DNA from: an uncultured Clostridia bacterium
Lineage (GTDB): Bacteria > Bacillota > Clostridia > Christensenellales > UBA1750
NCBI GenBank assembly: GCA_904393115.1
Contig: CAJFMX010000014.1
Span: 1 to 64,000, forward strand
DNA length: 64,000 bases
Direction: 5' to 3'
Part shown: one piece after another, positions 1-64,000 of the stretch
How positions within the stretch are numbered: the first letter of the stretch is position 1
Layout of the letters: every line of letters starts with the position of its first letter
The notes under the pieces: generated by a model
Databases searched by the model: none
Seen by the model: only the letters and a program-made list of their open reading frames with translations
What the model was told of the DNA's origin: nothing
Translations under genes and position numbers: made by a program

Positions 1-108
1 TTGCCTTGTCTTTTTCCTCTTATGTATCGTTTTCAAGGTTCCCCGCCGTCAGTTCGTATCTCTCGCTGACAGCTTAGTTATATTACCACACTCCTCTCTC
101 TCTGTCAA
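1..108 (-). promoter_or_regulatory. Strong rRNA-operon-type promoter and leader, firing out of the left edge
   Basis: Read on the minus strand there is a perfect TTGACA (103-108), a 17-bp spacer and TAATAT (80-85). Downstream, at about 29-38, the leader contains CCTTGAAAAC, a motif typical of Firmicute leaders ahead of 16S or 23S rRNA. No coding frame follows before the window ends, so the transcribed gene, probably an rRNA operon, lies to the left; that part is inference. The remaining stretch 109-236 is AT-rich and holds no gene. It contains an 8-bp inverted repeat (157-164 with 225-232) that may help end the rsmF transcript. Confidence 0.65.
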
Positions 109-236
109 CACCTTTTCGAAAGTTTTTTGACAAAAAATAGAACTTTTTCATTTTTACGAACGATCTGACAAATCCGTAGGCTTTTTCTTCAAAACCATCC
201 CGGATTGCACATGCGTATCAATCTATCGTTCGGGTT

Positions 237-1526
237 TTACCGCCAGCGCAGTCCCTTGGGGTAGTGGTTCTTGATCTGGCCGCCGCTTCCCTTTCCCCAT
301 CCGAGCGCGCAGCGCTGGCAGCGCAGGACGCCCCAACCCCGCATTTCTCCCTCCAGCACCTCGCCGCCGAGGTAGCGCAGGGCCTCTTCGCGCGAGACCT
401 CCCGCTCCTCCTGCGCCTCCCCGGGCGCGAGGGAAAGGGCCAGCGCGTGCGCAGGCTCCAGCCGCCCCTTCGCGAGCCGTCCCAGCTGCACGCCCGCGCG
501 CAGCACGTTCAGCCCCCGCACGTCGGGCATTCCCTCGGGAATGGCATAGAGCCACTCCCCCTGGGCGCGCAGGCGCCGGGGCGCGGCCTCCCGAAGCGCC
601 TCCCGGGCAAAGGCCTCCCAGCGCGCCTCCCCCGTGTCCACCGGGAGCTCGGCGAGCTCCGCGCGCTCCTCGCCGCGTTTCCGCAGGCGGGCCAGGAAGT
701 GCCCCTCCCCGCGCACCTGGTGCGGATACAGGTGCGCCATGCCGCCCTGGCAGGGGATTCCGGGCAGCGCGAGCTCCGGATCGAGCGAGAACTCCGGGTG
801 CCGGCGCAGAAACGCCTCGATCGTCCCCTCGTTCTCCACGCGGTTGAACGTGCAGGTGGAGTAGACCAGCGTTCCGCCGCCGCGCAGGCAGCGCGCCGCG
901 TCCTCCAGGATCTCCATCTGCCGCTCGTGGCAGCGCGCGGGCGCTTCGGCGGACCACTGCGCCACGGCCTCCGGGTCGCGCCGGAACATGCCCTCTCCGG
1001 AGCAGGGCGCGTCCACGAGCACCGCGTCAAACCAGGGGCCAAAGTGCGCGGCGATGCGCGCGGGCGTCTCATTGCAGACGACCGCGTTCGGCACGCCCAT
1101 GCGCTCGACGTTCTCCAATAGGATGCGCGCGCGGGCGGGGTGGATCTCGTTGGCCACGAGAATCCCCTGCCCGCCGAGCAGGTCGGCGATCTGCGTGCTC
1201 TTCCCGCCCGGCGCGGCGCACAGGTCCAGCACGCGCAGGCCGGGCCGCACGCCGAGCGCCGCGGCCGGCGCCATGGCCGAGGGCTCCTGCAAATAGTAGG
1301 CCCCGGCCGCGTGCAGCGGCTCCTTGCCCATGCGCAGCCCCTGGGGAACGTAGAACCCCGCGGGGCACCAGGGCACCGGCGCAAAGTCCTCGGGCGGCGT
1401 CCAGCCCCGGCGCAGGCTGACGCGCAGGCCGGCCATGCCCTCTTCTTCATAGGTAGAAAAGAAAGCGGGCGCTTGCGCGCCCAGCTCTCCCTGCATCTGC
1501 CGAATAAACGCCTCTGGCAGCTTCAT
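237..1526 (-). CDS. rsmF: RsmB/NOP-family rRNA cytosine-C5 methyltransferase (RsmF-like)
   Basis: This 429-residue cytosolic enzyme should transfer a methyl group from SAM to cytosine C5 in rRNA. The SAM-binding loop CAAPGGKS lies at about 103-110. The motif IV cysteine is in DAPCSGEG (Cys175) and the catalytic cysteine in YSTCTF (Cys225), the two-cysteine arrangement of this family. The last 80 or so residues form the RsmF-type C-terminal RNA-binding (PUA-like) region. I chose the ATG at 1526 because GGAGG sits a few bases upstream and the domain starts there; the frame stays open further upstream without family resemblance. It lies 17 bp after manA and probably shares its promoter. The exact rRNA position modified cannot be read from sequence. 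Confidence 0.9.
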   Translation of the reverse strand: MKLPEAFIRQMQGELGAQAPAFFSTYEEEGMAGLRVSLRRGWTPPEDFAPVPWCPAGFYVPQGLRMGKEPLHAAGAYYLQEPSAMAPAAALGVRPGLRVLDLCAAPGGKSTQIADLLGGQGILVANEIHPARARILLENVERMGVPNAVVCNETPARIAAHFGPWFDAVLVDAPCSGEGMFRRDPEAVAQWSAEAPARCHERQMEILEDAARCLRGGGTLVYSTCTFNRVENEGTIEAFLRRHPEFSLDPELALPGIPCQGGMAHLYPHQVRGEGHFLARLRKRGEERAELAELPVDTGEARWEAFAREALREAAPRRLRAQGEWLYAIPEGMPDVRGLNVLRAGVQLGRLAKGRLEPAHALALSLAPGEAQEEREVSREEALRYLGGEVLEGEMRGWGVLRCQRCALGWGKGSGGQIKNHYPKGLRWR

Positions 1527-1543
1527 GGCATTTCCTCCGGTCC

Positions 1544-2527
1544 TCAGCGCTTTCCGCCCACGCGCGCAAGGTCGACGCCCAGCGCGGCAAGCTCCGCTTC
1601 GCTCTTTTTCACGTTGGGATAATAGGAACGGTAGAGCACGCCGCCCTCCAGCGCGTACTTGCCGAGGGTGGCCGGGATCAGGAAGCTGTCGCCCGCGCGG
1701 TAGGCGCGCTCGCCGCCCTCCCAGATGACCTTGCCCTCCGAGACCGCCGTGTACGCATAGAAGCGCGTGCCGTCCGTTTCCAGGTTCATGCGGCCCGCGG
1801 CGGTGAGCCGCTCCAGCGCAAAGCACGGGTCGAGGATCAGCATCTCGCGCAGGCCGCCCTCGACCTCGATCGGGACGCCCGCGATGGGCTTGCCGCCCTG
1901 CTTGGGGTCGATGACGTCCAGCGACTTTTCGATGTGCAGCTCCGCGTTCCGTCCCCAGGCGTAGAGGCGGTAGGTGCGGTCCGAGGACTGCTGCACCTCA
2001 TAGATGAGCATGTTGGCGCCGATGGCGTGCACGGTGCCCGCGGGGATGTAGAGCACGTCCCCGACCTGGACGTCCACCTTCTTCAGGTGCTGCTCCAGGC
2101 GCCCCTCCGGGATCTCGCGGCGCAGGGTCTCCACGTCGCAGTCGATGCCGAAGATGAGCTGCGCGCCGGGATCGCAGTCCAGCACGACCCAGGCTTCCGT
2201 CTTTCCATAGGGATCGCCCTCCACGCGCTGGGCATACGCGTCGTCCGGGTGCACCTGGACGGAGAGCCACTCCCGCGCGTCGATGAGCTTGATGAGCAGG
2301 GGGAACTCGCCCTGCACCTCGGTGCCGCAGAGCGCCGCGCCGTATTCGTCGATCCACTCGGGCAGGGTCTTCCCCTCGCAGCGGGAGACGCCCATCGGGT
2401 GCGCGGAGACCTCCCAGCTCTCGCCCGTGTGGTCGGAGGGAATCCGCTTGCCGTAGACGCTGGCCAGGCGCGTTCCTCCCCAATCCTTGATGTTGAAGTA
2501 GGGTTCCATAAAGAGCGGTTTCAGCAT
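1544..2527 (-). CDS. manA: Mannose-6-phosphate isomerase, class I
   Basis: A 327-residue zinc-dependent cupin enzyme interconverting mannose 6-phosphate and fructose 6-phosphate in the cytosol. The metal-binding region VQVHPDD is near residue 95, followed by TEAWVVLD and the later GTVHAIG histidine, as in Bacillus-type short ManA proteins (about 315 residues). An ATG three codons upstream (2536) directly abuts the GGGGAGGA ribosome binding site, so the ATG at 2527 with 9-nt spacing is preferred. It is the first gene of a manA-rsmF pair driven by the promoter at 2579-2607. Confidence 0.92.
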   Translation of the reverse strand: MLKPLFMEPYFNIKDWGGTRLASVYGKRIPSDHTGESWEVSAHPMGVSRCEGKTLPEWIDEYGAALCGTEVQGEFPLLIKLIDAREWLSVQVHPDDAYAQRVEGDPYGKTEAWVVLDCDPGAQLIFGIDCDVETLRREIPEGRLEQHLKKVDVQVGDVLYIPAGTVHAIGANMLIYEVQQSSDRTYRLYAWGRNAELHIEKSLDVIDPKQGGKPIAGVPIEVEGGLREMLILDPCFALERLTAAGRMNLETDGTRFYAYTAVSEGKVIWEGGERAYRAGDSFLIPATLGKYALEGGVLYRSYYPNVKKSEAELAALGVDLARVGGKR

Positions 2528-2578
2528 AAATCCCATTCCTCCCCATTCCGCATTTCCCGTCGATTCCTGCTGAGACTC

Positions 2579-2607
2579 ATGATACCATCTTTGCCCGCCC
2601 TTTGCAA
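2579..2607 (-). promoter_or_regulatory. Promoter of manA-rsmF
   Basis: On the minus strand TTGCAA (2602-2607) is followed after 17 bp by TATCAT (2579-2584). It points at manA, about 50 bp away, and is divergent from the tRNA promoter. Confidence 0.6.
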
Positions 2608-2655
2608 CCGCGCGGCGTTCATCATTTCTTAACGCATCTTCCCGAAAAAAAGCCG

Positions 2656-2684
2656 TTGACAAATCCGGGGGAATGATGTATAGT
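2656..2684 (+). promoter_or_regulatory. Promoter of tRNA-Arg
   Basis: A consensus TTGACA (2656-2661), a 17-bp spacer and TATAGT (2679-2684) lie 28 bp before the mature tRNA, as expected for a strong stable-RNA promoter. Confidence 0.8.
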
Positions 2685-2711
2685 AATATGGCACTAAGGA
2701 GTGCGGCACAC

Positions 2712-2788
2712 GAGCTCGTAGCTCAGCTGGATAGAGTGTTTGACTACGAATCAAAAGGTCGTGGGTTCGAATCCCTCCGGGCTCGCCA
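2712..2788 (+). tRNA. tRNA-Arg, anticodon ACG (CCA encoded)
   Basis: The cloverleaf folds by eye. The 7-bp acceptor stem pairs 2712-2718 with 2778-2784, the D stem pairs 2721-2724 with 2734-2737, and the anticodon stem pairs 2739-2743 with 2751-2755 around the loop CTACGAA. The T arm (2761-2777) carries the TTCGAAT loop and one T-T mismatch. The anticodon is ACG at 2746-2748, read as ICG after deamination, decoding CGU/CGC/CGA. The discriminator G is followed by an encoded CCA. Confidence 0.95.
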
Positions 2789-2792
2789 AAGG

Positions 2793-2828
2793 AAACCCCC
2801 TGAAAACAAAGGTTTTCAGGGGGTTTTT
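2793..2828 (+). terminator. Rho-independent terminator of the tRNA gene
   Basis: A 15-bp perfect stem (2793-2807 with 2812-2826) with loop AAAG ends in a run of five T. Confidence 0.9.
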
Positions 2829-2938
2829 CTATATATTTTCGGCTGCGGCCCTCGCAACTTCAGCAGCATCCTTCCTTGATGGAAGGGGCCGGGTTCTCTA
2901 TCCTAAAATCATCATACTGCAAAAAGCGAGGAGATTCG

Positions 2939-3088
2939 ATGTTTTTGGACAACCTTTCCGCAGCATTGCTTCGCTTCTGCGCAGCGCGCGGCCTCAGCTA
3001 CGAGGAGGTCGCGGAGCGCTGCCGCATCAGCCTCCGCTACTTCGGTGAAATCGTGCGCAGGCACACCTCCCCCACCCTGCGCAGCTGC
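2939..3088 (+). pseudogene. Truncated XRE/Cro-type helix-turn-helix gene
   Basis: The reading frame begins at an ATG (2939) with GAGGAG six bases upstream, so translation initiation looks intact. About 45 residues resemble the N-terminal half of a Cro/CI helix-turn-helix domain: LSYEEVAERC is followed by SLRYFGEIVRR and TSPTLR. After that the family pattern stops and the frame simply runs on antisense through the neighbouring permease gene up to 3541, where the residues look random. I read it as a 5' remnant of a regulator whose 3' part was lost when the flanking DNA was joined. A very short functional DNA-binding protein cannot be excluded. Confidence 0.5.
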
Positions 3089-3517
3089 CTAAAGCCGGAG
3101 CTTAAAGAGCACCACGCCCCCGATCATCAGCGCCATTCCCGCGAATTTATTCCAGTGGAAGGCGACCCGCTCCGCGCCGAGCCACCCGAAGGCGTCGATG
3201 ATGGCCGCGACGAGGAGCTGGGCGATGAGGATGGTCGAGATGGCGACCGTCGGGGAGAGGCGGCCGATGGCCAGCATGACCGTGAGCGTGATCACAAGGC
3301 CCAGCGCGCCGCCCAGCAGGTAGACCTTGGGCGTCTGCCCGAGCTCGCGGAAGCTGCCCTTGCCCCAGATCCACATCGCCAGCAGCGACAGGGCGAACGC
3401 CGTTCCCTGCACCCACGCGTTGGACTCGTAGAGCCCCAGCTTCTCCGAGAGCCGGGTGTTCATCACGCCCTGCACACTCATGGCCGCGCCGGCGAGGATC
3501 GCAAACACAAAACCCAC
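3089..3517 (-). CDS. Small DMT-superfamily membrane protein (YdcZ/DUF606 type)
   Basis: A 142-residue integral membrane protein with about five hydrophobic segments, the first beginning at the N-terminus with an AGAAMSVQGVMN stretch typical of DUF606 members. Such proteins are half-size relatives of drug/metabolite exporters and probably act as homo- or heterodimers; the substrate is unknown. No ATG fits. The GTG at 3517 has GGAGGA seven bases upstream and begins exactly at the conserved N-terminus, so it is the start. The gene stands alone, convergent with the HTH remnant. Confidence 0.8.
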   Translation of the reverse strand: MGFVFAILAGAAMSVQGVMNTRLSEKLGLYESNAWVQGTAFALSLLAMWIWGKGSFRELGQTPKVYLLGGALGLVITLTVMLAIGRLSPTVAISTILIAQLLVAAIIDAFGWLGAERVAFHWNKFAGMALMIGGVVLFKLRL

Positions 3518-3655
3518 TGCACATTCCTCCTTTGTCCCTAGTTTTCTCCATTTGCGGGGATGTATGCAAAAAATGCGCCGCCCCGCCCGTTTCTTAATGC
3601 AGGGTTCATCTCCCGGCCGTAGAATATAGAGAGGGAAGCGAAGGAGGAAGACTGC

Positions 3656-4330
3656 ATGCGACTGCTTTATGCGGAGGACGAACGGGACCTCAACGAGGTC
3701 GTCACCCGGACGCTCCTCAAAAACCACTACAGCGTGGACAGCTGCTTTGACGGGGAAGAGGCGCTGGACTGCCTGGCCGCGGCGGAGTACGACGCGGTGA
3801 TCCTGGACATCATGATGCCGCGCGTGGACGGGCTCACGGTGCTCTCGCGCCTTCGCGCGCGGGGCAACCGCGTGCCGGTGCTGCTGCTCACCGCGCGCGA
3901 CGGCGTCTCCGACCGCGTCAAGGGCCTGGATTCCGGCGCGGACGATTACCTGGTCAAGCCCTTTGCGCTGGAGGAGCTGCTGGCGCGGGTCCGGGCGCTG
4001 CTCCGGCGCGACGCCGGCCGCGCGGACAACTGCTATCGCCTTGCGGACCTGACGGTGGACTGCGACGCGCGCACCGCCCGCCGCGGGGACGTGCAGATCA
4101 CGCTCTCCTCCAAGGAGTTCTCGATCCTGGAGTACCTGATCCGCAACCAGGGCGTCGTCCTGTCCCGCGACAAGATCGAGCAGCACATCTGGAACTACGA
4201 CTATGCGGGCGGTTCCAACGTCGTGGACGTCTACATCCGCTATCTGCGCAAGAAGATCGACGACGGGTTCTCGCCCAAGCTCATCCACACCGTGCGCGGC
4301 GCGGGCTACGTCCTGCGGGAGCAGCCATGA
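3656..4330 (+). CDS. OmpR/PhoB-family response regulator
   Basis: A 224-residue cytosolic transcription factor. The receiver domain spans about 1-118, with phospho-acceptor Asp51, the switch threonine Thr79 and Lys101. A winged-helix DNA-binding domain spans about 128-222, with the VDVYIRYLRKKID recognition region and the C-terminal hairpin. AAGGAGG precedes the ATG by seven bases. The stop overlaps the start of the histidine kinase by 4 bp, so the two proteins are translationally coupled and form a cognate pair. The signal sensed is not evident. Confidence 0.95.
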   Translation: MRLLYAEDERDLNEVVTRTLLKNHYSVDSCFDGEEALDCLAAAEYDAVILDIMMPRVDGLTVLSRLRARGNRVPVLLLTARDGVSDRVKGLDSGADDYLVKPFALEELLARVRALLRRDAGRADNCYRLADLTVDCDARTARRGDVQITLSSKEFSILEYLIRNQGVVLSRDKIEQHIWNYDYAGGSNVVDVYIRYLRKKIDDGFSPKLIHTVRGAGYVLREQP

Positions 4331-5703
4331 GCCGGGGCGCGCGCTTTCCCCTGCGCCGGATTCCCATCCGCTGGCGCATCACGCTCTGGTACACGATCCT
4401 GATGACGGTGCTGGTCGTCGCGGTGCTGTTCCTGCTGTTCCGGCTCAGCTCCAACCAGATGATCTCGGAGGCGCGCCTACGCCTGCAGGACACGGTGGAG
4501 CGCAGCTTCTATGAGATCGAGTACGAGGACGGCGTGCTCACCTTTGATGACGACATCAATCACCTGGGCAGCGGCATCAGCCTCTCGGTCTACGACAGCC
4601 AGGGGAACCTGGTCTACGGGCGCATCCCCGCGAACTTCAACGGCGCGCCGCTGCTCATCATGGACGAAATCCAGCAGGTGGAGACGGATGCGGGCGTGTG
4701 GTATGTCTACGACACCTGCCGCACCATCCCCGGGTATGGGAACCTCTGGGTGCGGGGCGTCGTCTCCCAGGCGGAGGCGGACGCCGGTCTGCACGCCGTG
4801 GTGCGCCTGGCGTTGATCCTGCTGCCCTTCTTTGTGCTGCTGGTGGCCCTGGGCGGCTACTCCATCACGCGGCGCACGCTCGGCCCCCTGCAGGACGTGA
4901 CGGATACGGCCCAGCGCATCAGCCAGGGCAGCGACCTGACGCAGCGCATCCGCATGGGCCCGGGCGAGGACGAGGTCCACCGCCTGGCGCACACCTTCGA
5001 CCGCATGATGGACAAGCTGCAATCCGCCTTTGAGAGCGAAAAGCAGTTCACCTCCGACGTCTCGCACGAGCTGCGCACGCCGGTCTCGGTCATCCTCTCC
5101 CAGTGCGAGTTCGCCCTGAGCGAGGACGCGGAGGAGGCGGAGCGCCGCTCGGCCCTGCAGGTGGTCGCCGCGCAGGCGCGCAAGATGTCCACGCTGATCG
5201 CGCAGCTGCTGACCCTGGCCCGCACGGACAGCGGCCGCCAGAGCCTGCACATGGAGACCCTGAACCTGAGCGAGCTGGCCGAGATCATCTGCGAGGAGCA
5301 GGCGGACGCGGCGGCGGCGCGGAACATCGCCCTGCACGCGGAGATCGCGCCCAACGTGCTGCTGCGCGCGGACGAGACGATGATGATGCGCCTGTTCATG
5401 AACCTCGTGCAGAACGCCATCTCCTACGGCCGGGAGGGCGGCAACATCTGGGTGACGCTCCGCGACGCGGAGGGCGCCGTGGAGGGCTGCGTGCGCGACG
5501 ACGGCATCGGCATCGCCGCCGAGCACCTCCCCAAGATCTGGAACCGCTTCTACCAGGTGGATCCCTCGCGCACGGCCAGCCGCAGCGGCGCCGGGCTGGG
5601 GCTGCCCATGGTCCGCTGGATCGTCGAGGCGCACGGCGGCACGATCTCCGTCGACAGCGCGCCCGGCAAGGGCTCCGCCTTTGCGTTCACCTTCCCCAAA
5701 TGA
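4327..5703 (+). CDS. Membrane sensor histidine kinase
   Basis: A 458-residue partner of the preceding regulator. Transmembrane segments at about 19-40 and 158-178 flank an extracellular sensor of roughly 115 residues without a recognisable ligand motif. A HAMP linker follows (about 180-232), then the dimerisation domain with His247 in SHELRTP, and an ATPase domain with an N box (NLVQNAIS), DDGIGI and GAGLGLPMV. Everything needed for autophosphorylation is present. No target operon is adjacent: downstream comes a terminator and then convergent genes. Confidence 0.93.
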   Translation: MSRGARFPLRRIPIRWRITLWYTILMTVLVVAVLFLLFRLSSNQMISEARLRLQDTVERSFYEIEYEDGVLTFDDDINHLGSGISLSVYDSQGNLVYGRIPANFNGAPLLIMDEIQQVETDAGVWYVYDTCRTIPGYGNLWVRGVVSQAEADAGLHAVVRLALILLPFFVLLVALGGYSITRRTLGPLQDVTDTAQRISQGSDLTQRIRMGPGEDEVHRLAHTFDRMMDKLQSAFESEKQFTSDVSHELRTPVSVILSQCEFALSEDAEEAERRSALQVVAAQARKMSTLIAQLLTLARTDSGRQSLHMETLNLSELAEIICEEQADAAAARNIALHAEIAPNVLLRADETMMMRLFMNLVQNAISYGREGGNIWVTLRDAEGAVEGCVRDDGIGIAAEHLPKIWNRFYQVDPSRTASRSGAGLGLPMVRWIVEAHGGTISVDSAPGKGSAFAFTFPK

Positions 5704-5705
5704 CG

Positions 5706-5740
5706 CGCGGCCGGGACAGACGTCCCGGCCGCGTTTTTTT
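5706..5740 (+). terminator. Terminator of the two-component operon
   Basis: A 12-bp GC-rich perfect stem (5706-5717 with 5722-5733), a 4-nt loop and a run of seven T. The T run overlaps the stop codon of the convergent gene. Confidence 0.85.
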
Positions 5741-6633
5741 CATCGGATGCAGATCTCGCTGGCGCAGTTCTGCACCCCGTTGATCTGCAGGCGGACCCAG
5801 ATTTCGCCCGCCTGGAACGCATCCAGCGGGAGCGTCAGCTCCTCCTCCAGGTGCGTGACGTCCACGGATTGGGCGATGTCGCCCTGCACCAGCCACAGCA
5901 CGAGGGAGGTTCCCTCCGGCGCAGATCCGCAGGCGATCTGCGCGTGGAGCTGCTGCGCAGACGGGTCGGAGAGGGCGAGCTTCTCCCCGGCCACAAACCC
6001 TTCGCTCGCCCGCGCGAATTCGAGCCGCCAAACGCCGCCCAGGACCGTGCTGCGGTCCATCTGGATGACGCCCAGGTTCCACACCTGCTCGGGAGAGGTC
6101 ACGTCCGTATTGACGCTGGTTCCGGCGGCCACGCTGGCGATGCCCGCGCCCAGGCAAGCCACCAGCAGCACAAAGCTCACGCAGCCGGCGATGAGCAGTT
6201 TCCCATGATGAACGGCAGACGGTGTCATGGACAATTCCTCCTGTTGTTCGATGTGCGCGCCGCACTCCTCGCAGTACTTTGCGCGCAGCCCGACCTTGTG
6301 CCCGCAGGCCGGGCAGGGGCGGCGCACCTCGGCGCGGCGCAGAAAGTAGACCAAGAGGCCGATCAGGGGCGTCGTCAGCACGACGACGAGCGGCCACAGG
6401 ACTTCGTCCTCGCCCCGCCGCCTGCAGTCCGCGCGGACCCAGGCGGCAAACAGCGCCGCGCAGGCCAGCGCGGAGAGAAGGGCCCCCGCGCCCAGGAGCG
6501 GAAGGCTTGCGCGGATGCCGCTCCATCCGTCGCTGACCGCCCAGAGCAGCGCGAGCTGCAGCGCCAGCAGGGCGATTCCCGCGGCCCCGGCGATGCAGCT
6601 CGCCAGGCGCGCGCCTCGCTTTACCGGGTTCAT
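5740..6633 (-). CDS. Membrane protein with a zinc-ribbon, third gene of an ECF sigma operon
   Basis: The function of this 297-residue protein is not recognised. Hydrophobic segments at about 12-32, 46-66 and 80-98 are followed by a rubredoxin-like zinc ribbon (Cys107, Cys110, Cys121, Cys124). A fourth membrane segment lies at about 147-169, then an extracytoplasmic beta-rich region of about 125 residues. The N-terminal three-helix part resembles phospholipase-D-nuclease-type or PLDc_N membrane modules. Its start overlaps the stop of the preceding gene (ATGA), so it belongs to the sigma factor operon and may form part of the signal-sensing or envelope-response output. Confidence 0.65.
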   Translation of the reverse strand: MNPVKRGARLASCIAGAAGIALLALQLALLWAVSDGWSGIRASLPLLGAGALLSALACAALFAAWVRADCRRRGEDEVLWPLVVVLTTPLIGLLVYFLRRAEVRRPCPACGHKVGLRAKYCEECGAHIEQQEELSMTPSAVHHGKLLIAGCVSFVLLVACLGAGIASVAAGTSVNTDVTSPEQVWNLGVIQMDRSTVLGGVWRLEFARASEGFVAGEKLALSDPSAQQLHAQIACGSAPEGTSLVLWLVQGDIAQSVDVTHLEEELTLPLDAFQAGEIWVRLQINGVQNCASEICIR

Positions 6634-6998
6634 GCCTCCGCCCCCTTTCTCCGCATCCGCACGGAGAGTTCCGCTTTGAGGTTTCCGCGCCGCACGCCGA
6701 CGGCCGTGAGCGCGGCGCCCGCCAGCGCGGCGTAAGCGCAGGCCCCTGCCAGGAGGCGCGCCAGCAGGGGATCGGAAATCCCCAGGAGCGCAGCCGCCGC
6801 AAGCAGCGCAAAGAGGAGCGCGTTCCCCGCCATCGGAAGGTACCAGAGGGAGAGCGTGCGCGCCTTTCGCGCCTCTGCCTCGCGCCGGTAGAGGGCGATC
6901 TTCACGGCGTTGCTTTCCTCGGGCGAGGGCGCGCGCGCGGCGCGCAGCGCGCTCCGGACGGCATCTTCCAGCTTTGGATCTCTGCGTTCAGACTTCAT
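6630..6998 (-). CDS. Putative anti-sigma-type membrane protein
   Basis: A 122-residue protein with a charged cytoplasmic N-terminus (about 1-48) and two membrane helices (about 52-72 and 77-101). Its start lies inside the end of the sigma factor gene (11-bp overlap) and its stop overlaps the next start. This position immediately after an ECF sigma gene, together with a cytosolic N-terminus and membrane anchor, is the usual layout of an anti-sigma factor. However, I see no zinc-binding HxxxCxxC motif, so the assignment rests on context. Confidence 0.6.
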   Translation of the reverse strand: MKSERRDPKLEDAVRSALRAARAPSPEESNAVKIALYRREAEARKARTLSLWYLPMAGNALLFALLAAAALLGISDPLLARLLAGACAYAALAGAALTAVGVRRGNLKAELSVRMRRKGAEA

Positions 6999-7512
6999 AC
7001 CCAGCTTCCTCCAATCTTTTCCGAATGGTTTCCCGCGCCTGAAACAACCGGCTCTTGACGGTGCCGCGGGGCCTCTGGATCGTTCGGGCGATCTGTTCGA
7101 CCGTGCAGTCGCCCAGGTAGTAGAGCTCGACCGGAATGCGCAGTTTTTCCGGCAGATCGCGCACGATCGCGCGAATCGCCGCATCCCGCTGCGCGTTCTC
7201 GACGCGCTCCTGCAGGTCCTCGGGGGCGCACAGGGCGTCCGCCGGCGCGTCGTCCAGGCATTCGCTCGGGGCGATGGCCTGCCGGCGCGCGCGCTTTCGC
7301 GCATCGCTCTTCCACAGGCGATACGCCAGCGAGAAGAACAGCGCCCGCGGGTTGGACGCCCAGTCCAGCGCAACGCGCGCCTCCAGCGCCCGGAGAAAGA
7401 CCTGCTGGTAGAGGTCGTCCGCGTCCGCCCGGTCCGCGCAGAGCCTGCGGCAGAACCGAAACACGTCCGCGCCGAACGCGTCGATGCAGCGCTCGATCTC
7501 CCTTGCTTCCAC
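6988..7512 (-). CDS. ECF-type RNA polymerase sigma factor
   Basis: A 174-residue sigma-70 family protein with only regions 2 and 4. Region 2 covers about 15-75 (DADDLYQQVFLRALE for core binding, then a promoter-melting helix) and region 4 about 118-170 (LPEKLRIPVELYY, with the helix-turn-helix EQIARTIQRPRGTVKSRL). The start is a GTG at 7512, supported by AAGGAGG about eight bases upstream. It directs RNA polymerase to a small regulon, and the upstream motif at 7541-7570 suggests autoregulation. Genes for two membrane proteins follow with overlaps. Confidence 0.93.
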   Translation of the reverse strand: MEAREIERCIDAFGADVFRFCRRLCADRADADDLYQQVFLRALEARVALDWASNPRALFFSLAYRLWKSDARKRARRQAIAPSECLDDAPADALCAPEDLQERVENAQRDAAIRAIVRDLPEKLRIPVELYYLGDCTVEQIARTIQRPRGTVKSRLFQARETIRKRLEEAGYEV

Positions 7513-7540
7513 CCGCTCACCTCCTTGCGCCTTCCCCTCT

Positions 7541-7570
7541 ATATTCGCCGCATCGGGCGCTGCGGTTCAT
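7541..7570 (-). promoter_or_regulatory. Candidate ECF-dependent autoregulatory promoter
   Basis: On the minus strand TGAACC is followed by 16 bp and CGAATA, resembling the AAC-containing -35 and CG-containing -10 elements used by ECF sigma factors. It leaves a leader of only about 20 nt before the sigma factor start. It does not match the housekeeping consensus. Confidence 0.4.
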
Positions 7571-7596
7571 TTTTTTGCAGAAAATGTTTGCGGGCG

Positions 7597-7632
7597 CAAA
7601 AAAAGAGCGCTCCTTTTTGGGGGAGCGCTCTT
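7597..7632 (-). terminator. Terminator of rny
   Basis: The stem pairs 7604-7613 with 7622-7631 around a short loop and is followed on the minus strand by seven T. Confidence 0.8.
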
Positions 7633-7644
7633 GCGCAGGCGGGT

Positions 7645-9210
7645 TTACTTGGCGAACTCCGTCGCGCGGGTTTCGCGGATGACGTTGACCTTGATCTGGC
7701 CGGGGTATTCCAGCTCCTTCTCGATGCGCTTGACGATCTCCTTGGCCATGAGCACGGAGTCCGCGTCGCTGACCTGTTCGGGCTTGACGATGATGCGGAC
7801 CTCGCGGCCGGCCTGGATCGCGTAGGACTTCTCCACGCCGTCGAAGGAGTTGGCGATCTCCTCGAGCTTCTGCAGGCGCTTGATGTAGCTCTCCAGCGTC
7901 TCGCGGCGGGCGCCGGGGCGCGCGCCGGAGATGGCGTCCGCCGCGGCGACGAGCACGGCCTCGATGGTCGTGGGCTCCACGTCGCCGTGGTGGGACTGGA
8001 TGGCGTTGATCACGTCGGCGCTCTCGCGGTACTTGCGCGCAAGGTCCGCGCCGATCTGGATGTGCGTGCCCTCCACGTCGTGGTCGATGGACTTGCCGAT
8101 GTCGTGCAGGAGTCCCGCGCGCTTGGCCAGCGCCACGTCCGCGCCGAGCTCCGCCGCCATGACGCCCGCCAGGTGCGAGACCTCGATGGAGTGCTTGAGC
8201 ACGTTCTGTCCGTAGGAGGTGCGGAACTTCATGCGGCCGAGCAGCCGCACCAGCTCGTGGTGCAGGCCGTGGACGCCGGTCTCAAAGACCGCCTGCTCGC
8301 CCGCCTCGCGCATCTGCGCGTCGACCTCCTTGCGGGCCTTTTCCACCATTTCCTCGATGCGGGCCGGGTGGATGCGGCCGTCGGTAATGAGCTTTTCCAG
8401 GGCGATGCGGGCGATTTCCCGCCGGATGGGATCAAAGCCGGACAGGATGACCGCCTCGGGCGTGTCGTCGATGATGAGGTCGATGCCCGTCGCGGTCTCC
8501 AGGGCGCGGATGTTGCGCCCCTCGCGGCCGATGATGCGGCCCTTCATCTCGTCGTTGGGCAGGTTGACCACGGAGACCGTGGTCTCGGCCACGTGGTCCG
8601 CCGCGCACTTCTGAATCGCCAGGGAGACGATGTTGCGGGCCTTTTTATCGGCCTCGTCCTTTGCCTTGCTCTCGATTTCGCGGACCATGACCGCCGCGTC
8701 GTGATAGGCTTCGCGCTGGACGTTGTTCATGATGATCTGGCGGGCTTCCTCCGCCGTCATCTGGGCGATGCGCTCCAATTCGGACTGCTGCTGCGCGCGC
8801 ATGGCCTCGACCTCCTGGGCGCGCTGTTCGAGCTCGCGGCTGGTCTTGTTGAGGCCCTCTTCACGGACCTCCAAGTTGTCGAGCTTTTTGTCGAGCATCT
8901 CCTCGCGCTGCAGGAGCCTGCGCTCCGTGCGCTGGGTTTCGTTCCGGCGCTCGCGGAGCTCCTTTTCGGTTTCGGTCTTCTGGCGAAGGATTTCCTCCTT
9001 GGCCTCCAGGATCTTCTCTTTCTTCACCGCCTCGGCCTTGGCCGTGGCCTCGTCCACGAGCTTCTTCATGGCGTCCTCGGTGCGGCCGATCTTGCCTTCG
9101 ATTTCCTCTTTTTTCTTCTTGCCGCCGAGGACATAGCCCGCGTAGCCGCCGCCGGCCAGCGCGGCAAGAATTCCCAAAATCCAGAATAAAGTCTGCAACT
9201 GTTTCACCAC
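7645..9210 (-). CDS. rny: Ribonuclease Y
   Basis: A 521-residue membrane-anchored endoribonuclease that initiates mRNA decay. The N-terminal membrane helix (about 7-29) is followed by a long Lys/Glu-rich coiled coil (about 32-175). A KH RNA-binding domain contains [15 protein letters not shown] (about 222-236), and the HD phosphohydrolase domain carries the metal-binding HDIGK motif near 370. Length and domain order match the Firmicute family. The start is uncertain: GTG at 9210 lies too close to the AGGTGG ribosome binding site, while a TTG at 9198 has ideal spacing; both give the same membrane anchor. It has its own promoter and a leader of about 190 nt. Confidence 0.96.
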
Positions 9211-9410
9211 CTAACATTTATGATAAACAGTTGTCGCATGCCGCGTGTCCACGGCCAGGACGCGCACGCAGCCGCCCCCTCTTCGTGCTGGGCTGTCAAG
9301 CGCTCCGATGCCCTGTCCCGTTGTACAGGCGACTCCGGGAGAATATTCACTTTTTATCTATTCCATAAAAAATTGTTCTTTTCCCCTCTCGACCCCTGTC
9401 ATACAGATTT

Positions 9411-9439
9411 ATTTTACTGTTCTTTGCGGCATCTGTCAA
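9411..9439 (-). promoter_or_regulatory. Promoter of rny, with a long untranslated leader
   Basis: On the minus strand TTGACA (9434-9439), a 17-bp spacer and TAAAAT (9411-9416) form a near-consensus promoter. The 310-bp gap between rny and the hydratase gene (9211-9520) holds this promoter, the leader of about 190 nt and the hydratase terminator, and nothing else that I can recognise. Confidence 0.7.
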
Positions 9440-9477
9440 TAACCCGCCCATGCTTTATGAATATTTTGTAAAGAATA

Positions 9478-9513
9478 ACCGGCCGCGCGGCCAAATCTTG
9501 CCGCGCGGCCGGT
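9478..9513 (-). terminator. Terminator of the aconitase-family gene
   Basis: A perfect 14-bp GC-rich stem (9478-9491 with 9500-9513) follows the stop codon on the minus strand. The following bases are T-rich but interrupted (TATTCTTT). Confidence 0.7.
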
Positions 9514-9520
9514 CGTCCGC

Positions 9521-11743
9521 TCACTGTGCGTAGTAGTTGATGAGGCATCCGGCCAGGATGATGTCGCGCTCGTCCGCGGTCAGGTTCGGGAGCGAGAGCG
9601 TGATCTCCCGCTTGCCCGCGCCGGAGAGGACGGCGGCCGGGATCGCGTCCGTCCGGCCTGCGAGCAGCGCCGCGCGGATGCCGGGGATGACCACGACGTC
9701 CCCCGCCGCAATGCCCGCGTCCTTTGCGCCGTCCAGGATGAAGGGCAGCATGCCCCAGTTGACCACGTTGCTGCGGTAGCGCTTGGTGGCGTATTCCTGG
9801 GCGATGTTCGCGCAGCCGCCCAGCACGCGCTGGCAGGAGGCCGCCTGCTCGCGCGCGGAGCCGTCCCCGGGCTTGAGGGCGAAGACCAGGGAGCCGATGC
9901 CCGTGTCCGCGGGCGCAAGGCCCGCCCGCTCGAGCAGGGCCTTGGCCTCGGGCGAGAGCTGCCCCTGGCGGCGGCTCTGCTCCAGGGCCTGCACGGCCTT
10001 TGCGCGCGGCACGTACTGCGGGTCCTTGCGCGAAAGCGCGAACTCGGAGAGCTTGAGCGGGTTGGAGCGGTAGGACGAGGTCTCGCCGGAGGGGATGAGC
10101 TCGTCGGTCGTGGTGACGGGGTCGTAGATGGCGCTGGCCACCTCCAGCACGAGGTTCTCCGGCAGGGCGATCTGCGCGGGCCAGTCCGCGATGTTGGGGC
10201 CGAACACCAGCTCCGCCTCGGGATCGGCCTTGCCCCAGCCGTCGTAGACGCGGTTGTCGTAGATGGTGGGGTCATACGTGTAGGGGTACTCCCGCTCCTC
10301 GGGCAGGTCGATCTCGTCCGCGGCGGTCAGACGCCCGCCGTTGAGCGCCGTTGCGGCGATGGAGCGCGCGTCCATGAGGGCGACGTAGGCCATCTGGCCG
10401 TTGGCGGGCTTAGCGCCCTCGCGGTTGGGGAAGTTGCGCGTGGCGTGGCGGATGGAGAGGCCGCCGTTTGCCGGCACGTCGCCCGCGCCGAAGCAGGGCC
10501 CGCAGAAGGCCGTGCGCAGCACGACGCCCGCCTGCATGAGGTCCGCCGCGGCCCCGCTCCGGGTCAGCGCGAGGAACTGCGGCTGGGAGGCCGGGTACAC
10601 GCTCATGGTGAAGGCGCCGGAGCCGATGCTCCTGCCGCGCAGGATGTCCGCCACGGTCATCATGTTCTCATAGGTGCCGCCCGAGCAGCCCGCGACGATG
10701 CCCTGCTCGACGTAGACTTGGCCGTCCTGCACCTTGTCGGCCAGGGGCTTTAAGGGGTACTTTTCGTCGAGCATGGTGCGGGCAGTCTCCTCGACCTTCT
10801 CCAGGAGCGCCTTGGCATTGCTGCGGAACTCCTCGATGGTGTAGGCGTTGGAGGGGTGGAAGGGCAGGGCGATCATGGGCCGCACGGCGGACAGGTCCAC
10901 CTCCACCAGGCCGTCGTAGACCGCGCCCTCCTGCGGGTGCAGGGGCTTGTACGCCTCGGGGCGCAGGTGCGTCTCGTACCAGGCGCGGACCTTCTCGTCC
11001 GTCTCCCAGATGGAGGAAAGGCAGGTGGTCTCCGTGGTCATGACGTCGATGCCGTTGCGGTACTCCACGGACAGGCTGCCGATGCCCGGGCCCACGAACT
11101 CCATGACCTTGTTCTTGACAAAGCCGCAGGCAAAGACCTCGCGGATGATGGCCAGCGCCACGTCCTGCGGGCCGACGCCGCGGGCGGGCTTGCCGGTCAG
11201 GTGGATGGCGACGACGTCCGGATAGGCGATGTCATACGTGCGCTCGCAGAGCTGCTTGACCAGCTCCGGTCCGCCCTCGCCCACGCCCATGGTGCCCAGC
11301 GCGCCGTAGCGCGTGTGGGAGTCCGAGCCCAGGAGCATCTTTCCGCAGCCCGCCATGCGCTCGCGCATGTACTGGTGGATGACGGCCTGGTGCGCGGGCA
11401 CGAAGATGCCGCCGTACTTCTTGGCGGCCGAGAGGCCGAAGAGGTGGTCGTCCTCGTTGATGGTGCCGCCGACGGCGCAGAGCGAGTTGTGGCAGTTGGT
11501 CAGCACATAGGGCAGCGGGAACTTCTTCATGCCCGAGGCGCGCGCCGTCTGGATGATGCCGACGTAGGTGATGTCGTGCGAGGCCATGGCGTCGAACTTG
11601 ATCTTGAGGTCCGCGTCGCAGCCGGAGGTGTTGTGCGCGCTCAGGATCGCATGGGCCATGGTCCTGTCCTTCCCCTCCGCGCTCTGCGCGGGGACAAAGG
11701 CGCCGTTCTCATATTTGTACATGCCGGAATGCAAGGTTACCAT
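9521..11743 (-). CDS. Aconitase-family hydratase
   Basis: A 740-residue cytosolic [4Fe-4S] hydro-lyase. Cluster ligands appear as Cys353 (AGCSGG) and Cys414/Cys417 (FCGPCFGAG). The [16 protein letters not shown] stretch near 138-152 is the family's substrate-binding region, and the C-terminal swivel domain contains RNFPNREG. It is full length but belongs to the divergent clostridial 'hydratase' branch rather than AcnA, so citrate/isocitrate is the likely but unproven substrate. The ATG at 11743 is preceded by AGGGAGG at seven bases; the open frame upstream lacks family sequence. It is monocistronic, with its own promoter and terminator. Confidence 0.85.
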
Positions 11744-11776
11744 CTCTCTGCCTCCCTGTCCGTGTTCTTTTTTCCC

Positions 11777-11806
11777 ATGATACCGCAAGCCGCCGCCCCC
11801 CGTCAA
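11777..11806 (-). promoter_or_regulatory. Promoter of the aconitase-family gene
   Basis: On the minus strand TTGACG (11801-11806), an 18-bp spacer and TATCAT (11777-11782), about 35 bp ahead of the start codon. Confidence 0.55.
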
Positions 11807-11823
11807 CAAAAAATCCGCGCGCG

Positions 11824-11857
11824 CCCGCTATACTTTTTCCGCAAAACCCGCTATACT
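11824..11857 (+). repeat. Direct repeat CCCGCTATACT, 23 bp apart, before the ThuA gene
   Basis: The 11-mer occurs at 11824-11834 and 11847-11857. Each copy contains TATACT, a good -10 hexamer, so the pair may be tandem start sites; neither has a convincing -35. The second ends about 40 bp before the ThuA-domain start. Confidence 0.4.
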
Positions 11858-11894
11858 GGAGGAGAGAAATCCTATCTTTCGAGGAGGGGTATCC

Positions 11895-12629
11895 ATGATT
11901 CGCGTTACCGTTTGGAACGAGTTCCGCCACGAAAAGGAGATGCCCGAGGTTGCGGCCATCTACCCCAACGGCATCCACGGCGCCATCGCCGACTTCCTTT
12001 CCAAGAACGAGGACATGACCGTGCGCACCGCCACGCTGGACGAGCCCGAGCACGGCCTGACGGACGAGGTCCTGAACAACACCGACGTCCTGCTCTGGTG
12101 GGGACACATGGCGCACCAGGAGGTTTCCGACGAGGTGGTGGCCAAGGTCTGCCAGCGCGTCAACGACGGCATGGGCTTCATCGCCCTGCACTCCGCGCAC
12201 GCCTCCAAGCCCTTCTCCCGCCTGCTCGGCACGCGCACGGACATGCTCCGCTGGCGCGAGGACGGGGACATGCAGCGCCTCTGGGTGACGAGCCCGGGCC
12301 ATCCCATCGCCCAGGGCATCGGCGACTACTTCGAGGTGCCGCACGACGAGACGTACGGCGAGCAGTTCTTCATCCCCCAGCCGGACAACCTGGTCTTCAT
12401 CTCCTGGCATCCCGGCGGAGAGGTGTTCCGCTCCGGCTGCTGCTTCGTGCGCGGCGGGCGCATCTTCTACTTCCAGCCCGGCCACGAGACCTTCCCCGTC
12501 TACTACCAGAAGGAGATCCAGACCGTCATCACCAACGCCGTGCGCTGGGCCGCGCCCCTGTACATGCCGGCCTACTCCACCGGCTGGCAGAAGTCCGTCG
12601 AACCCATCCACACCTACGAGGACAAGTAA
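11895..12629 (+). CDS. ThuA-domain (trehalose-utilisation-like) protein
   Basis: A 244-residue protein made of a single ThuA domain, a glutamine-amidotransferase-like fold. Visible features are the [12 protein letters not shown] strand-helix, [14 protein letters not shown] in the nucleophile-elbow position with Ser/His rather than the catalytic Cys of amidotransferases, and HPGGEVF near residue 175. Family members are linked to sugar metabolism, but the reaction is not established. The start has a GAGGAGG ribosome binding site. It is convergent with the redox island and probably functionally separate. Confidence 0.85.
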
Positions 12630-12634
12630 AGAAA

Positions 12635-12666
12635 AGCGGCCCTGCAAGATGCAGGGTCGCTTTTTT
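12635..12666. terminator. Bidirectional terminator between the ThuA gene and the redox island
   Basis: A 12-bp stem (12635-12646 with 12650-12661, one G-T pair) with a 3-nt loop. It is followed by T6 on the plus strand and by a T-rich run on the minus strand, ending both convergent operons. Confidence 0.85.
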
Positions 12667-12676
12667 GCGCCGTTTT

Positions 12677-12916
12677 TTAGAGCTTGGCCAGGACTTCCTT
12701 CTCGAAGAAGTCGGCGGTGGTCTCCGGGCTCAGGGAGTAGAGCGTGTCGCCGATGGTGACGCAGACGCCCTTCTGGCAGTTGCCGGTGCAGAACGTGCCG
12801 GCGAGGGTGACCTTGTCCTCCACGTGGTGCTGCTTGATCAGGGACTTGAGGCCCTCCAGGACGAAATGGGAACCCTTGACATGGCAGGCGCTGCCCAGGC
12901 ATACGGTGATGGTCAT
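12677..12916 (-). CDS. Thioredoxin-like [2Fe-2S] ferredoxin (NuoE C-terminal type)
   Basis: This 79-residue protein is a stand-alone thioredoxin-like ferredoxin domain. Cys6-x4-Cys11 and Cys43-x3-Cys47 match the four [2Fe-2S] ligands of the complex I 24-kDa subunit family; Cys52 is extra. It is the last gene of the redox operon, 24 bp after the small membrane protein, and may shuttle electrons to or within the Hdr/Frd assembly. That role is inferred from position only. Confidence 0.8.
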   Translation of the reverse strand: MTITVCLGSACHVKGSHFVLEGLKSLIKQHHVEDKVTLAGTFCTGNCQKGVCVTIGDTLYSLSPETTADFFEKEVLAKL

Positions 12917-12940
12917 CTTGAAACCCTCCTTAACTTACTG

Positions 12941-13255
12941 CTACGCAGACAGTTTGCCTTCCGCCAGCGCATCCAGCTTCTTGTTGCGGAAGTAGAGCGC
13001 GACGTCGATGGAAATCTCAACGAAGTTCAGCACGTAGAAGAACCAGCCCAGGAAGAAGATCCAGCCTTCGCCGCTGCCATTGGCAAAGAGGATGATCTTG
13101 CGGACGATGCCGAAGATGTAGCCAATCAGCAGAAACACCTCGAAGAAGAGGCTCTTGCCCTTTGCGGTTCTGGAGATCCAGGACTTCCGGATGGAGATCG
13201 GCCAGGAGAGGCCGAAGCACAGGATCATCAACGCTTCCAGCAAATCCGTAATCAT
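12941..13255 (-). CDS. Small membrane protein of the fumarate-reductase operon
   Basis: A 104-residue protein with three hydrophobic helices (about 5-20, 36-57 and 66-88). It carries a conserved-looking SWPISIRKSW and SRTAKGKS stretch reminiscent of PQ-loop/SemiSWEET-like half transporters. It contains no histidine at all, so it cannot supply the haem b ligands of a quinone-linked fumarate reductase anchor. It lies 18 bp after frdA. Dicarboxylate transport or membrane attachment are possibilities, but no function can be assigned. Confidence 0.7.
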   Translation of the reverse strand: MITDLLEALMILCFGLSWPISIRKSWISRTAKGKSLFFEVFLLIGYIFGIVRKIILFANGSGEGWIFFLGWFFYVLNFVEISIDVALYFRNKKLDALAEGKLSA

Positions 13256-13273
13256 GATGGTTTCTCTCCTCGC

Positions 13274-14872
13274 TTACTTCTTTCTGCGGTAGTCCGGCAG
13301 GAGCTTGGGCGAGACGACGTCGGTGTGGATGCCGGCCTGCTCGCACTCCTTCTCGAATGCGTTCACGTGCTCCAGGGTCAGCGCGCCGACGGTGACGCCC
13401 TTTGCGCGCTCGGCGGCGTTGCGGCCGGCGTTGCGGCCAAAGACCACGACGTCCAGCAGGGAGTTGCCCATCAGGCGGTTGCGGCCATGGATGCCGCCGA
13501 CGGCCTCGCCCGCGACGAAGAGGTTCTCCACGCCGCTCTGGCAATCGGCCGTGATGTCGATGCCGCCGTTCTGGTAGTGCAGGGTCGGGTAGACCAGGAT
13601 CGGCTGCTTGCGGATGTCGATGCCGTACTTGGCGAACATGCGCATCATGGCGGGGATGCGCTTTTCAATGGTGCCCTCGCCGTTCTTGAGCTCGATCATG
13701 GGGGTGTCGAGCCAGACGCCCACGCCGTCGGCGGTCTTGACGCCCTTGCCGCGGGTGGTGCACTCGCGGATGATGGAGGCCGCCGAAACGTCGCGCGTCT
13801 CCAGGGGGTGCATGAAGACCTCGCCGTCCGCGTTGACGAGCTTGGCGCCGACGGAGCGCACCTTCTCGGTGACCAGCGCGCCAAAGATCTGCTCCGGGAA
13901 GGCGGCGCCGGTGGGATGGTACTGCAGCGTATCCGCGTAGAGGAGCTTTGCGCCCGCGCGGTAGGCCAGCACCAGGCCGTCGGCGGTCGCGCCGTAGTGG
14001 TTGGAGGTCGGGAAGCCCTGGTAGTGGAGGCGTCCCGCGCCGCCGGTGGCGAGGATGACGGTCTTGGCGCGCGCGATGAGGATCTCCTTGGTCTCCATGT
14101 TCAGGAGCACCGCGCCGGCCGCGCAGCCCTTTTCATCCTTGATGATTTCGATGGCCGCGGTGAAGTCCACGACCGGGATGCCGCGGTTGAGCACCTCGTC
14201 GCGCAGGGTGCGCATGATCTCCGCGCCGGAGTAGTCCTTGGCCGCGTGCATGCGCTTGCGGGAGGTTCCGCCGCCGTGGGTGGTGATCATGGTGCCGTCG
14301 GGCGCCTTGTCAAACTCCACACCGAGGTTGTTCAGCCACTGGATGGCCTCCGGCGCCTCGGTGACCAGGGTGCGCAGCAGCTCGGGCTTGGCCGCAAAGT
14401 GGCCGCCGCCGAAGGCGTCCAGGTAGTGGATGGCGGGGGAGTCGTTGGGCTTGTCGGCCGCCTGGATGCCGCCCTCGGCCATCATGGTGTTGGCGTCGCC
14501 CATGCGCAGCTTGGTCACGACCATGACCTTGGCGCCCGCGTTGTCCGCCTCGATGGCCGCAGAGGCGCCCGCGCCGCCGCCGCCGATGATGAGCACGTCC
14601 ACGTCGTAGTCCGGGCAGGTCAGGTCGATCTCCTCCGGAGAGATGCGGCTCTTGCCCTGCAGCAGCGCGCCCAGCTCCTTGGGGACCTTGTCGCCCTTGT
14701 TGGGGCCGACGGCCAGGTGGACGAACTCCTCGCCCTCCTTATAGTCCGGGTGATAGGCGCGAAGCAGCGCGTCCTTCTCCTCGGCGGTCATTCTTCTGGG
14801 CTCGAGCGCGGCGTTTGCCTCGCGGTTGGCCTCCACCTTCTTGATGGATTCCAGCATTTCGTTGGTGTACAT
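13274..14872 (-). CDS. frdA: Fumarate reductase flavoprotein subunit, soluble type
   Basis: A 532-residue FAD protein of the succinate dehydrogenase/fumarate reductase family. The dinucleotide fold is VLIIGGGGAGASAA at about 94-107. The QYHPTG signature, the catalytic arginine region LETRDVS, LHYQNGG and GRNRLMGNSLLD are all present, so the dicarboxylate site looks intact. In the motif where membrane-bound enzymes covalently attach FAD through His (SHTxAAEGG), this protein has ANTMMAEGG, so FAD should be non-covalent as in soluble relatives. About 90 extra N-terminal residues precede the flavin fold. It lies 15 bp after its iron-sulfur partner. I infer fumarate reduction to succinate. Confidence 0.88.
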   Translation of the reverse strand: MYTNEMLESIKKVEANREANAALEPRRMTAEEKDALLRAYHPDYKEGEEFVHLAVGPNKGDKVPKELGALLQGKSRISPEEIDLTCPDYDVDVLIIGGGGAGASAAIEADNAGAKVMVVTKLRMGDANTMMAEGGIQAADKPNDSPAIHYLDAFGGGHFAAKPELLRTLVTEAPEAIQWLNNLGVEFDKAPDGTMITTHGGGTSRKRMHAAKDYSGAEIMRTLRDEVLNRGIPVVDFTAAIEIIKDEKGCAAGAVLLNMETKEILIARAKTVILATGGAGRLHYQGFPTSNHYGATADGLVLAYRAGAKLLYADTLQYHPTGAAFPEQIFGALVTEKVRSVGAKLVNADGEVFMHPLETRDVSAASIIRECTTRGKGVKTADGVGVWLDTPMIELKNGEGTIEKRIPAMMRMFAKYGIDIRKQPILVYPTLHYQNGGIDITADCQSGVENLFVAGEAVGGIHGRNRLMGNSLLDVVVFGRNAGRNAAERAKGVTVGALTLEHVNAFEKECEQAGIHTDVVSPKLLPDYRRKK

Positions 14873-14887
14873 CAGCGCGTCCCTCCC

Positions 14888-15562
14888 TTATTTCTCGATG
14901 TCGCGGTTGTTGTAGAGCTCCTGGAGCTCCGAAACCGGCTTGCCCATGAGCTTCTCGATCAGCTCGTTGAAGTCGCCGTTGCGGATCTCCTGCACGCGGT
15001 CCTCCAGGTGCTGGGATTTGGGGGCGAGGTACTTGCCGTTGAGGCGGCGCGCCAGCATGGCCACCTGCGGGTGGGAGATGCCGGCCGGGCAGCGGGAGGA
15101 GCAGACGCCGCACATCACGCAGTCGAAGGATTCCTCGGCGCACTTCTCAAAGTCGCCGCGCTGCGCGTAGGCGATATACTGCATGACGTTCAGGCCCTGC
15201 GTGCAGCTCTTGGTGCAGGCGTTGCAGCCGATGCAGGAGTAGATCTCCGGGTAGAGCTGCATCATGACGGCCTGCTCCGGGCGGACCTTCTCGATGTCAT
15301 AGACCTGCTTGATCAGCGGGAAGAAGGGGAGGGTGGCGACGTACATGTTGTCCTCGACCTGGGTCTGGCAGGCGAGACAGACCTTGAGCTCGCGGTCGCC
15401 GGCGACGCGGTAGATCGTGGCGCACGCGCCGCAGAAGCCGTTGCGGCAGCCGCAGCCGCGGATGAGCTGATAGCCCGCGTACTCCATGGCCTTCATGATG
15501 GTCAGGTTGGAGGGAACCTCGTACTTTTTTCCGAACAGAAAGACGCGAACCATATTCTCCAT
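14888..15562 (-). CDS. Fumarate reductase iron-sulfur subunit
   Basis: A 224-residue electron-transfer subunit. The N-terminal [2Fe-2S] domain has Cys39, Cys44, Cys47 and Cys62. The C-terminal dicluster ferredoxin domain has Cys110/113/116/120 and Cys148/151/154/158. FrdB proteins normally bind 2Fe-2S, 4Fe-4S and 3Fe-4S; here the last set has four cysteines, favouring a second 4Fe-4S cluster and arguing against a quinone-type 3Fe-4S site. It lacks the fused CCG domain of TfrB (thiol:fumarate reductase), but a separate HdrB is encoded in the same operon. It sits 15 bp from genes on both sides. Confidence 0.85.
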   Translation of the reverse strand: MENMVRVFLFGKKYEVPSNLTIMKAMEYAGYQLIRGCGCRNGFCGACATIYRVAGDRELKVCLACQTQVEDNMYVATLPFFPLIKQVYDIEKVRPEQAVMMQLYPEIYSCIGCNACTKSCTQGLNVMQYIAYAQRGDFEKCAEESFDCVMCGVCSSRCPAGISHPQVAMLARRLNGKYLAPKSQHLEDRVQEIRNGDFNELIEKLMGKPVSELQELYNNRDIEK

Positions 15563-15577
15563 GTGTGAACTCTCCTT

Positions 15578-16405
15578 TTAATACTCGTTGGGCAGAGCGT
15601 CCAACTGGTCAAAGCGGAAGACCGGGCCGTCCTTGCAGACGTACTTGCTGCCGATGTTGCACCGGCCGCACTTGCCGACGCCGCACTTCATCCGCAGCTC
15701 CATGGTGGTGTAGACCTGCGTCTCCGCAAAGCCCATCTCCTTGAGGTTCGCAAGCGTGAACTTGATCATGATGGGCGGCCCGCACATGATGACGGTGTAG
15801 TCCTTGGAGGGGTTGAGCTCCTTGACGTAGTTGGGAACAAAGCCCACGTGGCCGTCCCAATCGTCCTGCGGGCGGTCGATGGTCAGGTGGACCTCCACGC
15901 CGTCGTCCTGCATCCACTCCGAGAGGATCTCGTTGTAGTCCAGCAGGTCCTCCTTGGAGCGGGAGCCGTAGACGATCATGACCTTGCCGTAGTCCTGGCG
16001 CTTGGCGCGGACGTAGTTGATGACCGAGCGCACGGGCGCGAGGCCGACGCCGCCGGCCACGACCATCAGGTCCTTGCCCTTAAACTCGTCCTCCACCGGG
16101 AAGTGCTTGCCGTAGGGCCCGCGGATGGTGATCTGCTGGCCGACGTCCATGGCGTGGAGCCAGGTGGTCAGGCAGCCGCACTTCTTGATGCTGAACTCCA
16201 TGTACTCGGTGTTCGTCGGGGAGGAGGTGATGGAGAACATCGCCTCGCCGACGCCCGGGATGGAGAGCATGGCGCACTGGCCGGGCATGTGTTCGAAGAC
16301 CTTTTTGCCGTCCAAGCCCACGACCCGGAAGGTCTTGATGTCCGGGGTGTCGATGCGGATGTCCGTCACGACGCCGATCTTGGGAATCAAAGTCTCCTGC
16401 ATCAT
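15578..16405 (-). CDS. FAD/NAD(P)-binding oxidoreductase subunit (FlxA / HydG / AsrB type)
   Basis: A 275-residue ferredoxin-NADP-reductase-fold protein. The FAD domain spans about 8-105 (MPGQCAML, then ITIRGPYG) and the NAD domain about 110-225 (VVAGGVGLAPVRS and IMCGPPIM). A C-terminal [2Fe-2S]-type cysteine cluster contains CGVGKCGRCNIG. This is the architecture of the NADH-interacting subunit of Flx, sulfhydrogenase gamma and anaerobic sulfite reductase B. In this operon it is the likely NADH entry point. It is separated by 1 bp from the preceding gene. Confidence 0.85.
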   Translation of the reverse strand: MMQETLIPKIGVVTDIRIDTPDIKTFRVVGLDGKKVFEHMPGQCAMLSIPGVGEAMFSITSSPTNTEYMEFSIKKCGCLTTWLHAMDVGQQITIRGPYGKHFPVEDEFKGKDLMVVAGGVGLAPVRSVINYVRAKRQDYGKVMIVYGSRSKEDLLDYNEILSEWMQDDGVEVHLTIDRPQDDWDGHVGFVPNYVKELNPSKDYTVIMCGPPIMIKFTLANLKEMGFAETQVYTTMELRMKCGVGKCGRCNIGSKYVCKDGPVFRFDQLDALPNEY

Positions 16406-16406
16406 C

Positions 16407-17432
16407 TTATCTCACCTCTTCTGCCAGGGCCTTGGCGACCTTCACGATGTTCATGGAGATGGGGCACTTGGCCAGGCACCGGCCGCAGCCCACGCACCCG
16501 TACTCGCCCTCGTTGTTGGCGGGGAAGTAGACCAGCTTGTGCATGAAGCGCTGGCGGAACCGCTCCAGCTGCGTAAGGCGCGGGTTTCCGCTGGCCATCT
16601 TGGTAAAGTCGGAGTACATGCACGAGTCCCAGCAGCGGAAGCGCGTGATGCCGCTGCCCGTGTTGAAGTCGCGGATGTCGTAGCACTGGCAGGTCGGGCA
16701 GACGAAGGTGCAGGTGCCGCAGCCCAGGCACGCCTGGCTGAGCTCGCCCCACTTCTTGGAGTCGAAGAGCTTGAGCATGTTCTCGCCGTTAAAGCCGGTG
16801 AGGTTGAGCTCGTGCAGGGGCAGCTTCTTGGCGATGTCGCGGGTCTTCTCCTGCTGGGCGCGGACGGCCTCGTCCCCGCACTCGCTGGTCTTGTCCGCCA
16901 CGGCCGCAAGGAACTTCTCGCCCTTTTCGGTCAGCGCCTCGAGGTACAGGCTGTCGCCCTCGATCCAGCCGCGGGCGTCGCCCTCGGGGGCGGCGGGGTC
17001 GATGCCGAAGGTGGAGCAGAAGCAGGTCTCCTCCGGATGGGTGCAGGCCAGGGAAACGATCGTGCCGTGCTCGCGGCGGGACTTGTAGTAGGTGTCCACG
17101 GGCTCGGCCAGGAACACCTTGTCCAGGATCGTGAAGCTGCGGGCGTCGCAGCCGCGCACGCCGAAGACCACGAAGTCCTCGTGCTCGGTGCGGGGGTCGA
17201 TGACCTCGATCTCCTTGCCCTTGAGCTTAAAGTCCACCAGGTTTTCCGTCTGCGGGAAGAAGAAGTCCTTGGCGCTGCGCACGGTGTTGAGCGCCTGGGT
17301 CATCTCCATCCCCTCGTGCCAGCGCTGGAAGCGCGCCTGGCCGGAGGAATCGTCCGCAGGGATGTAGAGCGCCTCCTTCTCCGCGATGGCCTGAAAGAGG
17401 GCGCTGAGCTGGTCAATGGGGAGCTTGCGCAT
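16407..17432 (-). CDS. 4Fe-4S dicluster electron-transfer protein (FlxB / AsrA type)
   Basis: A 341-residue protein. Its C-terminal part carries two ferredoxin motifs, CLGCGTCTFVCP and CVGCGRCLAKCP. The N-terminal 230 residues resemble sulfhydrogenase beta / anaerobic sulfite reductase A, including the FGVRGCDARSF region. The start ATG (17432) shares one base with the stop of the previous gene (TGATG) and has GGGAGGG upstream. It presumably carries electrons between the flavin subunit and the MvhD/Hdr side. Confidence 0.8.
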   Translation of the reverse strand: MRKLPIDQLSALFQAIAEKEALYIPADDSSGQARFQRWHEGMEMTQALNTVRSAKDFFFPQTENLVDFKLKGKEIEVIDPRTEHEDFVVFGVRGCDARSFTILDKVFLAEPVDTYYKSRREHGTIVSLACTHPEETCFCSTFGIDPAAPEGDARGWIEGDSLYLEALTEKGEKFLAAVADKTSECGDEAVRAQQEKTRDIAKKLPLHELNLTGFNGENMLKLFDSKKWGELSQACLGCGTCTFVCPTCQCYDIRDFNTGSGITRFRCWDSCMYSDFTKMASGNPRLTQLERFRQRFMHKLVYFPANNEGEYGCVGCGRCLAKCPISMNIVKVAKALAEEVR

Positions 17433-18406
17433 CACTTTTTCCCTCCCTTGCCATAGACGATGCTGGGCTCGACGTCGCCCGGGTCGTAGTTCGTCAGCGG
17501 CGCGCGGGTGGTCGTGTCCTCGCCCGCCTGATACTCGCCGTAGAAGGTGTCGATGTCCTTGATGAACTTGCGGTTGAGCAGGTGCAGGGGGATGTTCTGC
17601 GGGCAAACGCGCGAGCACTCGCCGCAGTCCGTGCAGCGGCCGGCGACGTGGAAGGCGCGGATGATGTGGAACATGTTCTCCTCGAAGCTGTCGGCCGCGG
17701 CCTTCTGCGCGATGCCGGAGGCGTCGTTGTCAAAGACGCACTTCTCGCACGAGCAGGCGGGGCAGACGTTGCGGCAGGCGTTGCAGCGGATGCAGCGGGA
17801 GAGCTCGCCGCGCCAGAACTCGAAGCGCTCGTCCGGCGTCATCTTCTCGATCTTTTCGACCATGTCGAAGCGGTGGGAGTCGAGGACCTCGCCCTCCGGC
17901 CCCAGCAGCTCGTCATAGACCATGTGCTTTTTGCTCTTGCAGGAAAGACAGCGCTCGGGCAGGGCGTCGGCCTTTGCGAGGGTCTTTTCGCCGTAGAGGG
18001 TGTCCACGACGAAGCTGTCGCCCTCGGTGCGGATGCCGAGGATGCCCTTTACGCCCTTGGCCTTGAGCGTCTCGCCGTCGGTCTTGCCCTCGCAGGGCAC
18101 GCCCACGACGTAGACGTTGTCGCGCAGGATGCGGTGCTCCTTGAGGAGCTGGTTGAAGCTATAGGTGTCGCAGGGCTTGAGGAAGGCGAGGATCTTTCCC
18201 TCCTTGCGGGACTCCTTGATCAGGTACTTGGAGAGGTTGTTGCCGCAGAAGTCGTTGTAGACGAAGTCCTTCTCCAGCTCCTCGACGCTCGTAAAGACGG
18301 CCGGGGTGATGTCGTAGACGAACTCGCCCGTCTTCCATCCGAGAACCCGATTGACGGCGCCGCTGCCAAGGAGTTCCTTGGCCTTGGCAATCATCATTTC
18401 TTGCAT
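17432..18406 (-). CDS. 4Fe-4S protein, FrhB/FlxC-like
   Basis: A 324-residue protein with a coenzyme-F420-hydrogenase-beta-like N-terminal region (KPCDTYSFNQLLKEHRIL near 75) and CLSCKSKK near 150. Two ferredoxin motifs follow: CIRCNACRNVCPACSC (about 212-227) and CTDCGECSRVCP (about 265-276). In Desulfovibrio FlxABCD-HdrABC a comparable second Fe-S subunit is present. The ATG at 18406 has GGAGG and lies inside the end of the MvhD-like gene (13-bp overlap), so it is translationally coupled. Confidence 0.78.
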   Translation of the reverse strand: MQEMMIAKAKELLGSGAVNRVLGWKTGEFVYDITPAVFTSVEELEKDFVYNDFCGNNLSKYLIKESRKEGKILAFLKPCDTYSFNQLLKEHRILRDNVYVVGVPCEGKTDGETLKAKGVKGILGIRTEGDSFVVDTLYGEKTLAKADALPERCLSCKSKKHMVYDELLGPEGEVLDSHRFDMVEKIEKMTPDERFEFWRGELSRCIRCNACRNVCPACSCEKCVFDNDASGIAQKAAADSFEENMFHIIRAFHVAGRCTDCGECSRVCPQNIPLHLLNRKFIKDIDTFYGEYQAGEDTTTRAPLTNYDPGDVEPSIVYGKGGKK

Positions 18407-18831
18407 CTCAGATCCTCCAATCTCTTGTTCTCGCCAAGCTTGGTCACGGCCTCCACGAACTCGTTCATGGTCTGGGCGAACTTGGCGCCCTCGGCGGCGG
18501 AGACCCACTCCACGCGCGTGCGCTCCTTCTCAATGCCCAGGTAGTCCAGCATCGAGAACAGCAGCGTCATGCGCCGGCGGGCGTAGTAGTTGCCGGTGGT
18601 GTAGTGACAGTCGCCCGGGTGGCAGCCGCAGAGGATGACGCCGTCCGCCCCGCGCTGGAAGGCGCGCAGGATGAACATGGGGTTCACGCGGCAGGAGCAG
18701 GGCACGCGGATGATCTTGACATCCGCGGGATAGTTCAGGCGGTTGGTGCCCGCCAGGTCCGCGCCCGCGTAGGAGCACCAGTTGCAGCAAAAGGCAACGA
18801 TTTTGGGTTTGAACGTCTTTACATCTTGCAT
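18394..18831 (-). CDS. MvhD/FlxD-like hydrogenase iron-sulfur subunit
   Basis: This 145-residue protein belongs to the MvhD/FlpD family, the adaptor that hands electrons to HdrA. Cysteines at 15, 16 and 19, at 45 and 47, and at 68, 70 and 75 reproduce the family pattern (CCNWCSY, PCSCR, CGCHPGDC). It overlaps hdrA by 13 bp and the next gene by 13 bp. This is the diagnostic gene linking an electron-input module to HdrABC. Confidence 0.9.
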   Translation of the reverse strand: MQDVKTFKPKIVAFCCNWCSYAGADLAGTNRLNYPADVKIIRVPCSCRVNPMFILRAFQRGADGVILCGCHPGDCHYTTGNYYARRRMTLLFSMLDYLGIEKERTRVEWVSAAEGAKFAQTMNEFVEAVTKLGENKRLEDLRCKK

Positions 18832-20816
18832 AGTGCGTCAACCTCCGCCATAATCTGGCTGTTCGAGAAGCCCTTGAGGTCCATCGCGCCGGAGGGGCAG
18901 GCGACCGTGCAGGCGCCGCAGCCCTGGCAGACCGCCTCGTTGACCACCGCGACGCGGCGGATGGCCGTGGTGCGGTCGGGCATGCGGAACTCCTTGTCCA
19001 CGTAGGAGATGGCGCCGTAGGGGCAGACCTTCTCGCAGGAGGAGCAGCCGTTGCACATCCACTCGTCCGGGTGCGCGATGCAGGGGTTGCCGGTCAGCTT
19101 GTCCTTGGCCAGCAGCCCGATGACCTTGGAGGCCGCGGCGCCCGCCTGGGCGACGGTGTCCGGGATGTCCTTGGGGCCCTGGCACGCGCCGGAGAGGAAG
19201 ATGCCCGCCGTCGGGCTCTCCACGGGGCGCAGCTTGGCGTGGGCTTCGGTGAAGAAGTCGTTGGTGTCCATGGAGGCGGTCAGCATCGTGGCCAGCGGCC
19301 GCGCGGACTTATCCGGCTCGATGGCCGCGGCGAGGACCACCATGTCGGCCTCGATGTGCAGCTGCTCGTTCGCCAGCAGGTCCGAGGCCTGCACGAGGAG
19401 CTTGCCGTCCGAGCGCGGCACGACCTTGCCGACCATGCCCTTGATGTAGTGCACGCCGTACTCCTCGACCGCGCGGCGGTAGAACTCGTCGTAGTTCTTG
19501 CCGGGGGAGCGCACGTCGATGTAGAAGACGTAGACGTCCGTATCGGGGTACTTTTCGCGGGTCAGCATCGCGTGCTTGGCCGTGTACATGCAGCAGATCT
19601 TGGAGCAGTAGCTCTTGCCCTTGCCCTCATTGGAGCAGCGGGAGCCCACGCACTGCACAAAGACGATGGTGTGCGGGTGCTTGCCGTCGGAGGGGCGCAG
19701 CAGCGTGCCGCCCGTGGGGCCGGCCGCGTTGGTCAGGCGCTCAAACTCCAGGGAGGAGACGACGTCCTTGCTCTGGGCGTAGGCGTACTCGTCGTAGTCG
19801 TCGAGCTTGATGGGGTTGTAGCCCGTGGCCACGACAATGGCGCCGTACTCGCGCTCGACGATCTCGTCCTTCTGCTTGTAGTCGATGGCGCCGGCGGAGC
19901 ACACCTTGGCGCACAGGCCGCACTTGCCGTTCTTGAGCATGTTGCAGTGGTCGGGATCGATGGTCGCGACCTTGGGCACGGCCTGCGCAAAGGGGATGTA
20001 GATGGCGCGGCGCGTATCCAGGCCGAGGTTGAACTCGTTGGGGATCTTCTTCATCGGGCACTTCTCGGTGCACTCGCCGCAGCCGGTGCACTTGACCGGA
20101 TCGACGTAGCGCGCCTTCTTCTTGATCTTGACGGTGAAGCTGCCGACAAAGCCCTTGACCTCTTCGACCTCGCTGTAGGCGAAGATGTTGATCTTCTCGT
20201 TCTGCGCGCAGTCGACCATCTTCGGGGTGAGGATGCAGGCCGCGCAGTCCAGGGTCGGGAAGGTCTTGTCGATCTGGGTCATCTTGCCGCCGATGGTGGG
20301 CTGCTTTTCGACGATGTCGACCTCAAAGCCCGCGTCGGCGATGTCCAGGGCGGTCTGGATGCCCGCGATGCCGCCGCCGATGACCAGCGCGCGCTTGGTC
20401 ACGGGGCTGGTGCCGGGGGTCAGCGGCGCGTTGAGCTGGACCTTGGCGATCGCCGCGCGGCCCAGGATGATGGCCTTTTCCGTGGCCTCAGCCTTGTCCT
20501 TGTGAATCCAGGAGCACTGCTCGCGGATGTTGGCGATCTCCAGCATGTAGGAGTTGAGGCCCGCGGCCGCGACGGTCTTGCGGAAGGTCGCCTCGTGCAT
20601 GCGGGGCGAGCAGGAGCAGATGACCACGCCCGTGAGCTGGTGCTCCTTGATGGCGTCCTTGATCAGGTTCTGACCGGACTCGGAGCACATGTACTGGTAG
20701 TTGGTGGAGAAGACGACGCCGGGCTCGTGGGCGAGCGCCTCGGAGACCGCGTTTACATCCACGGTGGCGGCAATATTGCTGCCGCACCAACATACAAATA
20801 CGCCAATTCTTTGCAT
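18819..20816 (-). CDS. hdrA: Heterodisulfide reductase subunit A-like flavoprotein
   Basis: A 665-residue protein matching the length of methanogen HdrA. The N-terminal domain contains CWCGSN. The thioredoxin-reductase-like FAD domain has GGGIAGIQTALDIADAG (about 148-164) and the HdrA-specific FPTLDCAACILTPK. Three ferredoxin-type motifs are visible: CTGCGECTEKCP, CNGCSSCEKVCP and CQGCGACTVACP. In studied complexes the HdrA flavin is the bifurcation site, splitting electrons between ferredoxin and a high-potential acceptor. It sits between hdrC and the MvhD-like gene in one operon. Confidence 0.93.
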   Translation of the reverse strand: MQRIGVFVCWCGSNIAATVDVNAVSEALAHEPGVVFSTNYQYMCSESGQNLIKDAIKEHQLTGVVICSCSPRMHEATFRKTVAAAGLNSYMLEIANIREQCSWIHKDKAEATEKAIILGRAAIAKVQLNAPLTPGTSPVTKRALVIGGGIAGIQTALDIADAGFEVDIVEKQPTIGGKMTQIDKTFPTLDCAACILTPKMVDCAQNEKINIFAYSEVEEVKGFVGSFTVKIKKKARYVDPVKCTGCGECTEKCPMKKIPNEFNLGLDTRRAIYIPFAQAVPKVATIDPDHCNMLKNGKCGLCAKVCSAGAIDYKQKDEIVEREYGAIVVATGYNPIKLDDYDEYAYAQSKDVVSSLEFERLTNAAGPTGGTLLRPSDGKHPHTIVFVQCVGSRCSNEGKGKSYCSKICCMYTAKHAMLTREKYPDTDVYVFYIDVRSPGKNYDEFYRRAVEEYGVHYIKGMVGKVVPRSDGKLLVQASDLLANEQLHIEADMVVLAAAIEPDKSARPLATMLTASMDTNDFFTEAHAKLRPVESPTAGIFLSGACQGPKDIPDTVAQAGAAASKVIGLLAKDKLTGNPCIAHPDEWMCNGCSSCEKVCPYGAISYVDKEFRMPDRTTAIRRVAVVNEAVCQGCGACTVACPSGAMDLKGFSNSQIMAEVDALCKM

Positions 20817-20828
20817 CTTGTCTCCTCC

Positions 20829-21212
20829 TTACTTGCTGTATTTGCGCATCGCGGTGACGATGGCCTGCTGGGGCAGGTCCTCGTCGAGCAGCGCGGGGAT
20901 GTCGTCCGGGGTCAGGTGGTTCATGCCCTGCTGGCGGATGACCTGCAGGCGCACGGCCTCCACGACCTTGGCGGGCTCCACGCCCCGCGGACAGCGCTCC
21001 ACACAAGCGTAGCAGGAGAGGCACTTGTAGATGGAGGGAGACTGCATCAGCTTGTCGATCTCGCCCTTTTCGACCATGTAGACGAACTGATGGGGATGGT
21101 ACTCCATCTCATCGTAGGAGGGGCAGGTCGCAGAGCACTTGCCGCATCTCATGCACTTGAGCACGTTGACGCCGCTGGTGCGCAGGATCTGCTCCTTGTC
21201 GAATTTGCTCAT
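20829..21212 (-). CDS. hdrC: Heterodisulfide reductase subunit C-like protein
   Basis: This 127-residue electron carrier has two [4Fe-4S] motifs, Cys20/23/26/30 and Cys64/67/70/74, typical of HdrC. The ATG at 21212 follows AAGGAGAG at a good distance. It is placed between hdrB and hdrA with gaps of 12-16 bp. It should connect HdrA with HdrB. No membrane helix is present, so the complex is soluble. Confidence 0.9.
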   Translation of the reverse strand: MSKFDKEQILRTSGVNVLKCMRCGKCSATCPSYDEMEYHPHQFVYMVEKGEIDKLMQSPSIYKCLSCYACVERCPRGVEPAKVVEAVRLQVIRQQGMNHLTPDDIPALLDEDLPQQAIVTAMRKYSK

Positions 21213-21228
21213 CTTGGCTCTCCTTCCT

Positions 21229-22017
21229 TTATTCCTTGACGCCCAGCGCCTCGGCCAGCAGCTCGGTGAAGTAATAGACCGGCAGGCGGCCATCGGCCGG
21301 CGTGTTCTTCTTGAGGTTGTACTCGCACAGGGGACATGCGGTGATCATCATCTCCGCGCCCTGGTCGGCGGCGTTCTCCATGACCGCGGCGCTCTTCTTC
21401 TGCGCGATGGCGCGGTCCTCCAGGACCGCATACCCGCCGCAGCACTCGTTGCGGTTGGCGTAGAGCACGGGCTCGGCGCCGATGGCGCGCAGGAAGTCCT
21501 CGATGATGGTGGGGTTCTCGGGGTTGTCCATCTGCATGACCTTGCTCGGGCGCAGCAGCAGGCAGCCGTAGTAGGCGGCGACCTTCTTGCCCGTCAGGGG
21601 CTTTACGACCGCCTTCTTGAGGTTGTCAAAGCCCACGACGTCGCGCAGCAGCTCCAGATAGTGGATGACGCGCGTCTCGCCCTTGTAGGGCTTCTCCAGC
21701 TGCATGTAGTTGTTGGCATGCTCGGAGAACTCCTCGTCGTGCGCCATGGCGTCGTTGGCCTGCTTGAGCACGTTGTGGCAGGCGGAACAGAGGGTGACAA
21801 GGTCCTGGCCCTGCTCCTTTGCGCCGTTGAGCGCGCGCACGGCGGCCAGCTTGCTTGCGATTTCATCCTTGCCCATGGAGAAGGCGCCGCCGCAGCACTG
21901 CCACTCGCTCAGCTCCTCCAGGTGAATGCCCAGCTTTTCCGCGGAAAGGCGGGCGTAGCGATCCAGGTCCTGCGCCTTGTTCTTCAGCGTGCAGCCGGGA
22001 TAGTAACTAAAGTTCAT
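21229..22017 (-). CDS. hdrB: Heterodisulfide reductase subunit B-like protein
   Basis: This 262-residue protein has two complete CCG domains: Cys9, Cys41, Cys42, Cys77, Cys80 and Cys152, Cys192, Cys193, Cys228, Cys231. In HdrB these ten cysteines hold two non-cubane [4Fe-4S] clusters that reduce a disulfide. Since clostridia do not use CoM/CoB, the acceptor is unknown. In this operon electrons could pass on to the fumarate reductase pair or to a small thiol protein. It is the first Hdr gene after fumC, 32 bp downstream. Confidence 0.9.
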   Translation of the reverse strand: MNFSYYPGCTLKNKAQDLDRYARLSAEKLGIHLEELSEWQCCGGAFSMGKDEIASKLAAVRALNGAKEQGQDLVTLCSACHNVLKQANDAMAHDEEFSEHANNYMQLEKPYKGETRVIHYLELLRDVVGFDNLKKAVVKPLTGKKVAAYYGCLLLRPSKVMQMDNPENPTIIEDFLRAIGAEPVLYANRNECCGGYAVLEDRAIAQKKSAAVMENAADQGAEMMITACPLCEYNLKKNTPADGRLPVYYFTELLAEALGVKE

Positions 22018-22049
22018 AGCTTTCCCTTCCCTTGATTTCGGTTCAGTGG

Positions 22050-23429
<1,380 letters not shown>

Positions 23430-23463
23430 TTCTCTTCACTCTCTTTATCGCAAAATTTCACAG

Positions 23464-23497
23464 GCATTCCCGGCGGCTGTGCGGCCGCCGGGAATGC
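23464..23497 (-). terminator. Hairpin between mdh and fumC
   Basis: A 14-bp perfect stem (23464-23477 with 23484-23497) with a 6-nt loop. In the direction of mdh to fumC the sequence after the stem is not a clean T run, so it may be a partial terminator or processing signal setting the mdh:fumC ratio. T6 follows only on the opposite strand. Confidence 0.6.
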
Positions 23498-23513
23498 GCT
23501 TTTTTGATCCGAA

Positions 23514-24461
23514 TCAGAGCTTGATGCCCGCGATGACGGCCTTGAGGCTGTCGGCGCTCTTGTGCAGGAGCGCGGTCTCCTCCTCCGTCAGCGGCGCGAT
23601 GACCTTGCTGGCCAGGCCGTCCGGGCCGACGAGGGACAGGGTGCTCAGGCACACGTCGTCGATGCCGTACTCGCCGTGCATCATGCTGGAGACGGTCATG
23701 GCCGTATCCGCGCCGGAGAAGACGCACTTGCAGATGTGGCAGACCGAGACCGCGACCGCGTAGAAGGTCGCGCCCTTGCGCTCGATGATCTTGCCGCCGG
23801 ACTTGCGGATGTAGGTCTCCACCTCGGAGTGCACGAGCTTGGGCTCCACAAAGTCGGTGTTGGTCAGGCTCTGGGAGTACTTGTCGATGGCGATGTTGGA
23901 AACCGTGGCCATGGACCAGGGCACAAACGAGGTGTCGCCGTGCTCGCCGAAGACGTAGGCGTGCACGTTCTGCTGGTTGATGTTGTAGTACTCCGCGATG
24001 CGGGCGCGCAGGCGCGCGGTGTCCAGGATCGTGCCCGAGCCGATGACCTGCTTCTCCGGCAGGCCGGAGACCTTGGTGAAGACATACGTCAGGATGTCAA
24101 CCGGGTTGGCCACGATGATGTAGACCGCGTTGGGCGCGTGCTTGACGATCTGCGGGATGATGGACTTGGTGATGTCGACATTGACCTGCGCCAGCTCCAG
24201 GCGGGTCTGTCCGGGCTTGCGCGCGATGCCGGAGGTCAGGATGACGATGTCGGAATCCTGCGCGTCCTGGTATCCGCCCGCGTAGATCGAGACGGGGGGA
24301 CAGAAGGGAACGCCCTGGCGGATGTCCAGCGCCTCGCCCATGGCCTTCGCTTCATTGATGTCGATCATGACGATCTCCGTGGCGATGCCGTTGACCGCCA
24401 TGGTGTAGGCGATGGTGGAACCTACGCTGCCTGCTCCGATGATCGTAACTTTCTTACCCAT
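23514..24461 (-). CDS. mdh: Malate dehydrogenase of the LDH-like family
   Basis: A 315-residue NAD-dependent 2-hydroxyacid dehydrogenase with GAGSVGST at 10-17 and Asp34 selecting NAD. The catalytic residues Asp147, Arg150 and His174 (GEHGD) are present. General similarity is to L-lactate dehydrogenases. However, the specificity loop reads IARKPGQTR, placing Arg81 and Arg87 exactly where malate dehydrogenases have their substrate arginines; lactate dehydrogenases have Gln at the Arg81 position. With fumC and frdA downstream, oxaloacetate reduction to malate is the sensible role. The ATG at 24461 has GGAGG upstream and overlaps the end of rex by 8 bp. Confidence 0.82.
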   Translation of the reverse strand: MGKKVTIIGAGSVGSTIAYTMAVNGIATEIVMIDINEAKAMGEALDIRQGVPFCPPVSIYAGGYQDAQDSDIVILTSGIARKPGQTRLELAQVNVDITKSIIPQIVKHAPNAVYIIVANPVDILTYVFTKVSGLPEKQVIGSGTILDTARLRARIAEYYNINQQNVHAYVFGEHGDTSFVPWSMATVSNIAIDKYSQSLTNTDFVEPKLVHSEVETYIRKSGGKIIERKGATFYAVAVSVCHICKCVFSGADTAMTVSSMMHGEYGIDDVCLSTLSLVGPDGLASKVIAPLTEEETALLHKSADSLKAVIAGIKL

Positions 24462-25173
24462 GTCTGCTTCCTCCATTTTTCGTCTTTTCGTCTGCAATCC
24501 GCGGCCGCGCGCCGCGGGGTTGAACGGACCCGTTTTCCGCCGGCCTTTCCGCCTGCTTGAGATGGTAGGACAAAAGGGCCAGGGAGCTTGCCATGTTCTC
24601 GCGCTGGACCAGCACGCCCTCCGGCGCCGTAAGGTGCACCGGCGCAAAGTTCCAGACCGCGCGCACGCCGCCCTCGACCAGGGCGTTTAAGCACCCCTGC
24701 GCCGCCGAGGCCGGCACCGTGAGGATGCCGATCTGGATCTTCTCCTTCTGGCAGAAGGCGGGCAGGGCCTGGATGTCCAGCACGGGCCGGCCGTCCACGG
24801 CCGAGCCGATGAGCGCGCTCTTGTTGTCAAACGCGGCTACGATGTTCAGCCCATAGTCGGCAAATCCGCCGTAGGAAAGGAGCGCAAGGCCCAGATTCCC
24901 CACCCCGATGAGCACGGCGCGGTTGCGCGTGCCGTATCCGAGAAAGTGCTCCAGATCGCGCATGAGGTCGGCAATCAGGTACCCGACCTTCGGTTTCCCC
25001 GCATCGCTTACGGTTGCAAGGTCCTTGCGCACCTGAACCTCGCCCAGGCCAAGCGCCGAGGCGATGGCCGCCGCGGAGATGGCCGCGCCCTCTTCCTGCG
25101 GAAGGGTCCGCAGGTAGGATAGGTACGTGGGCAGGCGCTGCAGAGTGAGCTTGGAGATGCCGCCCGTTTCCAT
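24454..25173 (-). CDS. rex: Redox-sensing transcriptional repressor Rex
   Basis: A 239-residue protein. The N-terminal winged helix (about 1-85) contains GEVQVRKDLATVSDAGKPKVGY, and a Rossmann domain with IGVGNLGLALLSY starts near 92 and ends with the domain-swapped helix. Rex senses the NADH/NAD ratio and represses fermentation genes when NAD is high. The C-terminus is about 25 residues longer than usual and its coding end overlaps mdh. It heads the mdh-fumC-hdr-frd cluster, making it the likely regulator, although I found no clear TTGTGA-type operator. Confidence 0.94.
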   Translation of the reverse strand: METGGISKLTLQRLPTYLSYLRTLPQEEGAAISAAAIASALGLGEVQVRKDLATVSDAGKPKVGYLIADLMRDLEHFLGYGTRNRAVLIGVGNLGLALLSYGGFADYGLNIVAAFDNKSALIGSAVDGRPVLDIQALPAFCQKEKIQIGILTVPASAAQGCLNALVEGGVRAVWNFAPVHLTAPEGVLVQRENMASSLALLSYHLKQAERPAENGSVQPRGARPRIADEKTKNGGSRHG

Positions 25174-25220
25174 GATCGCTCTCCTTTCTTTTGCCGGTTT
25201 TGCGGATATTTCCCAGCATT

Positions 25221-25249
25221 ATCTTACCATATTCGACCGGGCCTGTAAA
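25221..25249 (-). promoter_or_regulatory. Promoter of rex-mdh
   Basis: On the minus strand TTTACA (25244-25249), a 17-bp spacer and TAAGAT (25221-25226). The 410-bp gap 25174-25583 holds this promoter, the inverted repeat at 25279-25300 and a promoter for the peptidase gene. Confidence 0.65.
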
Positions 25250-25278
25250 TGCGGAAACGCCTTCTTTGTCCTGCGTTT

Positions 25279-25300
25279 TATCGATATAAAAATATCGATA
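25279..25300. repeat. Perfect inverted repeat upstream of rex
   Basis: TATCGATAT (25279-25287), AAAA, ATATCGATA (25292-25300): 9-bp arms and a 4-bp spacer, 30 bp upstream of the rex -35 element in otherwise GC-rich DNA. It looks like a protein binding site. It does not match the Rex consensus. Confidence 0.6.
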
Positions 25301-25508
25301 TTGGGCAAAGAAAATGACTCTTCCGCCCCGCATGGGGGCCCGATCAAGTCCGTTACTACTATAACACAACCGCGGCTGCATGAAAAGGGGGATCTTCACA
25401 AAAAGCGTCAATCTTCTCGAAAAGTTTACACCAAATCCGACATTTTTTGTATGGATTCTCAGCCTTTTCCACGCCGCGCACGCGGTTTGCTGGAAAAACG
25501 GGAAGGGG

Positions 25509-25537
25509 ATGACATTTTGCGCGCGCCGTGCTAGACT
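25509..25537 (+). promoter_or_regulatory. Promoter of the Xaa-Pro peptidase gene
   Basis: ATGACA (25509-25514), a 17-bp spacer and TAGACT (25532-25537), about 45 bp before the start codon. Confidence 0.5.
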
Positions 25538-25583
25538 GTCTAAAAGAACCCGCAAAAAAACACACCGCAGGAGGCCTTTGCAC

Positions 25584-26660
25584 ATGAACAGATTGCAGAA
25601 GATCGCGCAGCTCGTCCGGTCCATGGATCTGGACGCGCTGCTGCTGACGCACGAGGAAAACATGCAGTACGCGACGCTCTTTCCCCACCTGGAGGGGATG
25701 GTGCTCGTACTGCGCAGCGGGGAGGGCGTCTGCTTTACGGACTCCCGCTACATCGAGAACGCCACGCTCGTCATGGCGCCGCAGGGCTACCGCGTCATCG
25801 AGCCCGCGGGCTCCTATCCGACGGTGGGAACCATCCGGGACTTTGTCGCCGAGGCCGGCATCCGCACCCTGGGCTACGAGGACGAGAAGATGACGGTCGC
25901 GCAGTTCGAGGCCTACCGCGCGGCGCTGCCGTGCGAGATGGCGCCGCTGGGGGGCGCGCTCTCGCGCCTGCGCCAGGTCAAGGAGGACCGCGAGATCGAG
26001 TGGCTGCGCCGGGCGCAGGCCATCGCGGAGAAGGCGCTTTCCGACCTCCTGCCGGACATCCGCCCCGGCGCCTACGAGGACGAGCTCGCGGCCAAGCTGA
26101 CGTACCTGATGAACCTGGGCGGGTCGGAGGGGGCGGGGCTTCCGATCTTCGTCTCCGGCAAGAAGAGCTCCATGCCGCACGGCCGCCCCTCGCACAAGGC
26201 CATCGAGCCGGGCGACTTTGTCACCATCGACATGGGCGCCGTCGTCAACGGCTACATGTCGGACATGACGCGCACCTTTGCCGTGGGCCACGCCACGGAC
26301 GAGATGCGCGCGGTCTACGCAACGGTGCTCGAGGCGCAGGCCGCCGGCCTTGCGGCCTTTGCCGAGGGCATGCGCGGCTGCGACGTGGACAAGGCGGCCC
26401 GCGACGTCATCGAGGCCGCGGGCTACGGCGCGTACTTCGGCCACGGCCTGGGCCACAGCCTGGGCCTGAACATCCACGAGGACCCGCGCGCCAGCCGCAC
26501 CTACACGGGGACCTTCCCGGCGCGCAGCATCGTGACCATCGAGCCGGGCATCTACCTGCCCGGCCGGTTCGGCGTGCGCATCGAGGACATGGTCTGGCTC
26601 GCCCCGGACGGCAAGGAGAACCTGACGCACTTCCCCAAGGAGCTGACGGTCCTGGGCTAG
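25584..26660 (+). CDS. Xaa-Pro aminopeptidase (M24 family)
   Basis: A 358-residue cytosolic metallopeptidase removing residues next to proline. The N-terminal creatinase-like domain (about 1-125) is followed by the pita-bread catalytic domain. The metal ligands are visible in order: VTIDMGAVVNGYMSDMTRTF (two Asp), GHGLGHSLGLNIHE (His), TIEPGIY (Glu) and GVRIEDM (Glu). The ATG at 25584 has AGGAGG upstream. It is followed after 39 bp by an oxidoreductase gene that may be co-transcribed. Confidence 0.92.
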   Translation: MNRLQKIAQLVRSMDLDALLLTHEENMQYATLFPHLEGMVLVLRSGEGVCFTDSRYIENATLVMAPQGYRVIEPAGSYPTVGTIRDFVAEAGIRTLGYEDEKMTVAQFEAYRAALPCEMAPLGGALSRLRQVKEDREIEWLRRAQAIAEKALSDLLPDIRPGAYEDELAAKLTYLMNLGGSEGAGLPIFVSGKKSSMPHGRPSHKAIEPGDFVTIDMGAVVNGYMSDMTRTFAVGHATDEMRAVYATVLEAQAAGLAAFAEGMRGCDVDKAARDVIEAAGYGAYFGHGLGHSLGLNIHEDPRASRTYTGTFPARSIVTIEPGIYLPGRFGVRIEDMVWLAPDGKENLTHFPKELTVLG

Positions 26661-26699
26661 GGCCGGGCGGCGCACGATCCCAAAAGGAAGGAGTTTTCC

Positions 26700-27776
26700 A
26701 TGTACGAGGACATCTTTTCCGCCTTTGCGGGCTGCTCGGACCCGGTCGTCGCGCCGGGGGAGTTCGTCTTCTCCGCCGTCGGCCTGGACCACGGGCACAT
26801 CTACGGCATGGCGGACGGCCTGCTGCGCGCGGGCGCGACGCTCAAATGGGTCTACGACCCGGACCCGCAGAAGGTGCGCGCCTTCTGCGCCAAGTACCCG
26901 CAGGCCCGGCCCGCCGCCTCCGAGGCGCAGGTCCTTTCCGACGGGGAGACGCGCCTGATCGCGGGGGCCTGCGTCCCCAGCGAGCGCGCCGCCCTGGGCA
27001 TCCGGGCCATGCGCGCGGGAAAGGACTACTTTACGGACAAGGCGCCGCTGACCACGCTGGACCAGCTCGCGGCCGTGCGTGAGGCCGTCGCGCAGACGGG
27101 CCGCAAGTACATGGTCAACTACAGCGAGCGCCTGCAGTCGGAGGCTGCGGTGCTGGCCGACGAGCTGGTGCGCCGCGGGGCCATCGGCCGCGTGATCCAG
27201 GTGCTGGGGCTCGGGCCGCACCGGCTCCAGGCCGCCATCCGCCCGGACTGGTTCTTCGCGCGGGAGAAGTACGGCGGCATCCTGTGCGACATCGGCAGCC
27301 ACCAGGCCGAGCAGTTTCTCTATTATACAGGCGCGCAGGACGCGGACATCCTCCAGGCCAAGGTCGCCAACTACGCGCATCCGCAGTTCCCGGAGCTGGA
27401 TGACTTTGGCGACTGCACGCTCCTGGCCGACAACGGCGCGACGGGCTACTTCCGCGTGGACTGGTTCACGCCGGACGGCCTGCGCACCTGGGGCGACGGC
27501 CGCACGGTCCTGCTGGGCACGCAGGGCTACATCGAGATGCGCAAATATGTGGACGTCGCCCGCAGCGCGGAGGAAAACCTCCTCTTCCTAGTGGACGGCG
27601 CGGGCGAGCACGAATTCCACGCCACCGGCCGGACGGGCCTCCCCTTCTTCGGCCGGCTCATCCTGGATTGCCTGAACCGCACCGAGAACGCCATGACCCA
27701 GGCCCACGCCCTGAAGGCCGCGGAGCTCTGCGTCCGCGCCCAGATGCAGGCCCTGGACCTCTCCAACCGGCAATAG
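26700..27776 (+). CDS. Gfo/Idh/MocA-family oxidoreductase
   Basis: A 358-residue NAD(P)-dependent dehydrogenase of sugars, inositols or related polyols. The Rossmann part (about 15-140) has a modified fold start (SAVGLDHGHIYGM instead of GxGxxG) and contains GKDYFTDKAPLT at the nicotinamide-site Lys-Ala-Pro in place of the common Glu-Lys-Pro. The C-terminal substrate domain includes CDIGSHQAEQFLY with the catalytic His. The substrate cannot be predicted. AAGGAAGGAG precedes the ATG. Confidence 0.85.
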   Translation: MYEDIFSAFAGCSDPVVAPGEFVFSAVGLDHGHIYGMADGLLRAGATLKWVYDPDPQKVRAFCAKYPQARPAASEAQVLSDGETRLIAGACVPSERAALGIRAMRAGKDYFTDKAPLTTLDQLAAVREAVAQTGRKYMVNYSERLQSEAAVLADELVRRGAIGRVIQVLGLGPHRLQAAIRPDWFFAREKYGGILCDIGSHQAEQFLYYTGAQDADILQAKVANYAHPQFPELDDFGDCTLLADNGATGYFRVDWFTPDGLRTWGDGRTVLLGTQGYIEMRKYVDVARSAEENLLFLVDGAGEHEFHATGRTGLPFFGRLILDCLNRTENAMTQAHALKAAELCVRAQMQALDLSNRQ

Positions 27777-27783
27777 CCAAAAA

Positions 27784-27831
27784 CCGCCGCGCGGCCGCCC
27801 CCATCGCAGGGGTGCGGCCGCGCGGTTTCTT
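27784..27831. terminator. Bidirectional terminator
   Basis: A 12-bp stem (27787-27798 with 27814-27825), extended by a CCCC/GGGG pair inside the loop, lies between the convergent oxidoreductase and DUF6125-like genes and is flanked by A- and T-rich ends. Confidence 0.75.
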
Positions 27832-28365
27832 TCAGCCCTCTTTTTTCAGGGCGAACCGCCAGGCGCAGGCGCAGGCGCCGTCCCGGACGTCCGGATAGCA
27901 GCTCAGGCACTCGCAGGTCAGGCGGTCGTCGATGGCGCGGGCAAACCCCGCGTATTCGACAAGCCCCACGCGCTTGCAGGGGTGCAGGGGCATGCCCTTG
28001 CGCGTGCGCGCGCTCTGCACGCGGCAGTCCACCACGCGGTAAATGAGCGCGTTCTCCTCCCGCAGGACCTCGTCGCAGTTGAGCTGGCCGTAAAAGCGCA
28101 GCCGGAGCGCGCGCTCCAGCCCCGCAAGGCCGGGCCGCTCCGCAAGGCCCAGAAACGCCTTGATGCGCCGCGCCTCGATCTCCGTATAGCGCCGCCAGGC
28201 GTCCTCGTCCAGGTCCATGGCCGCGTCCATGCCGTAGCGCCGCTCCGCCGCCTGGAACCAAACGCCGTCCAGCGCGAGCCAGTTCTTGGCGTAGAGGCCG
28301 ATCAGCTCCTCGAGCTGCTCCCGGCTCAGGTCCTGGAGCGGGCGCCTCTGTGCGCCGTCTTTCAT
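27832..28365 (-). CDS. DUF6125-like cysteine-containing protein
   Basis: A 177-residue protein without known function. I recognise the pattern of a clostridial family (LIGLYAKNWLALDGVWFQ, then GMDAAM, IEARRIKAFL and CRVQSARTRKG). The second half has HPCKRVGLVEY and CECLSCYPD followed by CACAW, suggesting a metal or Fe-S site. The ATG at 28365 has GGGGGAAG upstream; longer frames lack conservation. It lies 22 bp after the kinase gene in the same direction and could be co-transcribed. Confidence 0.65.
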   Translation of the reverse strand: MKDGAQRRPLQDLSREQLEELIGLYAKNWLALDGVWFQAAERRYGMDAAMDLDEDAWRRYTEIEARRIKAFLGLAERPGLAGLERALRLRFYGQLNCDEVLREENALIYRVVDCRVQSARTRKGMPLHPCKRVGLVEYAGFARAIDDRLTCECLSCYPDVRDGACACAWRFALKKEG

Positions 28366-28387
28366 CGTCGCTTCCCCCTTTTTTCTT

Positions 28388-29320
28388 TTAGTAGGCAAAC
28401 TGCCCGTTGCCGATGAACTCGCGGATCATGGACGAGCGGGGGACAAACGCCTCGCGCAGGGGCGCGGCGTTTGTGAGGATCTGCAAAAGGTCCTGGATCG
28501 GCGCAAGCGCCTCCGGGTCCAGCCCCAGCAGGTCCTGGAGCAGCAGGGGCCGGTACGCGCCGATCTCGTAGGGGAAAAAGGTGTCGATCTCGTGCGTGGC
28601 GCGGTGCTTGTGGGGCATGATGTAGAGGCCCTCGCCGCGCTGCACGCTGTCGTAGAGGCGCAGCGTCTCCTCCACGCTGCGGTTGCGGTAGAGCCTGTCG
28701 CGCACCATGCGCCGCAGCAGGCGGATCTTGGCCGGGTGCAGGACGAGGCCGCCGTCGGCCACGCGCGTGCGCACGCTGATGTAGAGGCGGGCGCTGGATT
28801 CGTCCGGGATCTGCACAACGTCCGGGTTGAGCGCGTGGATGCCCTCCAGGATGACCAGGTCCCCGCTCCGGCGCTCGAGCACGGCGCCGGGATACACCCG
28901 CTGCGAGGTCGTAAAGTCGTACTTGGGCAGGCGCACCGGACGCCGCCGGATGATGTCCCGGAGCTGGCGGCTGAGCAGGTCCGCGTCCACGCGCGCGGGG
29001 GATTCCAGGTCGATCTCCCCGCGGGCGGCGCGCTGGCGCTGCTCCTCGTCAAAGGGGTGGAAGTAGTTGTCCATCGAGAGGGTGTGCGTCTCGCAGCCCC
29101 AGCTGTCGAGCAGCTTTTCCAGCTTCAGGGCGGTGGTGGTCTTGCCGCTGCCCGAGGGGCCGGAGATCAGGATGACGGGGTTCTCCTCCCGGTGGGCGTA
29201 GATGTCCTGCGCCAGGCGCTGAAGCCGCGCTTCGTATTCCGCATCCGCGCGCGCGGCAAAGGCCGCCGGCGCGGCCGTGAGCTCGCGGTTGATGTCGTTC
29301 AGATACAGTATGGAGATCAC
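28388..29320 (-). CDS. Uridine kinase / phosphoribulokinase-family P-loop kinase
   Basis: A 310-residue kinase with Walker A GPSGSGKTTTA at about 53-63, the DNYFHPFDE substrate loop, LPKYDFTT and LEGIHALNP (Walker B). It corresponds to the kinase half of the roughly 550-residue clostridial 'uridine kinase' fusion proteins; the N-terminal nucleotide/TGS-like half is absent. No ATG fits before residue 100, so the GTG at 29320 is the best start, though its ribosome binding site is weak. The substrate is probably a nucleoside, but this is unproven. Confidence 0.78.
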   Translation of the reverse strand: MISILYLNDINRELTAAPAAFAARADAEYEARLQRLAQDIYAHREENPVILISGPSGSGKTTTALKLEKLLDSWGCETHTLSMDNYFHPFDEEQRQRAARGEIDLESPARVDADLLSRQLRDIIRRRPVRLPKYDFTTSQRVYPGAVLERRSGDLVILEGIHALNPDVVQIPDESSARLYISVRTRVADGGLVLHPAKIRLLRRMVRDRLYRNRSVEETLRLYDSVQRGEGLYIMPHKHRATHEIDTFFPYEIGAYRPLLLQDLLGLDPEALAPIQDLLQILTNAAPLREAFVPRSSMIREFIGNGQFAY

Positions 29321-29438
29321 CTGCTTTCCAGTTCCAAAAAAATTTCCTGCCGAATCTTTCCGCCGAAAGCCGGGCACTCTATTTTCAAAACGAGCTTGCC
29401 CTGCAAAATGGGGCAGAAAGGTCGGGTGTTTTTACGCG

Positions 29439-30500
29439 ATGAAGGCCTACGCAATGCAAAAGATCGGCCGCAGCGCCTGGATGGAGAAGCGCAAGCCCGG
29501 CGCCGGGCCGCTGGACGCGGTCTGCCGGCCGCTGGCGGTCTCCGCGTGCACCTCGGACGTGCACACGCTCTTTGAAGGCGCGCTCGGCGAGCGCGAAAAT
29601 CTCACCCTGGGCCACGAGTGCTGCGCCGAGGTCGTGGAGGTCGGCGCCCTGGTCAAGGACTTTCACCCCGGGGACCGCGTGCTGGTCCCCGCCATCACGC
29701 CCGTGTGGAACTCCCTGGAGGCGCAGGCGGGCTTCCCCATGCACTCGGGCGGGATGCTGGGCGGCTGGAAGTTCTCCAACGTCAAGGACGGCGTCTTCGC
29801 CGAATACTTCCACGTCAACGACGCCGACGGAAACCTCGCGCACCTTCCCCGCGAGATCTCGGTCGTGGACGCCTGCATGCTCTCGGACATGGTGCCCACA
29901 GGCTTTCACGCCGCGGAGCTTGCGGACGTGCAGTTCGGCGACACGGTGCTGGTCATCGGCATCGGCCCCGTGGGGCTGATGGCCGTGGCCGCCTCCGCGC
30001 TGCGCGGCGCGGGCCGGATCCTCGCGGTGGGCACGCGCCCCGTCTGCCAGGAGGCCGCCCGCGCCTTTGGCGCGACCGACATCCTGAGCTACCGGGACGG
30101 CGGCATCGACGAGCAGGTCCTGCGCCTTACGGAGTACCGCGGCGTGGACCGCGTGCTCATCGCCGGCGGGGACGAGTCCGCCTTTGCCCAGGCCGTGCGC
30201 GCCCTGCGCCCGGGCGGCTGCGTGGGCAACGTCAACTACCTGAGCGCCGGCGACGCCATCGGCATCCCGCGCGTGGCCTGGGGCGTGGGCATGGGCCACA
30301 AGCGCATCGAGGGCGGCCTGATGCCCGGCGGCCGCCTGCGCATGGAAAAGCTCGCGCAGCTGCTCCTCTGGAAGCGCCTGGACGTGCGCGCGCTCTCCAC
30401 GCACGTGTTCTACGGCTGGGGCCATTTGGAGGAGGCGCTGCTCCTCATGCGCGACAAGCCGCGCGATCTGATCAAGCCCGTCGTCGTGCTCGACGAGTGA
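29439..30500 (+). CDS. adh: NADP-dependent secondary-alcohol dehydrogenase (zinc MDR family)
   Basis: This 353-residue protein aligns end to end with the Thermoanaerobacter isopropanol dehydrogenase type. Zinc ligands fall at identical positions: Cys37, His59, Glu60 and Asp150. Thr199, Arg200 and Tyr218 occupy the NADP 2'-phosphate pocket (Gly198-Ser/Thr199-Arg200, Tyr218). VGIGPVGL-type dinucleotide binding (VIGIGPVGLMAV) lies at 172-183. It should interconvert secondary alcohols and ketones with NADP. The start is set by alignment; the ribosome binding site is unusually poor (no AGGAGG), suggesting weak or regulated translation. Confidence 0.9.
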   Translation: MKAYAMQKIGRSAWMEKRKPGAGPLDAVCRPLAVSACTSDVHTLFEGALGERENLTLGHECCAEVVEVGALVKDFHPGDRVLVPAITPVWNSLEAQAGFPMHSGGMLGGWKFSNVKDGVFAEYFHVNDADGNLAHLPREISVVDACMLSDMVPTGFHAAELADVQFGDTVLVIGIGPVGLMAVAASALRGAGRILAVGTRPVCQEAARAFGATDILSYRDGGIDEQVLRLTEYRGVDRVLIAGGDESAFAQAVRALRPGGCVGNVNYLSAGDAIGIPRVAWGVGMGHKRIEGGLMPGGRLRMEKLAQLLLWKRLDVRALSTHVFYGWGHLEEALLLMRDKPRDLIKPVVVLDE

Positions 30501-30539
30501 GCGCGAAAAAATTGTAACAAAACGAAAACAGTTTCATGA

Positions 30540-30568
30540 TTGATTGTGCCCTCCGAATTCCGTATGCT
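30540..30568 (+). promoter_or_regulatory. Promoter of the FliB-like gene
   Basis: TTGATT (30540-30545), a 17-bp spacer and TATGCT (30563-30568), about 40 bp before the start codon. Confidence 0.5.
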
Positions 30569-30607
30569 CCTACTTTAGAGCAATAAAACGGAAAGGAGGG
30601 CTGTTTC

Positions 30608-31753
30608 ATGCCCTTTACGCACGCGTTTCTCGTTCCCGATATCTACCCGTCCTTCCGCTGCAAGGGCGGGAGCTGCCGCTCGACCTGCTGCAAGGGCTGG
30701 GGCGTTTCCGTCCGTATGGAGGAATACTTCCGCCTGCTGGGCATGGACTGCCCTCCCGAGATCCGCCGCCGGCTGGACTGCGCCTTCTACGCGCCCAAGG
30801 ACCCCTCGCCCGAGCGCTTCCGCCTGATCAACCCGCGCTTTGACGGCGACTGCCCCCTGCGGGCGGAGGACGGGCTCTGCGCCCTGCAGCTGGCCTGCGG
30901 CGAGGACGCGCTGCCCTCGATCTGCCGGCTCTATCCGCGCGCGCCGCGCGGGGAGTTCGCCTACGAGTGCTCCTGCTCCAACAGCTGCGAGGCGGTGGTG
31001 GAGCAGCTGCTCGACCGGGAAGCGCCCCTGACCTTCCGCAGCGTGGAGCTGACGCTCGAGAGCGCGCCGCCCGCGGGCAAGCGCCTGCGCCGCCCGCGCG
31101 GCTACTACAGCGCGATCCGCGCCCTCTGCGGCGAGATCCTGCAAAAGCGGGCGCTGCCGCTGCCGGAGCGCATCGCGCGGGTGGGGCTGGCGCTGCGGGC
31201 GCTGGAGCCCCTGATGGACGCGGAGGCCGGCCGCATGGGCGCGGAGATCAGCCGCCTCGGCCTGTGCGCGGAGGCACTCCCCGCCTTTGCGCCGGACGCG
31301 GCCGCGGGCCTTTCCGCGCTCCGGGGCGTGCTCGACGCCCTTGCGCAGACGAGCGAGAGCCTTTCCCCGTATCGGGAGATTGCAGAGGCGCGCCTGTCCT
31401 CGCCGGCGGAATTCTGCAGCGCCCGCGCCGCGTTTGCCGGCCGCTTCCCCGCCTGGGAGCGGCACTTTGAGCACCTGCTCGTCCACCACCTGTTCTACGA
31501 GTGCTTCCCCTTCTCGGACCGGCACGAAAGCTTTGCGGACGAGTTCTCGGCCCTGTGCGCGCTGTACGCCCTGCTGCGCTTCCTCCTGATCGGCTACACG
31601 GCGTCCGTCCCCACGCGCGAGGGGTTCGTGGACGCGGCGGCCGCGGCCTTCCGCCTGATCGAGCACTCGCGCTTCGACCACAACGCGGCGGTTCTGCTGC
31701 GCCGCCAGGGCACGGCGGACGACGCCTCCCTGGGAAATCTGCTCGCCCTCTGA
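30608..31753 (+). CDS. FliB-like lysine-N-methylase / YkgJ-type cysteine-cluster protein
   Basis: A 381-residue protein. The N-terminal part carries the cysteine pattern of the flagellin lysine-N-methylase family: FRCKGGSCRSTCCKGW near 17-32, CPLRAEDGLCALQLACGE near 82-99 and SICRLYPR. A further cysteine group (YECSCSNSCE) follows near 120. FliB methylates flagellin lysines, but no flagellar gene is seen here, and many clostridial relatives have no proven target. The ribosome binding site is AAGGAGGG. It is convergent with the esterase gene, 9 bp away. Confidence 0.75.
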   Translation: MPFTHAFLVPDIYPSFRCKGGSCRSTCCKGWGVSVRMEEYFRLLGMDCPPEIRRRLDCAFYAPKDPSPERFRLINPRFDGDCPLRAEDGLCALQLACGEDALPSICRLYPRAPRGEFAYECSCSNSCEAVVEQLLDREAPLTFRSVELTLESAPPAGKRLRRPRGYYSAIRALCGEILQKRALPLPERIARVGLALRALEPLMDAEAGRMGAEISRLGLCAEALPAFAPDAAAGLSALRGVLDALAQTSESLSPYREIAEARLSSPAEFCSARAAFAGRFPAWERHFEHLLVHHLFYECFPFSDRHESFADEFSALCALYALLRFLLIGYTASVPTREGFVDAAAAAFRLIEHSRFDHNAAVLLRRQGTADDASLGNLLAL

Positions 31754-31762
31754 GCGCGCGCC

Positions 31763-32686
31763 CTACTTCAGGCAGCGCGCGAGGAACCCGCAGACCACAT
31801 CCAGCGTCTTGGGCGCCCAGAAGGCCGGCCCGCCGTGGTCCGCGCCTTCAACCCGATAGAACGTCGCGTCCTTGCCCTTCTCCCGCATGGCCTCATAGAG
31901 GAGGACGCTCTGGTGGAACGGCACGAGGCGGTCCTTTGTGCCGTGCAGGATGAGCAACGGCGGCAGGGGCTCGCGGCCGATGTAGCGCATGGGCACGGTG
32001 GGCGCGACCTTTTCCGGGTGCTCCAGGACGTTGTACCCGCCGATCATGCGGCCCTCGGGGCTGTCGGGGGAGATGTGGTCCTGGGTGGAGGGGCGCTCGC
32101 ACATGCGGCTGACGTCCGTCGGGCCGTAATAGTCCACGATGGCGCGCACATCGCAGGGGTATTCGCCGTAGAGCGGGGTGTCCAGCTCCGCTACGCCCGC
32201 GGTGAAGCCCGCGAGCACCGCGGTGTGCCCGCCGGAGCTGTCGCCCATCAGGGCCACGCGCGCGGGATCGATGCGGTAGCGCGCGGCCTCCTTGCGCAGG
32301 AAGCGGACGGCGGTCTTGGCGTCCTGCACCTGCGCGGGGAAGGGCCGGAGCGTCGAGGGGCGGTACTCCACCACCGCCGCGACAAACCCGCGCGCCGCGA
32401 TGCGCTCCACCTGCGCCATGTAGCGGTGGATCTCCTGCTCCATCCAGGCCGAACCCTGGACGTAGACCACCAGGGGATAGCGCGCGTCCGGCCCGTCGCC
32501 ATGGCGCACGGGCACGAAGATCTGCAGGTGCAGCGTGCGCCCGTCGCGCTCGGCATAGGGGACGTCCAGGTGAAAGTCCACGCCGACGGCGGACTTGTCC
32601 ATGGCGAGGGAGCGCATCCCCTCGCAGGTCTCCCGGCTCTCCGGGAACTCGTCATAGGATTGCGCGGCAAAGGGCACGATGGCCAT
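31763..32686 (-). CDS. Alpha/beta-hydrolase esterase (BD-FAE-like)
   Basis: This 307-residue protein is a serine hydrolase without a signal peptide. The nucleophile is in GDSSGG (about residues 149-154), the acid in GTKDRLVP and the histidine in GADHGG. VQGSAWMEQE forms the oxyanion loop in place of the common HGG, as in acyl-esterase/feruloyl-esterase-like enzymes. It likely removes acetyl or acyl groups from small sugars or oligosaccharides. It is followed upstream by an SGNH hydrolase gene 15 bp away on the same strand, forming an esterase pair. Confidence 0.82.
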   Translation of the reverse strand: MAIVPFAAQSYDEFPESRETCEGMRSLAMDKSAVGVDFHLDVPYAERDGRTLHLQIFVPVRHGDGPDARYPLVVYVQGSAWMEQEIHRYMAQVERIAARGFVAAVVEYRPSTLRPFPAQVQDAKTAVRFLRKEAARYRIDPARVALMGDSSGGHTAVLAGFTAGVAELDTPLYGEYPCDVRAIVDYYGPTDVSRMCERPSTQDHISPDSPEGRMIGGYNVLEHPEKVAPTVPMRYIGREPLPPLLILHGTKDRLVPFHQSVLLYEAMREKGKDATFYRVEGADHGGPAFWAPKTLDVVCGFLARCLK

Positions 32687-32701
32687 GTCTCTCCCTCCTC
32701 T

Positions 32702-33307
32702 CTAGGGCTTGGGGCATTCCAGTTTGTCCCAGACGCGCTGGGGAATCTGCTCGTAGAAGTGCGCGTAGCCGGTGTCGTTGGGGTGCCAGGGGTCGTTCTC
32801 CCAGCCCGCGGGGTAGTGCCCGGTCTTGCCGACCTCCAGGCCGTCCAGCCACTGCAGCACGGGCACGTCCCAGGTATCCATCTCGTCGCGGACGCGGTGG
32901 AGCCACTCGCTCTTTTCCGGAGTGTAGTCGTTGTTGGGGTAGACGCCGCCCACGATGGGGAAGATGCCGGCGCCCTCCAGCGCCTCGACGATCTTCCCAA
33001 GGTTGTTCAGGAAGATGCCGCAGGGCACGGCGGGGTTTTCCGCCGCGGCCAGCCCCTCGTTGGACAGGCCCAGGCCCACAAAGCAGACCGCGGGCGCGTG
33101 GGCGATGACGTCGCGCTCCAGGCGCAGGAGGATGTCCGCCGTGTTCTGCCCGCCGATGGCGCAGTTCGAGGTCGTCCAGCCGTTGCGCGCCATGCGCTCG
33201 GCCGCCATGGCGCTCCAGCCGCGCTCGTTCGTCGCGCCGCAGCCCTGGCAGACGCTGGAGCCGATGAAGATCGCGGTCTTGCCGCGCGTCCAATCGATGT
33301 TCTGCAT
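32702..33307 (-). CDS. SGNH/GDSL-family hydrolase
   Basis: A 201-residue esterase. Block I contains IFIGSSVCQGCGA with the nucleophile Ser in GSSV, the block III Asn is in IGGQNTADI and GLGLSNEG, and block V reads DPWHPNDTGY with the catalytic Asp/His. No signal peptide is visible, so it is cytosolic. The ATG at 33307 has GGAGGGGAT upstream. It is the first gene of a two-gene operon with the alpha/beta esterase; together they suggest deacetylation of an imported carbohydrate. Confidence 0.85.
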   Translation of the reverse strand: MQNIDWTRGKTAIFIGSSVCQGCGATNERGWSAMAAERMARNGWTTSNCAIGGQNTADILLRLERDVIAHAPAVCFVGLGLSNEGLAAAENPAVPCGIFLNNLGKIVEALEGAGIFPIVGGVYPNNDYTPEKSEWLHRVRDEMDTWDVPVLQWLDGLEVGKTGHYPAGWENDPWHPNDTGYAHFYEQIPQRVWDKLECPKP

Positions 33308-33455
33308 AAAAGATCCCCTCCGCAAATGCTTTTGTTCTTTCATTATACCATGATCCGGCCGCATCGCAAACGCCATGCGCGCGCATTTTGCCCGCCAGGG
33401 GGGATGCGCGCAGCCATTTTCATGTTAAAATCGCGAGAGAACCCGCATTCAGCGG

Positions 33456-33484
33456 TTGCGCGCGGGGGAAAATGGTGGTATAAT
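33456..33484 (+). promoter_or_regulatory. Promoter of rpsB-tsf
   Basis: TTGCGC (33456-33461), a 17-bp spacer and TATAAT (33479-33484). A leader of about 100 nt precedes rpsB; I could not identify a defined protein-binding structure in it. Confidence 0.7.
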
Positions 33485-33593
33485 TGCAAAGCGTGTGAAT
33501 GACACACTCCGCGCTTTGGGCCCTTGTGACGGAAAACCGTTGGCCGCCCGAAAGATCCCGCGCGGAGGAGGCAAAACAAGGAGGTAGAAACAC

Positions 33594-34334
33594 ATGGCAG
33601 TTATTTCTATGAAGCAGCTGCTGGAGGCCGGCGTTCACTTCGGCCACCAGACCCGCCGCTGGAACCCCAAGATGGCGCCCTACATCTTCACCGAGCGCAA
33701 CGGCATCTACATCATCGACCTGCAGAAGACCGTCCGCAAGATCGACGAGGCCTACATGTTCGTGCGCGACCTGGCGCTGGAGGGGAAGAGCATCCTCTTC
33801 GTCGGCACCAAGAAGCAGGCGCAGGAGTCCGTCGAGCAGGAGGCCAAGCGCTGCGGCATGTACTACGTCAACAACCGCTGGCTGGGCGGCATGCTGACCA
33901 ACTTCCGCACCATCAAGACCCGTATCGCCCGCCTGAACGCCATCGATAAGATGGAGGCCGACGGCCAGTTCGAGGTCCTGCCCAAGAAGGAAGTCGCCAA
34001 GCTCACCCTGGAGCGCGAAAAGCTCGAGAACAACCTGGGCGGCATCCGCGAGATGAAGAACCTCCCCGGCGCGCTGTTCATCGTCGACCCGCGCAAGGAG
34101 CGCATCGCCGTGCAGGAAGCCCGCGCGCTGCACATCCCGATCGTGGCCATCGTCGACACCAACTGCGACCCCGATGAGATCGACTACGTCATCCCCGGCA
34201 ACGACGACGCCATCCGCGCCGTCAAGCTCATCGCCGGCAAGATGGCCGACGCCGTGCTCGAGGGGCACCAGGGCGAGCAGAGCGAGGAGGCCGCTCCCGC
34301 TGAGGCGCCCGCCGCGCAGGAGGCTGCGGAATAA
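33594..34334 (+). CDS. rpsB: 30S ribosomal protein S2
   Basis: A 246-residue ribosomal protein with the family hallmarks [21 protein letters not shown] at the N-terminus, the [11 protein letters not shown] region, [20 protein letters not shown] and an acidic Ala/Glu-rich tail. AAGGAGG precedes the ATG. It is followed by tsf, the universal Firmicute order. Confidence 0.98.
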
Positions 34335-34396
34335 TTCAAACGACCAAGGGGGGCTGGAAACAACCTCCCTTTTATCCAGAACAGGAGGATGAGAAA

Positions 34397-35050
34397 ATGG
34401 CAATCACTGCTGCACAGGTTAAGGAGCTGCGCGAGGCGACCGGCGTTGGCATGATGGAGTGCAAGAAGGCGCTGACCGAGACCAACGGCGACATGGACAA
34501 GGCGATGGAGTGGCTCCGCAAGAAGGGCATCGCTTCCGCCGAGAAGAAGGCCGGCCGCGTGGCCGCCGAGGGCGTCGTCGAGGCCTACATCCACATGGGC
34601 GGCAAGATCGGCGTCATGGTCGAGGTCAACTGCGAGACCGACTTTGTGGCCAAGACCCCGGAGTTCCACGCCTTTGTGCGCGACATCGCCATGCACATCG
34701 CGGCGGCCAATCCCACCTACCTCAACCGCGAGGAGGTTCCCGCCGAGATCCTCGACAAGGAGCGCGAGATCCTGCGCGCCCAGGCCCTGAACGAGGGCAA
34801 GCCCGAGAAGATCGTCGACCGCATGGTCGAGGGCCGCGTCGAGAAGTTCTACAAGGAGAACTGCCTGGTCGACCAGCCCTTTGTCAAGGACCCGGACAAG
34901 ACCATTGCGCAGTACGTCACCGAGCGCGTGCAGATGACCGGCGAGAACATCAAGATCCGCCGCTTCGTCCGCTACGAGATGGGCGAGGGCCTGGAGAAGC
35001 GCCACGACAACTTCGCCGAGGAAGTCGCCGCCCAGACCAAGAAGGCCTAA
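34397..35050 (+). CDS. tsf: Elongation factor Ts
   Basis: This 217-residue nucleotide exchange factor for EF-Tu is complete. The UBA-like N-terminus has [16 protein letters not shown], followed by the TDFVAK motif that inserts into EF-Tu. It is the short (about 215-residue) form. Co-transcribed with rpsB, 62 bp downstream. Confidence 0.97.
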
Positions 35051-35066
35051 ACCGCAAAGCATACAA

Positions 35067-35105
35067 AAAAGAGGGGAGCGCAGCCGCATCGCGTTCCCCT
35101 CTTTT
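35067..35105 (+). terminator. Terminator/attenuator between tsf and pyrH
   Basis: The stem pairs 35067-35081 with 35091-35105 (one G-T pair) and ends in TTTT. Only partial termination is expected because pyrH follows after 35 bp without another clear promoter. Confidence 0.7.
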
Positions 35106-35139
35106 CCAAAACGAGCGTTGCAAAAAAGGAGCAGTCAGC

Positions 35140-35874
35140 ATGAAACCCATCTATAAGCGCGTACTGATCAAGCTCTCCGGCGAGGCGCTGGGCGAAAACG
35201 GCAAGGGATTCTGCGCGGAAACCATCGAGAAGGTCGCCAGCGAGGTCGTGGACCTGGCCGTCAGCGGCCTGGAGGTCGCCCTGGTCATCGGCGGCGGCAA
35301 CATCTGGCGCGGCCGCGAGGGCGCCATGGTCCAGATGGACCGCGCCACGGCCGACTACATGGGCATGCTCGCGACCGTCCTCAACGCCCTGGCCGTGCAG
35401 GACGCCATCGAGCGCCTGGGCGTGGGCCGCGCGCCCGACGGCGGCGACGTGCAGTGCCGCGTGCAGACCGCCATCGAGATGCGCCAGATCGCCGAGCCCT
35501 ACATCCGCCGCCGCGCCGTGCGCCACCTGGAAAAGGGCCGCATCGTCATCTTCGCCTGCGGAACCGGCAGCCCCTTCTTCACGACCGATACGACCGCCGC
35601 CCTGCGCGCCGCGGAGATCGGCGCCGAGGCGCTGCTCCTGGCCAAGAACACCGACTACATCTACACCGCCGACCCCCGCAAGGACCCCGACGCCAAGCCC
35701 ATCGAGGAGATCGGCTATGTCGAGGTCATCGACCGGGGCCTCACCGTCATGGACAACTCCGCCCTCACCCTGTGCATGGACAACCACATCCCCATCCTGG
35801 TCTTCGGCCTCAAGGGGGAAAAGAACATCATGCGCGTGGCCTGCGGCGAGAAGATCGGCACCATCGTTCGCTAA
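35140..35874 (+). CDS. pyrH: UMP kinase
   Basis: A 244-residue hexameric kinase making UDP from [12 protein letters not shown] at the N-terminus, [19 protein letters not shown] and [15 protein letters not shown] are diagnostic. Between the usual LGV and RVQTAIEMR there are eleven residues ([11 protein letters not shown]) where relatives have about two, a nine-residue in-frame insertion near residue 96 beside the GTP-effector region. Everything else matches, so the enzyme is probably active. AAGGAGC ribosome binding site; frr does not follow. Confidence 0.96.
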
Positions 35875-35904
35875 GACCGCCCGCTCCCCCCAAAAACCGG
35901 CAAA

Positions 35905-35956
35905 AGCGCCCCGCCCTGCAAACCGGACTTTTCCTTTGCAGGGCGGGGCGTTCTTT
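35905..35956 (+). terminator. Terminator after pyrH
   Basis: A perfect 16-bp stem (35907-35922 with 35935-35950) flanked by AAAA and a T-rich tail. It also faces the convergent VOC gene. Confidence 0.85.
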
Positions 35957-35971
35957 GTCTCCTCAGCCGCC

Positions 35972-36343
35972 TTATCGCGCGGAAGGACCTTCTTCCTCCC
36001 TCGGAAAGCTCCGAAAGAAGATTTGATTGTTGTCCGGGTCGCAAAAGCGCAGGTTGATCGCACCCCAGGGCCGCTTTGTCGGGCCTTCCGGGACTTTGGC
36101 GCCCAGGGCCAGGACCTTTTGGTATTCTTGCTCTATGTCCTCCACCGTAAACGCCAGGCAGATGTTTTGGTTTTGATTGTTCTTTGCCGTCCCGTCGTTG
36201 TAGATGGTCAGCGTGGTCTCTTCGGCAATCAGGCACTGATGAACCGGGTCATCGCTGCCGTTTTCGATGCCCAGCAGCCGCTTGTAAAAGTCTGCGAGCC
36301 TGCTCACGTCGTTTGTCAAGAGCCCCGCTTCGCCGCTCTGCAT
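35972..36343 (-). CDS. VOC-superfamily (glyoxalase/dioxygenase-like) protein
   Basis: This 123-residue single-module protein has two beta-alpha-beta-beta-beta repeats (LLTNDVSRLADFYKRLLGI and the second with WGAINLRFCDPDNNQIFF). Expected metal ligands include His35-type and Glu/Gln residues, but the C-terminal ligand (usually Glu in GN-x-E) is Gln here (DNNQIFF). Activity is unpredictable; bleomycin-resistance-like binding or glyoxalase function are both possible. Divergent from the PadR operon. Confidence 0.8.
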   Translation of the reverse strand: MQSGEAGLLTNDVSRLADFYKRLLGIENGSDDPVHQCLIAEETTLTIYNDGTAKNNQNQNICLAFTVEDIEQEYQKVLALGAKVPEGPTKRPWGAINLRFCDPDNNQIFFRSFPREEEGPSAR

Positions 36344-36373
36344 ACGCTCCCTCCGAAAACGGGCGGTCCCCTA

Positions 36374-36402
36374 TTGACAGCTGCGCCCGGGAGCGCTATA
36401 CT
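36374..36402 (+). promoter_or_regulatory. Promoter of the PadR operon
   Basis: Consensus TTGACA (36374-36379), a 17-bp spacer and TATACT (36397-36402). Confidence 0.8.
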
Positions 36403-36430
36403 TTGTATAACTATTTAGCAATGCAAAGTA
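36399..36430 (+). promoter_or_regulatory. Candidate PadR operator
   Basis: TACTTTG (36399-36405) and CAAAGTA (36424-36430) form an inverted repeat with 18 bp between arms. It overlaps the -10 element and the start site of the PadR operon, where a repressor would block transcription. Confidence 0.5.
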
Positions 36431-36451
36431 GTCGGGAAGGAGGCCTGCGGT

Positions 36452-36817
36452 TTGGACGACAAATACGTTCGCCAGTTCAAGAAGGGCGCGCTGGAGATGA
36501 TCCTGCTGCGCCTGATCGCGCGGGAGGAGACGTATGGCTATGCGCTCCTGGACGCGCTCAACCGGGGCGGCGCGCAGGTGCTGGGCTATGCGCGGGAGGG
36601 CACGGTCTACCCCATCCTCTACCGGTTGGAAGAGGCCGGCCTGATCCGCTGCCGGATCGCGCCCGCGCAAGGGGGCGGCGGCACGCGGAAATACTATTCC
36701 ATCACGCCCGCGGGCGAGACGGCCCTGCGCGAGCGCGTCGCCTTCTGGCGCGAATACGCCGCGTGCGTCGAGGGCTTCCTCGCGCCGGACGATGCAGAAG
36801 GAGGGAATCCATCGTGA
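36452..36817 (+). CDS. PadR-family transcriptional regulator
   Basis: A 121-residue repressor-type protein. The winged helix spans about 10-85, with KGALEMILLRLIAREETYGYAL and the wing YPILYRLEEAGLIR, then GGTRKYYSITPAG. A C-terminal dimerisation helix follows. The start is a TTG at 36452, chosen because AAGGAGG lies nine bases upstream and no ATG or GTG fits. The stop overlaps the GTG of the next gene, so both are co-translated. Confidence 0.92.
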   Translation: MDDKYVRQFKKGALEMILLRLIAREETYGYALLDALNRGGAQVLGYAREGTVYPILYRLEEAGLIRCRIAPAQGGGGTRKYYSITPAGETALRERVAFWREYAACVEGFLAPDDAEGGNPS

Positions 36818-37260
36818 AAGAACGGTACATCGAGCGCGTCCTCCGGGCGCTGCCCCGCGCGCGGCGCGCAGGGGTTCGCCGCGACCTGGAGGAGATCTTC
36901 GCCGACTCCCAGGCCCGCGGCGAGAGCGAGGCCCAGGTCCTGGAGCGGCTGGGCCCGCCGGAGGCCTTTGCGCGCGGCGTCGCGCCCGGCGCGCGCCGGG
37001 GCGCGGGCGCGGTCTGGTTTTTCGTCTGCGCCGCGGCCGCCGTGCTGGCCCTGGGCGCGGCGGCGCTGGCGGCCTTGCTTCGCCGCCGCGTCCCCGCGGA
37101 CGCCATCGGGGGCGCGGTCGGCATGACCGGCATCCGCGTCGAGGGTTCTTCCTGGCTCCCCCTGCTCTGGCTGCTGGGGCTGGCCGCGCTGGCCGCGGCG
37201 GTGGCGCTGGGGATTCGCCTGCTTCGGGCGCGCCGCAGGGAAGGGGGATGCGAGGAATGA
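36814..37260 (+). CDS. HAAS/DUF1700-like membrane protein
   Basis: This 148-residue protein has an N-terminal helical HAAS-type domain (about 1-55: LRALPRARRAGVRRDLEEIF, then LERLGPPEAFARG) and two membrane helices (about 66-88 and 109-130). Genes of this type regularly follow PadR regulators and are thought to be membrane partners or targets. GTG start at 36814 with AAGGAGG. It overlaps both neighbours by 4 bp. Confidence 0.8.
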   Translation: MKERYIERVLRALPRARRAGVRRDLEEIFADSQARGESEAQVLERLGPPEAFARGVAPGARRGAGAVWFFVCAAAAVLALGAAALAALLRRRVPADAIGGAVGMTGIRVEGSSWLPLLWLLGLAALAAAVALGIRLLRARRREGGCEE

Positions 37261-37700
37261 CCGCACGGAAACGGGCGCTGTGCCTCCTGCTCCTCGGCCT
37301 TCTGCTCCTGACCGGGTGCAGCGGCGGGGAGAGCGCCGCCATCGAGGGCGTCACCTGGGAGCTCGTGCGCGTGCAGAGCCTCGAGGACGGCGCCGTGGTC
37401 TACTGCCTGCCGGAAGCGCAGTCGCTCTGGCCGGACGCCGCGCCCCTGACGGAGGAGATCCTCTGCACGGCGCTGGACGGCACGCTGCGCCTGGCGCGCG
37501 GGGAGACGGAGCGCACCGCCGCCTACGCGCCGCTGGAAGACGGCAGCGCCGGCGAGGGCACGCGCGTCTACGCCGTGGAATGGCTGGACGGCGGAAGCGC
37601 GCAGGCCATCTGCGGCTTTGTGGAGGAGGGCGGCGAGAGGACGCCGACGCTCCTGCTGCGCGGGCAGGAGGAAGTCTTCACCTTCGCGCCGAAAGCGTAA
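37257..37700 (+). CDS. Small lipoprotein of the PadR operon
   Basis: A 147-residue protein with a lipoprotein signal peptide: basic ARKR, a leucine-rich core and the lipobox LLTGC with lipidated Cys at about residue 21. The mature part of about 125 residues resembles no family I know. The usual PadR-DUF1700 partner with a DUF4097 beta-helix is not present, so this lipoprotein may replace it. The start overlaps the previous stop (ATGA). Confidence 0.75.
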   Translation: MTARKRALCLLLLGLLLLTGCSGGESAAIEGVTWELVRVQSLEDGAVVYCLPEAQSLWPDAAPLTEEILCTALDGTLRLARGETERTAAYAPLEDGSAGEGTRVYAVEWLDGGSAQAICGFVEEGGERTPTLLLRGQEEVFTFAPKA

Positions 37701-37706
37701 AAAAAC

Positions 37707-37730
37707 GAAGCGGACTGCGCAGCCCGCTTC
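37707..37730 (+). terminator. Hairpin after the lipoprotein gene
   Basis: GAAGCGG (37707-37713) pairs with CCGCTTC (37724-37730), with an additional CTGCGCAG palindrome in the loop. There is no T run, so termination is doubtful. Confidence 0.4.
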
Positions 37731-37739
37731 CAGAAAAAG

Positions 37740-37955
37740 GTGAATTTCAATGCCAAGCCCGAGGGCTTCTGCGACGAGGCCTGGAAGGCCATCTACCAGT
37801 ACGCCTTCGCGCTCGCGCACGGCGCGGGGCAGGACGTCTTCTACTACGGCGACTGGATTCGCAAGCCGGGTGTGGCCATCTGCTGCTGCAACGACGGCTT
37901 GCGCCCGGTCGTCTTCAAGCTCGAGGCCACGGACGAGGAGAGCCGGCCGGATTGA
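37740..37955 (+). CDS. Small hypothetical protein
   Basis: A 71-residue open frame beginning at a GTG (37740) with only AAAAAGG adjacent; codon use is similar to neighbours. It is rich in aromatic residues and has a CCCND triple-cysteine spot near residue 48. I recognise no family. It could be a real small protein or the remnant of a longer gene. It stops 4 bp before the convergent deformylase gene. Confidence 0.4.
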   Translation: MNFNAKPEGFCDEAWKAIYQYAFALAHGAGQDVFYYGDWIRKPGVAICCCNDGLRPVVFKLEATDEESRPD

Positions 37956-37958
37956 TCC

Positions 37959-38369
37959 TCAGACCAGCACGCCGTTGCAGTGGTCGATCTCGTGCTGCAG
38001 GATCTGCGCCGTCCACCCGGTGAACGTGCGCACGCGCACCTGGAACTTCTCGTTGCAGTAGCGCACCTTGATGCTGCCGTAGCGCCGGACCTTGCGGGTT
38101 CCGGGCAGGGAGAGGCAGCCCTCCTCCGCTTCAAAGGGGTCCTGCGCCCGGAGGATCTCCGGGTTCAGCAGGAGCAGGTCCTTCCCGCCGTCGTCCACGG
38201 CGACGATGCGGCGCAGGACGCCGATCATGTTCGCGGCCATGCCGACGCAGGTTCCCCGGTTCGCGCGGAGGGTATCCATCAGGTCCTGGGCCGCGGCCAG
38301 GTCCTCGCTTGTCGCCGGCGCCGACGGGCGGGACAGAAACAGCGGGTCGTGTACAATCTCTCGAATCAT
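37959..38369 (-). CDS. Peptide deformylase paralogue with altered motif 1
   Basis: A 136-residue Fe/Zn hydrolase with EGCLSLPG (motif 2, metal Cys) and QHEIDHCNG (motif 3, catalytic Glu and metal His pair). Motif 1 reads VGMAANMIG, so the conserved glutamine of GxGxAAxQ, which stabilises the reaction intermediate, is replaced by Met. This variant occurs as a second deformylase in several Firmicutes. It may deformylate unusual substrates or have lost that function. It is shorter than canonical Def and not linked to fmt. Confidence 0.85.
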
Positions 38370-38463
38370 GCGTCTCCCTTTCCGCGCCGCCGGCTTTGGC
38401 GGGCGCTCTTCCCGGTAAGTATACCGCCCGGCGGGCGCGCTGTCAAAAAAATCGGCTCCGCCC

Positions 38464-38493
38464 TTGCGCTTTCCCCGCCCTTTCCCCTATAAT
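38464..38493 (+). promoter_or_regulatory. Promoter of glyA
   Basis: TTGCGC (38464-38469), an 18-bp spacer and a perfect TATAAT (38488-38493), 46 bp before the start codon. Confidence 0.65.
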
Positions 38494-38539
38494 GGAGAAA
38501 AGCGTGGCACTGCGCAAACGAGATAGGGAGGATATGGAT

Positions 38540-39784
38540 ATGTTGGATCTGAAACTGGTTGCGGCGGCCGATCCCGAGGTCGCGGCGGCGATGGAACTGG
38601 AACTGGGCCGCCAGCGCGACCACATCGAGCTGATCGCCTCGGAGAACTTCGTCTCCCCCGCGGTCATGGCGGCCATGGGCAGCCACCTGACGAACAAGTA
38701 CGCCGAGGGCTATCCCGGCAAGCGCTACTACGGCGGATGCCAGTACGTGGACATCGTGGAGAACCTGGCCCGCGACCGCGCGTGCGAGCTCTTCGGCGCG
38801 GAGCACGCCAACGTGCAGCCGCACTCCGGCGCGCAGGCGAACATCGCGGTGTACTTCGGCCTGCTCAAGCCCGGCGACACGATCCTGGGCATGAACCTCT
38901 CCCACGGCGGCCACCTGACGCACGGCTCCCCCGTGAACCTGTCCGGCAAGTACTTCAACATCCTCCCCTACGGCGTCTCCGAGCAGGATGAGCGCATCGA
39001 CTACGACGAGGTGCGCCGCCTTGCGCTGGAGCACAAGCCGCAGATGCTCCTGGCGGGCGCGTCGGCCTATCCGCGCACGATCGACTTTGCGCGCCTGGGC
39101 GAGATCGCCAAGGAGGCCGGCTGCCTCTTCATGGTGGACATGGCGCACATCGCGGGCCTTGTCGCGGCGGGACTGCACCCCAATCCCGTGCCTTACGCGG
39201 ACATCGTGACCACCACCACGCACAAGACGCTGCGCGGCCCGCGCGGCGGCCTCATCCTCTGCAAGAAGGAATACGCCAAGAAGATCGACAGCGCGGTCTT
39301 CCCCGGCACGCAGGGCGGCCCGCTGATGCACGTCATCGCAGCCAAGGCCGTCTGCCTGAAGGAGGCCATGACCGACGAGTTCAAGGCCTACCAGCAGCAG
39401 ATCGTCAAGAACGCCGCGGCCATGGCGGAGGAGCTCACCGCGCAGGGTCTGCGCCTGGTCTCCGGCGGCACGGACAACCACCTGATGCTCGTGGACCTCT
39501 CCGCGCTGGACGTCACCGGCAAGGACCTCGAAAAGCGCCTGGACGCCGCGCACATCACCGTCAACAAGAACACCATTCCCTTTGAGACGAAGTCGCCCTT
39601 TGTCACCAGCGGCATCCGCATCGGCACGCCCGCGGCGACCTCCCGCGGCATGAAGGAGCCGGAGATGGTCCAGATCGCCAAGTGGATCGCCAAGCTCGCC
39701 AAGGAGGGCGACAGCGCCGTCGAGGAGGTCAAGCTCGGCGTACTCGACCTCTGCGCCCGCTTCCCGCTCTACCCCGAGGTCTGA
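38540..39784 (+). CDS. glyA: Serine hydroxymethyltransferase
   Basis: A 414-residue PLP enzyme interconverting serine and glycine with tetrahydrofolate. [27 protein letters not shown] and the PLP-lysine motif [14 protein letters not shown] are intact, as is the C-terminal [13 protein letters not shown]. The ATG at 38540 is preferred over one at 38534 because GGGAGG is then eight bases away. Monocistronic between its promoter and a 17-bp-stem terminator. Confidence 0.97.
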
Positions 39785-39798
39785 TCTTTTTTTCAGGC

Positions 39799-39843
39799 AA
39801 ACAAGCGCCGGCCGGAGCCTCTGCTCCCGGCCGGCGCTTGTTT
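39799..39843. terminator. Bidirectional terminator of glyA and the riboflavin transporter gene
   Basis: A perfect 17-bp stem (39799-39815 with 39827-39843) flanked by A and T runs. The right arm covers the stop codon of the convergent gene. Confidence 0.85.
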
Positions 39844-40492
39844 ATCCGATCACGCCGCGCAGGGCCAGGGCGAGCAGGAGAAACGTCGCCAGCGCCGCCA
39901 GGGCCAGGAGGGCGATGCCCCCGCGCGCCCGGCCTCCCGCTCCCGCCTGCGTCGGCTCCGCCAGGCGCGCCCGCCTTAGGGCCGTGACCACGGGCTTGTA
40001 CAGGAGCAGGACAAGGGCCGCGTTCAGCCCGCCCTTGACGAGGTTGAAGGGCAGGAACGCCGGCAGCAGCAGCGCGGCGACCGCCTCCCGCGGCTGCCCC
40101 ATGTACAGGGGCGCGATCAAGTAGTTCCACAGCAGCATGACCGCGGCCATCAGCACCCAACCGCACAACAGCCCCAACACCGCGCCGCCGGGCGTGCGGC
40201 GCCGCCCATAGATATAGGCCGCCGTGCATGCAAACGAGCAGCTCGAGAGCACATTCATGACGCAGCCCAAGATGCCGTCCTCGCTGATCGTCACCATCTC
40301 CAGCAGCGCCACAATGGCCGCCGCCAGGAAGGACGTGAACGGCCCGTAGACAAGCCCCCCGATCGCGATGACGACGTCCTTGGGTTCGTACTCCAGAAAG
40401 AGCACCAGGGGAATGCGCACCAGCGCCACCAGCGCGTACGCCATGGTGCAAAGCATGCCGACCGTTGTGATTTGCCTCGTCCTTTGGATCAT
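39842..40492 (-). CDS. ribU: ECF transporter substrate-binding subunit, riboflavin type
   Basis: A 216-residue S component with six hydrophobic segments and the ECF-type N-terminal arginine/threonine region (RTRQITTVGMLCTMAYAL). EYEPKDVVIAIGGLVYGP and a later NLVKGGLNAAL resemble RibU-like proteins. An FMN riboswitch in the leader strongly supports riboflavin/FMN precursor uptake. The energising EcfA/EcfT genes are not nearby, as is usual for shared modules. The C-terminus (about 170-216) is longer than usual and ends in an extra hydrophobic helix. Confidence 0.88.
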   Translation of the reverse strand: MIQRTRQITTVGMLCTMAYALVALVRIPLVLFLEYEPKDVVIAIGGLVYGPFTSFLAAAIVALLEMVTISEDGILGCVMNVLSSCSFACTAAYIYGRRRTPGGAVLGLLCGWVLMAAVMLLWNYLIAPLYMGQPREAVAALLLPAFLPFNLVKGGLNAALVLLLYKPVVTALRRARLAEPTQAGAGGRARGGIALLALAALATFLLLALALRGVIG

Positions 40493-40508
40493 GTTCCCAC
40501 CTCCGAAG

Positions 40509-40552
40509 AAAAATGCACACCCGAAAGCGCAATTCTGTCTTTCGGGTGTGCA
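40509..40552 (-). terminator. Riboswitch-controlled intrinsic terminator
   Basis: A 14-bp perfect stem (40514-40527 with 40539-40552) followed by five T on the minus strand lies between the FMN aptamer and the transporter start. It is the likely OFF-state expression platform, giving transcription termination when FMN is bound. Confidence 0.85.
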
Positions 40553-40592
40553 TTTTTGGGTGCGCGCAAAAAAGGGCGCACCCGCTCCGCAC

Positions 40593-40701
40593 GTCTTCTT
40601 TCATCCAGACTCTACTGTCGGTCTTGGAATTGCACCAAGTCCTGCGCTCGCGCGCTCGCGGACTGTACCGCCGATCGGGAATTGCACCCTGCCCTGAAGA
40701 C
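40593..40701 (-). ncRNA. FMN riboswitch (RFN element)
   Basis: On the minus strand the conserved blocks appear in order: AGGGCAGGGTGCAATTCCCG, CGGCGGTACAGTCCGCGAG, GACTTGGTGCAATTCCAAG, then ACCGACAGTAGAGTCTGGATG. Helix P1 pairs GTCTTC (40696-40701 complement) with GAAGAC (40593-40598 complement). Two positions that are usually GAAATTCC read GCAATTCC in both arms, a symmetrical change. It controls the downstream riboflavin transporter. Confidence 0.95.
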
Positions 40702-40729
40702 ATCGTTGGGATTCGGTTGTTCGTCCTGT

Positions 40730-40758
40730 AGTATAGCACACCGCGCGCCCGGCGGCAA
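40730..40758 (-). promoter_or_regulatory. Promoter of the riboswitch transcript
   Basis: On the minus strand TTGCCG (40753-40758), a 17-bp spacer and TATACT (40730-40735), about 28 bp ahead of the aptamer. Confidence 0.65.
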
Positions 40759-40809
40759 CGGCGCGCCGCGCGGTTTCGTGAAATCTTATGAAACTTGTCG
40801 GATTGGTGA

Positions 40810-40838
40810 TTGACAGCCTTCCAAAGCGGTGATACTAT
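40810..40838 (+). promoter_or_regulatory. Promoter of the isc cluster
   Basis: Consensus TTGACA (40810-40815), a 17-bp spacer and TACTAT (40833-40838). Confidence 0.7.
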
Positions 40839-40847
40839 AGGCAAGGA

Positions 40848-40861
40848 AAACCGATCGGTTT
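40848..40861 (+). promoter_or_regulatory. Palindrome AAACCGATCGGTTT, candidate IscR-type operator
   Basis: A perfect 14-bp palindrome about 10-20 bp downstream of the -10 element, over the start of the iscR transcript. A further CGG-containing half-like sequence (TCGGGAATCGGAATTC) follows. Position suits autorepression by the Rrf2 protein. Confidence 0.5.
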
Positions 40862-40896
40862 GGTCGGGAATCGGAATTCAAAGGCGGTCTATTTGC

Positions 40897-41346
40897 ATGA
40901 AGTTATCCACAAAGGGGCAGTACGGCGTGCGCGCCATGTACGACCTGGCGCAGCTCTACGGGGGCGCGCCGCAGTCGGTCAAGTGCATTGCGGAGCGCCA
41001 GGGCATCCCGGAGGCCTATCTGGAGCAGCTCATCGCGCCCCTGCGCAAGGCGGGGCTGGTGCTCTCCATCCGCGGCGCGCAGGGCGGGTACATCCTGGCC
41101 AGGGAGCCGGCGGCCATCTCGGTCGGCGCGATCCTCCGGGCGCTGGAGGGGCCGCTCGCCGCGACCGAATGCGTCGTGAGCGAGTGCGAGCGCGCAAACG
41201 GCTGCGCCATGCACGCGCTGTGGCTGCGCATCCACCGGGGCGTCAACGAGGTGATGGACAGCATTTCCCTACAGGACATGCTCGAGGACGCGGCCCGCTG
41301 CTGCCAGGAAGCGGAATCGGAAGTTTCAAAAGTTTCAGAAGTTTAA
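40897..41346 (+). CDS. iscR: Rrf2-family regulator, IscR-like
   Basis: This 149-residue protein has an N-terminal winged helix (MKLSTKGQYGVRAMYDLA, then RKAGLVLSIRGAQGGY) and three cysteines, Cys92, Cys97 and Cys103, close to the 92/98/104 spacing that binds [2Fe-2S] in IscR. It should sense Fe-S status and control the isc genes that follow after 21 bp. AAAGGCGGT serves as ribosome binding site. Confidence 0.9.
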   Translation: MKLSTKGQYGVRAMYDLAQLYGGAPQSVKCIAERQGIPEAYLEQLIAPLRKAGLVLSIRGAQGGYILAREPAAISVGAILRALEGPLAATECVVSECERANGCAMHALWLRIHRGVNEVMDSISLQDMLEDAARCCQEAESEVSKVSEV

Positions 41347-41367
41347 GAGTGGGAGGAGCACACCCAG

Positions 41368-42537
41368 ATGGAGAGAATTTACCTGGACAATGCGGCGACG
41401 ACCCGCGTGCGGCCGGAGGTGGCCGAGGCGGTTCTGCCCGCGATGATGGAAACATACGGCAACGCCTCCAGCGTCCATTCCTTTGGGCGCGAGGCCAAAA
41501 AGGCGATGGAGAAGGCGCGCGCGCAGGTTGCGGCGGCCATCGGCGCCAAGAAGGAAGAGATCTACTTCACCGCCGGCGGGTCGGAGGCGGACAACTGGGC
41601 CATCAAGGGCGCGGCGCACGCGCTGCGCAGGAAGGGCCTGCACATCATCACGACCGCCATCGAGCACCACGCGGTGCTGCACACCTGCCAGGCCCTGGAG
41701 AAGGAGGGCTTTGAAGTCACCTACCTCCCCGTGGACGAGTACGGATTGGTGACGCCGGAGCAGGTGGAGGCGGCCATCCGCCCGGACACGATCCTGGTCA
41801 GCGTCATGGCGGCGAACAACGAGATCGGCACCATCGAGCCCATCGCGGAGATCGGCGCGGTCTGCCGGGCGCACAAGGTGCTCTTCCACACGGACGCGGT
41901 GCAGGCCGTCGGCCACATGCCGCTGGACGTCGCCGCCATGCAGATCGACATGCTCTCCCTCTCCGGGCACAAGTTCTACGCGCCCAAGGGCGTGGGCGCG
42001 CTCTACATCCGCACGGGCGTGCGCATCGAAAACCTCATCGAGGGCGGCGCGCAGGAGCGCAGCCGCCGCGCCGGCACGGAGAACGTGCCCGCGATCGTGG
42101 GCATGGGCAAGGCCATCGAGCTGATCACCGCGGAGATGGCGGAGGAAAACGCGCGCATCTCCGGCCTGCGCGACCGGCTGATCGCGGGCATCCTGGACGC
42201 CATCCCGGAGTCCCGCCTCAACGGGCACCCGACAAAGCGGCTGCCGGGCAATGTCAACGTCTCCATCCGCTACATCGAGGGCGAGGCGCTCCTGCTCTCG
42301 CTGGACATGGCGGGCATCGCGGCCTCCTCGGGCTCGGCGTGCACCTCCGGGTCGCTGGACCCCTCGCACGTGCTCCTGGCCATCGGCCTGCCGCACGAGA
42401 TCGCGCACGGCTCGCTGCGCCTGACGATCGGCCGCGACAACACGCAGGCCGAGATCGACCGCGTGCTCGAGGAGCTGCCCAAGATCGTTTCGCGCCTGCG
42501 CGCCATGTCCCCCCTGTACGACGACCGGACGCTCTAA
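41368..42537 (+). CDS. iscS: Cysteine desulfurase (NifS/IscS)
   Basis: A 389-residue PLP enzyme supplying sulfur for Fe-S clusters. The PLP lysine is Lys202 in [12 protein letters not shown] and the persulfide cysteine is Cys325 in [10 protein letters not shown]. His100-type stacking residue (IEHHAVL) is present. Length fits the NifS-like clostridial type. Located between iscR and the scaffold gene. Confidence 0.95.
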
Positions 42538-42585
42538 GCGCTGCATTCCCCCCTTGCAAAAACGAGAACAGAGGAGATTGGATTC

Positions 42586-43017
42586 ATGTATTCGGAAAAA
42601 GTGATGGATCATTTCACCAACCCGCGCAACGTGGGAGAGATTGCGGACGCTTCGGGCGTGGGCACGGTGGGCAACGCCAAGTGCGGCGACATCATGCGCA
42701 TTTACCTCAAGATCGAAAACGGCATCATCGAGGACGTCAAGTTTAAGACCTTTGGCTGCGGCGCGGCCATCGCCACCAGCTCCATGGCCACGGAGATGGT
42801 CAAGGGCAAGTCCATCGAGGAGGCGATGAAGCTGACCAACAAGGCCGTGGCCGAGGCGCTGGACGGCCTGCCCCCGGTCAAGATGCACTGCTCGCTGCTG
42901 GCGGAGCAGGCGCTCAAGGAGGCGCTGGAGGACTACTTCAAGAAAAACAACCTCCCCCTGCCCGAGGGCTTTGAAAAGCCGGACGCCGAGCACGAGGAGA
43001 TCCCCGAAGAGGCCTGA
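42586..43017 (+). CDS. iscU: Fe-S cluster scaffold protein (IscU/NifU N-terminal type)
   Basis: A 143-residue scaffold with the three cluster cysteines Cys33 (AKCGD), Cys58 (FGCGAAIA) and Cys102 (HCS) and the conserved Asp35 that keeps clusters labile. It receives sulfur from the preceding desulfurase. The acidic C-terminal tail is longer than in E. coli IscU. mnmA, which often follows in clostridia, is absent here. Confidence 0.95.
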   Translation: MYSEKVMDHFTNPRNVGEIADASGVGTVGNAKCGDIMRIYLKIENGIIEDVKFKTFGCGAAIATSSMATEMVKGKSIEEAMKLTNKAVAEALDGLPPVKMHCSLLAEQALKEALEDYFKKNNLPLPEGFEKPDAEHEEIPEEA

Positions 43018-43045
43018 TCTTCCCCCTGATTTGTCAAATTTATCC

Positions 43046-43085
43046 GCCCCAGGAACTGCCAGAATACCGGCAGCCTTCCTGGGGC
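43046..43085 (+). terminator. Terminator-like hairpin after iscU
   Basis: A stem of 15 bp with a 2-nt bulge (43046-43060 with 43069-43085). The T tract is poor, so read-through into the PRC-barrel gene is possible. Confidence 0.5.
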
Positions 43086-43133
43086 ACTTTAGTACCAGTG
43101 AAACACGCAATCGGGTGAAGGAGATGGGCGTGC

Positions 43134-43610
43134 ATGAAGCGCATGTCCAAGATCATCAGTCTTCCGTCTGTGCTGCATGGAACGGGCAGGCGCCTGGGGC
43201 TGGTGGAGCGCGTCTGCCTGAGCGCCGACGGGCAGGATGTCGCCGGGCTGATTCTTCGGCTCTATGGTCCGATGAGGAGAAAGCGCTTTGTCCCATTTGG
43301 AAGCATTGCCTTGTGGGGCGAGGTTGCGGTCGCGGTGCGCGCGGCGGAAAAGATCCCCGCCGCCCTCCGGCGCCAGGAGGAAATCCTGGGCCTGACCGTG
43401 CTGGACACGTCGGGCGAGCGTCTGGGCTGGGTAACCGACGCGCTCATAGACGAGGAAACCGGCCGGGTTTTGCAATTGGAAGTCTCCCAAGGCATTGTGG
43501 ACGACTTTTTGCAGGGCCGCATCCACGTGCGCGATTTCACGATGCGGCCCAACGGCGTGGTGGCCGTGACGGAGGACGCCGGCGGCGAGGGGCCGCCGGC
43601 CGAATCCTGA
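43134..43610 (+). CDS. PRC-barrel domain protein
   Basis: A 158-residue protein with two PRC-barrel-like halves (about 8-70 and 80-140); the second reads LGLTVLDTSGERLGWVTDALIDEETGRV... with the typical GxxLGxVxD turn. PRC-barrel proteins bind RNA or other proteins; sporulation YlmC/YmxH relatives exist. It is commonly found near isc and alaS genes in clostridia. Starts three small genes transcribed in the same direction. Confidence 0.8.
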   Translation: MKRMSKIISLPSVLHGTGRRLGLVERVCLSADGQDVAGLILRLYGPMRRKRFVPFGSIALWGEVAVAVRAAEKIPAALRRQEEILGLTVLDTSGERLGWVTDALIDEETGRVLQLEVSQGIVDDFLQGRIHVRDFTMRPNGVVAVTEDAGGEGPPAES

Positions 43611-43634
43611 GGACGAAAGAAGGAGGCGGAAGGC

Positions 43635-43814
43635 ATGATTCTCATGAGGAAGTCGCATCTCGGTCTGGGCATGGGCCTGGGCATGATGGCGGGCGCGGCG
43701 GCGGTGACCGCGGCGTTTCTGTCCTGCCCGCAGGGGCGCTGCATGGCGCGGCGGGCCGTCAAGCAGGGCAAGCGCCTGGTGCGCCAGCACATCAAGCCCA
43801 TGCTGGAACGGTAG
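43635..43814 (+). CDS. 59-residue membrane-anchored peptide
   Basis: A short gene with AGGAGG eight bases before its ATG, tightly packed between the PRC-barrel and AI-2E genes (24 and 30 bp). The product has a glycine/methionine/alanine-rich hydrophobic stretch (about 9-31, including GLGMGLGMMAGAAAV) followed by a strongly basic tail with Arg/Lys/His. Two cysteines (about 31 and 36) lie at the junction. It resembles YtxH-like small membrane proteins. Ribosome binding site, spacing and codon use support a real gene. Confidence 0.7.
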   Translation: MILMRKSHLGLGMGLGMMAGAAAVTAAFLSCPQGRCMARRAVKQGKRLVRQHIKPMLER

Positions 43815-43844
43815 GCGCCATGCGCCTGCCGCCAAACTGCACGC

Positions 43845-44873
43845 ATGGAAGGGAAATGGAAAAAAGGCATCGGGTGGCTGCTGGGCATTGCGCTGCTGAT
43901 CGTCCTGCGAAGAACGATCGGGCGCATTGCCCTGCTTTTGCTTGTCGCCTCGACCCTGGCCTACCTGCTCTGCCCCCTGGAGCGGCTCTTCCGCCAGAGG
44001 CTCCGCCTTTCGCAGGGCCTGGCCTCTGTCCTGGCCTTTGCCTCGGCCGCGCTTGCGCTCGCTGTGCTCGCGGTGTTTGGCATACCGGCGCTGCTGCGCC
44101 AGGTTGCGGCGCTGGGCCAGAGCGCGCCGCAGCTCGTGGAATCCTTTGGGGACCTGCTTAGGGCGCTGTCCGCGCGCATGGCCGCGCTGGGCCTGCCCGA
44201 GGAGACGGTGCTCGCCCTGCAGAGCCGCGCCGGCGACCTCCTGACGCTGTTTGCGGAGTTCCTCTTCTCTCGCCTCATGCAGGTGGTGCAGGGCGTGTCC
44301 AACCTGGGGTATCTGCTGTTCGCGCCGGTTCTGGCCTTCTACATGCTTCGGGACCGGCGGCGGCTCTTCGCGTACCTCACGCGGCTGATCCCCAGCCGCG
44401 TGCGCAAGCCGGTGCTGCGCGTGGCCCTGGCCGTGCGCGACGCCATGGCCGCCTATGTCCACGGCCAGCTCACGGTCTCCACCATAACGGGCACGCTCAC
44501 GGCGCTGGGGCTGCTCGTCATCGGCCTGCCCGCCTGGCTGGCGCTGGGCTTGGTCATGGCGGTCTGCAACCTCATCCCCTACTTCGGGCCCTGGCTGGGG
44601 ATGATCCCCATCGCGCTCTTCTCTGTGACCGAGGGGTTCCCGGCCTTCCTTGGCGGCATCGCGGTCGTGCTGCTCGCCCAGCAGATCGAGAACCTGGTCG
44701 TCTCCCCCCACGTCATCGGGGACACGGCGAGCCTGCACCCGGCGCTGGTCGTGCTCTTCCTGATCGCGGGCGGATGGCTGGCGGGCCTTCCGGGCATGTT
44801 CTACGCCATCCCCGCGGCGCTGTCCCTGCGGGCGGCCCTGCGCGCCCTGCGCGACGCTCGGCTGCGGATCTGA
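43845..44873 (+). CDS. AI-2E family transporter (UPF0118)
   Basis: A 342-residue polytopic membrane protein. Hydrophobic segments flank the characteristic soluble central part (about 85-150), and C-terminal motifs such as VCNLIPYFGPWLGMIP and QQIENLVVSPHVIG define the family. Members act as exporters or ion-coupled antiporters, with TqsA (AI-2) only one case; the substrate here is unknown. In many clostridia alaS follows this gene; here it does not. Confidence 0.9.
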   Translation: MEGKWKKGIGWLLGIALLIVLRRTIGRIALLLLVASTLAYLLCPLERLFRQRLRLSQGLASVLAFASAALALAVLAVFGIPALLRQVAALGQSAPQLVESFGDLLRALSARMAALGLPEETVLALQSRAGDLLTLFAEFLFSRLMQVVQGVSNLGYLLFAPVLAFYMLRDRRRLFAYLTRLIPSRVRKPVLRVALAVRDAMAAYVHGQLTVSTITGTLTALGLLVIGLPAWLALGLVMAVCNLIPYFGPWLGMIPIALFSVTEGFPAFLGGIAVVLLAQQIENLVVSPHVIGDTASLHPALVVLFLIAGGWLAGLPGMFYAIPAALSLRAALRALRDARLRI

Positions 44874-44913
44874 TGCTTTTATGCGCCATTTGCGACAGAT
44901 GAATACAAAGGGT

Positions 44914-44942
44914 TTGAATTCTCGCGCCCCGTAGTGTATAAT
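44914..44942 (+). promoter_or_regulatory. Promoter of ireB-ruvX-DUF1292
   Basis: TTGAAT (44914-44919), a 17-bp spacer and a perfect TATAAT (44937-44942). Confidence 0.75.
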
Positions 44943-44975
44943 GGGAGAAGATCGAACGGGAAGGAGCGCGAGGGG

Positions 44976-45236
44976 ATGGACCAGTTTAACGATACCATGC
45001 GATTTCAGCTTGAAAACGCCGTATCCATGAACGCACACGACATTCTGATGAGCGTCTACGGTTCGCTCAAGGAAAAGGGGTACGACCCCATCAATCAGAT
45101 CGTCGGGTACCTGCTCTCGGGCGACCCGACCTACATCACCAGCTACGGCAACGCGCGCTACCTCATCCGCCAGCTCGAACGCGACGAGCTGCTGGAGGAG
45201 CTGGTGCGTTCCTACGTGCTGGACCAAGAACAATGA
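44976..45236 (+). CDS. ireB: IreB-family regulatory phosphoprotein (UPF0297)
   Basis: An 86-residue protein matching IreB, the substrate of the Ser/Thr kinase IreK in Enterococcus. [20 protein letters not shown] and [14 protein letters not shown] are conserved. Of the two threonines phosphorylated in IreB only Thr7 is kept here. It leads the conserved ireB-ruvX-DUF1292 operon. Confidence 0.93.
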
Positions 45237-45247
45237 CGGGAGCGGAG

Positions 45248-45288
45248 GGAAGGCGCGCGCAAGGCATTGGCGCTTGCGCGCGCCTTCC
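45248..45288 (+). other. 16-bp perfect hairpin just upstream of ruvX
   Basis: The arms 45248-45263 and 45273-45288 are perfectly complementary with a 9-nt loop. There is no T run after it, and the ruvX start follows 12 nt later with only GGGAAAAG as ribosome binding site. It may be a partial terminator, an RNase processing site or a translation modulator. Confidence 0.65.
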
Positions 45289-45300
45289 TTGGGAAAAGCG

Positions 45301-45747
45301 ATGGAAAACACTGTGATCGCGCTGGATGTCGGCAGCGTGCGCATCGGCGTTGCGGCCAGCGACGCGCTCGGCATCACGGCGCAGGCGCTGGAGACCTGGA
45401 CGCGCAAGGGCCTGGAAAACGACCTTGCGCACTTTGCCGACCTTGCCAGGGCGCGCGGCGCGGGGGCCTTCGTCCTGGGCCTTCCCCGCAACATGGACGG
45501 GAGCGAGGGCCAGCAGGCCGCGGACACGCGCGCCTTTGGCGACGCGCTCGCCGCGCGCACGAACCTTCCCCTTCACTATGTGGACGAGCGGCTCACCAGC
45601 GCCAGCGCGCACCTCGCGCTGCAGGAGGGCGGGCTCAAGCGCCGCGCGCACAAGGCCGTCGTGGACAAGGTTGCCGCGGTCCTGATCCTGCAAACCTACA
45701 TGAGCTGCCCGGCCCGCTTTCCAGCCGAAAGGAGAGAGCCAACATGA
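45301..45747 (+). CDS. ruvX: Holliday junction resolvase-like / pre-16S rRNA nuclease YqgF
   Basis: A 148-residue RNase H-fold nuclease. VIALDVGSVRIGVAASD with the catalytic Asp is at the N-terminus, VLGLPRNMDGSEG in the middle, VDERLTSASA and a C-terminal DKVAAVLILQTY with Asp complete the site. YqgF processes pre-16S rRNA in bacteria. The start at 45301 is set by the family N-terminus, although its ribosome binding site is weak. Its stop overlaps the next start (ATGA). Confidence 0.93.
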   Translation: MENTVIALDVGSVRIGVAASDALGITAQALETWTRKGLENDLAHFADLARARGAGAFVLGLPRNMDGSEGQQAADTRAFGDALAARTNLPLHYVDERLTSASAHLALQEGGLKRRAHKAVVDKVAAVLILQTYMSCPARFPAERREPT

Positions 45748-46037
45748 CCGAAGAGTTGGACAACATCGTGGTCCTGACGGACGAGGACGGCAACGAGGTG
45801 CAGTTTGAGCACGTCGTCACCGTGACCCACAAGAACAAGGAGTACGTCTGCCTCATCCCCATCGAGGGCATCGACTACGGCGAGGACGAGGACGAAAACG
45901 CGCTGATCTTCCTGGAGATCCTTCCCGGCAAGAACGGCGAGGAGGACGTCTACCAGGGCGTGGAGGACGAAAAGCTCCTGAACGAGCTCTACGCCAAGTA
46001 CCTGGAGGCCGTCGAGTTCGAGGACGACGAGGAATGA
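45744..46037 (+). CDS. DUF1292 protein (YrzB-like)
   Basis: A 97-residue acidic protein with DNIVVLTDEDGNEVQFEHV at its N-terminus and a polyacidic tail, matching the DUF1292 family of unknown function always found after ruvX in Firmicutes. Coupled to ruvX by a 4-bp overlap. AGGAGAG ribosome binding site. Confidence 0.9.
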   Translation: MTEELDNIVVLTDEDGNEVQFEHVVTVTHKNKEYVCLIPIEGIDYGEDEDENALIFLEILPGKNGEEDVYQGVEDEKLLNELYAKYLEAVEFEDDEE

Positions 46038-46042
46038 CAAAG

Positions 46043-46083
46043 CGCGCGGGGGAGAAGGCTTGCTTCTCCCCCGCGCGTTTTTC
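46043..46083 (+). terminator. Terminator of the ireB operon
   Basis: A 15-bp perfect stem (46043-46057 with 46063-46077), a 5-nt loop and a long T-rich tail. Confidence 0.9.
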
Positions 46084-46097
46084 TTTTTTTGTCTGCT

Positions 46098-46373
46098 TTA
46101 CGCGATGTCGCGCGCCTTCATGCGGTTGTTCTCCCGCCTGCGCGCCGCGTGCTGCCCCTTTGCCCAGATCAGCAGCAGCAGGAGCATGGGAAATACCAGC
46201 ATCGCCCAGTCCCGCCCCAGGACGATGCTCCCCCTTGCAAACAGGAAGGCGAGCGTCCCCGCCCAAATCAGGGGCACGATGCCGCCCAGGTACCAGCGGC
46301 GCGGGCTCTTATGGCTCGCCCAGAAGTGGAACAGCGTCAATGCGATAACTGCAACACAGATCAGCGCTTTCAT
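46098..46373 (-). CDS. Small membrane protein after a DUF2089 regulator
   Basis: A 91-residue protein with three hydrophobic helices (about 3-17, 24-42 and 51-70) and a basic C-terminal tail. Its start overlaps the stop of the DUF2089 gene (ATGA), so both are expressed together. No family recognised; small membrane proteins frequently accompany DUF2089 regulators. Confidence 0.7.
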   Translation of the reverse strand: MKALICVAVIALTLFHFWASHKSPRRWYLGGIVPLIWAGTLAFLFARGSIVLGRDWAMLVFPMLLLLLIWAKGQHAARRRENNRMKARDIA

Positions 46374-46696
46374 TCGGTTCTCTCTCCCTTCTCCTGCGCG
46401 CTCTCTCGCGCCTCTTTGCGGTAGTGCTCCATGATGTCCTTGGCCGTCTCCAGGTCGATGCGGGCGTCCACGGCAAGGCTCCGGATATAGGTCAAAAACG
46501 GCTCCTCCTCGCGCCGGTCCGCGAGTGAAATCTTCTGGATGAGCCGGTCCAGCCGCAGCCGCACCGTGGGATAGGAGACCTCGTAGCGCCGCGCCACCTC
46601 CTTGAGCGACCCGGACGCGCAGACGAAGTTCTTCAGAAACGAGGCGTCCTCCTCCTCCAGCGCCAAAAACCACTGCGGAACCTTGTCGATGTCCAT
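46370..46696 (-). CDS. DUF2089-family helix-turn-helix protein
   Basis: A 108-residue protein with the DUF2089 arrangement: PQWFLALEEEDASFLKNFV, a helix-turn-helix (SGSLKEVARRYEVSYPTVRLRLDRLIQKI, about 28-56) and a C-terminal helical part. The N-terminal zinc-ribbon found in some relatives is missing. A strong AAGGAGGGG ribosome binding site supports the ATG at 46696. It probably regulates its own two-gene operon. Confidence 0.8.
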   Translation of the reverse strand: MDIDKVPQWFLALEEEDASFLKNFVCASGSLKEVARRYEVSYPTVRLRLDRLIQKISLADRREEEPFLTYIRSLAVDARIDLETAKDIMEHYRKEARESAQEKGERTE

Positions 46697-46722
46697 GCCT
46701 CTCCCCTCCTTCAACAAAATTA

Positions 46723-46750
46723 AGTATACCATAAATAAAATGAAAGTCAA
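46723..46750 (-). promoter_or_regulatory. Promoter of the DUF2089 operon
   Basis: On the minus strand TTGACT (46745-46750), a 16-bp AT-rich spacer and TATACT (46723-46728). The local AT richness is striking in this GC-rich region. Confidence 0.7.
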
Positions 46751-46812
46751 TCCATATTCGCATTTTTATTTTATCTCGTCCTCTCCGCCCCCGGGCCGGG
46801 GCGGCAAAGAGC

Positions 46813-46842
46813 CTTGCAACTTCCCTCCAACTGTTGTAAGAT
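46813..46842 (+). promoter_or_regulatory. araBD promoter with overlapping inverted repeat
   Basis: TTGCAA (46814-46819), a 17-bp spacer and TAAGAT (46837-46842). CTTGCAAC (46813-46820) and GTTGTAAG (46833-46840) form an inverted repeat with one mismatch that covers both hexamers, a good layout for a sugar-responsive repressor. Confidence 0.6.
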
Positions 46843-46902
46843 GGTGGAAGAGAGGGATTGGGCAACGCCCTTGAAAAAATAGAGGAAAGGTGTGTTCATC
46901 GC

Positions 46903-48573
46903 ATGGAAAAATACACCATCGGCGTGGACTACGGCACGCTGAGCGGGCGCGCCGTGCTGGTCAACGCCCGCACCGGCCAGGAGCTGGCCGACGCCGTCTA
47001 CGAATATCCGCACGCCGTCATGGACGAGCAGCTCCCCTGCGGGGTCAAGCTCGGCACGGACTGGGCGCTGCAGCACCCGCAGGACTATCTTGACGTGCTC
47101 GCCCACACCATCCCGGAGGTGCTGCGCAAGAGCGGCGTCTCCGCGGACGACGTCATCGGCATCGGCACGGACTTTACGGCCTGCACGCTCCTTCCCACCA
47201 AGCGCGACGGCACGCCGCTGTGCTTCCTGCCGGAATACGAGCGCGAGCCGCACGCCTACGTCAAGCTCTGGAAGCACCACGCCGCGCAGGACAAGGCCAA
47301 CCGCCTCAACGAGATCGCCGCGGCCCGCGGCGAGGCCTGGCTGCAAAACTACGGCGGAAAGATCAGCAGCGAGTGGGCCATCCCCAAGATCTGGCAGGTG
47401 CTGGACGAGGCGCCGGAGATCTACGCGGCGGCGGACCGCTTCATCGAGGCGGCGGACTGGATCATCTGGCAGCTCTGCGGCCAGGAGACGCGCAACAGCT
47501 GCACCGCCGGCTACAAGGAGATCTGGAACAAGCGGACCGGCTACCCGAGCCCGGACTTCTTCAAGGCCCTGGACCCCCGCCTGGAAACCGTCGTGCAGGA
47601 CAAGCTCGGCACGGTCATCACGCCCCTGGGCAGCCGCGCGGGCAGCCTTACGGAGCGGGCCGCCGCGCTCACGGGCCTGCGCCCCGGCATCGCGGTCGCC
47701 GTGGGCAACGTGGACGCGCACGTCTGCGTTCCGGCGGTGGGCATCGACGGCCCGGCCAAGATGCTGGCCATCATGGGCACCTCCACCTGCCACATCATGA
47801 TGGCGGAGGAGGAAAAGCAGGTGCCCGGCATGTGCGGCGTCGTGGCGGACGGCGTCCTGCCCGGCTACTACGGCTACGAGGCCGGCCAGAGCTGCGTGGG
47901 CGATCACTTCGCCTGGTTCGTGGAGAACTGCGTGCCCGCCGCCTACGCGCAGGAGGCCGAGGCCCAGGGCAAGAACATCCACGTCTACCTCACCGAGAAG
48001 GCGGAAAAACTCCGGCCCGGCCAGAGCGGCCTGCTCGCGCTGGACTGGTGGAACGGCAACCGCTCGGTGCTGGTGGATGTGGACCTGACGGGCATGATGC
48101 TGGGCATGACGCTGGCGACCCGCCCGGAGGAGATGTACCGCGCGCTGATCGAGGCCACGGCCTACGGCACGCGCGAGATCATCGAGAACTACCGCGCAAA
48201 CGGCGTGCCGGTGGAGGAGTTCTTCGCCTCCGGCGGCATCTCCCAGAAGAACGCCATGGCCATGCAGATCTACGCGGACGTGCTCAACATGCCCATCAAG
48301 ATCGCGGGCTCGGCGCAGGGCCCGGCCCTGGGCAGCGCGATCTTCGCCTCCGTCGCGGCGGGCGAGGCCGCCGGCGGCTATGACGACATCTTTGCCGCCG
48401 CGCGCGCCATGGGCCGCACCAAGAACCTGGTCTACACCCCCATCCCCGAGAACGCGGCGGTCTACGACAAACTCTTTGCCGAGTACGTCACGCTGCACGA
48501 CTACTTCGGCCGCGGCGCCAACGACGTCATGAAGCGCCTGAAGGCCATCAAGAAAGAGCAGGCGAGCGAATGA
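46903..48573 (+). CDS. araB: Ribulokinase
   Basis: A 556-residue FGGY-family kinase phosphorylating L-ribulose. The ATPase-fold start is [44 protein letters not shown] and the C-terminal [16 protein letters not shown] are typical of AraB. The ATG at 46903 has AGGAAAGG 12 nt upstream, slightly distant. araD overlaps by 4 bp. The isomerase gene araA is not in the window. Confidence 0.94.
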
Positions 48574-49265
48574 TGCTGAAGAAACTCAAGGAACAGGTCC
48601 TTGCGGCCAACCTCCTCCTCCCCAAGCACGGCCTGGTCACCTTCACCTGGGGCAACGTCAGCGGCATCGACCGCGAAAAGGGCCTCGTCGTCATCAAGCC
48701 CAGCGGCGTGGAGTACGACGAGATGACCGCGGACGACATGGTCGTGGTCGACCTTGCCACGGGCGAGCGCGTGGAGGGCAAGCTCAAGCCCTCGTCCGAC
48801 ACGCCCACGCACCTGGTGCTCTACCGCGCGTTTCCGGGCCTGGGCGGCATCGTGCACACCCACAGCCGCTGGGCCACCACCATGGCGCAGCTGGGCCGCG
48901 GCATCCCGGCCCTGGGCACCACGCACGCGGACTACTTCTACGGCGAGATCCCCTGCACGCGCAAGATGACCCCCGCGGAGATCGCCGGCGAGTACGAGCG
49001 GGAGACCGGCAACGTCATCGTGGAGACCTTCCAGGGCAAGAACCCGGAGGACATCCCCGCGGTGCTGGTGCACAGCCATGGCCCCTTCGCCTGGGGCACG
49101 GACCCCAAGAACGCCGTGCACAACGCCGTCGTCCTGGAGGAGATCGCCTTCATGGCCTGGCACGACCTGGCCCTGCAGCCGGACGTTGCGGCCATGCAGC
49201 AGGAGCTGCTGGACAAGCACTACCTGCGCAAGCACGGCGCCAACGCCTACTACGGACAGAATTGA
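48570..49265 (+). CDS. araD: L-ribulose-5-phosphate 4-epimerase
   Basis: A 231-residue class II aldolase-family enzyme making D-xylulose 5-phosphate. [14 protein letters not shown]-like start ([13 protein letters not shown]), VKPSGV-like [11 protein letters not shown], the zinc histidines in VHTHSRWAT and the later [10 protein letters not shown] are present. Translationally coupled to araB, so the pair catabolises L-ribulose or L-arabinose. Confidence 0.94.
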
Positions 49266-49270
49266 CCGCA

Positions 49271-49299
49271 AAGAGGGACGCATCGCCGTCCCTCTTTTT
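49271..49299 (+). terminator. Terminator of araBD
   Basis: A 10-bp stem (49271-49280 with 49287-49296), a 6-nt loop and TTTTT overlapping the stem end. The Nudix gene starts 20 bp later. Confidence 0.7.
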
Positions 49300-49317
49300 G
49301 CAAAGGAGGGCAATTCC

Positions 49318-49923
49318 ATGGAACTGCGCGACAAAAACGGCCTCACGGAGCGGGAGTACCTGGCCCAATACCGCGCCGACAAGTATCCCCGGCCGTCGGT
49401 GACGGTGGACGTCTGCCTCTTTTCCCGCGCGGCGGACGGGGCGCTGCGCACGCTGCTGATCCGCCGGGGCGGCCACCCCTTCCTCGGCTGGTGGGCGCTG
49501 CCGGGCGGCTTTGCACAGCCCGGGGAGCGCGTGGAGGAAGCCGCCGCCCGCGAGCTGGAGGAGGAGACGAATCTGTGCGGGCTGACGCTCTGCCCCGTCG
49601 GCGTCTTCAGCGCGGCGGGGCGGGACCCGCGCGGCTGGACCCTCTCCTGCGCCTATGCGGCCCTCGTCGAGGGCGCAGCGCCCGCGGCCCGCGCCGGGGA
49701 CGATGCGGCGAGCGCCCGCTGGTTTGACGTGGACTTTGTCCGCGCCGGGGACCAGGCGCGCCTAACCCTTCGCGCGCAGGGCGACGAGCTGCGCGCCGAG
49801 GCGGCGGTCCTGCGCGAGCAGACGCCCTTTGGCGAGGCGCTGCGCTGCGGGGAGGGCTGGGGCCAGGGCCTGGCCTTTGACCACGGCGAGATCCTCCTGA
49901 CCGCGCTGCTCCGCCTGCGCTGA
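49318..49923 (+). CDS. Nudix hydrolase (NrtR/ADP-ribose-type)
   Basis: A 201-residue protein. The Nudix box GGFAQPGERVEEAAARELEE continues into ETNL, with Asn at the final Gly position, a change seen in ADP-ribose/ADP-sugar type members. SVTVDVCLFS and LGWWALPGGF precede it. The C-terminal 70 residues do not form a clear winged helix, so it is more likely an enzyme than the regulator NrtR. It could be co-expressed with araBD by read-through. Confidence 0.82.
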   Translation: MELRDKNGLTEREYLAQYRADKYPRPSVTVDVCLFSRAADGALRTLLIRRGGHPFLGWWALPGGFAQPGERVEEAAARELEEETNLCGLTLCPVGVFSAAGRDPRGWTLSCAYAALVEGAAPAARAGDDAASARWFDVDFVRAGDQARLTLRAQGDELRAEAAVLREQTPFGEALRCGEGWGQGLAFDHGEILLTALLRLR

Positions 49924-49934
49924 CGGAGCGCCCA

Positions 49935-49982
49935 AAAAGCCGCGGCCTGCGGGAAATCCGGTTCCCGCAGGCCGCGGCTTTT
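49935..49982 (+). terminator. Very strong terminator with a 21-bp perfect stem
   Basis: AAAAGCCGC... (49935-49955) pairs completely with 49962-49982 around a 6-nt loop; the ends are A4 and T4, so it works in both directions. It insulates the gyrase operon from upstream reading. Confidence 0.9.
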
Positions 49983-50063
49983 CTCCGCCCGCCGGGGCAA
50001 AAAAATGGGTTTATTATTATCCTGTTAAATCCCCTCCCCTTTCTTTTAATTGGTGCAAAAATC

Positions 50064-50072
50064 TGATATAAT
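50064..50072 (+). promoter_or_regulatory. Extended -10 promoter of remB-gyrB
   Basis: TGATATAAT is a consensus extended -10 (TGn TATAAT). No good -35 is seen at 17 bp. It lies about 40 bp before remB in an AT-rich stretch. Gyrase genes are often controlled by supercoiling-sensitive promoters. Confidence 0.6.
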
Positions 50073-50110
50073 ATATAAGAAGGAAATTTCTTTTTCGGGA
50101 GGGGTTCCGC

Positions 50111-52289
<2,179 letters not shown>

Positions 52290-52317
52290 CGCCGCAAACG
52301 ACAGCAAGGAGGCCGGT

Positions 52318-54912
52318 ATGGACCAACAAGACAACTATCAGGGCGAACGCCTCGTTCCGCTGGACATCGAGCGGGAGCTCAAAAATTCCTTCATCGCCTA
52401 CGCCATGGCGGTCATCGTCTCCCGCGCGCTGCCGGACGTGCGCGACGGCCTTAAGCCCGTGCACCGCCGCATCCTCTACGCGATGACGGAGCTGGGCATG
52501 ACGCCCGACAAGCCCTTCCGCAAGAGCGCGCGCATCGTGGGCGACGTTCTGGGTAAATACCATCCCCACGGCGATACGGCCGTCTACGACGCCATGGTGC
52601 GCCTTGCGCAGGACTTCTCCATGCGCTACATGCTCGTCGAGGGCCAGGGCAACTTCGGCTCCGTGGACGGCGACAGCCCCGCGGCCATGCGCTACACCGA
52701 GGCGCGCCTGTCCCGCATCGCGGCGGACATGACCGCGGACCTGGACAAGCAGACCGTGGACTTCTACCCCAACTTCGACGAAACGCTCATGCAGCCGGAG
52801 GTGCTGCCCTCGCGCTTCCCGAACCTGCTGGTCAACGGCTCGGGCGGCATCGCGGTGGGCATGGCCACCAACATCCCGCCCCACAACATGGGCGAGGCCA
52901 TCGACGGCGTGGTCTACATGCTCGACCACCCGGACTGCACGGCCGCGGACCTGATGAAGATCATCAAGGGGCCGGACTTCCCCACGGGCGGCCTGATCAT
53001 GGGCCTGAACGGCATCAAGTCCGCGTACCTGACGGGCAAGGGCCGCATCATCATGCGCGCCCGCACGGAGATCGAGCCCATGAGCGCCACGCGCAGCCGC
53101 ATCGTGGTCACGGAGATCCCCTACCAGGTCAACAAGGCGCGCCTGGTCGAGAAGATCGCCGAGCTCGTGCACGACAAGCGCGTGGACGGCATTTCCGACC
53201 TGCGCGACGAGTCCGACCGCCAGGGCATGCGCATCGTCATCGAGCTCAAGAAGGACGTCAACCCCCAGGTCGTGCTCAACACCCTCTTTAAGCACACGCA
53301 GATGCAGGAGACCTTCGGCGTCAACATGCTGGCGCTGGTGGGCGGCGTGCCCAAGGTGCTCAACCTGCAGCAGATGATCTATCACTACATCGAGCACCAG
53401 AAGGACGTCATCGTCCGCCGCACGCGCTACGACCTCGGCAAGGCCGAGGCCCGCGCCCACATCCTGGAGGGCCTGCTCATCGCCCTGGACCACATCGACG
53501 AGGTCATCTCGCTCCTGCGCGCCTCCCGCACCGCGGCCGACGCCAAGGAGGGCCTGATGAGCCGCTTCGGCCTGTCGGAAAAGCAGGCCCAGGCCATCCT
53601 GGACATGCGCATGCAGCGCCTGGTCGGCTTGGAGCGCGAGCGCCTGCGCGCGGAGTACGACGAACTGCAAAAGACCATCGCCCACCTTCGGGAGGTGCTC
53701 GGCAGCGAGGAGCTCGTGCGCGGCATCATCCGCGAGGAGATCCTGCAGATCCGCGCCAAGTACGCCGACGCGCGCCGCACGGAAATCGTGCCCGTCTCCA
53801 ACGAAATCGAGCTGGCGGACCTCATCCAGGAAGAGGACATGGCCGTGACCCTGACGCACTACGGCTACATCAAGCGCGTCACCGCGGACACCTACCGCGC
53901 GCAGAAGCGCGGCGGCAAGGGCATCACCGGCATGACCACGCGCGAGGAGGACTATGCCGAGCAGATCTTCGTCACCTCCACGCACGCGGACCTGCTCTTC
54001 TTCACCACGCGCGGCCGCATGTTCAAGCTCACCTGTTACGAGATTCCGGAGGCCGGGCGCACGGCCAAGGGCACGGCGATTGTGAACCTGCTCCAGCTCG
54101 ACGGGGGCGAGAAGGTCACCACCGTCATCCCCGTGGACGAGGACCAGGGCGGCAACCTGGTCATGGCCACAAAGAACGGCCTCATCAAGAAGACGGCCCT
54201 GTCCGAGTTCCGCAACCTGCGCGCCAGCGGCCTGATCGCCGTGACGCTGCGCGAGGACGACGAGCTGATCGGCGTGACGCTGACCGACGGCAGCCGGGAG
54301 CTGCTGCTCGGCACGCGCCAGGGCATGTCCATCCGCTTCCATGAGGACGACGTGCGCACGATGGGCCGCACGGCCATGGGCGTGCGCTCCATCGACCTTG
54401 CGCCGGGGGACGAGGTCGTCTCCATGAGCGCCGTGCAGGAGGACTGCGAGGTGCTCACCATCTCCGAAAACGGCTACGGCAAGCGCACGCCGGAGGCGGA
54501 ATACCGCGTGCAGTCCCGCGGCGGCAAGGGCATCAAGGCCATGCAGCTGACGGACAAGACCGGCCCCCTGTCCGCCCTGATGCTGGTCCGGGAGGACGAG
54601 GACGTCATGCTCATCTCCGACGACGGCACCATCATCCGCATGGCTGTGGCCGACATCTCCACGCAGTCGCGCTCCACGCAGGGCGTGCGGCTCATGCGCC
54701 TTGCGGACAGCAGCCGCGTCGTCGCCGTGACCACGACGGAGAAGATCGAGGAGACGGACGAGGAGGCGAGCGCGGACGCGTCCGCCGCGCTGCCCGAGGC
54801 CGATCCCAACGATCCCGACACCGCCGCGCCGGACGACCTCTCCTATGCGGGCGACGAGGACCGCGACATCGCGCGCCTCCTCGAGCGCGCCGAAGAGGAC
54901 GGCGACATCTGA
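52318..54912 (+). CDS. gyrA: DNA gyrase subunit A
   Basis: The 864-residue cleavage subunit. The catalytic Tyr is in [11 protein letters not shown] (about residue 123), the quinolone-determining region reads [13 protein letters not shown] and the GyrA box QKRGGKG in the C-terminal beta-pinwheel identifies gyrase rather than topoisomerase IV. The last 60 residues are acidic and extend past the pinwheel. dnaA/recF do not precede this operon in the window. Confidence 0.98.
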
Positions 54913-54929
54913 TCCATTTCCCGGAAAAA

Positions 54930-54975
54930 GCGCGGCCCGTTCCCCTTGGATAGGGGGAGCGGGCCGCGCCCTTTT
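54930..54975. terminator. Bidirectional terminator after gyrA
   Basis: A stem of about 16 bp (54930-54945 with 54954-54969) flanked by AAAAA and TTTTT, shared with the convergent epimerase gene. Confidence 0.85.
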
Positions 54976-54991
54976 TCTTTTTGGGTTTGCC

Positions 54992-56203
54992 TTACTTGTC
55001 GTAGCGGCGGTAGCGCTCGATGATCTCAAAGCTCATGCGCCCGTTGTGGTAGGGGCAGATGCCGTCGTTGCACTTGTAGGGGTTGCGGGGCTTCTCCGCC
55101 GCAAAGTCGAGGATGGAGAACCAGCCGCCCTTCTCGTGGTCGACAAAGCGCTTGTTGATGAAGTCGAAGCAGTGGAGGGAGGCGTCCAGGAACTTCTCCT
55201 CGCCCGTCATCTCCCAGGCGTTGAGGAAGCCGACGACCGCCTCGTTCTGCTCCCACCAGCTGATGGCCGGGGTGATGTGGCCGGTGCGCGGGTCGTACTC
55301 GGTGAGCATGGCGCCGTCCTCGCGCTGCCCCTGCTCCAGGCAGGCGCGGGCGATGTTCACGCAGGTGTCGCGCGCGGCGCGGTGCGCCTCGGGCTCGCCC
55401 AGGACCTCCGCCGTCTCCATCATCAGCCAGCTTCCCTCGATGTCGTGGCCGAAGGAGATCTCCGGCGTCGTGGGCTTCCAGGCGCGGTCCTGGAAGTAGA
55501 AGTAGTGGTGGATGTCGTGGTCCACGATCTTGTTCAGCATCACGTAGAGCTGCTGGCGCAGGGAATTTCTCGTCTTTGCGGAGTCGTCCACGCGGCACAG
55601 CGCGGTGTAGGCCTCCAGCAGGTGCAGGTGCGTGTTCATGGTCTTGACGTCAAAGGGGCTGCGGTTCATGCCCTTGCCCCAGGGATTGACCGTCCAGTCC
55701 GCGCGGCAGCTCTCGTAAAAGCCCTTGTACTCCGGGTCGTAGACGTACTTCTCCAGGCAGTCGCGCGTCTCGACCGCAAGGCGCAGCGCCTCCTGGTCGC
55801 CCGTGGCGCGGCAGTATTCCGACAGGCCGTAGATGGCGAACGCGTTGCCGTAGATGTACTTGTTGTCGTCCAGGACGGCGCCCTTTTCGTCCACGCGGGA
55901 GTACCAGCCGCCGTGCTCGCGGTCGTAGAAGTGCGCCAGGAAGTAGTCGTAGGCGCGCTTGGCGTACCGCAAATAGTTCTCGTCCCCGAGGATGCGGTAG
56001 GCCGAGGCAAACGTCCAGATCAGGCGCGCGTTGAGCGTGATGAACTTGCTGTGCCCGGCCTCGGGCACGTTGTCGTTTGTCACCGCGCCGTAGAAGCCGC
56101 CGTTCTCCTCGTCCACGCTGTACTGCATCCACCAGGGGAGAAGGTTCCCCGTCAGGTCGTCCACGGCCATTTGATAGAGCTTCTTGAATTTCTCCTGCTG
56201 CAT
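54992..56203 (-). CDS. AGE-family sugar 2-epimerase (cellobiose 2-epimerase-like)
   Basis: A 403-residue (alpha/alpha)6-barrel enzyme of the N-acylglucosamine/cellobiose 2-epimerase family. The catalytic histidine regions KTMNTHLHLLEAYTAL, GHDIEGSWLMM and CPYHNGRM align with cellobiose 2-epimerases, as does WWEQNEAVVGFLNA. It should invert C2 of a glucosyl or mannosyl residue, in the cytosol because no signal peptide exists. ATG at 56203 with AGGAGGG. It is divergent from the regulator of the transporter/glycyl-radical locus and may process the same imported sugar. Confidence 0.88.
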   Translation of the reverse strand: MQQEKFKKLYQMAVDDLTGNLLPWWMQYSVDEENGGFYGAVTNDNVPEAGHSKFITLNARLIWTFASAYRILGDENYLRYAKRAYDYFLAHFYDREHGGWYSRVDEKGAVLDDNKYIYGNAFAIYGLSEYCRATGDQEALRLAVETRDCLEKYVYDPEYKGFYESCRADWTVNPWGKGMNRSPFDVKTMNTHLHLLEAYTALCRVDDSAKTRNSLRQQLYVMLNKIVDHDIHHYFYFQDRAWKPTTPEISFGHDIEGSWLMMETAEVLGEPEAHRAARDTCVNIARACLEQGQREDGAMLTEYDPRTGHITPAISWWEQNEAVVGFLNAWEMTGEEKFLDASLHCFDFINKRFVDHEKGGWFSILDFAAEKPRNPYKCNDGICPYHNGRMSFEIIERYRRYDK

Positions 56204-56265
56204 CGCATACCCTCCTAGCGCCATCCTTCACATTGCCCTTTTTTTGACGCGCTGTTTTTTCTTCC

Positions 56266-56293
56266 AGTATATCGAAACGCAGGGGCTTTACAA
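56266..56293 (-). promoter_or_regulatory. Promoter of the epimerase gene
   Basis: On the minus strand TTGTAA (56288-56293), a 16-bp spacer and TATACT (56266-56271). Confidence 0.6.
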
Positions 56294-56382
56294 GCGCATG
56301 CAACTTTCTGGACCTGTACAATCCTTTTCCCCCGGACCGCCCCCGCGCATACAAAACATACCGGTTCCCCTCGCCGCATGGA

Positions 56383-56411
56383 TGGCAAAAAATGCCTCCC
56401 CGCGCTATAAT
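56383..56411 (+). promoter_or_regulatory. Promoter of the GntR/LacI-type regulator
   Basis: A perfect TATAAT (56406-56411) with a poor -35 (TGGCAA, 56383-56388) at 17 bp, suggesting that activation may be required. Confidence 0.5.
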
Positions 56412-56470
56412 GGCCGTAACAGAAAAAGACAAACTGGGGTATATCCGATCGAAGCGGGAGGAATGGCCAA

Positions 56471-57556
56471 ATGATTAAGCAGATCTACGAACAAGTCTAC
56501 GACTATATCGAGTCCGACGTGCACCAGCGCGCGCCGGGCGAATCCCTGCCTTCCGAGATGCAGTATTCCATGCAGCTGGCCGTCAGCCGCCTGACCGTGC
56601 GCAAGGCCGTGGACGAACTGGTCCGCCAGGGCCTGGTGACGCGCATCGCAGGCAAGGGGCTGATGGTGAGCCTGACCCCTGGCCAGCGGTTCCGCGGCCG
56701 GCTGCTCATCTCCTGCATCTGCATGCCGGGCGACAGCGACCTGTTCCGCTGCGTGCTGGGCTGCATGGATGCGGCGAGCCGTTACCACTACGACTACAAG
56801 CTGCTGAACTTCCCCACCGCGGCGGAGCAGTACCGCGCGGTGCTCGCCGAGGACCTGACCGCCTACGACGGCGCGGTCATCACCTGCTTCGACTCCGAGG
56901 CCGAGCAGTGCACGCTGAACCTGATCCAGCGCGCGAACCTTCCCGTGTGCATCCTGGGCAACGAGCACGAGGGCGTTCCCTCCATCATGAGCGACGACTA
57001 CAACGGCGGGTACCTCATCGGCGACGACCTGGCCAAGCACGGCCACCGGGACATCCTCTTCCTGTCCACGGACCGCCCCGTCGCCGACGTGTCCCGCCGC
57101 CTCAAGGGGTTCTTTCAGGCCCTGCGGGACAACGGCATCGAGCCCAGGGAGGAGCTCGTCCTCAGCGTGCCCGACCCGGGCGTGCCCCTCTTCATCGGGA
57201 CGGGCGCGCTGCGCGACCTGCCCTTTTCCGCCGAGAAATACCTGGAGCGCAAAATCCACTACACGGCGGTCACCGGGCACTCCACGCTGCCCATCGTCAG
57301 CTTCTGCCGCCAGCTCTGCCTGCGCGGCGTGCGCATTCCGGAGGATATTTCCGTCGTCGGCTATGGGGACCAGCCCTACCTTCCCTGGATGAACCTCCCC
57401 CTGACGGGCATCCTCGAGCCCAAATACGAGATGGGCGTCGAGGCCGTCACGCAGATGCACCTCTTCCTCTCCGGCATCCAGGCCTCGATCCAGAGCCGGA
57501 TCGTTCCCGTGCGCTACGTACACCATCGCTCCATCTCCGTCATCGATAAATGTTAA
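56471..57556 (+). CDS. GntR-type regulator with a LacI-like sugar-binding domain
   Basis: This 361-residue protein has a GntR winged helix (about 1-72: PGESLPSEMQYSMQLAVSRLTVRKAVDEL). A periplasmic-binding-protein-like domain follows (about 80-355) with SDDYNGGYLIGDDLAKHGHRDILFL and VVGYGDQPYLPW, the AraR-like fusion. It should bind a sugar and release or bind its operator. Located directly upstream of the sugar transporter and glycyl-radical genes and divergent from the epimerase, it is the obvious local regulator. Confidence 0.9.
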   Translation: MIKQIYEQVYDYIESDVHQRAPGESLPSEMQYSMQLAVSRLTVRKAVDELVRQGLVTRIAGKGLMVSLTPGQRFRGRLLISCICMPGDSDLFRCVLGCMDAASRYHYDYKLLNFPTAAEQYRAVLAEDLTAYDGAVITCFDSEAEQCTLNLIQRANLPVCILGNEHEGVPSIMSDDYNGGYLIGDDLAKHGHRDILFLSTDRPVADVSRRLKGFFQALRDNGIEPREELVLSVPDPGVPLFIGTGALRDLPFSAEKYLERKIHYTAVTGHSTLPIVSFCRQLCLRGVRIPEDISVVGYGDQPYLPWMNLPLTGILEPKYEMGVEAVTQMHLFLSGIQASIQSRIVPVRYVHHRSISVIDKC

Positions 57557-57588
57557 CAAAACGAACTGAACATGTTCATTTCTTAACA
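57551..57588 (+). promoter_or_regulatory. Candidate operator for the transporter/glycyl-radical operon
   Basis: A perfect 12-bp palindrome TGAACATGTTCA (57567-57578) is nested within TGTTAA (57551-57556) and TTAACA (57583-57588). It lies in the AT-rich gap between the regulator and the binding-protein gene, which is where the regulator would act. The following bases up to the start codon at 57680 contain no convincing -35/-10 pair. Confidence 0.5.
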
Positions 57589-57679
57589 CATGGTGGAACG
57601 CCCTGCAAAATTTGTGCTACGCTCTGGGACAAGAAGCTGAAGCCGCTGATTTCAGCAAAAAACAAAGGAGGAGTATTTC

Positions 57680-59080
57680 ATGACAAAGAAGATCGTTTCT
57701 CTGCTGATGGTATTCGTCCTCGTCCTGGCTTTGACCGCGTGCACAACGAGCACCGAGGCGCCCGCGGACGAGCCTTCCGCCGCGGCGACCGCCGCGCCGG
57801 AGGCGCAGGAGCCCGCGGCCGAGGACCCCGCAGCGGAAACGCCCGCCGCCGAGAGCGGCTCGCCCGCCAAGCCCGTGCCGGAGGAGGGCGCCGTGCTCCA
57901 CTTCATGCACATCTACCCCGAGCACGCCAACGCGATTGAGAAGTCCCTGGAGATCATCCAGCGCGACAACCCCGGCATGGAGATCAATGTCAGCGTCGTT
58001 CCCTGGAACGAGGCGACCAAGAGCATCCAGACCGCGGCGGCGACGGATGAGATGTACGACATCTTCTTCCAGTGGTCGACCCAGGTTCCGGGCTACAACG
58101 ACATCGGCCTGTTGCTGGATCTGACGCCCTACATCGATGACGAGTGGCGCAGCTGGTACATCAACGACGCCGCCCTGGAGGAGTATTCCGACGACGGCAA
58201 GGTGCTGGGCATGCCCCTGCGCGGCACCGCGGTCTTTGTGATCTACAACGTGGATATGTTCGAGGAGAACGGCTGGGAGATCCCCACCACCCAGGAAGAG
58301 CTGGTCGCGCTGTGCGACACCATACTGGAAACGGGCCTCATCCCCATCTCCGCGCCCGGCACGCCCAACGGCTTCCAGGTGGAGTCCATCCGCGGCAGGG
58401 TGTTTGACAACATCGTCTACATGAACGGCCTGATCGAGGACCCGGAGCGCCTGACCGACCGCAAGACCGAGTGGAACGGCCTGTATGCCGAGTCCGCCGA
58501 GATCGTCAAGGGCTGGTACCAGAAGGGCTACTTCGGCGAGAACGCCTTCGGCCTGGGCCGCGAGGAGGGCCAGACCATCTTCGTCACCGAGGATTCGGCC
58601 ATGCTGCTGTGCAACAACAACGAGCTGGTCGCGCTGCGCGAGCTGAACGAGGCCGCCAACAACTTTGAGATCGGTTCCTTCTCCTGGCCCGCGCCTGCCG
58701 CCTCTGACCGCGCCATGTTCACCGCGGCCGGCTTCGGCGATGGCTGGGGCGCCTGGTCCGGCACGAAGTATCCGCAGGCCTGCGCCGCGTTCTTCCGCAG
58801 CCTGGCCGGCCAGGAGGCCATGACCATCTGGGCCAACGAGGAGTTGTGCATCGTCCCCTCCAACCAGGTCGAGTACGCGGACCCCGTCCAGGGCGCGTTC
58901 GCCGCGCAGTATGAGGACGGCGGCTACAAGGTCGTCGCCGACTACAACACCGGCAACAAGGGCGACCTGACCGGTCAGGCCTTTGTCGACTACTGCCTGA
59001 GCGACACCATGACCGCCGACGAACTTGAAACGCAGGTGGAAGAGATCACCGCGCGCACCATTGCCGACGCAGAAGAATAA
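57680..59080 (+). CDS. ABC transporter sugar-binding lipoprotein
   Basis: A 466-residue extracellular solute-binding protein of the carbohydrate family 1 type. The signal peptide ends in the lipobox LTAC (Cys about 21), followed by an Ala/Glu/Pro-rich linker of about 50 residues. The mature domain begins near 75 (VLHFMHIYPEHANAIEKSL) and shows IFFQWSTQVPGY and AAFFRSLAG. It captures a sugar or oligosaccharide outside the cell for the two permeases downstream. AAGGAGGAG ribosome binding site; a hairpin follows the gene. Confidence 0.92.
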   Translation: MTKKIVSLLMVFVLVLALTACTTSTEAPADEPSAAATAAPEAQEPAAEDPAAETPAAESGSPAKPVPEEGAVLHFMHIYPEHANAIEKSLEIIQRDNPGMEINVSVVPWNEATKSIQTAAATDEMYDIFFQWSTQVPGYNDIGLLLDLTPYIDDEWRSWYINDAALEEYSDDGKVLGMPLRGTAVFVIYNVDMFEENGWEIPTTQEELVALCDTILETGLIPISAPGTPNGFQVESIRGRVFDNIVYMNGLIEDPERLTDRKTEWNGLYAESAEIVKGWYQKGYFGENAFGLGREEGQTIFVTEDSAMLLCNNNELVALRELNEAANNFEIGSFSWPAPAASDRAMFTAAGFGDGWGAWSGTKYPQACAAFFRSLAGQEAMTIWANEELCIVPSNQVEYADPVQGAFAAQYEDGGYKVVADYNTGNKGDLTGQAFVDYCLSDTMTADELETQVEEITARTIADAEE

Positions 59081-59094
59081 CCTCTCTGAAAGAG

Positions 59095-59133
59095 AAACGG
59101 GCCGCGCGTATTCCATGCGTGCGGCCCGTTTTC
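59095..59133 (+). terminator. Attenuating terminator after the binding-protein gene
   Basis: AAACGGGCCGC (59095-59105) pairs with GCGGCCCGTTT (59121-59131), ending in TTTT. Its position after the binding-protein gene and before the permeases fits partial termination, giving excess binding protein. Confidence 0.75.
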
Positions 59134-59161
59134 CTCCAAATGCCGAAAGGAGCGTTTCGAT

Positions 59162-60064
59162 ATGCAGCGAAAGCCTCTGAAGCTGGAGACGCAGCGCAAG
59201 ATCCTGGGCTATTTCTTCCTTCTCCCCATCGTCGTGATGCTGACCGTCTTCATGTTCTACCCCATCGTAAAGTCCGTCGTCATGAGCTTTACCAACTGGT
59301 CGGGCATGACGGACGACTGGGAGTGGGTGGGTCTCAACAACTACATCCGCATCTTCACCAACATGCCGGAATACTGGCGCGCCATGAAGGTCAACGTCAT
59401 CTACGCGCTGATTGCGACCGCGGTGCAGCTGACCCTCGGGTTCCTGCTGGCGGTCCTGGTCATCAACATGCGCCCCCGCTGGCAGAGCTTCTACAAGATC
59501 GCGCTGTATCTGCCGGTCATCATCCCCGCCGCGGCGATCTCCGTCATGTGGCGCTACATCTACACCCCGGAATACGGCCTGATCAACCAGTTCCTGCGCG
59601 CAATCGGCCTGGAGGAGCTCTGCCGCGCATGGACGGCGGACCCGGATACGGCCCTGGGCGCGGTCATCGTGACCAACACCTGGCGCTACGCGGGCTTTAC
59701 CATGGTCCTGTACTACGTGGCCATGCTCGACATCCCCAAGGACGTCCTGGAATCCGCGCAGATCGACGGCGCGAACCGCTGGCACCTGATCCGCTACTTC
59801 TACCTGCCGCTGACCCGCGGCACGACGGAGATCAACCTGATCCTCACCATCACCGGCTGCCTCCGCGCGTTTGACATCTTCTACCTGCTGACCTCGGGCG
59901 GCCCGGGCACCAGCACAAAGGTCGTCAGCATGTGGATCATGGAAACCGCCTTCCAGAGCTATAAGTACGGCCGTGCGCTGGCCATGTCCATCGTGCTGTT
60001 TGTGATCGTCGTCTTCACCATGGTCATTTTCCGACTGATTTTGACCCCGAGAGAAAAGGAGTGA
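59162..60064 (+). CDS. ABC sugar transporter permease (MalF/UgpA type)
   Basis: A 300-residue membrane protein with six predicted helices. It carries the EAA loop that docks the ATPase (VLESAQIDGANRWHLIRYFYLPL, about 198-220). The N-terminus contains the YFFLLPIVVMLTVFMFYPI helix. It pairs with the next gene. No ATPase gene is present, so a shared MsmK-like ATPase from elsewhere must energise the transporter. Confidence 0.93.
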   Translation: MQRKPLKLETQRKILGYFFLLPIVVMLTVFMFYPIVKSVVMSFTNWSGMTDDWEWVGLNNYIRIFTNMPEYWRAMKVNVIYALIATAVQLTLGFLLAVLVINMRPRWQSFYKIALYLPVIIPAAAISVMWRYIYTPEYGLINQFLRAIGLEELCRAWTADPDTALGAVIVTNTWRYAGFTMVLYYVAMLDIPKDVLESAQIDGANRWHLIRYFYLPLTRGTTEINLILTITGCLRAFDIFYLLTSGGPGTSTKVVSMWIMETAFQSYKYGRALAMSIVLFVIVVFTMVIFRLILTPREKE

Positions 60065-60069
60065 GAAGC

Positions 60070-60939
60070 ATGTCGTCGAATCCTATACCTGTACCGCGCG
60101 CAAAGCCTCATGCCAAACGGCATTGGACGGTCGGCGCCGTCGTGGAGCAGATCCTGCTCCTCCTCATGGCGGTCTTCGTGCTCTATCCCCTGTTTTTCGT
60201 GTTGCTGACCTCCTTTAAGACCAACTCGGACGTCATCCTCAACCCCTTTGGCATCAGCACGTTTGAGCCGCAGAACTACATCACTGCCTGGTTCACGGGC
60301 AAGGTGGGCTCCTACCTGCTCAACTCCGTCATCACCACGCTGGTCACCCTGGTCATCCAGGTCGTCATCATCGTGCTCGCCGCCTACGCCTTTGGCAAGC
60401 TCAAGCCCTGGGGCTACAATGCGCTCCTTTCGCTGCTGCTGATGACCATGTTCGTCACCTCCGAGATGACCACGGTTCCCAACTACATCACCATCCGCGA
60501 CATGGGGCTGATGGGCACGCGCTGGTCCCTCATCATTCCGTACGTGGCCAGCGGCCTGATCACCGGTACCTACATCCTGACCAACTTCGTGCGCGAGCTT
60601 CCCAAGGAGCTGGACGAGGCCGCGCGCATCGACGGCGCGGGCATCTTCAAGATCCTCTGGAAGGTCGACCTGCCCATGATCACCCCGGCCCTGGCCACGC
60701 TCGTCATCTTCAACTTCAACGGCGTGTGGAGCGAGTTCTACTGGGCGCTGATCGTCATCAAGGACGAGGCGCTCAAGACCCTTCCGCTGGGCCTGATCAA
60801 TTTCCAATCCCAGTTTACATCCGACTACGGCGTGCTGACGGCGGGGCTTGTGATCCTGACCGTGCCGGTCGTCGCGGTGTACCTGTTCTTCTCGCGCTAC
60901 TTCATCGCGGGCATCAGCGCCGGTGCGGTCAAGGGGTAA
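60070..60939 (+). CDS. ABC sugar transporter permease (MalG/UgpE type)
   Basis: A 289-residue second permease with six helices and the EAA loop (ELDEAARIDGAGIFKILWKV, about 185-204). The ATG at 60070 is chosen because AAGGAG lies six bases upstream; a GTG nine bases earlier overlaps that ribosome binding site. 5 bp separate it from the first permease. The glycyl-radical activase follows after 36 bp. Confidence 0.93.
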   Translation: MSSNPIPVPRAKPHAKRHWTVGAVVEQILLLLMAVFVLYPLFFVLLTSFKTNSDVILNPFGISTFEPQNYITAWFTGKVGSYLLNSVITTLVTLVIQVVIIVLAAYAFGKLKPWGYNALLSLLLMTMFVTSEMTTVPNYITIRDMGLMGTRWSLIIPYVASGLITGTYILTNFVRELPKELDEAARIDGAGIFKILWKVDLPMITPALATLVIFNFNGVWSEFYWALIVIKDEALKTLPLGLINFQSQFTSDYGVLTAGLVILTVPVVAVYLFFSRYFIAGISAGAVKG

Positions 60940-60975
60940 CGCGGGGCATCTCATACAGAAAGCGAGAGGATACGC

Positions 60976-61866
60976 ATGGGGGTTTTGACGGCGATACAGC
61001 GATTTTCGCTGCACGACGGGCCGGGCATTCGGTCCACGGTCTTCTTTAAGGGCTGCAACATGCGCTGCGCCTGGTGCCACAACCCGGAAACGCTCTCTCC
61101 CGCGCCGGAGGTTCTCTACTACGAGAGCAAGTGCGTGGGCTGCGGGGCGTGCGCGGCGGTGTGTCCGTCCCACACGGTTGTCGGCGGCAAGATGGTCTAC
61201 GACCGCAGCAAGTGCGACGACGGGGGGCGCTGCGCGCAGGTCTGCTTCTCGGGCGCGCTGGAGGTCTGCGGGTTTGAGGCAGACGTGGACCGCGTGCTCT
61301 TTGAGGTCATGCAGGACGAGGCGTACTACGCGCGCTCCGGCGGCGGGGTCACGCTCTCGGGCGGCGAGGTCCTGCTCCAGCCGGCCTTCGCGCTGGACCT
61401 GCTGCGCGCGCTGCGCGCGCGCGGCGTGCACACGGCCATCGAGAGCAATCTCAACGTCCCCTTCTCCGTCCTGGAGCCGCTGCTCCCCGAACTGGACCTG
61501 GTGATGTGCGACCTGAAGACCTGGGACGACGGCCTGCACCGCAAGTACACGGGCGTCTCCAACGCGCGCATCAAGGAGAACATCGCGCGCCTGAAGGAGA
61601 CGGGCGTCCCGGTGATCGTGCGCACGCCCGTCATCCCCGGCGTAAACGACCGCCCGGAGGAGATCTCCGCCATCGCGGCCTTTGCCGCGCAGCTGCCGAA
61701 CCTCCTCTACTATGAATTGCTCAACTTCAACCCCTTGGGCTCGTCCAAGTACCTGGCCCTGGACGTGGAGAACGCCTTTGCCACGGCGCGGCCGCTGCCC
61801 GAGGAGAAGATCCAGTCCCTTGCGGACGCCGCGCGCGGCGTCTGCCCCTCGGTGCGCGTTGGATAA
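60976..61866 (+). CDS. Glycyl-radical-enzyme activating protein (radical SAM)
   Basis: A 296-residue radical SAM enzyme that abstracts a hydrogen from the partner enzyme's glycine. The radical SAM cluster ligands are Cys27, Cys31 and Cys34 (GCNMRCAWC). A ferredoxin insert follows: Cys53/56/59/63 is a complete 4Fe-4S site, while the second group has only Cys80, Cys86 and Cys90 with Gly83 in place of the second cysteine. TLSGGEVLLQ is the SAM-binding GGE motif. It is encoded immediately (12 bp) upstream of its presumed target. Confidence 0.93.
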   Translation: MGVLTAIQRFSLHDGPGIRSTVFFKGCNMRCAWCHNPETLSPAPEVLYYESKCVGCGACAAVCPSHTVVGGKMVYDRSKCDDGGRCAQVCFSGALEVCGFEADVDRVLFEVMQDEAYYARSGGGVTLSGGEVLLQPAFALDLLRALRARGVHTAIESNLNVPFSVLEPLLPELDLVMCDLKTWDDGLHRKYTGVSNARIKENIARLKETGVPVIVRTPVIPGVNDRPEEISAIAAFAAQLPNLLYYELLNFNPLGSSKYLALDVENAFATARPLPEEKIQSLADAARGVCPSVRVG

Positions 61867-61878
61867 GGAGGAACGACC

Positions 61879-64000
61879 ATGAGAGACCGCATCAACAAGC
61901 TGCCGCCCGACGCGGACGTGAGCTACCGTGAGCGCCTGCGCATCCTTCGGGAGCGCAAGATCGAGGACACGAAGGACAAGGCGGGGATCCAGTCCTGGGC
62001 CGACGGCGACGACTACGGCGCCATCAAGCCCCCGGATGACTACCACTTTGAACCCATCTTCAACCACCCGGCCGGCACCTTCGTGGGCTACGACGGGTGG
62101 AGCGAGAACTTCTACCACATGATGGCCGAGCATCCCGTGTTCATCGACCCCTGCGACGCCTTTGCCAACCGCTGGATGAACTGCATGGCCTGGACGCGGC
62201 CCATCAAGTTCCACCCGGACCTGAAGTACGACCACCTGAAGCCCGAGCAGAAGAAGTACGGCATCGTCTCCGGCATCGGCGCGGACGCGCACTTCGGCGG
62301 CGACTACGCCATCGGCCTCACCCTGGGCTGGGGCGGGCTGCTCCAGAAGCTCGCGCACTACCGCGCGCGCAACCCCGGCCACGACGACTTCTACGACGCA
62401 GAGGAAAAGACCATCCACGGCATTCAGGTCTGGATGCGCCGGACGGTCGAGGCCATCGACAAGGCCATCGAGGCCGAGAGCCATCCCGTGCTGCGCGAGA
62501 ACCTGCGTCAGATGCGCGAGGTCAACGAGTACCTGATCGAGGGCGCGCCCCGCACGCTGCGCGAGGCCTGCCAGTGGATCTGCTGGTTCAACACCTCCTC
62601 CCGCGAGTACAACCGCGACGGCGCGGGCTGCCAGCTCGACGAGCTGCTGCGCCCCTACTACGAGCGGGATCTGCAGGCGGGCCGCATAACGGCGGACGAG
62701 GCGAAGTACTACCTCGCATGCCTGCTGCTCAACGACCCGCACTACTACCAGCTGGGCGGCCTCTCGCCCGACGGCCACGACATGGTCTCCTACTTCTCCT
62801 ACATGATCCTGGAGGCCGCGGACTGGCTGGACTCCTCCTGCAACCTGACGGTGCGCGTGCACGACAACATGGACCGCCGCTTCCTGCACACGGCGGTGGA
62901 CTACCTGTTCAAGAACAAGAACGGCTGGCCGCGCTTCTCCGGGGACAAGGCCCTGTCCGAGGGCTTCATGAAGAAGGGCTATCCCGTGGAGCTGGCCCGC
63001 CAGCGCGTGGCCGTGGGCTGCCACTGGATGAGCCTGCCGGGCCTGGAGTACACGCTCAACGACTGCGTCAAGATCAACTGCGCCAAGGTCTTCCGCCTGG
63101 CCCTGGACGAGATGATGGCCTCCGACGGCGAGAAGAGCACGGAGGAGCTCTGGCGCCGGTACGACGCGCACATGGCGCGCGCCGTGCGCGTCACGGCCGA
63201 GGGCCTGATGTTCCACCTGGAAAACCAGGTCAAGAACGAGCCGGAGCTCATGCTCAACCTGCTGAGCCACGGGCCCGTGGAGCGCGGCCTGGACATGTCC
63301 CACGGCGGCGCGCAGTACTACAACATGTGCATCGACGGCACGGGCATCGCCACCATCGCCGACTCCTTTGCAGCCATCGCCCAGCGCGTGGAGCGCGAGC
63401 ATCGCCTCACCTTTGCGGAGATGTACGAGGCGGTCAAGAGCAACTTCGCCGGCCCGCAGGGCGAGTACATCCGCATGATGCTGGCGGCCTCCGAGCGCTA
63501 CGGCGGCGGCGAGACGCTGGGCGACCACTGGGCCAAGCGCATCAGCGCCTCCTTCACCGACCAGGTCAACGCCATGGACGAGGTCTTTGCGCCCGTGAAG
63601 TTCATCCCGGGCTGGTTCTCCTGGTCCAACACGATCGTGCTGGGCAAGGAGGTGGGCGCCACGCCCAACGGCCGCCGCGACGGCGAGCCCATCAACCACG
63701 GCGCGAACCCGCACCCCGGCTTCCGCCGCGACGGCGCGCTGACGGCCATGACCAACTCGATCTGCGCCATCCAGCCGGGCTACGGCAACACCGCGCCCGT
63801 GCAGCTCGAGCTCGATCCCGGCATGGCCCGCGGCGAGGAGGCCGTGGACAAGATCTGCGACTACATCCTCACCCTCTTCTCCAAGGGCGGGACGCTGCTC
63901 AACATCAACATCATCAACGCCCAGCAGATCCTCGCCGCAAACGAGAACCCCGACCTCTTCCCGGACCTGGTGGTGCGCGTCACGGGCTTTACGGCCTACT
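61879..64000 (+). CDS. Glycyl radical enzyme (PFL-like), 3' end beyond the window
   Basis: 707 codons are visible and the frame is open at the window end. The glycyl radical loop is present at the very end, VVRVTGFTAY with Gly703, and the thiyl cysteine is Cys381 in VAVGCHWM. The 322-residue distance between the two fits the family. Glycyl radical dehydratases and lyases usually have Gly-Cys-Val-Glu at the active loop; here Val-Glu is replaced by His382-Trp383, and it is not the Cys-Cys pair of pyruvate formate-lyase either. The substrate is therefore unknown, though the co-transcribed sugar transporter points to a carbohydrate-derived compound. The ATG at 61879 has AAGGAGG. Confidence 0.9.
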   Translation, partial: MRDRINKLPPDADVSYRERLRILRERKIEDTKDKAGIQSWADGDDYGAIKPPDDYHFEPIFNHPAGTFVGYDGWSENFYHMMAEHPVFIDPCDAFANRWMNCMAWTRPIKFHPDLKYDHLKPEQKKYGIVSGIGADAHFGGDYAIGLTLGWGGLLQKLAHYRARNPGHDDFYDAEEKTIHGIQVWMRRTVEAIDKAIEAESHPVLRENLRQMREVNEYLIEGAPRTLREACQWICWFNTSSREYNRDGAGCQLDELLRPYYERDLQAGRITADEAKYYLACLLLNDPHYYQLGGLSPDGHDMVSYFSYMILEAADWLDSSCNLTVRVHDNMDRRFLHTAVDYLFKNKNGWPRFSGDKALSEGFMKKGYPVELARQRVAVGCHWMSLPGLEYTLNDCVKINCAKVFRLALDEMMASDGEKSTEELWRRYDAHMARAVRVTAEGLMFHLENQVKNEPELMLNLLSHGPVERGLDMSHGGAQYYNMCIDGTGIATIADSFAAIAQRVEREHRLTFAEMYEAVKSNFAGPQGEYIRMMLAASERYGGGETLGDHWAKRISASFTDQVNAMDEVFAPVKFIPGWFSWSNTIVLGKEVGATPNGRRDGEPINHGANPHPGFRRDGALTAMTNSICAIQPGYGNTAPVQLELDPGMARGEEAVDKICDYILTLFSKGGTLLNINIINAQQILAANENPDLFPDLVVRVTGFTAY

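Follow-up and report, generated by a model that had tools for sequence, protein, structure and literature searches.

Gene organization of the locus

The window, a 64,000-nucleotide stretch of DNA from an uncultured Clostridia bacterium of the gut, ends inside a gene for a glycyl radical enzyme (GRE). The open reading frame starts at 61879 on the forward strand, a short way after a Shine-Dalgarno-like AAGGAGGA, and occupies 61879 to 64000, where it is still open. In the genome contig (C14) the stop codon is reached at 64059, giving a product of 726 aa, and a GNAT acetyltransferase gene lies 3′ of it before the contig ends at 64799. The protein has both GRE domains, PF02901 (E=6e-94) and PF01228 (E=2e-10), and its predicted structure has a mean pLDDT of 86. 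The thiyl cysteine, Cys381, is present in the Cys loop, while Gly703 (codon 63985 to 63987, +), within RVTGFTAYF, falls in the same alignment column as the radical Gly765 of HypD. Both residues are invariant across the clade of relatives described below.

The gene that ends 12 bp upstream of the GRE start (60976 to 61866, +) encodes a GRE-activating radical SAM enzyme of 296 aa, which scores 320 bits against TIGR02494 (cut-off 174). Since both domains, the radical Gly, the thiyl Cys and a closely linked activase are all present, the protein can be assigned to the GRE superfamily. The initial annotation had described a functional-looking GRE with its own activase, and the Pfam domains, the HypD alignment and the TIGR02494 score all agree with that description. 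Formation of a glycyl radical on Gly703 is predicted from the conserved residues and the activase.

Further upstream on the forward strand are two ABC importer permeases of the BPD_transp_1 family (60061 to 60939 and 59162 to 60064), the extracellular solute-binding protein of the importer (SBP_bac_1; 57680 to 59080) and a regulator that combines a GntR DNA-binding domain with a LacI-type sugar-sensor domain (56471 to 57556), so that the sugar-type importer and regulator first proposed for this locus are indeed there. The operon has no kinase or PTS gene. Divergent from it is a gene for an AGE-superfamily sugar 2-epimerase, similar to cellobiose 2-epimerase (54992 to 56224, −). Within this genus, three genomes also have the epimerase beside the GRE; it was set aside as proof of a mannose substrate, since the linkage does not extend beyond that genus and additional copies are present in every genome. 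GH130 and GH38 enzymes are encoded elsewhere in the window’s genome, away from the GRE locus, as is an ordinary pyruvate formate-lyase (PFL).

The same genome carries a second GRE of the GCHW type on contig C13 (L006:5767-7482, −), which lacks its N-terminal part. Its frame opens with a stretch that looks like the last part of an ABC solute-binding protein, which may reflect fusion, decay or an assembly chimera, and a gene of the MR/MLE family lies upstream. Relatives of the window’s family carry a GCNW paralogue (L103:6320-14130, L104:196-8067 and L105:4526-12413) in a layout of the same design: a GntR/LacI regulator, an activase, the GRE and a divergent set of binding protein and permeases.

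The Cys loop and the active-site residues

The distinctive feature of the enzyme is its Cys loop, GCHWMSLPGLE (63016 to 63048, +), in which the codons TGC CAC TGG at 63019 to 63027 specify Cys381 (63019 to 63021), His382 (63022 to 63024) and Trp383 (63025 to 63027), and Glu390 is encoded at 63046 to 63048. In GRE eliminases the residue two positions after the thiyl cysteine (Cys+2) is the glutamate of the CXE motif, which is described as conserved among them and whose replacement abolishes activity in IslA (E470Q) and in HypD (E436Q) (PMC8473560, PMC7077986). Glu occupies this position in HypD, CutC, HPAD, PflD, YbiW and almost every other enzyme sampled outside the PFL type, HPAD and CutC being later additions to the alignment and tree. 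The window protein has CHW instead, and its relatives have C[HNS]W in 30 of 30 sampled members, hence the name CXW clade. Trp383 and Glu390 are invariant in all 30 members, while Trp at Cys+2 occurred in none of the 18 other GREs of the first alignment. Its presence in the clade is not due to chance. The loss of the CXE glutamate, which the initial annotation had read from this one protein, is shared by all 30 sampled members of the clade.

The accompanying suggestion that His382 replaces the glutamate as the catalytic base has fared less well. The window protein has His at Cys+1, as such a role would require, and so do 14 of the 30 members, but the other 16 have Asn (13) or Ser (3), and the position has changed at least seven times on the tree. 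Moreover, Cys+1 is Val, Ile or Leu, usually Val, in most CXE enzymes sampled, where it is the residue at Cys+2 that contacts the substrate. Because Cys+1 varies so freely, a conserved base role for His382 is very improbable. Judged from the alignment, the substitution that needs explanation is Glu to Trp at Cys+2, not the His at Cys+1.

Several other residues of the presumed pocket are conserved, as assigned by alignment at about 20-25% identity. His138 (62290 to 62292, +) occupies the column of HypD His160, the partner of the CXE glutamate that is proposed to tune it, and is His in all 29 members that have a residue there. Asp286 (62734 to 62736, +), in the column of HypD Asp339, is Asp in 30 of 30. 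The clade-specific invariants include Y244, D286, Y289, R376, E390, H607 and Q642; the Y244 column is mostly Glu in other GREs. The column of D395 we take to be that of a catalytic Asp of glycerol dehydratase.

If the protein were a GRE that had degenerated or become regulatory, with no catalytic turnover, the absence of a residue essential in both IslA and HypD would be explained. Such a protein would hardly be expected to retain the Cys, the Gly, a linked activase and many further invariants across a divergent clade, and this reading is considered extremely improbable. The retained residues argue for a competent enzyme.

Distribution and relationship to other glycyl radical enzymes

Relatives with 40 to 96% identity are found in Christensenellales, other Clostridia, Spirochaetota and Paenibacillus, and relatives with 52 to 53% identity are carried on plasmids of Flammeovirga and Persicobacter, which are marine Bacteroidota. 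Clade members are uncommon, occurring in 3 of 399 genomes, the window’s own included, in a survey of its phylum; cultured members include Chakrabartyella piscis, Neglectibacter timonensis and Flammeovirga kamogawensis. Among 300 genomes, a score search returned no intermediates between the clade and other GREs, with the truncated second copy at 694 bits and the best non-member down at 275 bits.

All three trees, one computed with FastTree and two in brief IQ-TREE runs under a mixture model (the second of which included HPAD and CutC), separate the 30 members sampled from the other GREs by a long stem with full support. The trees, built without BSS, GD and IslA sequences, support the clade itself rather than any particular point of attachment to the superfamily; where PFL paired with the clade, this was put down to long branches. 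The separate cluster anticipated for GCHW proteins emerges from both the trees and the score gap, with C[HNS]W rather than GCHW alone as its mark. It takes in none of the characterised enzymes sampled, whose inclusion would have counted against the original proposal. By its sequence, the CXW clade is a distinct, uncharacterised branch of GREs, apart from every characterised GRE sampled. Literature searches, which reached few subscription papers, found no earlier description of it.

No curated GRE enzyme model claims the window protein, which scores 67 to 232 bits against cut-offs of about 680 to 1150. The NCBIfam equivalogs for HypD, CutC, HpsG/HpfG, HPAD, IAD and PRK09983 give 107 to 200 bits (cut-offs 1000 to 1150), and the PFL model TIGR01255 gives 67 bits (cut-off 994.2). 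Like the CXW clade, PflB-type PFL is a GRE that lacks the CXE glutamate, but PFL has adjacent cysteines, where the window protein has Gly-Cys-His. HypD shares with the clade the His160 and Asp339 columns, although its CXE glutamate, Glu436, is essential and the window protein reaches just 176 bits against the HypD cut-off of 1100. The aminoacyl radical enzymes, in which Ala, Ser or Thr replaces Gly (PMC11528403), are also uncharacterised noncanonical branches of the superfamily; since Gly703 is retained, identity with them was rejected, and the CXW clade is altered in the Cys loop instead.

The best match among solved structures, by both profile and fold, is PflD (PDB 8id0, 8yjo). With the clade profile, PflD comes first in the PDB at 268.7 bits, with a second PflD entry at 242, followed by an archaeal enzyme, CutC and GD at 238 to 227 bits; the alkyl/arylsuccinate synthases (BSS, ASS), glycerol dehydratase and IslA, at 101 to 228 bits, all lie below PflD. 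In Foldseek, PflD is also at the top, with propanediol dehydratase and others near behind. PflD cleaves 1,5-anhydromannitol-6-phosphate, a manno-configured cyclic sugar derivative, and YbiW cleaves 1,5-anhydroglucitol-6-phosphate (PMC12441222). The small lead of PflD gives mild support for a sugar-like substrate but is not proof of one. The Cys, the radical Gly and the H138 and D395 columns are common to PflD and the clade, and the two differ in that identity is about 20-25%, PflD is longer and it has a CXE loop (GCVELSIPG) where the clade has Trp. Identity with PflD was therefore rejected, the clade being fully supported as separate. YbiW likewise acts on a sugar derivative and keeps the H138 column, but it has the CXE motif (GCIE) and its own branch in the tree.

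The missing CXE glutamate could also mean that the enzyme is not an eliminase at all, and instead a C–C lyase, a decarboxylase or an isomerase acting on a sugar-derived compound, as PFL too works without that residue. The adjacent cysteine pair of PFL is absent, though, and the PFL model scores very low; the structure and profile searches put eliminases first, and the arylacetate decarboxylases have the CXE motif. A non-eliminase reaction is thus regarded as quite unlikely, and radical elimination is preferred.

Genomic neighbourhoods across the clade

In seed searches of 48 loci, which miss distant family members and genes beyond contig ends, an activase lies near the GRE in 40, Gfo/Idh/MocA oxidoreductases occur in 25 and ABC permeases in 13. 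The expectation that the cluster would share its neighbours is borne out in part: the activase, the ABC importers and the Gfo/Idh/MocA oxidoreductases recur, but the remaining partners differ from one subclade to another. Most loci that have enough flank contain transporters, regulators or enzymes of a carbohydrate type, and genes related to mannose turn up in separate lineages. A mannose-6-phosphate-isomerase-like protein is found in six loci, ManD-family proteins in three and UxuA with UxaC in two. GH47 occurs in both Bacteroidota loci, with GH92 in Flammeovirga; L043 has an MGH1-like hydrolase and L106 has GH38 together with GH2, although GH38, being common in these genomes, was set aside as evidence of enrichment.

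GH130 lies within 10 kb of the GRE in four loci (L026, L097, L098 and L100), and in L100 it is 238 bp downstream and the sole copy in a 3.6-Mb genome. Since the 12 genomes tested have, on average, about one GH130 copy each, four such loci look like more than expected, for a theme that was noticed post hoc and in loci that are partly non-independent. The mannose theme differs between subclades.

One alternative is that the enzyme is a radical eliminase for another class of compound, such as an amino, sulfonated or osmolyte-type molecule, with the sugar-related neighbours being incidental or serving the uptake of a conjugate. GRE eliminases collectively use many small molecules, the neighbours do vary by subclade, and some loci have hexuronate, amidohydrolase or TTT-transporter genes. 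Set against this is the recurrence of carbohydrate-type genes in most of the adequately flanked loci, which makes such a substrate rather unlikely and favours a carbohydrate.

Individual loci have further features. In L045 (10285-12169), L047, L054 and L056, the order is activase, GRE, a bicupin-like protein and the mannose-6-phosphate-isomerase-like protein; an AraC regulator lies close to them, often together with a NagB-like gene. The bicupin-like protein, which follows the GRE in this one subclade, has no Pfam match, and its low-confidence model (pLDDT 57) points only to a cupin fold. In Flammeovirga and Persicobacter, a conserved protein of 136-139 aa with no clear family is encoded directly 3′ of the GRE (L097:22092-22502, L098:22100-22519). 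In ruminant-gut MAGs, the CXW GRE adjoins a very divergent second GRE of 712-715 aa, whose loop, GCGE, keeps the CXE motif (L050:5058-7202, L052:5041-7176, L057:5057-7198), and a single activase lies between the two; the pair may possibly perform two radical steps of one pathway. A CXE-loop GRE with its activase is also present, with transposases near, on a plasmid of Acinetobacter towneri (L099:7536-10911), with a similar match in Moraxella osloensis. Acinetobacter and Moraxella are usually regarded as aerobic, and a GRE is odd in such organisms.

Proposed function and mechanism

The most likely function of this competent CXW-clade enzyme, put at about an even chance, is that of a radical eliminase that cleaves a C–O bond in an imported, unphosphorylated carbohydrate, with acid-base work done by H138 and acidic residues retained or acquired by the clade. 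This reading is favoured because the radical residues stand beside a linked activase, an ABC importer, a GntR/LacI regulator and an AGE epimerase; because H138 is kept together with the clade-specific D286, E390, Y244, Y289 and R376; because the clade is fully supported and its scores stand sharply apart from those of other GREs; and because Gfo/Idh/MocA oxidoreductases and mannose-related genes recur at its loci and PflD provides the nearest solved structures. Since the window’s operon lacks a kinase or PTS, an unphosphorylated substrate is favoured, whereas the PflD substrate is phosphorylated by an adjoining PTS; the CXW clade has ABC importers. From this evidence we infer that the substrate may be a sugar, a glycoside, an anhydro-sugar or a sugar acid. 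If one configuration has to be named, a mannose-type one is the best, though tentative, guess.

The reaction may be pictured as follows. The adjacent ABC importer would bring in the carbohydrate, and the activase (60976), by homology, would put the radical on Gly703, from which it would pass to Cys381. The Cys381 thiyl radical would then abstract a carbon-bound hydrogen from the substrate, after which the adjacent C–O bond would break and the hydrogen would be returned. In place of the CXE glutamate, H138 is predicted to carry out the acid-base work with D286, D395 and E390 as candidate partners, while W383, Y244, Y289 and W582 may make up an aromatic platform on which the sugar ring packs. 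In its broadest form, as a GRE branch spanning several phyla that cleaves C–O bonds in free sugars or glycosides without a carboxylate, relying on His138, clade acids and the aromatic platform and possibly manno-specific, the proposal is conceivable but on balance doubtful; if true, it would add a new class of step to anaerobic sugar degradation.

Biological significance

The clade is of interest because the residue it lacks is essential wherever this has been tested, and because the adjoining binding protein makes the substrate findable. As a deep, Trp-bearing branch with its radical apparatus fully retained, it offers a natural experiment on the purpose of the CXE glutamate, and the neighbouring solute-binding protein gives direct experimental access to the substrate. 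If that substrate is a sugar, the PflD and YbiW pathways, which were described only recently, would be joined by an oxygen-sensitive way in which anaerobes of the gut and the sea break down carbohydrates.
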